Below are positions 1 through 32,408 of a stretch of DNA of 32,408 nt, piece after piece; position 1 is the stretch's first letter; every line of letters starts with the position of its first letter. Made by a program: the position numbers and the translations under genes. Origin of the DNA: Clostridia bacterium (GTDB lineage Bacteria > Bacillota > Clostridia > Oscillospirales > Acutalibacteraceae); assembly GCA_017555765.1 (NCBI GenBank), contig JAFZFT010000126.1:1-32408 (forward strand), read 5' to 3'. The notes below the pieces were generated by a model that saw only the letters and a program-made list of their open reading frames with translations, ran no database searches and was not told the DNA's origin.

Positions 1-45
1 CATGCCGTAGGCAATTCATCTTACATCTCCTTCGGTGAGGGAGCT

Positions 46-106
46 TTGATAACCTTCCTCCCTGAGGAAGGTGGCAGCCGTCAGGCTGACGGAAGGAGTT
101 TATCAA
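46..106. repeat. Cruciform-like nested inverted repeat
   Basis: Outer arms TTGATAA (46-52) and TTATCAA (100-106) enclose two hairpins: CCTTCCT/AGGAAGG (53-59 with 65-71) and CCGTCAG/CTGACGG (78-84 with 86-92). The nesting resembles a small MITE or REP-type element. It has no open reading frame and no visible target duplication. Confidence 0.6.
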
Positions 107-228
107 CCTTACCATCAAAATACACCTCACCGTAAACTTGTTGAACCTCTCCGTCTTTGCCTACGGCAAATCCACCTCTCCTTTCAGGAGCGGCAGGATA
201 TCTTCACAGCCTGAATAGACCTGCTACC

Positions 229-316
229 GTAGGGACACGGCGTGCCGTGTCCGCTGACCTCACCACAAACCGCCACCTCACCCCAAACCCGTAGGGACCG
301 ACGTCCTCGGCGGTCC
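229..316. repeat. Two GTAGGG-type palindromic repeats
   Basis: GGACACGGC at 233-241 pairs perfectly with GCCGTGTCC at 244-252. A second copy of the same architecture begins GTAGGG at 291, with GGACCG (295-300) opposite CGGTCC (311-316). Both begin with GTAGGGA and end in a short spacer, like the GTAGGGGCGG copies at 1268 and 2401. The stems differ in sequence but keep pairing, which suggests selection or amplification on the hairpin form. Confidence 0.6.
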
Positions 317-371
317 GTTAACCCACCGTAAAATACCTCTCACGGCGACCGTTGACACCAACCGAATCTTC

Positions 372-400
372 TTGACATAAAATCAAATGGGTGATAATAT
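372..400 (+). promoter_or_regulatory. Probable sigma-A promoter of the orphan membrane gene at 460
   Basis: TTGACA at 372-377 is followed by a 17-nt spacer and TAATAT at 395-400 (GATAAT at 393-398 is an alternative -10 with a 15-nt spacer). About 45 bp around it recur near 2512-2555, upstream of another orphan gene, with only scattered differences. Confidence 0.55.
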
Positions 401-459
401 GAAATTACAAAAAAACAGGACGACATAATGTGCCGGTTTATGTAATGAAAGGATCTTCT

Positions 460-921
460 ATGATTGCGATTGTTTCGTTTGTTATACTGTTTCTGAGTTG
501 TGTGACGATTTTTAATGATATACAGCTTGATTTGCGCAAAAATCACAGCAGGACATATATAAAGAAAACAAATAAAGGCTTTTTTAATAAAGTGCTTTTT
601 CTTCCTTTTGTCAAAGAAATCAACAAGATTAAGTACGTTCTGTTGATTATAAGCTATGGCCTTGCTACTTTAGGCTTTGTATTACAAGCGTTATTGACAT
701 TTAATATCTTATCAGACGGCAATACGATAGTTCTTTTTCTGTTCAGAATAATGATAGCTTATTCGGTTGTGTTATTTATTTACAAAATGCTGATTAACAG
801 AATACTTATTGCAATGAATGAGAGCAAATCTGTGTTTATTGTGCTTATGTTGATTGTGATTTTTATTTATGTAGTTATTTTTCTTGTAGTGCCTATATTG
901 GGACGGCTTATAACACAATAA
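460..921 (+). CDS. Hypothetical membrane protein, 153 aa, four predicted TM segments
   Basis: I do not recognise the family. The reading frame is open from a GTG at 430, but ATG 460 is the better start because AAAGGA (448-453) lies 6 nt upstream. The protein has four hydrophobic stretches at roughly residues 2-20, 58-80, 87-110 and 125-148. A basic loop at about residues 26-42 probably faces the cytoplasm. No enzyme motif is visible. It is a single-gene transcription unit: promoter at 372-400 and strong terminator at 925-956. The composition is AT-rich (20 of 60 bases are G or C in 481-540), lower than the core genes later in the window, so recent acquisition is possible. An immunity, toxin-related or stress membrane protein cannot be excluded. 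Confidence 0.7.
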   Translation: MIAIVSFVILFLSCVTIFNDIQLDLRKNHSRTYIKKTNKGFFNKVLFLPFVKEINKIKYVLLIISYGLATLGFVLQALLTFNILSDGNTIVLFLFRIMIAYSVVLFIYKMLINRILIAMNESKSVFIVLMLIVIFIYVVIFLVVPILGRLITQ

Positions 922-924
922 AAC

Positions 925-956
925 AAACCCGCAGGATTTCACTTCTGCGGGTTTTC
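925..956 (+). terminator. Intrinsic terminator after the orphan membrane gene
   Basis: Stem AAACCCGCAG (925-934) pairs with CTGCGGGTTT (945-954) around a 10-nt loop, with the T-run at 952-955 overlapping the 3' arm. It begins 3 nt after the stop codon. Confidence 0.85.
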
Positions 957-963
957 TGTCTGT

Positions 964-1009
964 ACTCTGCGGCCTCAGCCTTTCTCCTTCATCAGCCTTC
1001 CCCGCAATT
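964..1009. repeat. Post-terminator repeat, copy 1 of 3
   Basis: The segment beginning ACTCTGCGGCC and ending CCTTCCCCGCAATT recurs at 1971-2016 and at 2973-3019. In each case it lies just after the terminator of a small orphan gene. Copies 1 and 3 are near-identical apart from a single-base insertion. Copy 2 differs in the middle. Confidence 0.7.
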
Positions 1010-1014
1010 CCGTT

Positions 1015-1093
1015 ACAATAGCACCGAAGGTGCCACTGAATCTTGGCTCGCCCTGAAAGGGGAGCTGTCGCCCGATAGGGTGACTGAGGGGTC
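1015..1093. repeat. Partial tandem unit of the 129-bp intergenic repeat
   Basis: It starts with the same bases as the 129-bp element (CAATAGCACCGAAGG... through CTGAATCTTG). It then diverges into a CCCTGAAAGG/GGAGCTGTCGCCCGATAGGG hairpin segment, and the full unit restarts at 1094. The preceding 994-1045 segment is identical to 2001-2052. This suggests that one unit inserted into, or recombined with, another. Confidence 0.65.
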
Positions 1094-1222
1094 CAATAGC
1101 ACCGAAGGTGCCACTGAATCTTGCCGTCCCTGAAAGGTAATTCCCTCTGTTAGAGGGAGTGTCACGAAGTGACGAGGGTGTGCCGGTTTTCGGAGAAAAA
1201 GGGGGACCGCGTCAGCGGTGGA
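1094..1222. repeat. 129-bp intergenic repeat, copy A
   Basis: I compared it base by base with 2023-2151 and found no mismatch across 129 bp. It contains the hairpins CCCTCTGTTAGAGGG and GTCACGAAGTGAC. A minus-strand open frame of 126 codons crosses it but is repeat-derived and lacks protein-like composition. The type resembles palindromic intergenic repeats seen in gut Clostridia genomes (general knowledge, not searched). Confidence 0.85.
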
Positions 1223-1267
1223 TGAGTACGACACACCCTCACCACAAACCACCTCTCTCCTCAATCC

Positions 1268-1291
1268 TGTAGGGGCGGCCATCGGCCGTCC
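1268..1291. repeat. GTAGGGGCGG palindromic repeat, copy 1
   Basis: This 24-bp unit, TGTAGGGGCGGCC followed by ATCGGCCGTCC, is identical to 2401-2424. GGGCGGCC pairs with GGCCGTCC allowing one G-T pair. The -35 box of the next promoter lies 18 nt downstream, the same relation as in copy 2. Confidence 0.75.
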
Positions 1292-1309
1292 GCCTGAATG
1301 TTGTGTTTG

Positions 1310-1338
1310 TTGACAAAGCTTTTGTTTTGTGGTATATT
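1310..1338 (+). promoter_or_regulatory. Strong sigma-A promoter for the lipoprotein gene
   Basis: TTGACA (1310-1315), a 17-nt spacer, then TATATT (1333-1338). The expected start of transcription is near 1345, about 29 nt before the ATG. Confidence 0.8.
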
Positions 1339-1373
1339 GAAACCGCAAGATAATAGGTTTGGAGGCAAATATA

Positions 1374-1874
1374 ATGAAAAAAATATTTGTCATTGTGTTA
1401 GTGTGCGCTATGTTGTTTTTATTTAGCGGTTGCGATAACAGTAAATATTTCGAAGATATAGAGGATTACAATGAAGTGTGGGAACTTTCGGGTTATGGAG
1501 CTAAAGAAGATGGTGCTCTGCCGATTTTTCCGTCGGAAATAAAAGGCTTAGATGTTATAGACTTCTATTGTAAGTATAGAGAAAAGCTACCGTTAGGGGA
1601 AGAAATACAGGTTTATCTGCAAGTAAGATACGATGATAGCGAAGCTTTTGAAAAGGAGAATGAAAGATTGATAACTGTAGCACGCTCGTGTGATGAGCTT
1701 TTTGATAATACAGATTTATCAGCTTTTTGCGTTCAGTCAGGTGAGGGCTATATGTGGGAGTATTCTTTGGCAGATGACATTAAATCAGAAATATATTATA
1801 TTTTCGTTAAAGATATACCAAAGAGTGAAATCCTTTTTGATAGCAAACTGTTACCGAAGGAATATGATTATTAA
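1374..1874 (+). CDS. Hypothetical lipoprotein, 166 aa
   Basis: I do not recognise the family. ATG 1374 is chosen because GGAGG (1361-1365) lies 8 nt upstream; the frame is open a few codons further. Residues 1-19 form a signal peptide (MKK, hydrophobic core, then FSGC), and Cys20 is the predicted lipidated residue, so the mature protein should be anchored on the outer face of the membrane. The mature part is acidic and rich in Asp, Glu and Tyr, and no enzymatic motif is seen. It has its own promoter (1310-1338) and terminator (1915-1955) and is flanked on both sides by identical 129-bp repeats. Base composition is AT-rich, as in the neighbouring orphan genes. A substrate-binding or immunity-type surface lipoprotein is possible but unsupported. 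Confidence 0.75.
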   Translation: MKKIFVIVLVCAMLFLFSGCDNSKYFEDIEDYNEVWELSGYGAKEDGALPIFPSEIKGLDVIDFYCKYREKLPLGEEIQVYLQVRYDDSEAFEKENERLITVARSCDELFDNTDLSAFCVQSGEGYMWEYSLADDIKSEIYYIFVKDIPKSEILFDSKLLPKEYDY

Positions 1875-1878
1875 ACCA

Positions 1879-1899
1879 TCAGGTAACGATATTACCTGA
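1879..1899 (+). other. Hairpin without T-run after the lipoprotein stop
   Basis: TCAGGTAA (1879-1886) pairs with TTACCTGA (1892-1899) around a 5-nt loop. No U-tract follows, so it probably stabilises the mRNA end rather than terminating. Confidence 0.45.
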
Positions 1900-1914
1900 A
1901 AACTAAAAATATTT

Positions 1915-1955
1915 AGCCTCAGCTGCGGTCAATCCGTCAGCCGAGGCTCTTTTCA
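1915..1955 (+). terminator. Intrinsic terminator of the lipoprotein gene
   Basis: AGCCTC (1915-1920) pairs with GAGGCT (1943-1948), and inner GCTG/CAGC extends the stem past one mismatch. TCTTTT follows. The 3' arm and tail (GTCAGCCGAGGCTCTTTTCATATA) are shared with the terminator at 2918-2958. Confidence 0.7.
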
Positions 1956-1970
1956 TATATTCTGTGGTCA

Positions 1971-2016
1971 TTCTGCGGCCTCAGCCCTTCCGTTTCGCCG
2001 AGCCTTCCCCGCAATT
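1971..2016. repeat. Post-terminator repeat, copy 2 of 3
   Basis: It has the same start (TTCTGCGGCCTCAGCC) and end (CCTTCCCCGCAATT) as 964-1009, with a divergent middle (CTTCCGTTTCGCCGAG). It runs directly into the second 129-bp repeat. Confidence 0.6.
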
Positions 2017-2022
2017 CCGTTA

Positions 2023-2151
2023 CAATAGCACCGAAGGTGCCACTGAATCTTGCCGTCCCTGAAAGGTAATTCCCTCTGTTAGAGGGAGTGTCACGAAGTG
2101 ACGAGGGTGTGCCGGTTTTCGGAGAAAAAGGGGGACCGCGTCAGCGGTGGA
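2023..2151. repeat. 129-bp intergenic repeat, copy B
   Basis: It is identical by eye to 1094-1222 over all 129 positions and in the same orientation. The two copies bracket the lipoprotein gene, so recombination between them would delete the whole 1374-1874 cassette with its promoter. Confidence 0.85.
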
Positions 2152-2400
2152 AGGGTTCAGCACCCCCACCGCAAAATACCCCATACTGCAAATTGTGTCG
2201 GATAAAACTTTAATTTTAATGTGATTATTTTATAATATCTGTATCTGCCCGAAATCTTTACCGCGGGCGAGTGTGTATCGGCAAACTGCTCGGGTCGCCG
2301 TGGACGTCGACCCCAACAACCGCCTGCTTTAAAACCTCCGTTGGGACACGGGTTGCGGTGTCCGCTGACTCTAACCGCAAAATACACCTGGTGTTAAAAC
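2152..2400. other. Intergenic spacer with degenerate palindromes, no gene
   Basis: Short open frames here cross repeat-like sequence and lack ribosome binding sites. The recognisable content is degenerate GTAGGG-family palindromes, such as GGGTCGCCGTGGACGTCGACCCC around 2284-2310 and GGGACACGGGTTGCGGTGTCC around 2342-2362. An AT-rich patch at 2205-2240 could hold a cryptic promoter. Confidence 0.5.
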
Positions 2401-2424
2401 TGTAGGGGCGGCCATCGGCCGTCC
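2401..2424. repeat. GTAGGGGCGG palindromic repeat, copy 2
   Basis: It is identical to 1268-1291 over 24 bp and again ends 18 nt upstream of a TTGACA box (2443-2448). Confidence 0.75.
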
Positions 2425-2442
2425 ATTTGTATCGTGGTTTTC

Positions 2443-2471
2443 TTGACAAGACTCTTGATTTATGATAGATT
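2443..2471 (+). promoter_or_regulatory. Possible sigma-A promoter, distal
   Basis: TTGACA (2443-2448), a 17-nt spacer, then TAGATT (2466-2471). It sits at the same distance from a GTAGGGGCGG repeat as the lipoprotein promoter does. Confidence 0.5.
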
Positions 2472-2516
2472 AGATTATACCTCTAACGGCTATCACTGGC
2501 ACCTGACCGATTCTTC

Positions 2517-2545
2517 TTGATATAAAATCGAACAGATGATAATAT
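2517..2545 (+). promoter_or_regulatory. Possible sigma-A promoter, proximal; duplicate of 372-400
   Basis: TTGATA (2517-2522), a 17-nt spacer, then TAATAT (2540-2545). The surrounding bases (CTTCTTGA.ATAAAATC and GATAATATGAAA) match those around 372-400. Confidence 0.55.
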
Positions 2546-2580
2546 GAAACTGCTAAATATAATATTCGAGGTTGTGTAAT

Positions 2581-2889
2581 ATGAACATCAGCAACAAAAC
2601 TTTAAGACTTATAAGAATAACATCAGGAATACTTTCTTGTTTGATGATCCCATTAGCTTATTTCAGAGTGCTTCCGAGTCAGGTGTGCTTTTTCGCAATG
2701 GCGGTATTTTTCGCGGTGAGTATTATTTTAGGCTTTGTTTCAGATTCGCGTAAAGTGAAAGAGTACAGCACCAAAGGTGACACATGGAGCAAGGTTAAAA
2801 GATTCGGAATAATATCAAATAATGCTTGGTTTCTTTTTGGGGTGGTCTTACTTTTGGTTGTGTTAATACTCAGAGCAATTATCGGATAA
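2581..2889 (+). CDS. Hypothetical small membrane protein, 102 aa, three TM segments
   Basis: The family is not recognised. ATG 2581 is preferred over an upstream TTG because GAGG (2568-2571) lies 9 nt before it. Three hydrophobic segments are visible: about residues 12-30, 35-55 and 80-100. A charged loop between the second and third contains SDSRKVKEYSTKGDTWSKVK and is probably cytoplasmic. The gene is monocistronic, with two candidate promoters upstream and a terminator at 2918-2958. It shares its upstream repeats and terminator sequence with the neighbouring orphan genes but shows no obvious protein similarity to either. Confidence 0.7.
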   Translation: MNISNKTLRLIRITSGILSCLMIPLAYFRVLPSQVCFFAMAVFFAVSIILGFVSDSRKVKEYSTKGDTWSKVKRFGIISNNAWFLFGVVLLLVVLILRAIIG

Positions 2890-2917
2890 TCAATAAGAAT
2901 TCAACTTAATAAACTTA

Positions 2918-2958
2918 AGCCTCGGTTCCGATTAACTCGTCAGCCGAGGCTCTTTTCA
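2918..2958 (+). terminator. Terminator of the small membrane gene, possibly bidirectional
   Basis: AGCCTCGG (2918-2925) pairs with CCGAGGCT (2944-2951), followed by CTTTTCAT. On the minus strand the hairpin is followed by TTAAGTTT, so it may also stop transcripts coming from topB. Confidence 0.75.
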
Positions 2959-2972
2959 TATAATCAGCGTTT

Positions 2973-3019
2973 ACTCTGCGGCCATCAGCCTTTCTCTTTC
3001 ATCAACCTTCCCCGCAATT
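2973..3019. repeat. Post-terminator repeat, copy 3 of 3
   Basis: It matches 964-1009 except for an inserted A (GGCCATCAGCC) and a few substitutions. It marks the right-hand boundary of the repeat-rich region before topB. Confidence 0.65.
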
Positions 3020-3048
3020 GCGCATTGCGCATCGCGAATTGCGAATCG
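3012..3048. repeat. GCAATTGCG-type imperfect palindrome after topB
   Basis: Overlapping GCGCAATT/AATTGCG words form an imperfect inverted repeat immediately after the topB stop codon. It has no T-run on either strand. Confidence 0.5.
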
Positions 3049-3049
3049 A

Positions 3050-5218
3050 CTAAAATCCTTTCAGCAAATCTGCAAAGGGATTATTCTTCTCTTCCTTCTT
3101 CTGCTGATTTTCCTGCTTTCTCATATAGCTGAGCACGTCAGCCTTGCCTGCGCCTGCCTGCTCTTTTCTCTTCTGGAATTCTGTGAGCTTTTCACGGTAG
3201 CCGCATACACAACAGAACATCTTTTTGTCACCCTCACCGCGAAGCTCCATCTTCTTGTGACAGTCGGGGCAGCGTGCGTTTGTGACCTGAGTGAGTCCCT
3301 TGCGGTAGCCGCATTCTCTGTCCTGACAGATGAGCATTTTACCCTTTTTGCCGTTGACCTCGAGCATATATTTTCCGCAAACGGGGCAGGCAGTACGGGT
3401 AAGGTTATCGTGAGCGTACCTTGCGTCCGAGGCAATAACCATTGAAACGAGCGAGGTGGAGTAGTCTCTCATATCCTTGATGAATTTCTTCTGGTCGGCA
3501 GTACCCTTTGAAATGTTCTGAAGCTGTTGCTCCCATTTAGCGGTCAGCTCCGCACTCTTGAGGTCAGCGGGTACAATGCTTATGAGCTGCTTGCCCTTTG
3601 CAGTTGGGTGAATTTCCTTGCCCACACGCTCGATAGAGAAGTTATCGAAAAGCTTTTCTATTATATCAGCTCTTGTTGCGGGGGTGCCGAGACCGCTTGT
3701 CTGATTTATGACAGCCTTGAGATTCTTATCCTCAATCTGCTTTGAGGGATTCTCCATAGCTGAAAGAAGTGTCGCTTCGGTGTATCTTGCGGGCGGTCTT
3801 GTCTTGCCCTCGGTGATTTTGGTGCTCATTACGGGAAGAGACATACCTTCCTTGAGTACGGGGAGAGACTGTGAGCGGTTTTCCGCCTCGTCCTCATCAT
3901 CGTCCTCGTCAGCATTGCCGTAAAATTCCTTCCATCCCATAGCCTTAGGAGTCTTACCCTTTGCGAAGAAGCTGTTACCTTCGATATCGATTTCAACCTT
4001 CACCTCATCGTACTCATAAGGTGCGGAAAGTACTGCGAAGAAGCGGCGGACAACAAGGTCGTATATGTTTCTCTCGTCGAAGCTGAGCTTCTGAAGATTC
4101 GGTGACTGCTCCGTGGGGATAATAGCATGGTGGTCGGTAACCTTTGCATTGTTTACGATATACTTTGTTTCGATTTTTCCTCTTGCAAGACCCATAGCCC
4201 ATTTTGAATAGGGACCTACTGCGGCGGCACGGAGTCTTTCGGGTATAGTAGCAACAATATCGTCGGTTATGTAACGTGAATCGGTACGGGGGTAGGTGAG
4301 TACCTTGTGATACTCATAAAGGCTCTGCATAAGTGAAAGAGTCTGCTTTGCACTGTAGCCGTACTTTTTGTTGGCATCTCTCTGAAGCTCTGTAAGGTCA
4401 TAAGCGGCGGGAGGTGCCTGCTTTTTACTGCTTTTTTCAAGCTTTGCAACCTTACCGCTCTTGTTTTTGATTGCATTTTCAATCTTCTCTGCAAATTCAC
4501 GGTCGGAGAAGCGGGTGTTACCCTTCTTGTCACGGAAGGTAGCTTTGAATCCGTTGAAATACGCCTGAAGAGTGTAGTAAGTCTTCGGCTTGAAGTTCTG
4601 AATTTCCTCTTCTCTTGCGACAATGAGAGCGAGAGTAGGAGTCTGCACACGACCCGCTGAAAGTGAAGCGTTATATTTGCAGGTGAGGGCTCTTGTGGTG
4701 TTGAGACCTACGAGCCAGTCTGCTTCAGCTCTTGCCTGAGCGGATTTATATAAGTTATCGTAATCCTTGGCGGGCTTGAGATTTTTAAAGCCGTCCTTGA
4801 TTGCCTTGTCGGTCTGTGATGAAATCCAAAGACGGTAGGCGGGCTTCTTACAGCCTGCCTTTGTCATAATCCAACGTGCAACCAATTCACCCTCACGTCC
4901 CGCATCGGTTGCGATAACGAGGGAATCAACATCGGGTCGCTTCATAAGTGCAGATACCGCTCTGTACTGCTTGGAGGTCTGCTTGATGATAACAAGCTTC
5001 ATTTTGTCGGGGAGCATCGGAAGATCGTCCATCTCCCACTTTTTATATCTTTCGTCGTAAGCGTCCGGGTCTGCGAGAGTTACAAGGTGTCCGAGAGCCC
5101 ATGTGATGATGTATTTGTCACCGATGATGCATCCGTCACCCTTACCCTTGCAGCCGAGCACTCTTGCGATGTCTCTTGCTACGGAAGGCTTTTCCGCAAG
5201 AACTAATTGTTTTCCCAT
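3050..5218 (-). CDS. topB: DNA topoisomerase III (type IA)
   Basis: Type IA topoisomerase that passes single strands through a transient 5'-phosphotyrosyl break, decatenating and resolving recombination intermediates. The 722-aa protein opens with a Toprim domain (EKPS at 9-12, DAGREGE at 105-111). The active-site tyrosine is Tyr309 in LTYPRTDSRYI, and SAGRVQTPTLALI (188-200) is also characteristic. The last ~110 residues carry zinc-ribbon cysteines (CPVCG, CQDRECGYRKG, CPDCHKK, CCVCGYREK), typical of Firmicutes TopB and longer than the minimal enzyme. GAGG lies 9 nt before the ATG. It is third in a minus-strand operon, 11 nt after the M16 gene stop. An acidic DEDDDEDEAEN run lies near residue 435, where a surface loop is expected. 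Confidence 0.95.
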   Translation of the reverse strand: MGKQLVLAEKPSVARDIARVLGCKGKGDGCIIGDKYIITWALGHLVTLADPDAYDERYKKWEMDDLPMLPDKMKLVIIKQTSKQYRAVSALMKRPDVDSLVIATDAGREGELVARWIMTKAGCKKPAYRLWISSQTDKAIKDGFKNLKPAKDYDNLYKSAQARAEADWLVGLNTTRALTCKYNASLSAGRVQTPTLALIVAREEEIQNFKPKTYYTLQAYFNGFKATFRDKKGNTRFSDREFAEKIENAIKNKSGKVAKLEKSSKKQAPPAAYDLTELQRDANKKYGYSAKQTLSLMQSLYEYHKVLTYPRTDSRYITDDIVATIPERLRAAAVGPYSKWAMGLARGKIETKYIVNNAKVTDHHAIIPTEQSPNLQKLSFDERNIYDLVVRRFFAVLSAPYEYDEVKVEIDIEGNSFFAKGKTPKAMGWKEFYGNADEDDDEDEAENRSQSLPVLKEGMSLPVMSTKITEGKTRPPARYTEATLLSAMENPSKQIEDKNLKAVINQTSGLGTPATRADIIEKLFDNFSIERVGKEIHPTAKGKQLISIVPADLKSAELTAKWEQQLQNISKGTADQKKFIKDMRDYSTSLVSMVIASDARYAHDNLTRTACPVCGKYMLEVNGKKGKMLICQDRECGYRKGLTQVTNARCPDCHKKMELRGEGDKKMFCCVCGYREKLTEFQKRKEQAGAGKADVLSYMRKQENQQKKEEKNNPFADLLKGF

Positions 5219-5229
5219 AGTGTTTTACC

Positions 5230-6492
5230 TCATTTAATAACTGAAAGGCAGCAGCCTTTTTCGTTGAATTTTTCTCTGATTACAGCTTCAACCTCAGCTT
5301 TTGCAACGGACTTATAAAGGTCGAGAGTATCAAAAAGACCGAAGCCGTTGAAGTAGCTGTCAACGAGGTTGTTTGCAAGTGAATCCGTATCGTTGAAGAG
5401 GAATACATCCCTGCCGTACATTCTCTTTAGAGAGATTTCGAAGTCCTCGTCAGAAATCCCCTCAGACTGAAGTCTCTTAATCTCTGCGGCAATTTCGTTT
5501 CGTACCTTTTCAGGATTGTTGCTTTCACCGCTGATGAGAAGACAGGAGAAGCCTCTGCCATTGAAATATTCCTTACCGAAGCTGCCGTTGATAAGTCCTT
5601 CATCGAGGAGTCTGCAATAAAGAGGGGAGACCTTACTCAGAAGTACATCGAGAGCAAGGTTGGTGATAAGATTATCCCTTACAGTATCCTTTTCGACGGG
5701 TATACATTTATATCCGATAGCGAATTTCGGCATGTCAACACCCATATCCTCCTCGGTGTAATCAGTTACCGCACTGTCACTTTCCTCAGGAATAATCTGC
5801 TCGTAATAAACGGGTTCTTCCTTCTTGAGTACCTTATCCGCAATTGCGATAACCTCATCCTTTTTTACATTACCCGCAACGGCAAGAGCCATGTTGGAGT
5901 TGTTATAGAAGGTGCGGTAGCAGGAGTAAAGAAGCTCTGCATTGATTTCTGCGATTGATTCAACAGTACCCGCAATGTCGATGCGTACGGGATTATTATG
6001 ATAAAGACCTCTGAGCAGATTGAAAAGCACCTGCCAGTCGGGGTCATCCTGATACATTCTGATTTCCTGACCGATGATACCCTGCTCCTTGAGTACTGTT
6101 TCCTCAGTGAAATAGGGAGCCTTTACAAAGTCGAGAAGAATTTCGAGATTTTCCTGCCAGTTGTCCGCACACTGGAAAAGATAGCAGGTGCGGTCGAAGG
6201 AGGTGAATGCATTTGCAGATGCACCGGTCTTGGCAAAACGCTCAAAGGCATCAAGCTCCTCGCTTTCGAAAAGCTTATGCTCAAGAAAATGTGCAATACC
6301 CTCGGGTACGCTTGTATAGCTTTCCTCACCCTTTATTCTGAAGCAGGTATCAACAGAGCCGTACTTTGTTCCGAACATTGCAAATGTACCCGAATAGTCA
6401 GGCTTTTCCATAACGAAAATCTTAAGTCCCGAGGCGTGGTCGATTTCATAGTACTCTTCGCCTAAAAGTTCATTTTTAATAAGCTTTTCCAT
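5230..6492 (-). CDS. M16 family peptidase, catalytic subunit (YmfH-like)
   Basis: Zinc metallopeptidase of the pitrilysin/insulinase family, probably cytoplasmic (no signal peptide). The inverted zinc motif HFLEH (His68, Glu71, His72) is present, with the third ligand expected in LKEQGIIGQEIRMYQDD about 75 residues later. At 420 aa it has the usual length of a two-repeat M16B half. It follows the partner M16 gene with no intergenic base: the partner stop is at 6493-6495 and this ATG at 6490-6492. That arrangement suggests translational coupling and heterodimer formation, as in Bacillus YmfF/YmfH. It lacks the C-terminal R/Y pair, which the partner supplies. The physiological substrate is unknown. 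Some relatives process peptides or bacteriocins, but no precursor gene is evident nearby. Confidence 0.88.
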   Translation of the reverse strand: MEKLIKNELLGEEYYEIDHASGLKIFVMEKPDYSGTFAMFGTKYGSVDTCFRIKGEESYTSVPEGIAHFLEHKLFESEELDAFERFAKTGASANAFTSFDRTCYLFQCADNWQENLEILLDFVKAPYFTEETVLKEQGIIGQEIRMYQDDPDWQVLFNLLRGLYHNNPVRIDIAGTVESIAEINAELLYSCYRTFYNNSNMALAVAGNVKKDEVIAIADKVLKKEEPVYYEQIIPEESDSAVTDYTEEDMGVDMPKFAIGYKCIPVEKDTVRDNLITNLALDVLLSKVSPLYCRLLDEGLINGSFGKEYFNGRGFSCLLISGESNNPEKVRNEIAAEIKRLQSEGISDEDFEISLKRMYGRDVFLFNDTDSLANNLVDSYFNGFGLFDTLDLYKSVAKAEVEAVIREKFNEKGCCLSVIK

Positions 6493-7761
6493 TTATTCCG
6501 CCTCACTTTCAAGTATAAATACAGTGTCCTCGGTGACCATATTTGCCGCAACGATGATTTCCTCACGGCTTACATCCTTCATCTGAGCGGCATAATCCTC
6601 AGGTGAGCGGAAATCTGCCTTGTTGCACTGCATGGTTGCCCACATATCAATGTAAATCACACTGTCAGAGAAGGATTTATATGAATCATTGATGCTGAGC
6701 TTTGCCTGATTGATGATTTCGTCGCTGAAATCACCCTTTCTTACTGCGTCAAGCTCGTTTCTTATAGCATCAAGAGCCTTGTATGCGTTTTCGGTTTCAA
6801 CACCGCTTTCAACAGTGATAATGCCCTTTGAGTCAATGAGTCTTGCAGAGCAGTAGTAGCAAAGGCTCATTTTTTCTCTTACATTCATAAAGAGCTTTGA
6901 GAAGGTACCGCTGCCGAAAATTGCAGTCATTATCTTGAGTGCGGGGAAGTTGTCTCCCTCATAGGTCATACCCGCTCTCATACCGATAACGAGCTTGCCC
7001 TGCTTTACCTTCTGCTTTTCGGTAACTGTTCTGCTTTCGTAAGCTTCGGAAATAAATTCAGTGCGGATTTCAGCTATATCCTCAGTCTTTCTTCCGAGAG
7101 CGGTGAAGCGGTCAGTGAAAAGCTTTTCCGCCTCTGCCTTGTCAAAGTTACCTGTAATATTTATCTGTATGGGGCATGTGAAAAGCATATCCTTCCACAC
7201 TCTGAAAAGCTCCTTGCCGTCAAGTGTGGAGATGGCTTCTCTGTTACCGAGTCTGTCCGTACCGTAAAACTCATCACGGCACATTTCCTCTGTCATTCGT
7301 GTAAGAGCGTACACTCTCTTGTCGTCTCTTTCGCTGTCGATTTTTTCAATAAGAAGTCGCTTCTCTCTTGCTACATTTTCCTCCTTGAAGCCCTTGGGAG
7401 TAATATCAGGCTTGAGGAAAGCATCAAGAAGAAGAGCGATTCCCTCGTTGAGTACCTTTTCGCCTTTGAGAGCGAAGCGGTCGTCAAGACAGGTGAGTAC
7501 AAGAGACAGCACCTGAGCCTCGCCGATTTTCTTAACCGAAGCGGAAAGACCTGCTCCGTAAAGGGAGGCGAGTTTGCGGTTCATGTCATAAACCGTGGGA
7601 TAATCCTTGCCGGTACGTGCAAGAAGGTGAATAAGCAGTGCTCTTGCGGAGGTATCTCCGTCAAGGGGTGCTGTTATATTCAGTGAAACAACGGCATTTT
7701 TAAACTGAGCCGTACTGTGAGTAAAAAGTCTTACACCGGGTGCAATATTTTTTCTTTCCAT
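6493..7761 (-). CDS. M16 family peptidase homologue, non-catalytic partner (YmfF-like)
   Basis: Non-catalytic half of a presumed M16B heterodimer, 422 aa. Where the zinc motif should be the sequence reads LLIHLLARTG, so HxxEH is absent. In exchange it carries the conserved RexxSLCYY segment (NVREKMSLCYY), whose Arg and Tyr complete the active site of the partner subunit in this family. A good ribosome binding site (AGAAGGAGA) precedes the ATG. It is the first gene of the minus-strand operon leading into the HxxEH subunit and topB. A promoter is proposed at 7797-7826. The pairing of dead and live halves is normal for M16B, so the loss of zinc ligands is not decay. Confidence 0.87.
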   Translation of the reverse strand: MERKNIAPGVRLFTHSTAQFKNAVVSLNITAPLDGDTSARALLIHLLARTGKDYPTVYDMNRKLASLYGAGLSASVKKIGEAQVLSLVLTCLDDRFALKGEKVLNEGIALLLDAFLKPDITPKGFKEENVAREKRLLIEKIDSERDDKRVYALTRMTEEMCRDEFYGTDRLGNREAISTLDGKELFRVWKDMLFTCPIQINITGNFDKAEAEKLFTDRFTALGRKTEDIAEIRTEFISEAYESRTVTEKQKVKQGKLVIGMRAGMTYEGDNFPALKIMTAIFGSGTFSKLFMNVREKMSLCYYCSARLIDSKGIITVESGVETENAYKALDAIRNELDAVRKGDFSDEIINQAKLSINDSYKSFSDSVIYIDMWATMQCNKADFRSPEDYAAQMKDVSREEIIVAANMVTEDTVFILESEAE

Positions 7762-7796
7762 AAGCGTTCTCCTTCTGTGAGAATAATATCATTTTT

Positions 7797-7826
7797 ATTA
7801 TAACATAAATACTATATCATATGCAA
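7797..7826 (-). promoter_or_regulatory. Promoter of the M16-M16-topB operon
   Basis: Read on the minus strand: TTGCAT (7826-7821), an 18-nt spacer, and TATAAT (7802-7797), about 36 nt before the ATG. Confidence 0.65.
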
Positions 7827-7865
7827 TTACTTTTTGACAAAGCAGTACCTCTTTTCTCAATGCGA

Positions 7866-7894
7866 TTGACATAGCTGCCCAAAAATGCTATTAT
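7866..7894 (+). promoter_or_regulatory. Promoter of the secreted protein gene
   Basis: TTGACA (7866-7871), a 17-nt spacer, TATTAT (7889-7894). It is divergent from the M16 operon promoter, with only about 40 bp between the two -35 boxes. Confidence 0.65.
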
Positions 7895-7925
7895 TTAATG
7901 TATAATATTTACAGGGGTGTTACAA

Positions 7926-8561
7926 ATGAAAAAAACAGCTAAAAGACTGCTTGCATTTTTACTTGCGGTTGTTATTGTCTGCGGTACCTTCGCCTTCGGC
8001 GCTTCCGCTGCAGAGGAAAAAATAGTTGCAAGAGTATCGGTAGTATGTCTTGTGAGAACTCCGGGTCATATGTGGATTTACGTCGAAAACCTCACAAACA
8101 AATCAATGAAGGTCGGTGCATATACATTGCCTAAAAACGGCGGTGTTTCAATCGGTACCTTCGGCCCGACAAGATATGACGGCTACGGTATATACTATAA
8201 CGTTGAGTCTTATTGCTATACCGAGTACGGTATGAGCGGCTACAAATCACTCACCGAAGACCTTACTGCGGCAGAGCTCAAGACTCTCAGCGACGGAATA
8301 CTTTCTTACAGAAACAGCTGGGGACCCTTCCGTAACTGTGTTGCCTTTGCATCTCAGATGTGGAATCTTAACTCGGAAAAGAAGCTTTCCAATCTTATTT
8401 TCCCTGCCTTTGCAAACCTACAGATGACATTCAAGGGTGCAATTACAGATAATCCCATGCATAAGGCGGTAACTGCCGCTAAGGTTTACAGACAGTACGG
8501 AACCGGAGCAGATGCTTATCTTGAAAGAGTAAGCGACCGCTCTCTCGGAGACCTTTCATAA
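7926..8561 (+). CDS. Secreted protein, possible permuted papain-like (NlpC/P60-type) hydrolase
   Basis: No named family is recognised with certainty. ATG 7926 is preferred (AGGGG at 7913-7917, 8 nt upstream) over an in-frame GTG at 7917. Residues 1-28 form a classical signal peptide ending ASA-AEE. The ~183-aa mature domain has His48 in TPGHMWIYVENL, preceded by a hydrophobic strand, and Cys138 in FRNCVAFASQMWN, at the start of an Ala-rich helix. A catalytic His before the Cys, with the Cys capping a helix, is the pattern of circularly permuted papain-fold hydrolases (inference). Many conserved-looking Gly and Tyr residues lie between them. There is no transmembrane segment or anchor, so the product is probably released. 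It is monocistronic, with its own promoter and terminator. A non-enzymatic secreted domain is the alternative. Confidence 0.6.
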   Translation: MKKTAKRLLAFLLAVVIVCGTFAFGASAAEEKIVARVSVVCLVRTPGHMWIYVENLTNKSMKVGAYTLPKNGGVSIGTFGPTRYDGYGIYYNVESYCYTEYGMSGYKSLTEDLTAAELKTLSDGILSYRNSWGPFRNCVAFASQMWNLNSEKKLSNLIFPAFANLQMTFKGAITDNPMHKAVTAAKVYRQYGTGADAYLERVSDRSLGDLS

Positions 8562-8573
8562 TTCAATTTCAAT

Positions 8574-8613
8574 ACGGTATACACCATTGAGCGTGTATGC
8601 CGTGTTTGTTTTT
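8574..8613 (+). terminator. Intrinsic terminator of the secreted protein gene
   Basis: ACGGTATACAC (8574-8584) pairs with GTGTATGCCGT (8593-8603), with one T-G pair and an 8-nt loop, followed by GTTTGTTTTT. Confidence 0.85.
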
Positions 8614-8874
8614 ATATCCGTAACCTTCTGTTAAACTTTATTTTAACTTTGTCTGATAAACTTTGCATATGGGTAAATCTGTACATCTTTCATAGCGGAC
8701 CTTAGGATAATCAGCCTTGATGATATACACTTGTCGGTTTTTATGGTGAATTTTAACAAGGGTAAAATGACGAAAAAACCTCTTGAAAAGCGGTGTTTGG
8801 GGCTAAAAATGACAAAAAAATCCCCTCGCAAAGCAGAAAACCAAAAAAATATCTAAAAAAATCTCGATTTTATA
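8614..8874. other. AT-rich intergenic stretch, no gene seen
   Basis: No coding sequence with a plausible start site is found on either strand. Two similar A-rich segments (TAAAATGACGAAAAAACC at 8763-8780 and TAAAAATGACAAAAAAATCC from 8804) repeat with a period of about 41 bp. A weak GTTAAA/TTTAAC inverted repeat lies near 8633-8648. The function is unclear; it may be the upstream control region of the PucR gene. Confidence 0.45.
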
Positions 8875-8903
8875 TTGCAAAATGACTATAACTTTTGTAT
8901 AAT
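8875..8903 (+). promoter_or_regulatory. Promoter of the PucR-type regulator gene
   Basis: TTGCAA (8875-8880), a 17-nt spacer and a perfect TATAAT (8898-8903). The leader to the ATG at 8970 is then about 60 nt. Confidence 0.7.
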
Positions 8904-8969
8904 AGTAAAAGTGACAATCGTCAAAATATCCAATTCAGTGCAAAAAAAGAAGTTGGGGGCAAAATAAAA

Positions 8970-10055
8970 ATGTCTAACAGATTATTTCAGGGTATTATTC
9001 ATCAGATGAAGGATGCTATTGACAGAACCATCGGCGTTATCGATGCAAGCGGCACTATTGTTTGCTGCAGCGACCTTGTAAGAATAGGTGATACAGGCGT
9101 CGTTGATATGAAGGAGGTTCTTTCAAGTGGTGAAGTTAAGGTAATAGGCGGTAAGACTTTCCTTGCTATCAGTACTCAGAATCATCCTGACAGTGCAATT
9201 TTCGTTGACGGAAACGACGAAAACGCAAAGAACTATGCAAAGCTTATCTCTATTTCATTAGGCGGCATCAAGCAGTACTATGATGTAAAGTTTGATAGAA
9301 GCAATTTCATCAAGAATGTTATTCTCGACAATATTCTTCAGGGTGATATCTATCTCAAAACCAGAGAGCTCGGCTTCAACAACGAGGTTTCACGCTGTGT
9401 ACTTCTCATCAGAACAGCTGAACGCTCAGAGGTTTCCGTAAGCGAGACAGTGCAGAATCTTTTCCCTGATAAGAATAAGGATTTCGTTATCAACATCAAC
9501 GAAACTGATATAGCTCTTGTTAAAGAGGTGCGTCAGGGCAATGAAATAAAGGATCTTGAGAAGCTTGCAAGAAGCATCGTTGATTCACTCCACACAGAGT
9601 TCTACATCAACTCCATCATCGGTATCGGTACAATCGTAACCGGCATCAAGGATCTTCCCCGTTCCTTCAAGGAATCACAGATCGCTCTTGAGGTCGGCAA
9701 GGTTTTCGACACCGAAAAGACAATCGTTACCTACGAAAACCTCGGTATCGCACGTCTTATCTATCAGCTTCCCACCACACTCTGTGAGATGTTCCTTAAG
9801 GAGATTTTCAAGAAGGGCTCAATTTCAGGCCTTGACCATGAGACTCTCTTTACAATTCAGAAATTCTTTGAGAATAACCTCAATGTTTCCGAAACATCAA
9901 GAAAGCTTTTCGTTCACAGAAATACCCTTGTTTACAGACTTGAAAAAATCAAGAAGCTCACAGGTCTTGACCTGAGAGAATTTGACGATGCAATCGTTTT
10001 CAAGGTTGCACTTATGGTCAAGAAGTATCTTGACGCAAAGCCCATCAAATATTAA
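8970..10055 (+). CDS. PucR/CdaR-family transcriptional regulator
   Basis: 361-aa regulator with the C-terminal PucR helix-turn-helix: NVSETSRKLFVHRNTLVYRL and onward to the end, preceded by a GGDEF-like middle domain. The first ~110 residues (IGVIDASGTIVCCSD...) form a small sensor domain of the CdaR diacid-recognition type, although the ligand here is unknown. ATG 8970 is chosen because TTGGGGGC lies about 10 nt upstream; the frame is open 25 codons earlier but that stretch overlaps the promoter. It precedes ftsE on the same strand by 90 bp that contain two hairpins but no T-run, so read-through into ftsEX is possible. Regulation of ftsEX by this protein is inference from position only. Sugar diacid genes are not present nearby. 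Confidence 0.85.
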   Translation: MSNRLFQGIIHQMKDAIDRTIGVIDASGTIVCCSDLVRIGDTGVVDMKEVLSSGEVKVIGGKTFLAISTQNHPDSAIFVDGNDENAKNYAKLISISLGGIKQYYDVKFDRSNFIKNVILDNILQGDIYLKTRELGFNNEVSRCVLLIRTAERSEVSVSETVQNLFPDKNKDFVININETDIALVKEVRQGNEIKDLEKLARSIVDSLHTEFYINSIIGIGTIVTGIKDLPRSFKESQIALEVGKVFDTEKTIVTYENLGIARLIYQLPTTLCEMFLKEIFKKGSISGLDHETLFTIQKFFENNLNVSETSRKLFVHRNTLVYRLEKIKKLTGLDLREFDDAIVFKVALMVKKYLDAKPIKY

Positions 10056-10068
10056 TAAAATGATTTAT

Positions 10069-10114
10069 GCCGGCATTACTGTCGGCTAAATCGGGTTGTA
10101 TAAGGCTTTATACA
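10069..10114 (+). other. Two consecutive hairpins between the regulator and ftsE
   Basis: GCCGGCA (10069-10075) pairs with TGTCGGC (10080-10086), and TGTATAA (10097-10103) pairs perfectly with TTATACA (10108-10114). Both have 4-nt loops. Neither has a U-tract, so they look like leader or processing structures rather than terminators. Confidence 0.55.
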
Positions 10115-10145
10115 GCATTCGTTACTTTAAAGAAAGAGGAACTTT

Positions 10146-10997
10146 ATGATTGAATTCAGAAATGTTTCGATGAAGTATAAAACAAACGGCGCAGTCGCAC
10201 TTGATAAGGTGAATGTTAAAATCAATGACGGCGAATTTGTTTTTATCGTCGGCGCTTCGGGAGCGGGCAAGAGCTCCTTCCTTAATGTTATAATGGGTCA
10301 GGAAAAGATTGACTCAGGTGAGGTTTATGTCAACTCATATAACCTCAGAAAGATAAAGAAGAGAGAGCTTCCTTATCTCCGCCGTATGCTCGGCATCGTT
10401 TTCCAGGATTTCCGCCTCATCCCCAAGATGACGGTTTACGATAATATCGCTTTCGCGCTCCGTGTTATCGGTATGGGTGAAAGAAAAATCACAAAGAGAG
10501 TCCGTTACGTACTCAAGCTGGTTGACCTTTCAGAAAAGGCAAAGAATTTTCCCCATCAGCTTTCTCAGGGTGAGAGACAGAGAGTTGCAATCGCAAGAGC
10601 TCTCGTCAACAATCCCGCAGTTATCATAGCTGACGAGCCTACAGGTAACCTTGACCCTGTGCTTTCAGGTGAAATTATGAGCCTTTTCGACAAAATCAAT
10701 GCTCTCGGTGCAACTGTTGTCGTTGTTACCCACGACCTTGAGCTTGTCCGTCAGTTTGACCATAGAATAGTAACCATCGAAAACGGCAGAATTGTCTCCG
10801 ATATTCCCGCAAAGGCTTCAGCAGAGCAGCCCGTAAAGGCTGTCGCTGAGGAGAGTGAGGAGTCCGATGCTGAAGAGGCAGAGCTTGAAGATGCTCAGAC
10901 CTCCGATGAGGAGTACATTGAAATTCAGGGCGATGAGGATGACGAGGCAATCGACATTGACATCGACGAAATAAAAGAAAGTATGCAGGAGGGTTAA
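10146..10997 (+). CDS. ftsE: Cell-division ATP-binding protein FtsE with acidic C-terminal tail
   Basis: ATPase of the FtsEX ABC-type complex at the divisome, which drives conformational signalling to peptidoglycan hydrolases rather than transport. Motifs: Walker A GASGAGKS (36-43), Q-loop Gln87, signature LSQGE (139-143), Walker B VIIADE (159-164), H-loop His196. The ABC core ends near residue 220, the usual FtsE length. This protein continues to 283 aa with a ~50-residue tail that is very rich in Glu and Asp (235-283) and ends in DIDIDEIKESMQEG. AGAGGA precedes the ATG. The stop lies 3 nt before the ftsX ATG, and the ftsX ribosome binding site is inside the tail coding region. The tail is unusual for the family. 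Confidence 0.95.
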   Translation: MIEFRNVSMKYKTNGAVALDKVNVKINDGEFVFIVGASGAGKSSFLNVIMGQEKIDSGEVYVNSYNLRKIKKRELPYLRRMLGIVFQDFRLIPKMTVYDNIAFALRVIGMGERKITKRVRYVLKLVDLSEKAKNFPHQLSQGERQRVAIARALVNNPAVIIADEPTGNLDPVLSGEIMSLFDKINALGATVVVVTHDLELVRQFDHRIVTIENGRIVSDIPAKASAEQPVKAVAEESEESDAEEAELEDAQTSDEEYIEIQGDEDDEAIDIDIDEIKESMQEG

Positions 10998-11000
10998 AAA

Positions 11001-11942
11001 ATGGCAAAGAAAAAGAAAAAGTCCTCCGGCGGACTCAATACATCCTATCTTACCAAAATGGGCTTCCACAATATGGTGGCAAACCGCAGTATGACATTTT
11101 CCTCAATAAGCGTGCTTACTGCGTGTCTTATGCTTATAGGTATTTCGGTTATCATCCTTCTCAACATTCACTCCCTTGTCAATGACGTTGAAAAGCAGAA
11201 TGTTGTTGTCGCCTTTGTTCAGGACGGTGCAGACGATGCAACTGTTGCAAAGGTCGGTGCAGACCTTCTCACAATAGAAAACGTTGAGAATGTTGAGTTT
11301 GTTTCAAGAGAAGCGGCGTACGAGGAGCAGCTCGAAAAGTTCGGCTCATCCGTTGAGGAGCTTCAGGCTCACATCGACAATCCTCTTCCCGACTCCTACA
11401 GAGTAACAGTAAAGAATCTCGACGAGTTCGGTACCACACTTCAGTCAATCAAGTCAGTTGCGAATGTTATGCATGTAAGGGAAAGTCAGGAGCTTGTAAC
11501 TCAGATTTCAACCCTTCAGAAGTCAATCACCGCAATCTGCATTATGATTGTTATCGTTCTTGCGGGTGTTTCAATGTTCATCATTTCAAACACCATAAGA
11601 ATGGCTATGGTTTCAAGAAAAATCGACATTCAGGTTATGAAGAGCGTTGGTGCGACCAATACCTTTATCCGTTGGCCCTTTATGATAGAGGGTATTATCA
11701 TCGGTCTTGTTTCGGGCGTACTTGCTCTCGTACTTACCGTCGTTGTTGAAAATGTTGAGGGTGAGGCTCTTCGCAACCTTCTTGCAATGTTCGGCAGTAA
11801 GGCAGTATCACTTCTCGATTATATCTGGGTACTCGTAGGTAGCTATCTTGTAGCAGGTATAACCATCAGCTCATTCGGTACACTCGTATCAATCAGAAAG
11901 TATCTCAGAAAAGAAGGCAGCGAAGCAAACGAACTTATATAA
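11001..11942 (+). CDS. ftsX: Cell-division protein FtsX
   Basis: Membrane subunit of FtsEX, 313 aa with the expected topology. A basic cytosolic N-terminus (MAKKKKK) precedes TM1 (about 33-55). An extracellular domain (about 56-175) follows, then three TM segments near 178-198, 227-246 and 275-295. The segment SRKIDIQVMKSVGATNTFIRWPFMIEG after TM2 is the FtsX/MacB-type coupling region that contacts FtsE. GGAGGG lies 7 nt before the ATG. The extracellular domain is expected to bind the coiled-coil hydrolase encoded next. A small AGGGG/CCCCT hairpin (11957-11971) separates ftsX from that gene without a T-run, so cotranscription is likely. Confidence 0.95.
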   Translation: MAKKKKKSSGGLNTSYLTKMGFHNMVANRSMTFSSISVLTACLMLIGISVIILLNIHSLVNDVEKQNVVVAFVQDGADDATVAKVGADLLTIENVENVEFVSREAAYEEQLEKFGSSVEELQAHIDNPLPDSYRVTVKNLDEFGTTLQSIKSVANVMHVRESQELVTQISTLQKSITAICIMIVIVLAGVSMFIISNTIRMAMVSRKIDIQVMKSVGATNTFIRWPFMIEGIIIGLVSGVLALVLTVVVENVEGEALRNLLAMFGSKAVSLLDYIWVLVGSYLVAGITISSFGTLVSIRKYLRKEGSEANELI

Positions 11943-11985
11943 CGGTAATTTGAAACAGGGGAAGAGCCCCTAAGAGGTGAATTAA

Positions 11986-13326
11986 ATGAAAAGATCTATA
12001 TCTATGCTTCTTTGTCTGGTACTCGTGCTTACAGCAATGGTGTTCAGCGGATATTTACCTGAAAAGAAGGTAAATGCTGCAACAACCGATGAGCTTCAGA
12101 GTGAAATAAACAGACTTGACGGTGAAATCAAGGCTAATGAAGAAAAGCTCAATGCACTCAAAAAGGATCAGGCAAAGCAGAAGGAATATCTCGAGGCTCT
12201 TGAGAAGCAGATGAAAACGGTTGAAGAAAAAGCAACCAACATCCAGGTTCAGATTGAGACACTCGACACACAGATAGGCAACCTTGACGATGAAATCAGT
12301 CAGCTCACTCGTGAAATTGAGATGACAGAGATGGAAATTCTTGAAACAGAGGCAAATATTGCTTATTCAAGTGAGACTCTTGCTCTCAGACTCAGAAACT
12401 CCTATCTTTACGGTGAGGAGTCAACCTTAGAAATATTTATGGGTGCGGATGACCTTGCAAGCTTTATGACAGGTCTCGAGCTTATGAAAAGAACAACCGA
12501 AAATGACAGAGCTATGATTGAAAGCTTCAAGAAACAGGTTGTTGAGCTCAATGAATCCAAAAAGGCTCTTGAGGAAAAAAGATCCGAGGTTGACGATAAG
12601 AGAAGCGAGCAGCAGATAAAGCGTGACGACCTCAGCGTAAAAGAGAAGGAATACTACGCAACTCTCGACAAGCTCGAAGGACAGTATGCTGAAATCGAGG
12701 AGTACCTTGCATCGCTCGATAAAAACAGTGCAGTTTACGAGCAGTACATCAAGGAGCTCGAGGACGAAAAGGCTGCCGCAGACGCAGAAATCGACAGAAT
12801 TTACAGTGAGTTCTATGCTACATCACTTCAGGTAAGCAATGCTAATCCCACACCGGGAAGCAGCAGTAGCGGTGGCAGCAGTAGCAGCGGCAAGGGTGAC
12901 CCCTATGCTTCAACTGCTGACTGGGCATGGCCTCTCGGTACCGAATACTGCTATATAAGCAGTAAGTACGGTAACAGAGATGCAAGCATTTCCGGCTGGA
13001 GCTTCCACGGCGGTATAGATATCGCAGGTGGTTCAGGCAGACTTCACGGTAAGCCTGTTTACGCAACAAGATCAGGTAAGGTAATTACCGCAATCACAAG
13101 CGACAAGGGCTATGGTATTTACGTAATTATTGACCATGGCGACGGATATTCAAGCCTTTATGCTCATATGTCCGCAAGATATGTATCAACAGGTGATACT
13201 GTCAATAAGGGCGATATGATAGGCAGAGTCGGTAATACAGGTAACTCAAGAGGTGCACATCTTCACTTCGAAATCCGTTACTACGGTGAGAAGATTGACC
13301 CGCTGAGATTTGTATCAAAACCGTAA
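11986..13326 (+). CDS. Secreted coiled-coil M23 peptidoglycan endopeptidase, FtsEX partner
   Basis: 446-aa exported hydrolase: signal peptide (1-31, ending VNA-ATT), a long coiled coil (about 33-275), a Ser/Gly linker (about 288-303) and a C-terminal M23/LytM domain. The zinc ligands are intact: His341 and Asp345 in HGGID, and His427 in HLHFE. Catalytic His394 in YAHMS is also present. It should therefore be an active enzyme cutting peptide cross-links, unlike EnvC, whose LytM domain is degenerate. The architecture parallels the coiled-coil plus hydrolase proteins (PcsB, CwlO) controlled by FtsEX, and its position directly after ftsX supports that role (inference). AGAGGTG precedes the ATG. 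A 10-bp hairpin at 13353-13375 follows the gene. Confidence 0.92.
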   Translation: MKRSISMLLCLVLVLTAMVFSGYLPEKKVNAATTDELQSEINRLDGEIKANEEKLNALKKDQAKQKEYLEALEKQMKTVEEKATNIQVQIETLDTQIGNLDDEISQLTREIEMTEMEILETEANIAYSSETLALRLRNSYLYGEESTLEIFMGADDLASFMTGLELMKRTTENDRAMIESFKKQVVELNESKKALEEKRSEVDDKRSEQQIKRDDLSVKEKEYYATLDKLEGQYAEIEEYLASLDKNSAVYEQYIKELEDEKAAADAEIDRIYSEFYATSLQVSNANPTPGSSSSGGSSSSGKGDPYASTADWAWPLGTEYCYISSKYGNRDASISGWSFHGGIDIAGGSGRLHGKPVYATRSGKVITAITSDKGYGIYVIIDHGDGYSSLYAHMSARYVSTGDTVNKGDMIGRVGNTGNSRGAHLHFEIRYYGEKIDPLRFVSKP

Positions 13327-13352
13327 TTGAAGTAAAAATGTAATAAAATTCA

Positions 13353-13388
13353 GAGGGGTAGAAATTCTGCCCCTCATAGTGTTTTAAA
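13353..13388 (+). terminator. Hairpin between M23 and S41 genes, possible leaky terminator
   Basis: GAGGGGTAGA (13353-13362) pairs with TCTGCCCCTC (13366-13375), with one T-G pair. The following ATAGTGTTTT has only a short, delayed T-run, so partial termination with read-through into the S41 gene is plausible. Confidence 0.55.
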
Positions 13389-13401
13389 AAGGGGAGTCGG
13401 T

Positions 13402-14580
13402 ATGAATAGAAAGATACCTCTCGGCATTACAATAGGACTTGTTGTTTTTGCCCTTGCTATTTCTTCAGTACTTACTGCAGGTGTTATCACAAGGCAGTAC
13501 GATAGTCTTTTAGGCGGTATGCCCGAAAAGCTTGAGCGCTTCGGAATAGTAGACGAGCTTGACGGTATAATCAATGCAAACTACTACGGCAGAAGTGACG
13601 TTGAAGACCTTGAAAGAGCACTTGCTCAGGGTTATGTACAGAGCCTTACAGACGAAAACTCAGTGTATATGACCGCATCGGAGTACAAGACCTATCTTTC
13701 AGAAAGGGAGGGTAAGATTTCCGGTATAGGCATAGCCTATAAGAAAACTGCTGACGGCTATCTTGAGCTTACTGCGGTCAGGAAATCCTCGCCTGCATAT
13801 GCAGAGGGACTCAGAAAGGGCGACGTTATAATCGGCTTTGACGGTATTATCATCGACGCAGAAAATTACAGTGAAATGACCGCAAGACTTGTTGACGATA
13901 AGCTTACAAGCGTCAATATTATCTACAGACGAGGCGGTACTGAAAACTCGGTGAGTGTCTCAAAGGGCTACGAAGCGGTTTCAGTTTCAACTTCCTTCTA
14001 TGAGAATGTAGGCTATATTGAAATCAGCGATTTTTATCCCTCGACAGCCTCACAGGTTGAGCAGGCGATAAATAAATTTACCTCCTCACAGATTGCCGCT
14101 ATAGTCATCGATCTTAGAGAGAACAGCAGCTACAACTATGATGCCGCTATGGAAGTGCTCGATATTTTCGTACCGATGTCTGATAGTAAGAGACCTGCCG
14201 CAACTGTGGTTGATGCTGACGGTAAAACAGTAAAAACCTATACCACCACTGCGGGCGAAGTCAATCTTCCGGTTGGTGTACTCGTTTCAGATTCTACCAA
14301 GCAGGCGGCTGAGCTTTTTGCATGTAGCCTCAGAGATTTTGGCAAGGCAGTAATTTTTGCCGAGAAGACGAGCGGCGGCTCTGCAGTTGTAACCGAAGCC
14401 TTTGTCCTTTCCGAGGGTAGTGCAGTACTGCTCACAACAGGTAAAGTGCTTCCTTACTCGGGAGTGAGCTTCGACGGTACGGGTATTGCGCCTGACTATC
14501 TGCTTGAAAAGGCGACACCGTCAAAGGAAATCAGCGAGGACGGACAATTCCTCTTCGCAGTATCTGTTCTTACAGAATAA
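13402..14580 (+). CDS. S41/CtpB-family PDZ protein lacking the catalytic residues (pseudoprotease)
   Basis: 392-aa membrane-anchored homologue of C-terminal processing proteases. An N-terminal TM segment (about 6-28) precedes a cap region, a PDZ domain (about 105-190) and the S41 fold (about 195-370; ending SGVSFDGTGIAPDYLL). The fold aligns without gaps through VLVSDSTKQAAELFACSLRDFG and AEKTSGGSAVV. In active enzymes these positions hold SASASE and TFGKGSVQ. Here the Ser is Gln301, the Lys is Gly326 (25 residues apart, as in the family) and the following Gln is Val330. The NPGG oxyanion loop is replaced by NSSYN. I therefore call it catalytically dead, probably a scaffold or substrate-binding protein. 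GGGGAG precedes ATG 13402. The reading frame is intact, which argues against decay. Confidence 0.85.
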   Translation: MNRKIPLGITIGLVVFALAISSVLTAGVITRQYDSLLGGMPEKLERFGIVDELDGIINANYYGRSDVEDLERALAQGYVQSLTDENSVYMTASEYKTYLSEREGKISGIGIAYKKTADGYLELTAVRKSSPAYAEGLRKGDVIIGFDGIIIDAENYSEMTARLVDDKLTSVNIIYRRGGTENSVSVSKGYEAVSVSTSFYENVGYIEISDFYPSTASQVEQAINKFTSSQIAAIVIDLRENSSYNYDAAMEVLDIFVPMSDSKRPAATVVDADGKTVKTYTTTAGEVNLPVGVLVSDSTKQAAELFACSLRDFGKAVIFAEKTSGGSAVVTEAFVLSEGSAVLLTTGKVLPYSGVSFDGTGIAPDYLLEKATPSKEISEDGQFLFAVSVLTE

Positions 14581-14612
14581 CCAATAAACAGTAAAAAGGA
14601 GAGTGGTATACA

Positions 14613-17456
14613 GTGAGCGATATAAAAATCAGTATAATTACTGCAGTGCACAACGGCGAAAAGCAGCTCAGTGCCACTCTTGATTCGATAAAGTCACAGT
14701 CCTTCAGGGATTTTGAGGTTATAATGCTCGATGCGTCAAGCTCTGACGGTACCTATAGTGTAATGGAGCAGTATCTTTCCGATAAACGCTTCTCTCTTCA
14801 CAAATGTGACGATGTCAGTATTTCTGCCGCAAGAAATCTTGGTATTACACTTGCAAAGGGTAAATATATAGCCTTTGCCGACAGTAGTGTAGTCTTTTCA
14901 AGAAACCTTTTCTCACAGTTTTATAACTGCGCAGAGAAGGAAAAGGCAGAGCTTTGCATAGCTCCCATGATAAGCAGTGACGAATACGGTGAGCACCGCT
15001 TCTCATCCTCACGTGCTCTTACAAAAAGAAAGAGTATGAGCCGTTTCGATACAGATATTCTCTGGAATCCCGCAGTTACCAACAAGCTCTTTTTAAAGAG
15101 CAGTGTTGAAGAAAAAAATCTCCGCTTCAACTTTTTCGGCAGAGCAAGAGAAGCGGCATTTACAGTTGAGTTTGCTCTTCAGAGCGGTACTATATCCGCC
15201 TGCAGTAAGGGCAATGTGTGCTATGTTTCATCGGTTATAAACGACGGTGTAGCTCCCTTTACCATAGAGGAATATATCTCAGGTTACGAATATATCGTAA
15301 AAAGGGCGGGAGAGGTCTTCGATAAAGCGGTTGAGAACAGTGTAACCGACTTCGAGAAAAAGGAGTTCGTAAGGCTTCGCACCTATTATATCGACCAGGT
15401 TTACAGCAAAGAGATAACTGTACTTCTTTACAGCTATTACAGGCACTTCTGGTTTTTAGATGACGAAAGTATAAAGAAGTATGCTTCGATAATAACAGAG
15501 CTTGTTTCAAGGCTTTCCAACAGCGGCAGAGGTGTACTTTTAAAGAAAAACAAGGATATTTTCTATGGTGGCAGACTCATAGACAATAAAAAGGAAATGG
15601 CAGAAAATCCCAAAGTAACCCTTGTTATTGCCAAAAACGAGAAAACCGCCCATCACCATACAGAAAGACTCGCAATTCAGGTTTCATCAATTTTCGGTCA
15701 GACAATGCCATCCTTTGAATTGCTTGTTGATGCAAGACTAGAAGATATCTTCCCCGAAAAATGGAAAAACAGTGAAAACGTACGCTTCATAGAGGGGGAC
15801 AGCCTTGCGGAGTGCAAAAATCTTGCCCTCGAAATGAGCCGCACCGACTATATAATGTTCCAGGACGGCTTTGCAAGACTTAATCCGAAGCTTCTTATGC
15901 GTCATTATCTCTGCCTTGCGGGTAAGGATAAATACGGCTTTTCAACCTCGCCACTCTCAAAGTTTGACGGTGAAAAGGTAACAGAATATTCCTTTACCGA
16001 GCTTTTCTACCACTCAGACCTCAATGCAGAAAGAGTGAAAAACGGAGATTTCAGCTTTGCACTTGATTTGTTCTTTGCAAACAAGCTTTTCCGTACTGAG
16101 CATCTGAGAGGTATCCGTTTCAGCTTCAGCGACAACTCCATAACGGATATGTATAAGCTTTATACCCATTCGAGGTTCAGAAAGCTTTCCCATACGGGCG
16201 CTTATATCCCTTACACCGAGCAGCAGGCGGTCGAATATCTTCTCACGGAAAAGAAAAATATGCCTGCGGGCGCTCTTTCGATGCAGAGAAGGTATAAAAA
16301 CACACTTTTCAGGAATGTAAAGCTTAAAAAGGTAAAGAATAATATAAAGAAAACCGCATCCTTTTTTGTAAAGCTTTTTGTAAGCCTTGTAAGCCGCATT
16401 CTCACCCTTGTTTATTCCTCGTGTAAGCTTAAAAACAGAGTCTTCTTTTACAGTACTCTTGAAAAGGGACGCTTCAACCAAAACCTGGAAGCAGTTTATT
16501 CGGAATGTGAGTTCCCGAAGGTGATTTTCAGAAAGGCTAATCCCCACACTCACAAAGATGTAGCCAAAATAAGGCGGTATCTTCTTACAAGTAAGGTTAT
16601 AGTTATTGATTGTGAGCTCGAATACCTGCGAGGTATAAGACTTCGTCCCGAACAGAAGGTAATTCAGCTCTGGCATAAAAACGGAGCCTTCCGTCGCTTC
16701 GGTATTGATAAAAACACAACCGAATCCCATTTCAGAGAGTATAAAAACCACTCGCAGTACAGTGATGTGGCAGTAACGGGTGAATATGTAAGGCAGTTTT
16801 ACACCCATGCCTTCGGTGTGGATTACGAAACAGTAAAGCCTCTCGGTGCACCCTCTACGGATATACTTCTTAAGAAGGATTTCGTTCAGGTCAACAAGGA
16901 GATAATACAGAATAAGCACCCGCTTCTGAAAAACAGAAAGGTATATGTATATTTCCCCTCCTATAGAGAAAATGAGGGAGAGCTTTCGGTGCTCGATCCG
17001 AAAATAGACTGGGCAAAGCTTAATAATGATCTTGCCGATGACGAAATTTTCGTTGTTTCAAGGCACCCGCTCACTCCTGAAGTCTTTTTCAAGGATGCCT
17101 TCTATTCCCGTGTAAAGGACTATACCAAGGACTCCACCGAGGAGCTTTTAAGCCTTGCAGATGTTATTATAACCGATTATTCATCGATTATTTTCGAAGC
17201 ATCACTTCTTAAAAAGCCTATGGTCTTTTATTGCTCCGACTTTGGCGAGTTTGAGCCTGATTTCTATCTTGATTACGATAATGAGCTTCCGGGTGAAATC
17301 ATCAAGGACTCCGAAAAGCTTCTTGATGCTGTCAGAAATGCGTCTTCAGTTTCTGATAAGGAAAAAATCGACTCCTTCAGGGGAAGATTTATGAGTGCCT
17401 GCGACGGCAGAAGCACCGCCCGCATCCTTTCTCTTATAGGGAATTATCTGAAATAA
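14613..17456 (+). CDS. GT2 glycosyltransferase fused to CDP-glycerol glycerophosphotransferase (TagF-like)
   Basis: 947-aa wall-polymer enzyme. Residues 4-110 form a GT2 domain (ISIITAVHNGEKQL...; the usual DXD appears as DSS, so activity of this half is uncertain). Residues about 330-500 look like a second, degraded GT2 module. From about 610 to the end is a poly(glycerol-phosphate) transferase domain with QLWHKNGAF (His688), YFPSYREN, SRHP (His818) and ITDYSSIIFEASLLKKP. Both histidines essential in TagF-type enzymes are kept. There is no signal peptide, and the enzyme is expected at the inner membrane face. The GTG start at 14613 follows AAAGGAGA by 9 nt. It follows the S41 gene by 32 bp, so cotranscription is likely, and ends in a strong terminator at 17461-17502. 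It may make a glycerol-phosphate-containing teichoic or capsular polymer. Confidence 0.85.
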   Translation: MSDIKISIITAVHNGEKQLSATLDSIKSQSFRDFEVIMLDASSSDGTYSVMEQYLSDKRFSLHKCDDVSISAARNLGITLAKGKYIAFADSSVVFSRNLFSQFYNCAEKEKAELCIAPMISSDEYGEHRFSSSRALTKRKSMSRFDTDILWNPAVTNKLFLKSSVEEKNLRFNFFGRAREAAFTVEFALQSGTISACSKGNVCYVSSVINDGVAPFTIEEYISGYEYIVKRAGEVFDKAVENSVTDFEKKEFVRLRTYYIDQVYSKEITVLLYSYYRHFWFLDDESIKKYASIITELVSRLSNSGRGVLLKKNKDIFYGGRLIDNKKEMAENPKVTLVIAKNEKTAHHHTERLAIQVSSIFGQTMPSFELLVDARLEDIFPEKWKNSENVRFIEGDSLAECKNLALEMSRTDYIMFQDGFARLNPKLLMRHYLCLAGKDKYGFSTSPLSKFDGEKVTEYSFTELFYHSDLNAERVKNGDFSFALDLFFANKLFRTEHLRGIRFSFSDNSITDMYKLYTHSRFRKLSHTGAYIPYTEQQAVEYLLTEKKNMPAGALSMQRRYKNTLFRNVKLKKVKNNIKKTASFFVKLFVSLVSRILTLVYSSCKLKNRVFFYSTLEKGRFNQNLEAVYSECEFPKVIFRKANPHTHKDVAKIRRYLLTSKVIVIDCELEYLRGIRLRPEQKVIQLWHKNGAFRRFGIDKNTTESHFREYKNHSQYSDVAVTGEYVRQFYTHAFGVDYETVKPLGAPSTDILLKKDFVQVNKEIIQNKHPLLKNRKVYVYFPSYRENEGELSVLDPKIDWAKLNNDLADDEIFVVSRHPLTPEVFFKDAFYSRVKDYTKDSTEELLSLADVIITDYSSIIFEASLLKKPMVFYCSDFGEFEPDFYLDYDNELPGEIIKDSEKLLDAVRNASSVSDKEKIDSFRGRFMSACDGRSTARILSLIGNYLK

Positions 17457-17460
17457 AATT

Positions 17461-17502
17461 TTAGCACATCCTGCTTTTATATGGCGGGATGTGCTTTTTT
17501 AT
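17461..17502 (+). terminator. Strong intrinsic terminator after the wall-polymer gene
   Basis: AGCACATCC (17463-17471) pairs with GGATGTGCT (17487-17495), extended by three inner pairs, then TTTTTT. It closes the transcription unit that begins with the regulator or ftsE. Confidence 0.9.
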
Positions 17503-17546
17503 TTGTAAAATTCTGTAATAAAGAAAATACGCCTCAAATTTCCGTT

Positions 17547-17576
17547 AATAATTTGTACTGATCAGCTCAAATTATT
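17547..17576. promoter_or_regulatory. Perfect inverted repeat upstream of spoIVB (operator candidate)
   Basis: AATAATTTG (17547-17555) and CAAATTATT (17568-17576) form a perfect 9-bp inverted repeat around a 12-nt centre that itself contains palindromic TGATCA. It ends 16 nt before the spoIVB ribosome binding site, where a repressor or sigma-factor site would act. I could not assign a sigma-F or sigma-G promoter with confidence. Confidence 0.5.
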
Positions 17577-17607
17577 GTTACACGTAAATTTCAAAGGAGG
17601 CGGTTTT

Positions 17608-18789
17608 ATGGCAAAATTTGTAAACAGTATCAGATACAGTCTGCTTTTTCTTACCGTCGGATTTCTCTCGCTGCTTGTTTACAGCTTTTTTGCAGTGCCC
17701 GACGAGATATATACTGTTCAGGATACGCCCTCTGGGGTAAGCGACATCTACACAATAACCTACGAGCAGACCGATTCGAAGGGTATGCGAAGCTTTGCGG
17801 CAGGGCAGTACAAGGTAAAGGTCAGCCTTTTTAATATTCCCATAAAGGATTCCACACTGCTTGTAGGTGAGCGCCGTTATGTTGCAATTTCAGGCGATGT
17901 AATCGGTTTGCGGCTTTTCACCGAGGGAGTATTGATAGTAGATATTGATTCAATCTACAGTCAGGAGAGTTCGGTTTCACCGGGTGAAAAGGCGGGTCTG
18001 AAAAAAGGGGATGTCATCTGTAAAATTGACGGAGAGCAGACTCTCAGCAGCAGTGCGGTGCATAATAAGATAAAGTACAGTGGCGGAAAAAGTCTCGAGG
18101 TTGAGTATATCCGTGACGGAAAGCATTATCTCACAGTGCTCACTCCCGTACTAAGCAGCCTTGATAACAGCTATAAGGGTGGTATATGGATAAGAGACAG
18201 TGCGGCGGGTATTGGCACAGTAAGCTTTTACGATGTTGAAACGGGAATTTTTGCCGCACTCGGTCATGCGGTCTGCGATGTGGACACGGGAGATATTCTT
18301 CCTCTTCTTAACGGAGATATAGTCGAAGCGGATATAGTGGGCTGCCGTAAGGGTACAAGCGGTATTGCGGGTGAGCTTTGCGGAGTATTTTCAGGCGAGA
18401 GTATAGGTGTGCTTGCGGGTAACACCGACACGGGGATATACGGAGTTTTTGACGAGTGGGACAAGGAAGCGGAGCTTTATCCTGTAGCCACGGCAGACGA
18501 GGTTAAAAAGGGGAAGGCGCAGATACTTTCAACCGTTGACTCCGCTGAAAAGCAGTTTTATGATATCGAAATACTGAAGATAAATTCCGACAGCCCCGAC
18601 AACAAAAATATGGTTATTCAGGTTATCGACAGTGAGCTTATAAGCAAAACCGGCGGCATCGTACAGGGTATGAGCGGCTCACCGATTATCCAGGACGGCA
18701 AGGTTGTAGGCGCGGTCACTCACGTACTTGTCAATAACCCCGAGAAGGGCTATGCCATTTTTGCCGAGGCTATGCTTGATGCGGGGTGA
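17608..18789 (+). CDS. spoIVB: SpoIVB sporulation serine peptidase (S55)
   Basis: Forespore-secreted protease that triggers sigma-K activation by cleaving SpoIVFA-type targets. 393 aa: N-terminal membrane anchor (about 10-29), PDZ domain (about 100-180; SPGEKAGLKKGDVICKIDG) and S55 peptidase domain. The triad is intact: His220 in ALGHAV, Asp341 in QVIDSE and Ser356 in GMSGSPI, with the Asp-Ser spacing of 15 matching Bacillus SpoIVB. ATG 17608 is preferred (AAAGGAGG at 17593-17600, 7 nt upstream) over an upstream in-frame start at 17575. It is a single gene between a terminator and a convergent terminator. spo0A, its usual Bacillus neighbour, is not adjacent here. Its presence implies that the organism forms endospores. 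Confidence 0.93.
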   Translation: MAKFVNSIRYSLLFLTVGFLSLLVYSFFAVPDEIYTVQDTPSGVSDIYTITYEQTDSKGMRSFAAGQYKVKVSLFNIPIKDSTLLVGERRYVAISGDVIGLRLFTEGVLIVDIDSIYSQESSVSPGEKAGLKKGDVICKIDGEQTLSSSAVHNKIKYSGGKSLEVEYIRDGKHYLTVLTPVLSSLDNSYKGGIWIRDSAAGIGTVSFYDVETGIFAALGHAVCDVDTGDILPLLNGDIVEADIVGCRKGTSGIAGELCGVFSGESIGVLAGNTDTGIYGVFDEWDKEAELYPVATADEVKKGKAQILSTVDSAEKQFYDIEILKINSDSPDNKNMVIQVIDSELISKTGGIVQGMSGSPIIQDGKVVGAVTHVLVNNPEKGYAIFAEAMLDAG

Positions 18790-18869
18790 AGCTAAAAACA
18801 GCCTGTAAAATATAACCCATTTAAAGTAGTCAGAATTTGATGAACAGACAGTTTTATAAGCATAACAGT

Positions 18870-18911
18870 AAAACCGTTGCAAAGCTTTTTATGCTTTAAC
18901 AACGGTTTTTA
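18870..18911. terminator. Bidirectional terminator between spoIVB and mreB
   Basis: AAAACCGTTG (18870-18879) pairs with CAACGGTTTT (18900-18909), with inner AAAGC/GCTTT. T-runs follow on both strands, as expected between convergent genes. Confidence 0.85.
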
Positions 18912-18937
18912 TCTTGAGGAACTCTTTTTATAGTCCA

Positions 18938-19963
18938 TTACATATTGAGATTCTCTTTTGAGCGGAAGGTATATCCGTTATCCTCGAGTCTTTTCATATT
19001 CTTGAGAATATATCCCGCACCCTTTGCGGCACAGTTTTCACTGTCGGCGGCACAGCTTACCTTTATACCGAGCCTTGCGGAAAGCTCCTTGTCTATGCCG
19101 TAAAGCTTTGCCGAGCCACCCGTGAGGAGAATTCCCTCGTTGCAGATGTCACTGTAAAGCTCGGGGGGAGTCTGCTCAAGTACATCGAGTATAGCCGAGA
19201 AGATAGTATCTATTGGCTCCTTGAGTGCCCTGACGGTTTCGCTTGCTCTTACAAGGAATGGCCTCGGAAGTCCTGTTATATAGTCCTTGCCCGAGTATAC
19301 TGCTTCAATTTCCTCGTCTCGTGGGAATGCACTTCCGAGGGTGTGCTTGATTTTTCTTATGGTATGAATACCCGCAACTATATCCTTGTCTCTTCTGAGG
19401 TAATTGCTGATAGCCTCGTCGAAGCTTGCACCCGCCGTCTTTATCGAAGATGCAAATGCAACAGTTCCCATAGTGATAACTGCGATATCTGTTGTACCTG
19501 CACCGATATCCACAACCATAACACCGTGAGGGTGCTCAATGGAAAGTCCCGCACCGATTGCCGAAACTATAGGCTCGTCGGTTATGTGTACCTTTCCTGC
19601 ACCGGCGGTACAAGCGGCCTCGATGATCGTCTTTTTCTCGAGTGATGTAACACAGCATGGGGCGCTTATGATGAGATTCGGCCTGAAGACACGGTTTTTA
19701 CATATCTCTTTTATGAAATGAGAAAGAATCTGTGTCATAGCGGGGAAGTCCGAAATAACACCGCCCTCTATAGGACACTTGAGTACAAGGCTTTCGGGGA
19801 GTCGGTCGAGCATTTCACCCGCACTGTTACCGATAGCAACTGCATCACCTGTAAATGTATCATAGCAGATGGCAGTTTCCTCCGAGAGGATTATGCCCTT
19901 TTTACGGGCGAAAAATTTAATTGAGTAGGTACCTAAATCTATTCCGATGTCGAGCCCGGGCAT
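18938..19963 (-). CDS. MreB-family actin-like protein
   Basis: Bacterial actin that guides lateral wall synthesis, cytoplasmic and membrane-associated, 341 aa. Phosphate-1 loop GIDLGTYSIKFF, phosphate-2 loop DIGAGTTDIAVI and adenosine motif LTGGSAKLYGIDKEL are all present in order, and length is normal for MreB/Mbl. ATG 19963 is chosen over a GTG two codons upstream because AGGCAGGTG fits it. It is the last gene of the recD2-comF-mreB minus-strand operon, 39 bp after comF. mreC, mreD and rodA are absent from this window. A stand-alone mreB-type gene is usually a paralogue, so Mbl or MreBH-like assignment is possible, and I leave the symbol blank. Confidence 0.88.
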   Translation of the reverse strand: MPGLDIGIDLGTYSIKFFARKKGIILSEETAICYDTFTGDAVAIGNSAGEMLDRLPESLVLKCPIEGGVISDFPAMTQILSHFIKEICKNRVFRPNLIISAPCCVTSLEKKTIIEAACTAGAGKVHITDEPIVSAIGAGLSIEHPHGVMVVDIGAGTTDIAVITMGTVAFASSIKTAGASFDEAISNYLRRDKDIVAGIHTIRKIKHTLGSAFPRDEEIEAVYSGKDYITGLPRPFLVRASETVRALKEPIDTIFSAILDVLEQTPPELYSDICNEGILLTGGSAKLYGIDKELSARLGIKVSCAADSENCAAKGAGYILKNMKRLEDNGYTFRSKENLNM

Positions 19964-20002
19964 AAGCACACCTGCCTTTCTTTTTTATTTCAGTTGTTTA
20001 TT

Positions 20003-20728
20003 TTAAGGTTTTTTGTCTTTTTTGTCAATACTGCGTGGGATATTACCGAAAACAGGTATAGCTGCAACAGCACAGTAAACATCCCTCGCACCCGCAGACA
20101 GAAGCACCTCTTCGCATACTGTAAGCGTACTTCCCGTAGTTTTGATATCGTCAAGTAAGAGTACGGTTTTACCCTTTATTTCCGTACCTTCTCTGAGAAT
20201 TATAGCATCTGCAAGGTTCTGTCGCCTTCCCGAAGCATTAAGATAGTGTTGCTTGGGAGTGTCCTTTGTCTTTTTAAGTGCTTCACGGCAAGGGAGAAAA
20301 AGCTTTCCCGCAATTTTACGTGCAAGCACCTCGCTCTGATTGTAGCCTCTGCGCTTTTCGGCATTGTCACTCATAGGTACAAAGGTAACGAAATCGAAGC
20401 GCACATCGGGAAAATCCGAGATGACCTTACGGGCAATTTCTTCGGAAATAAGCTCAGCGGAGTAGCTTTTCCCCTTAAATTTAAGCTCTGTCAGAATCCT
20501 TTTTGCACCGTCTGTATAAATAAATGGTGCGCATATGTGTCTGAGCTTTGTGTCGGTGTCCTCGCATCGGCACTGTCTGCTGTTGCAGTGAAAACAGAAG
20601 CCCTCGGGTACAGTACACTCTTTGAGTGAGCATTGACGGCAGAAGTCATCAGAAAAGGGGATAATACTCCCGCAGTGAATACACTTTCCGGGAAAGAAAA
20701 TGCGGGAGATATACTTTGAAATTTTCAT
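20003..20728 (-). CDS. comF: ComF family phosphoribosyltransferase-like protein
   Basis: 241-aa ComF/GntX-type protein needed for DNA uptake in competent bacteria. The N-terminal zinc ribbon is visible (CIHCG, CRQC, CFHCNSRQCRC) and the C-terminal half is a type I PRTase fold with the PRPP loop VLLLDDIKTTGST and RRGYNQSEVLARKI. It starts 2 nt after the recD2 stop codon, so translation is coupled. The full competence machinery is not visible here. ComF is widespread in non-competent Firmicutes and may assist DNA repair together with RecD2 (inference from the operon). Confidence 0.92.
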   Translation of the reverse strand: MKISKYISRIFFPGKCIHCGSIIPFSDDFCRQCSLKECTVPEGFCFHCNSRQCRCEDTDTKLRHICAPFIYTDGAKRILTELKFKGKSYSAELISEEIARKVISDFPDVRFDFVTFVPMSDNAEKRRGYNQSEVLARKIAGKLFLPCREALKKTKDTPKQHYLNASGRRQNLADAIILREGTEIKGKTVLLLDDIKTTGSTLTVCEEVLLSAGARDVYCAVAAIPVFGNIPRSIDKKDKKP

Positions 20729-20730
20729 GT

Positions 20731-22923
20731 TCAGTCATTGATAAGAAAATGATTTAATGCAGAATATCTTTTTGTTTTTTTATCGTTGTCAACCATAGAA
20801 TTTATCTGCTCTTTTGTACCGACAAGAATAAGGCGGTTTTTTGCTCTTGTAACCGCAGTATAAAGAAGATTGCGGTAGCTCAGCTGAGGCAGACAGGCAC
20901 AGACGGGCATAATGACCGATTCAAACTCTGAGCCCTGACTTTTATGTACTGTTATAGCGTAGGCGTGATCAAGGTCAGAAACACCGTCAAATGGGTAAAC
21001 GGCTATTCTTCCGTCGAAGTTTATTTTCATAAATGAGGCATTATGGTTTATAGCGGTGATGATACCGATATCGCCGTTAAAAATACCCGTGGAGTGCTCC
21101 TTGCCTCTTGTCCACATAATATCGTAGTTGTTTTTGGTCTGCATAACCTTGTCGCCCTCGCGGAAGACTTTAGTACCGACACGGTAATCATCCTTGTCCT
21201 TTGAGGGGGGATTGATAATTTCCTGAAGACGCTTGTTGAGGTTTACAGTGCCGAGCTCACCCTTTCTCGAGGGAGTGATAATCTGTATATCCTCTATGGG
21301 ATTATATCCGTAAGCGGCGGGCAGACGCTTTTCGTAAAGCTCTACAACAGTTCGGGCGCAATTTGCGATGTTTGTCCTCTGCATAAAGAAAAAGTCACTG
21401 TCAGTCGCTGAAAGCTCGGGGTATTCACCTCGCACTATTTTATGTGCATTTGTAACGATAAGGCTTTCCATAGCCTGACGGAAAACCTCTGTCAGTGCAA
21501 CAACGGGCAGAAGTCCCGATTCGATTATATCCTGAAGCACATTGCCTGCACCCACAGGCGGAAGCTGGTCGGAGTCGCCGACCATAATAAGACGGCAGCC
21601 GAGGGGCAGTGCATCGAGAAGACTTGCGAAAATGTGAGTATCCACCATTGAAAGCTCGTCGAGAATTACCGCATCAGCCTCAAGGGGATTTTCCATGTTT
21701 CTTGCGAAATGCTGTCTGTCACCGTCAGTCCACTCGGTTTCGAGAAGGCGGTGTATAGTCTTTGCCTGACGGCCCGTAACCTCACTCATACGCATTGCGG
21801 CTCTGCCGGTGGGAGCGGCGAGAAGCACCCGCAGCTTCTGCTTCTCAAATATTTCGAGAATACCGTTGAGAGTGGTGGTTTTACCTGTGCCGGGGCCGCC
21901 GGTGAGTACGAGAAGACCCTTTGTGGCGGCAGTGGTAATTGCAAGTCTCTGCTTTTCTTCAAAGTGGATGCCCTTTTTCTCCTGAAGCTTGTCAATCTCC
22001 TTGTCGAGAGCCTTACCCTTTGCGGGCGGAAAGCGGAGCATAATTTTTATTCTTTCTGCAATTTTCTTTTCGTCGAAATGCTCGTTGGGAAGAAACAGAA
22101 AGCTTTTAGAGTCAATGTACTCTTCTACAAGCTCCTTATCAATGATAAGGTCGTCTATTATTTCCTGGGTTTCTTCTCTTTCCGTACCGAGAAGCTCGAA
22201 GCAGGGGATAATCAGCTTTTCTCTCGGAAGGCAGGTGTGACCGTTACCGAGATTGTGACGGAGTATATGTATAATGCCCGCTCTTTTTCTGAGCAGGGAG
22301 TTTATTTCACGTGGGAAGCCGTCTGCAATTTCGTCGGCTCTTTCAAAGCGGAGTCCCACCTTATCCGAGCAGAGCAGATAAGGGTTTTCATTGATTCGTT
22401 CAGCGGCATTTACACCGAGAGCCTTGTAAGCCGTGAGACATTCGGAGGGGTTCAGACCGAGTCTTTCAAGGCTTATCATAACCTCGCGCAGAGCGAACTG
22501 ACCCTTGAAGCGCTCCTGAATATCAAGAGCCTTATCGCGGGATATACCCTTGATTTTGCAAAGCTCCTCGGGGTGATTTTCAATAATATCAAAGGTATCC
22601 TCACCGAAGCGCTCAACTATTTTTGCGGCGGTTGCGGGGCCGATACCCTTAATGGTACCGCTTGAAAGGTAACGGAGCATATCTCCTGCAGATTTAGGCA
22701 TAGACCTTTCACAAGCAGATGCCTTGAACTGCTTGCCGAAGGTAGGGTGATTGACCCAGATGCCGCGGAGCTTTATTTTTTCACCCGCACTGCACGAGGG
22801 TACAGTACCCACAGCAGTAATGAGATTACCGTCACTGCTCAGATCGAGAACACTGTAGCCGTTTTCGGGATTTGTATATACAACGTTTTCGATTATACCC
22901 TCAATAAAAATTTCCTGTACCAT
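20731..22923 (-). CDS. recD2: RecD2-type SF1B DNA helicase
   Basis: ATP-dependent 5'-3' helicase without RecBC, acting in replication-fork repair and mismatch repair. 730 aa from ATG 22923. That start is chosen because AAAGGCGG lies just before it, and the longer frame (to 22965) would overlap the -10 box. N-terminal OB-like region (1-75), helix-hairpin-helix repeats (about 80-135; GIGPATAAKIV and KIKGISRDKAL), Walker A GGPGTGKT (342-349), Walker B LDELSMVD (421-428) and helicase motif HKSQGSEFESV near the C-terminus. Length matches the Firmicutes RecD2 family. First gene of the operon with comF and mreB. Confidence 0.94.
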   Translation of the reverse strand: MVQEIFIEGIIENVVYTNPENGYSVLDLSSDGNLITAVGTVPSCSAGEKIKLRGIWVNHPTFGKQFKASACERSMPKSAGDMLRYLSSGTIKGIGPATAAKIVERFGEDTFDIIENHPEELCKIKGISRDKALDIQERFKGQFALREVMISLERLGLNPSECLTAYKALGVNAAERINENPYLLCSDKVGLRFERADEIADGFPREINSLLRKRAGIIHILRHNLGNGHTCLPREKLIIPCFELLGTEREETQEIIDDLIIDKELVEEYIDSKSFLFLPNEHFDEKKIAERIKIMLRFPPAKGKALDKEIDKLQEKKGIHFEEKQRLAITTAATKGLLVLTGGPGTGKTTTLNGILEIFEKQKLRVLLAAPTGRAAMRMSEVTGRQAKTIHRLLETEWTDGDRQHFARNMENPLEADAVILDELSMVDTHIFASLLDALPLGCRLIMVGDSDQLPPVGAGNVLQDIIESGLLPVVALTEVFRQAMESLIVTNAHKIVRGEYPELSATDSDFFFMQRTNIANCARTVVELYEKRLPAAYGYNPIEDIQIITPSRKGELGTVNLNKRLQEIINPPSKDKDDYRVGTKVFREGDKVMQTKNNYDIMWTRGKEHSTGIFNGDIGIITAINHNASFMKINFDGRIAVYPFDGVSDLDHAYAITVHKSQGSEFESVIMPVCACLPQLSYRNLLYTAVTRAKNRLILVGTKEQINSMVDNDKKTKRYSALNHFLIND

Positions 22924-22953
22924 AACTGACCGCCTTTTCAGATTCTGCATACA

Positions 22954-22982
22954 ATTATACAACAAACCGTATCTGATTGCAA
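22954..22982 (-). promoter_or_regulatory. Promoter of the recD2-comF-mreB operon
   Basis: Minus strand: TTGCAA (22982-22977), a 17-nt spacer, TATAAT (22959-22954). Transcription would begin near 22947, leaving a ~24-nt leader before ATG 22923. It lies directly after the stop of the upstream small gene, with the -35 box ending 2 nt before it. Confidence 0.75.
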
Positions 22983-22983
22983 C

Positions 22984-23313
22984 CTACAAAAGAATAAACT
23001 CATCATCTGTACATTTTACGAATATTATTTTTCCGTAAGGCTCTATTTGCTTTGTGAGAATATCCCGTGTTTCATCCGTCAGGTCACGGTCAATGACGTA
23101 TACGGGCTTTTTAGATGATAAATTAAAGAGATTAATCTGTATCAGAGCGGAGAAAACCTCTTCGGCAAGCCTTTCGTCGCTTTCGTACCCCTCAACGGCA
23201 ACAAAAAATCCCTCGTCGGTAATTTCTCTTTTAAGTGTGATGATATAAAATACAAGAAACAGTGCTACGATAACGAGCAGAAGGCAGAAAAAGTACAGAA
23301 GCGACCCTATCAT
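22984..23313 (-). CDS. Small membrane-anchored protein of unknown function, 109 aa
   Basis: The family is not recognised. ATG 23313 is chosen (GGTGAGG 8 nt upstream); a GTG three codons earlier is less likely. One TM segment (about 2-26) is followed by a soluble, acidic, probably cytosolic domain of ~80 residues. Its pattern of strands and helices (FFVAVEGYESDERLAEEV, KKPVYVIDRDLTDETRDIL, KIIFVKCTDDEFILL) resembles a compact alpha/beta fold. It ends 2 nt before the recD2 promoter and has no separate terminator, so some recD2 transcription may come from its promoter. rnpB lies upstream on the same strand. No function can be assigned. Confidence 0.7.
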   Translation of the reverse strand: MIGSLLYFFCLLLVIVALFLVFYIITLKREITDEGFFVAVEGYESDERLAEEVFSALIQINLFNLSSKKPVYVIDRDLTDETRDILTKQIEPYGKIIFVKCTDDEFILL

Positions 23314-23375
23314 AAAAAACACCTCACCTTATTTTATTCCTGAGGCGGGGAGAGGTTACATATCGTCTTTTGAAA

Positions 23376-23404
23376 ACAAAAAAGCCACCGCCTGAGCGGT
23401 AGCT
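23376..23404 (-). terminator. Terminator of rnpB
   Basis: On the minus strand AGCTACCGC pairs with GCGGTGGCT, followed by TTTTTTG. It lies immediately after the RNase P RNA 3' end. Confidence 0.85.
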
Positions 23405-23408
23405 ATGG

Positions 23409-23743
23409 TATGAGTGAATCTGTAAGCCGAGTTCTGTCATTTAAGGCAATCATCTATCTAGACACGCAATTGCTCACGTGTTCAAGCCACCTTTCGGTTT
23501 TCGCCCAGCTGACGTATCATATCCTGTCGGTGTTGCTTCGGGTAGGGTTTACATGGCCATAAGGTCTCCCTTATGCCGGTGAGCTCTTACCTCGCCTTTC
23601 CATCCTTACCAAATAAATGGCGGTTTATTTCTGTTGCACTATCCCTGAGGTCGCCCTCGGCGGTCGTTAACCGTTACCCTGCTGTATGAAGCTCGGACTT
23701 TCCTCACGCCGTAAAGGCCCGCGACTGCCCAACTCACTCATGC
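23409..23743 (-). ncRNA. rnpB: RNase P RNA, class A
   Basis: Catalytic RNA of RNase P, which removes tRNA 5' leaders. Universally conserved segments are present on the minus strand: GAGGAAAGTCCGAGCTTC near the 5' end, ACAGAAATAAACCGCC in the middle, GGTAAGGATGGAAAGG, then CTTGAACACGTGAGCAATTG, and ACAGAACTCGGCTTACAG near the 3' end. GAGTGA near each end (plus-strand 23734-23739 and 23412-23417) closes helix P1. The order and spacing match the E. coli (type A) layout. The exact ends are estimated from P1 and the promoter. The 5' end lies just below a TTGACT-17-TAAAAT promoter. Confidence 0.95.
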
Positions 23744-23748
23744 AGAGT

Positions 23749-23777
23749 ATTTTACACTAAATAACAGTAAAAGTCAA
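23749..23777 (-). promoter_or_regulatory. Promoter of rnpB
   Basis: Minus strand: TTGACT (23777-23772), a 17-nt spacer, TAAAAT (23754-23749). This puts the transcription start 6-7 nt further on, at the mapped 5' end of the RNA. Confidence 0.75.
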
Positions 23778-23834
23778 ACGGTAAAGCACAAAAGTATAAA
23801 ATTTGATTAAAATATTAAGATTTTATCAAAATAC

Positions 23835-23863
23835 TTGAGATTTTCATTAATATGATGTAAAAT
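23835..23863 (+). promoter_or_regulatory. Promoter of the LCP gene
   Basis: TTGAGA (23835-23840), a 17-nt spacer, TAAAAT (23858-23863). The leader carries a GTAGGA/TCCTAC hairpin (23877-23882 with 23889-23894). Confidence 0.6.
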
Positions 23864-23948
23864 AACAATCGGTTTTGTAGGACTTTGCTCCTACGATTCA
23901 AATACCGACATGAATAAGGCAGAGTTTTGTCTGCGATGGAGGTCAGCA

Positions 23949-25400
23949 ATGGACGACAGATATTATTCGGATAAAAACGGAAATACCCGACCCGAGGGTA
24001 AGGACAAATATACAAAAGCAGACTATTTCGATGAGAATTTCTCTCTTGAATTCAAAAAAGGCAAGGGTAATGCTCAGTCCTTTGATAAAAAGGTCAGTGT
24101 AGATGACGATGAAAGCTTTTCATCCTTTGTCGATAGCGGAGATGCTGAGGACATAGACGGATTTTTCAGCAAAAAAACTGAAGCAAAGCCTTCACAGCCG
24201 AGAGCCGCAGACCCGTCAAGAACTCCCAAGGGAGCACCGGTTTCTGCCGGGGCGGCACGCGGTACTGCAGTGAAGACTGCCGGTGGAGCACGTCCCGCAG
24301 CTGCAAATGGACAAGGTGGTCAGCGTACATCCGGAGCTGCTTCTAGAACACCCAAAGGAAGACCCTCAGGAGCCTCCGCGGGAAGACCCACGTCACCTGT
24401 ATGGAATACAGCACCTCAGAAAAAGAAGGGCAAGTCAAAGGCGTTTATAGCTATTGTTTCTGTACTTGTAGTGCTTATAATAGCAGTCGGTGGCTTTGCT
24501 GCATATATGTACAGTCAGGTTAATAAGATGATCGATAACGTCAATCACGACGATACTATTGTCGATGACAGATATCTTCCCTCTGATGCACCTGTCAGTG
24601 AAGAGATTGTCAATATCCTTCTTATAGGCAGTGACGAGAGAACAAACAGTAAAACTGTTACCGGCAGACGCTCGGATACAATGATACTTCTCACAATTGA
24701 CTCGGCAAACAGCCAGCTTAAGCTTACTTCATTCCTTCGTGACAGCTATGTTTCAATTCCCTACACCACAGAGTCAGGCGAAGAAAAGATTATCAAAAAC
24801 AAAATGAATGCCGCTTACAGTAAAGCGGGTGCTCAGGGCGTTATGGATACCATAGAATATAACTTCGGTGTCGACGTGCATGACTATGTTTCAGTTAACT
24901 TTGAGGCTTTTGAGAAAATCATAGACCTTCTCGGTGGTGTTACCGTTGACGGTGTTACCGAAAAAGAAGCAAAGTATATGAATAAAGAGGCAAAGACGAA
25001 TATTCAGGCAGGTTCAAACCATATGAACGGCTTTGAAGCTCTCTGGTACTGCCGTATAAGAAAGCTTGACAGTGACTTCTACAGAACTCAGAGACAGAGA
25101 AAGGTGCTTTCTGCGGTTATAGACCAGCTTAAGACTATGGAGATGAGCGAGGTTCTCAATATTCTTAACGAAGCATTCCCGTACATCACAACAAGCCTTT
25201 CACAGAGCGAGATGAAAAAGCTCGGAATAAATGCGCTTTCATATGTGAGCTACGATGTGTTCCAGCAGCAGGTTCCCGCTGATAAGACCTGGCGCGACGG
25301 CAATGTCAACGGAAGCTATGTTATAGATTTTGATATTGCATTAAACAAGACGATTGTTCAGGAATTTGTATACGGCAAGGCAGAAAAAGCCGAAGAATAA
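23949..25400 (+). CDS. LytR-CpsA-Psr (LCP) family cell-wall polymer ligase
   Basis: Membrane enzyme that attaches teichoic acid or capsule polymers from lipid carriers to peptidoglycan. 483 aa from ATG 23949, chosen because GGAGG (23938-23942) lies 6 nt upstream; the frame opens at 23910 without a good site. Residues 1-163 are cytosolic and low-complexity: acidic first, then Ala/Gly/Pro/Arg-rich with the motif SRTPKG twice (90-95, 132-137). The TM helix is about 165-187. The LCP domain follows (LLIGSDERTN, RRSDTMILLTI, SFLRDSYVSIP, LWYCRIRKLDSDFYRTQRQRKVL), with the conserved Arg and Asp residues that bind the pyrophosphate head group. The tail is longer than usual. A terminator at 25407-25443 ends the unit. 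Confidence 0.9.
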   Translation: MDDRYYSDKNGNTRPEGKDKYTKADYFDENFSLEFKKGKGNAQSFDKKVSVDDDESFSSFVDSGDAEDIDGFFSKKTEAKPSQPRAADPSRTPKGAPVSAGAARGTAVKTAGGARPAAANGQGGQRTSGAASRTPKGRPSGASAGRPTSPVWNTAPQKKKGKSKAFIAIVSVLVVLIIAVGGFAAYMYSQVNKMIDNVNHDDTIVDDRYLPSDAPVSEEIVNILLIGSDERTNSKTVTGRRSDTMILLTIDSANSQLKLTSFLRDSYVSIPYTTESGEEKIIKNKMNAAYSKAGAQGVMDTIEYNFGVDVHDYVSVNFEAFEKIIDLLGGVTVDGVTEKEAKYMNKEAKTNIQAGSNHMNGFEALWYCRIRKLDSDFYRTQRQRKVLSAVIDQLKTMEMSEVLNILNEAFPYITTSLSQSEMKKLGINALSYVSYDVFQQQVPADKTWRDGNVNGSYVIDFDIALNKTIVQEFVYGKAEKAEE

Positions 25401-25406
25401 TATTAT

Positions 25407-25443
25407 ACGGAGCTGTAAGCGTTTACGGCTCCGTTGTTTTTTT
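25407..25443 (+). terminator. Intrinsic terminator of the LCP gene
   Basis: ACGGAGC (25407-25413) pairs with GCTCCGT (25428-25434), with an inner GTAA/TTAC pairing, followed by TGTTTTTTT. Confidence 0.85.
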
Positions 25444-25512
25444 ATTTGCTGACTTAAGCATAAATCATCGCTTTTTAGAAATCATAATAATAAAAAAGGC
25501 AGGCGGTGAATT

Positions 25513-27165
25513 ATGAAAGAGATAAATACCGTAAGGGGAATAATTGAACGGAGTGCAGAAGCTTATGCCAACAGAACGGCATTTGTGCTGAAGAATTCCG
25601 ATAACAGTGAAGCGGCAGTAAGCTACAGCGACTTCAGAACAGATGTTGATGCTCTTGCACTGGCACTTTACGAAAAGCTCGGGCTCAGAGGCAGACACAT
25701 AGGGATAGTCGGTGATAATTCCTATAACTGGTGTCTGTCTTATTATGCGGTGCTTTCAGGTGACGGTGTCGCAGTACCTCTCGATAAGGATAATCCCTCC
25801 GAGGAAACGGCTCAGCTTATGTCCTCAGGCGACGTCAGTGTACTGATCTGTGACGGAAAAAGTGGCAGAAGACTTGCGGAGTATACCGACGAAAGCGTCC
25901 TTATGATATGCACAGAGGCTACTGATAATCCGAGACTGATAAGCCTTGACACTCTTCTTGCGTACGGCTATAAGGCTCTTGCTGAAGGCAAAAGTGTGCA
26001 GTACAGCATCGATCCTGACCGTATGGCAGTGCTTCTTTTCACCTCGGGTACTACGGGTGTAGCAAAGGGAGTAATGCTTTCAAACAGAAATATAGTTTCC
26101 GACCTTAAGGCGGTAAGCACCAATGTAAGTATAACCTATGAAGACAGAAGCCTCTCTGTTTTGCCCTTGCACCATACCTACGAGGCTATTTCTCAGCTTA
26201 TGGTCTTGAGTCAGGGCGGTAGTATATGCTTTGCCTCGGGCTTTCGCAATCTCACTGCGGATTTTCTTTTCTACCGTCCCACAGTGCTTGTGTGCGTACC
26301 TCTGCTTATCGAAAAAATGGGCAGACGTATAGACAGAGAGCTTGAAAGACGCGGTAAGAAGGGGAGATTGCGACTTTTTTCCCTTGTGTCGGGTATAGTC
26401 AGTGAGGAGGGTAAAAGAAAGACCTTTGCCCGCATACACGAAAGTCTCGGCGGAAGGCTCAGAAAGATAATAGTCGGTGCGGCGGCGTGTAAAAGCTCAA
26501 CCGTTGAAGCTTTCGAAACCTACGGCTTCAGAGTGATAATCGGCTACGGACTTACGGAGTGTTCACCGATTGTGACATGCAACAGTGACCTTGAAAGAAA
26601 AAGCGATTCCGTCGGAAAGCCGCTTGGCTGTGCCGAGGTAAAAATTACCGAAGCTGATGAAAAGGGTATAGGTGAAATAACCGTACGCGGGCCGATGGTT
26701 ATGCTTGGCTATTACAAAAATCCCGCCGAAACGGAAAAAGTACTTCGTGACGGCTGGTTTTATACGGGAGACCTGGGATATAAAGATAAAGAGGGATTTT
26801 ACTATATTACGGGCAGAAAGAAAAATATAATAGTCACAAGCGGCGGTAAAAATATTTTTCCCGAGGAAATAGAATATCATCTTATGAAAAGCCCTCTTAT
26901 TACCGAGTGTATGGTGTATAGTAAAAATGACAGAGATATAACCGCTGTTATAGTGCCTTGTCTTGATGAAATGAAAAGAAAAAGCAAGAGTGATGTTGTA
27001 ACATCAGAGCAGACCGAGCTTTATATATCTGCAGTTGTAAAAACCGTAAACAAAAAGCTTCCTCCTTATAAAAGAATAAAGGACTATGTGATAAGTGAGA
27101 AGGAGCTTGAAAAAACCTCCACACGAAAAATAAAAAGGCACCGTCACATAAACGGCGGGGATTGA
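25513..27165 (+). CDS. AMP-forming acyl-CoA synthetase/ligase-like protein
   Basis: ANL-superfamily adenylating enzyme of the long-chain fatty-acid ligase type, 550 aa, cytosolic. The A3 P-loop-like motif LLFTSGTTGVAKGVM (175-188), the A5 motif GYGLTECSPIV, the A7/A8 segment YTGDLGYKDKEGFYYITGRKKNIIVTSGGKNIFPEEIE and the C-terminal catalytic Lys in TSTRKIKR (about 539) are all present, so it should be active. The substrate cannot be read from sequence; a fatty acid or other carboxylate is likely. CGGTGA lies near the start as a weak ribosome binding site. No acyl carrier protein or fatty-acid genes are adjacent, so its pathway is unknown. Confidence 0.87.
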   Translation: MKEINTVRGIIERSAEAYANRTAFVLKNSDNSEAAVSYSDFRTDVDALALALYEKLGLRGRHIGIVGDNSYNWCLSYYAVLSGDGVAVPLDKDNPSEETAQLMSSGDVSVLICDGKSGRRLAEYTDESVLMICTEATDNPRLISLDTLLAYGYKALAEGKSVQYSIDPDRMAVLLFTSGTTGVAKGVMLSNRNIVSDLKAVSTNVSITYEDRSLSVLPLHHTYEAISQLMVLSQGGSICFASGFRNLTADFLFYRPTVLVCVPLLIEKMGRRIDRELERRGKKGRLRLFSLVSGIVSEEGKRKTFARIHESLGGRLRKIIVGAAACKSSTVEAFETYGFRVIIGYGLTECSPIVTCNSDLERKSDSVGKPLGCAEVKITEADEKGIGEITVRGPMVMLGYYKNPAETEKVLRDGWFYTGDLGYKDKEGFYYITGRKKNIIVTSGGKNIFPEEIEYHLMKSPLITECMVYSKNDRDITAVIVPCLDEMKRKSKSDVVTSEQTELYISAVVKTVNKKLPPYKRIKDYVISEKELEKTSTRKIKRHRHINGGD

Positions 27166-27189
27166 TTTTTATCCGTAGGAGATATATAA

Positions 27190-27215
27190 TAGAAAAGAAG
27201 CGCCCGAAGGTGCTT
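27190..27215 (-). terminator. Terminator of the SLOG gene (UUCG loop)
   Basis: On the minus strand AAGCACC-TTCG-GGCGCTT is followed by CTTTTCT. The stem starts 2 nt after the stop codon. In the plus direction the hairpin is followed by CCTTAATC, so it would not stop the upstream acyl-CoA ligase efficiently. Confidence 0.75.
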
Positions 27216-27217
27216 CC

Positions 27218-27583
27218 TTAATCTTCATATTCATATTCGGTAAATTCTTTGCCGTTCCACAGATAAACTCTGCAGAAGACGTTGAGCTTTTTGCATTTCT
27301 TTATAACGTAGGCTGAGCCGCGGCTTTTTCCGTCCCAGAAAACGAAAACTGCGCTGCTTCTCTGAATGATTATATCGTTTCTTATAAGGGGTGCATTTTT
27401 GCCGTAAAGGTCATAGGCGGGCAGTATTTCTTCAATAAGTATATGATGCTTGTGAGCGTATTCTCTTGCGCTGCGGTCAATACCGTTAGCGCCGCCCGTA
27501 ATAATTTTCGTTGTGGTTTTTGGCAGAATACCGTCGGGTATAGGTGCCGTTATGCTTCTTGAGCCTGATATACCGATTACCAT
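27218..27583 (-). CDS. SLOG-domain protein (YspA/DprA-like Rossmann fold)
   Basis: 121-aa single-domain protein with the SLOG signature: GSRS (7-10), IITGGANGIDRSAREYA (about 27-43) and NDIIIQRSSAVFVFWDGKSRGSAYVIKKC. These bind nucleotide-derived ligands in related DprA, LOG and YspA proteins. The ligand and function here are unknown. It is a short single-domain form without attached effector. Minus strand, monocistronic, divergent from the MBL-fold gene at 27659 by 75 bp, with its own UUCG-loop terminator. Confidence 0.8.
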   Translation of the reverse strand: MVIGISGSRSITAPIPDGILPKTTTKIITGGANGIDRSAREYAHKHHILIEEILPAYDLYGKNAPLIRNDIIIQRSSAVFVFWDGKSRGSAYVIKKCKKLNVFCRVYLWNGKEFTEYEYED

Positions 27584-27658
27584 AAGCAGTCTCTCCCGTG
27601 ACTTTGTTACGAAGAAATACTATCATATATAAAAGGAAAAATCAATACGGAGGTCAAT

Positions 27659-28534
27659 ATGTTTGAAATAAAAAGTATAAAAAACAACACGTGGTATTTT
27701 GAGTCCTTTTCCAATGTGGGCATCTATACACCCGACGGAAAAAATGCCGTACTGATTGATTCCTGCGACCACCCGAGAATGGTAAAATCCCTTGACAGAC
27801 AGCTTTCAGAAATGGGACTTACCGTGTCGGCGGTTATCAATACCCACTGCCATGTTGACCATATCTGCGGAAACAGATACTTTCAGGAAAAATATGGCTG
27901 CCGACTTCTGTCAACCGAAAAAGAAAAGCCTTTTATACGTTATCCCGACCTTGAATCAGAGCTTTACTATGCGGGTGTTGATATAAAAAAGGAAAGCAGT
28001 CCCTTTTTCCTTGCCGAGCCGAGTGAAACGGAGATAATATGGGAGAATAACCTTCCCGACGGCATAAAAATAGTACCTCTTCCCGGTCACGGCTTTGAAA
28101 TGATCGGTGTTATAACCGCAGACAATGTCTTTTTCCTTGCCGATTCCGTACTTTCAAAGAAAACCTGGGATCAGTACCGACTTCCCTTCTTTCACGATGT
28201 AAACAGTACTATCGAAACTCTTGAAAAGATAAAAACCGTAAAAGCGGATATATATGTACCATCTCACGATGCACCTACGGACAGCATAGAAGACCTCGCA
28301 CAGTATAATATTGACCGCCTGAAGGAAAAGAAGGAGCTTGTACTGTCTCTTTGCGAGGGCAGAAACGTTGACAGTATCTACACCGAATATGTAAAGAAGG
28401 AAAACATAAAGCTGAGAGCGAGTCAGTATCCGATGTTTGCAGTAATGATAAAAAATCTTCTGCAAAGCCTTGTGGAGGACGGTAAGATACATGCGGAGTA
28501 TGATAACTATCGACTTGTATACGAATTAAAATAA
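27659..28534 (+). CDS. MBL-fold metallo-hydrolase
   Basis: 291-aa metallo-beta-lactamase superfamily hydrolase. The zinc-binding HCHVDH motif is at 63-68 (His63, His65, Asp67, His68), with further ligands expected at His in LPGHGFEM and Asp in FLADSVLS, and His in VPSHDAPTD. The ~80 C-terminal residues form a helical extension. The glyoxalase II-like or RNase-like subfamily cannot be decided by eye. GGAGG (27649-27653) lies 5 nt before ATG 27659. A weak TTGTTA-16-TATATA promoter starts at 27604. Terminator at 28539-28579. Confidence 0.85.
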   Translation: MFEIKSIKNNTWYFESFSNVGIYTPDGKNAVLIDSCDHPRMVKSLDRQLSEMGLTVSAVINTHCHVDHICGNRYFQEKYGCRLLSTEKEKPFIRYPDLESELYYAGVDIKKESSPFFLAEPSETEIIWENNLPDGIKIVPLPGHGFEMIGVITADNVFFLADSVLSKKTWDQYRLPFFHDVNSTIETLEKIKTVKADIYVPSHDAPTDSIEDLAQYNIDRLKEKKELVLSLCEGRNVDSIYTEYVKKENIKLRASQYPMFAVMIKNLLQSLVEDGKIHAEYDNYRLVYELK

Positions 28535-28538
28535 AATT

Positions 28539-28579
28539 AAAAGCAACTTTTTGAAAAAAATAAAAAAAGTTGCTTTTTT
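28539..28579 (+). terminator. Intrinsic terminator before hrcA
   Basis: AAGCAACTTTTT (28541-28552) pairs with AAAAAGTTGCTT (28564-28575), followed by TTTT. It isolates the MBL gene from the heat-shock operon. Confidence 0.85.
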
Positions 28580-28582
28580 CTA

Positions 28583-28611
28583 TTGACTTTTGTTGGCAAT
28601 GATAGTATAGT
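28583..28611 (+). promoter_or_regulatory. Sigma-A promoter of the heat-shock operon
   Basis: TTGACT (28583-28588), a 17-nt spacer, TATAGT (28606-28611). The transcription start is expected near 28618, just upstream of the CIRCE element. Confidence 0.8.
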
Positions 28612-28622
28612 TATGACAGAAG

Positions 28623-28649
28623 TTAGCACTCGAAAGAGTAGAGTGCTAA
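28623..28649. promoter_or_regulatory. CIRCE operator bound by HrcA
   Basis: TTAGCACTC-N9-GAGTGCTAA is a perfect match to the CIRCE consensus. It overlaps the start of the transcript, so HrcA bound here would repress its own operon until heat stress titrates GroEL (known for the family). I see no second CIRCE in the window. Confidence 0.98.
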
Positions 28650-28690
28650 AACATAGCAAACACCACCTCGGTGTGAAAGGATGTGAAGAA

Positions 28691-29716
28691 ATGGAGCTCG
28701 GAAAAAGAAAAGAGCTGATACTTGCCGCTATAGTTGAGCAATATATCAAAAGTGGTGAGCCTATAGGCTCAAAGCTGCTTATGCAGTCCCTTCCCATATC
28801 TGTTTCTTCTGCTACCATCCGAAATGAGATGAGTGAGCTTCACGAAATGGGCTTTCTTGAGCAGCCCCACACCTCGGCAGGCAGAATACCCTCTCAGTTA
28901 GGCTACAGATACTACGTTGACAAGCTTATGAATACCGATGAGCTTTCAGGTGAGGACAGACGGCTTATAAGAAACGAGCTTGAGCGAATGGCGGGTGACC
29001 CCGATAAGCTCCTCGGCAAGGCGGGGGAGATGCTTGCAAGGCTTACAGGCTGTGCGGCTATAGCAACAACACCCACCGATGAGGGCGCAACAATCAAGCA
29101 TATCGAGCTTATGCCCGTAGGCAGAAAGATAGCAATGATAGTTATGATGACCTCCTCGGGTATAATCAAAAACGGTGTGTGCAAAACTGAAACCGAGCTT
29201 ACTCCCGATATGGTGCAGTGTTTCTACGATATAGTCAATGACTGCTTCATCGGTCATCCCGTTTCCGATGTTGGTACGGTTATGATTCAGACACTTGTTG
29301 CTTCACTCGGAGCGAATGCACTGGCTATGAGTCCCTTGTTTGTCGTACTTGCCGATATAGCCAATCAGGCGCTTCAGGCAGAGATACGTCTCGAGGGAGA
29401 GCAGAATCTTCTCCACCACAGAGAATTCGGCAATAACATATATGATATGATGCAGTTCTTTGATGAAAAGGATAAGCTTGAAAGAGCACTTTCCTCATCA
29501 AAGGGCGGTGTACAGGTTATAATCGGTAAGGAGAATATGTACCGTCAGCTTGAAAATTCAAGCATGATAGTTTCACGGTACTCCATAGGCGGTCATGACG
29601 GCGGTGCAATCGGCATCATCGGACCGACTCGACTTGATTATGCGAAGCTTATACCGAGCATTGAATATCTCACAGACCTTGTCGGTAAATTACTTACAGA
29701 CACATTGGAAGAATAA
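28691..29716 (+). CDS. hrcA: Heat-shock repressor HrcA
   Basis: Represses the dnaK operon by binding CIRCE; needs GroEL for active form. 341 aa from ATG 28691 (GAAAGGA 9 nt upstream). The open frame upstream of this overlaps promoter and CIRCE and is not coding. N-terminal winged helix (LTKRKELILAAIVEQYI-type start, then SKLLMQSLPISVSSATIRNEMSELHEMGFLEQPHTSAGRIPSQLGYRYYVD), with the HrcA-specific SAGRIPSQLGYR motif, then the central and C-terminal GAF-like dimer domain. The CIRCE 42 nt upstream confirms autoregulation. Confidence 0.97.
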   Translation: MELGKRKELILAAIVEQYIKSGEPIGSKLLMQSLPISVSSATIRNEMSELHEMGFLEQPHTSAGRIPSQLGYRYYVDKLMNTDELSGEDRRLIRNELERMAGDPDKLLGKAGEMLARLTGCAAIATTPTDEGATIKHIELMPVGRKIAMIVMMTSSGIIKNGVCKTETELTPDMVQCFYDIVNDCFIGHPVSDVGTVMIQTLVASLGANALAMSPLFVVLADIANQALQAEIRLEGEQNLLHHREFGNNIYDMMQFFDEKDKLERALSSSKGGVQVIIGKENMYRQLENSSMIVSRYSIGGHDGGAIGIIGPTRLDYAKLIPSIEYLTDLVGKLLTDTLEE

Positions 29717-29728
29717 GGAGGCTAAGAA

Positions 29729-30247
29729 ATGGCTAAAGATAAAAAGAAGGAGACTGCAGCCGAAGAGGAAGTAAAGGCAACCGAAGCAACCGCAGATGAA
29801 GCTCCCTCAAAGGAAGCAGAGCTTGAAAAAGAGCTTGCGGCGGCAAAGGAAGCGCATATACGTACCCTTGCCGAATACGATAACTACAGAAAGCGTACCG
29901 CAAAGGAAAAGGAAGGAATTTACGGTGATGCCAAGGCAGACTGTATGAAGTCTCTCTTAGGTGTACTCGATAATTTCGACAGAGCGCTCAGCGTTGATAA
30001 TTCAGATTTTGAATCCTACAAGAAGGGTGTTGAAATGATATACACAAACTTCTGTGAGATTCTCAAGGGCTTAGGAGTTGAGGCTTTTGGTGAAGCCGGT
30101 GAGACCTTCGACCCCAATTTCCACAACGGTGTAATGCACATCGAAGACGAATCCCTCGGTGAAAATGTAATCGCTCAGGTTTTCTCAAAGGGCTACAAAA
30201 TAGGAGATAAGGTACTCCGTCCCGCAATGGTACAGGTAGCAAATTAA
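29729..30247 (+). CDS. grpE: Nucleotide exchange factor GrpE
   Basis: DnaK nucleotide exchange factor, 172 aa. The first ~35 residues are charged and disordered, followed by the long dimer coiled coil (AELEKELAAAKEAHIRTLAEYDNYRKR...) and the beta-wing head (GETFDPNFHNGVMHIEDESL, GYKIGDKVLRPAMVQVAN). AAGGAGG precedes the ATG. It follows hrcA by 12 nt. A terminator-like hairpin at 30272-30291 separates it from dnaK and may adjust the ratio of GrpE to DnaK. Confidence 0.97.
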   Translation: MAKDKKKETAAEEEVKATEATADEAPSKEAELEKELAAAKEAHIRTLAEYDNYRKRTAKEKEGIYGDAKADCMKSLLGVLDNFDRALSVDNSDFESYKKGVEMIYTNFCEILKGLGVEAFGEAGETFDPNFHNGVMHIEDESLGENVIAQVFSKGYKIGDKVLRPAMVQVAN

Positions 30248-30270
30248 AGTAGTCAGTAGCTAGTAGTCAG
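30248..30270. repeat. Short direct repeat after grpE
   Basis: AGTAGTCAG at 30248-30256 is repeated at 30262-30270 after a TAGCT spacer. AAGTAGTCAG also occurs after spoIVB (near 18816). The word belongs to a degenerate intergenic repeat type. Confidence 0.5.
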
Positions 30271-30271
30271 G

Positions 30272-30291
30272 AAAAGTCCTTCGGACTTTTT
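30272..30291 (+). terminator. Terminator-like hairpin between grpE and dnaK
   Basis: AAAAGTCC (30272-30279) pairs with GGACTTTT (30283-30290) around the triloop TTC, then T and AAG. Its T-run is partly in the stem, so termination is probably partial. No strong promoter for dnaK is seen between it and the dnaK start. Confidence 0.6.
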
Positions 30292-30336
30292 AAGATAAAA
30301 AACAATCACTAAAACATATATTTAACTTGGAGGTAA

Positions 30337-32223
<1,887 letters not shown>

Positions 32224-32238
32224 AAAATAAAATCTAAG

Positions 32239-32262
32239 GGACACGGCTTTCGGGTCGTGTCC
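32239..32262 (+). other. Hairpin between dnaK and dnaJ
   Basis: GGACACG (32239-32245) pairs with CGTGTCC (32256-32262). Only TT follows, so it is more likely an mRNA processing or stability element than a terminator. Confidence 0.55.
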
Positions 32263-32269
32263 TTGATGA

Positions 32270-32408
<139 letters not shown>

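Follow-up and report, generated by a model that had tools for sequence, protein, structure and literature searches.

FtsEX governs cell-wall cutting via partner proteins (EnvC, for instance, works with FtsEX), and to our knowledge these partners have been little studied in gut Clostridia. Some of the regulators described elsewhere are catalytically dead relatives of hydrolases, such as the degenerate LytM/M23 proteins DipM and EnvC, which regulate cell-wall enzymes (PMC10336132, in excerpt). SweC and SweD are non-hydrolase co-factors of the B. subtilis FtsEX-CwlO cell-wall hydrolase complex; they are cited here as a works-like comparison, and no relation is claimed. Among S41 proteases, B. subtilis CtpB uses Ser309, Lys334 and Gln338 as catalytic residues, loses PDZ peptide binding upon the substitution V118Y, and depends on dimerisation for its protease function (excerpts of PMC3808539). 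The B. subtilis chromosome likewise has the order ftsEX-ctpB (PMC5072692, in excerpt), and in this species CtpB acts together with SpoIVB to activate sigma-K (parts of PMC3808539 and PMC13174948). CtpA of P. aeruginosa (with LbcA) is an active S41 protease whose clients include peptidoglycan hydrolases, which it degrades (PMC8764530, in excerpt).

The locus considered here lies in the window, i.e. the whole stretch of 32,408 nucleotides that was analysed, and comprises the following features.

10146..10997, + strand: FtsE, ABC ATPase (PF00005; position kept in relatives)
11001..11942, + strand: FtsX (FtsX_ECD E 2.4e-17, FtsX E 1.5e-12)
11986..13326, + strand: coiled-coil M23 peptidoglycan hydrolase (PF01551 E 2.2e-31)
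13353..13375, + strand: hairpin between the M23 and S41 genes (z -3.5), possible terminator or attenuator
13402..14580, + strand: CtpB-type S41/PDZ protein of 392 aa, catalytically degenerate (matches to PF03572, PDZ_2 and CtpB 4c2f)
13420..13581, + strand: membrane helix and membrane-proximal linker, residues 7-60 (predicted helix, low pLDDT)
13711..13971, + strand: PDZ domain, residues 104-190 (carboxylate loop GIGI retained)
14122..14133, + strand: degenerate oxyanion loop, NSSY replacing NPGG (by alignment)
14302..14304, + strand: Gln301 at the nucleophile position, CtpB Ser309 (by alignment)
14380..14382, + strand: Ser327 at the general-base position, CtpB Lys334 (by alignment)
14392..14394, + strand: Thr331 at the position of CtpB Gln338 (by alignment)
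14613..17456: glycosyltransferase fusion
17575-18789: spoIVB frame

The S41 gene forms a full open frame and belongs to the S41 family (PF03572, E 1.7e-25, 89.9 bits against a cut-off of 24), its closest solved relative by sequence being B. subtilis CtpB (4c2f, E 1.9e-24). The architecture of CtpB is present, with a membrane anchor, an N-terminal domain (a weak PF22694 match, E 0.027, under its cut-off), a PDZ domain (PF13180, PDZ_2, E 7.8e-7) and the S41 core, and the likeness extends to the S41 fold, the PDZ insertion, the N-terminal domain and the gene order. An earlier note on this DNA had stated that the frame is complete and that PDZ and membrane anchor are kept, which agrees with the PF13180 match and with a predicted N-terminal helix that includes a membrane segment. 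The cut-offs of the NCBIfam CtpB equivalog NF045589 (109.9 bits vs 633) and of TIGR00225 prc (136.7 vs 218.6) are not reached, and in its own genome, 94.57% complete, this protein is the sole PF03572 match. Its AlphaFold model (mean pLDDT 82.3, pTM 0.73) matches P. aeruginosa CtpA best in Foldseek (8sxe, E 2.8e-27), followed by CtpB (4c2c, E 6.1e-27), with whole-chain TM-scores of merely 0.46-0.63 and rmsd of 9-12 Å, which suggests that the domains of the predicted S41 protein are oriented differently or that their modelled orientation is not reliable. The chain stops at residue 392, with one predicted helix (381-390) after the core, and thus has no room for the C-terminal helical dimerisation domain of CtpB; its active relatives within the order are of similar length (median frame 409 aa). 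The sequence also matches the S41-like modules of RBP3/IRBP (9frx), an animal retinoid-binding protein with a non-enzymatic role and no known link to FtsEX.

The earlier note's central claim, made from the stretch 14284-14400 (residues 295-333), was that this homologue has lost its whole catalytic triad. It holds, since Ser, Lys and Gln are all missing from the window protein, in contrast to both CtpB and the active protease CtpA, and the NPGG loop is degenerate as well, reading NSSY. The replacement of the nucleophile by Gln301 was also read correctly, as CtpB Ser309 aligns there. The alignment to the S41 core is not gap-free, however, for the window protein carries one extra residue ahead of the TSGG motif compared with CtpB. 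Reading the block without this insertion led to the assignment of Lys to Gly326 and of Gln to Val330, each off by one; the residues in question are Ser327 and Thr331, while Gly326 corresponds to CtpB Gly333, the glycine that opens the GKG motif and is invariant. That the window protein is proteolytically inactive is thus well supported by its sequence.

The earlier proposal that the protein binds C-termini instead of cutting is weakened by the residue equivalent to CtpB Val118, which is Tyr113 in the window, i.e. the very substitution that blocks peptide binding in CtpB. Tyr occupies this column in 18 of 27 genus members, compared with 2 of 82 active proteins, and PDZ peptide binding may therefore be impaired. 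The C-terminus of the M23 enzyme was considered as a PDZ ligand and rejected: a terminal Pro is found in 30/73 cases with an inactive S41 protein and in 7/59 with an active one, counts in which related genomes dominate.

Loss of the catalytic pair is shared by the whole genus, whose named records are metagenome bins, many of them from the ruminant gut. The S41 gene is present in 26 of 33 other genomes, and the Ser-Lys pair is missing in all 27 orthologues, window included: both residues are gone in 23, Ser persists without Lys in two (G024, G025) and Lys without Ser in two (G018, G028). The column of Gln338 still holds Gln in 10/27, and the oxyanion Gly254 is replaced by Ser in 25/27 and kept in 1/27. 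All 26 other copies are free of internal stops, one being truncated by a contig end. An isolated mutation, by chance or by sequencing error, is rejected by these 26 orthologues, and copies that keep the SASASE and GKG motifs, which the earlier note had named as evidence against its reading, were not seen in the genus; by sequence, the protein is a conserved pseudoprotease. No second S41 gene was found among the 34 genus genomes searched, of which 27 have one PF03572 match and seven have none. In five of these seven the M23 gene is followed directly by the glycosyltransferase, the other two showing a contig end and no ftsX match, respectively. The absence of S41 with M23 kept in five genomes indicates that its role is dispensable in some lineages. 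Divergence of M23 as a companion of S41 loss was examined and rejected, as it is found in one clade (G002, G014 and G031; M23 catalytic domain 44-47% and FtsX 64-65% identical to those of the window) and not in G019 and G022, which likewise lack S41; G026 retains S41 although its M23 and FtsX are 45% and 57% identical to the window's. The M23 enzymes of the genus clade without S41 (L112, L113 and L114) read HYGxD, not HGGxD.

Taken over genus, family and order, the survey covered 169 genomes (placeholder G269 dropped), with an S41 gene in 163 and 170 S41 proteins once a false match to SpoIVB in G018 was removed. Searches used the genus profile A1, except for the first 20 order regions, which were searched with the window protein. 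Both Ser and Lys, the definition of 'active' used here, are present in 82 proteins, neither in 69, Lys alone in 16 and Ser alone in 3; G337 is classed as active despite NKGE at the NPGG column and Val at the Gln column. Counted by genome, inactive copies occur in 27/27 members of the genus, 44/65 in other genera of the family, 6/13 in family f25 and 4/51 in other families of the order, and in family f10 an inactive and an active S41 gene stand in tandem in 7/7 genomes examined (of 12). Of the 71 genomes surveyed outside the family, eight (four each from f10 and f25) were included after inactive copies had come to light in these two families, so that the fractions given for them are not free of bias. 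Of the 54 genomes beyond the genus that carry an inactive copy (f10 tandems excluded), 49 have no other PF03572 match. Loss as a general S41 trait of the class was rejected, Ser and Lys being kept in 67/67 S41 proteins from other orders (retrieved with an active query and its best matches), 34 of which have an FtsX match in the surrounding stretch. The earlier note's picture was therefore right as to the pseudoprotease and too narrow as to its extent, since the loss recurs across the order.

A strong S41 match (E below 1e-20) is found in 58 of 100 family genomes, as counted by hand, and in one family genome, G094, the S41 match is broken by several stop codons. Three inactive S41 proteins of the family (L174, 2065-3021, -; L178, 2248-3213, -; L177, 4688-5920, +) have 3 to 7 residues aligned to PDZ, and two of these frames are 319-322 aa long.

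The recurrence was followed in two trees, both quick searches with several weak branches, whose change counts carry no direction. The tree of FtsE and FtsX, with 143 genomes, gives 10 changes between active and inactive when f10 tandems are scored as active and genomes without S41 are excluded. The S41 tree gives 7 changes among 104 of the 170 proteins (a random ~1/5 of the genus and ~2/5 of the family, frames below 330 aa excluded, catalytic columns kept in) and unites family clades that the FtsE and FtsX tree keeps apart. In it the inactive f10 copies do not group with the active f10 copies but with the lone inactive copies found in f11 and f24 (support 49), and the f10 copies may thus be an old pair.

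The genomic place of the gene is largely conserved. Across 20 genus loci the order is a PucR-like regulator, ftsE, ftsX, M23 (one or two genes), S41, the glycosyltransferase and spoIVB, except that spoIVB directly follows S41 in L086, that neither downstream gene was found in L093 and that L087 and L089 have no spoIVB within the stretch covered. In genomes with at least 3.5 kb of sequence upstream of S41, an M23 gene within 400 bases and FtsX upstream accompany the inactive gene in 73/76, so that it stays next to ftsEX, a point that the earlier note had proposed to check. The active gene has the same neighbourhood in 58/68, and the synteny is therefore inherited and not peculiar to inactive copies. 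The intergenic hairpin at 13353-13375 has the arms GAGGGGTAGAA/TTCTGCCCCTC, and similar hairpins with paired changes are seen in three relatives compared by eye; terminator-like sites in the hairpin region as a whole show no excess (9 vs 7.1 in shuffles). Given this hairpin, the two genes may not share one transcript. Downstream, the product of 14613-17456 is a GT2 glycosyltransferase fused to a CDP-glycerol glycerophosphotransferase domain, adjoining the cell-wall cluster, and the corresponding frame is far shorter in several relatives. The Rfam scan of the window returned RNase P RNA (class A, 23407-23740, -) and nothing else.

The inactive proteins vary at the catalytic positions and keep what surrounds them. 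All 88 retain Glu312 and Gly333 and have either Thr or Ser at position 307 (CtpB numbering), while Ser309, Lys334 and the oxyanion glycines are variable; in the 44 inactive family members outside the genus, the Ser309 position is Gly in 42. Gln338 survives more often than these variable residues, in 10/27 genus members and in 29 of the 44. Inactive copies look to be under purifying selection: among the pairs listed (close pairs, NG86, 30 of 37), dN/dS is 0.03-0.18, comparable to active S41 pairs (0.06-0.12), FtsX and M23, values obtained on stop-to-stop frames that include a few upstream codons and with dS saturated in many pairs. The two f10 copies sit in the same genomes, so that divergence time is matched, and their 21 genome pairs, which derive from 7 genomes and are not independent, show the inactive copy to be the more conserved in the membrane and linker region (residues 5-60) in 21/21 (mean 67% vs 30%), in the N-terminal domain in 21/21 (66% vs 49%), in PDZ in 17/21 (58% vs 53%) and in the core in just 8/21 (63% vs 66% in the active copy). 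In the family outside the genus, membrane and linker identity is 53% for inactive and 22% for active pairs, core identity being similar (47% and 49%); these regions are defined on window columns, and active copies align poorly to them in the membrane part. The membrane and linker motif also occurs in some active members of the family (f1) and of f25; it is thus not strictly tied to inactivity and may predate the loss of activity. The M23 motif remains intact beside the inactive S41 in 93/94 copies (f10 tandems apart) and beside the active one in 72/72, and the window M23 has all five motif residues (H, D, H and HxH at the motif columns). The locus hence differs from DipM and EnvC, which have another fold: here it is the S41 protein that is degenerate. 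In the f10 M23 enzymes (L041, L194, L263, L264, L265, L266), the last His of HxH is Asp (HLD) in 6/6 scored; with H, D, H and HxD, the enzyme there may itself be degenerate.

Several other explanations can be weighed against these data. The pseudoprotease could work with SpoIVB in sporulation signalling, like CtpB of B. subtilis, and not with FtsEX. The window and 14/20 genus loci (one of them with a weak, contig-end fragment) have a spoIVB match at one or two genes' distance on the downstream side of S41, which fits this idea, as does the cooperation of CtpB with SpoIVB. It is nonetheless unlikely, because M23 and FtsX are the neighbours conserved throughout the family and order, because G022 keeps SpoIVB and lacks S41, and because the inactive S41 persists without a SpoIVB match in five family genomes (G070, 97% complete; G077, 96%; G066, G117 and G123, 79-81%), a persistence that speaks against a function dependent on SpoIVB. 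Alternatively, protease activity would have become dispensable and the gene would be a decaying relic drifting to loss, which would account for the five genus genomes that keep M23 without S41, for the incomplete presence of strong matches in the family and for the broken copy of G094. The low dN/dS of the pairs listed (with the saturation of dS noted above), the 26 other genus copies without internal stops, and membrane and N-terminal regions that are better conserved than in active copies make such decay rather improbable.

The inactive protein might also be a regulatory subunit of an active S41 partner in a hetero-oligomer, as the f10 tandems and the importance of dimerisation for CtpB would allow. 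The genus and 49 of the 54 other inactive-copy genomes have no second S41 with which it could pair, and this explanation, which could hold for f10 only, is quite improbable as a general one. Finally, proteolysis could persist through relocated residues, Thr299 and Lys315 being invariant in the genus. The column of Thr299 is also Thr or Ser in 82/82 active proteins, so that Thr299 is no new nucleophile; just one genus member of 27 keeps Gly254, and what stands at the Ser and Lys positions differs from species to species. In the predicted model, helix 301-312 starts at residue 301 and residue 327 directly precedes strand 329-335, and an active site elsewhere in the fold is disfavoured by this modelled secondary structure together with the conserved columns. 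A conserved Ser/Lys pair at another place, which would have spoken against the earlier note, was not found; judging from the alignment and the conserved neighbouring residues, the catalytic site does not appear to have been relocated, and continued proteolysis is very improbable.

The best explanation, to which we give a probability of about one half, is that the protein is a conserved pseudoprotease, anchored in the membrane, that partners FtsEX and its M23 hydrolase without cutting. Such a role is suggested by its persistence next to M23 and ftsX and by the higher conservation of the membrane part in inactive copies. A CtpB-type S41/PDZ protein would have lost proteolysis while keeping its fold, membrane anchor and genomic place; its membrane helix and membrane-proximal domain would dock either on FtsX or on the M23 coiled coil bound to it, and the PDZ and S41 clefts would hold or gate the M23 hydrolase rather than degrade it. 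We infer the partnership with FtsX and M23 from gene order and constraint, and the S41 protein would, by extension, control M23 activity. How this came about can be sketched more tentatively, with slightly less than even confidence: within this order of Clostridia, FtsEX-linked CtpB would have repeatedly become a membrane-docked subunit that controls FtsEX-M23 without proteolysis, the membrane and juxtamembrane surface arising first and the losses following, with the f10 copies having split the two jobs. A literature search judged by titles and abstract openings found no description of an S41 pseudoprotease at ftsEX, in agreement with the earlier note.

If this explanation is true, a recurrently inactivated protease with a fixed place at ftsEX-M23 would represent a regulator of a new kind, and the inactive/active tandem of f10 would offer a direct route to separating the binding role from the cutting role. 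The finding is also a warning that S41 peptidases called by profile at ftsEX in these bacteria are often not proteases.
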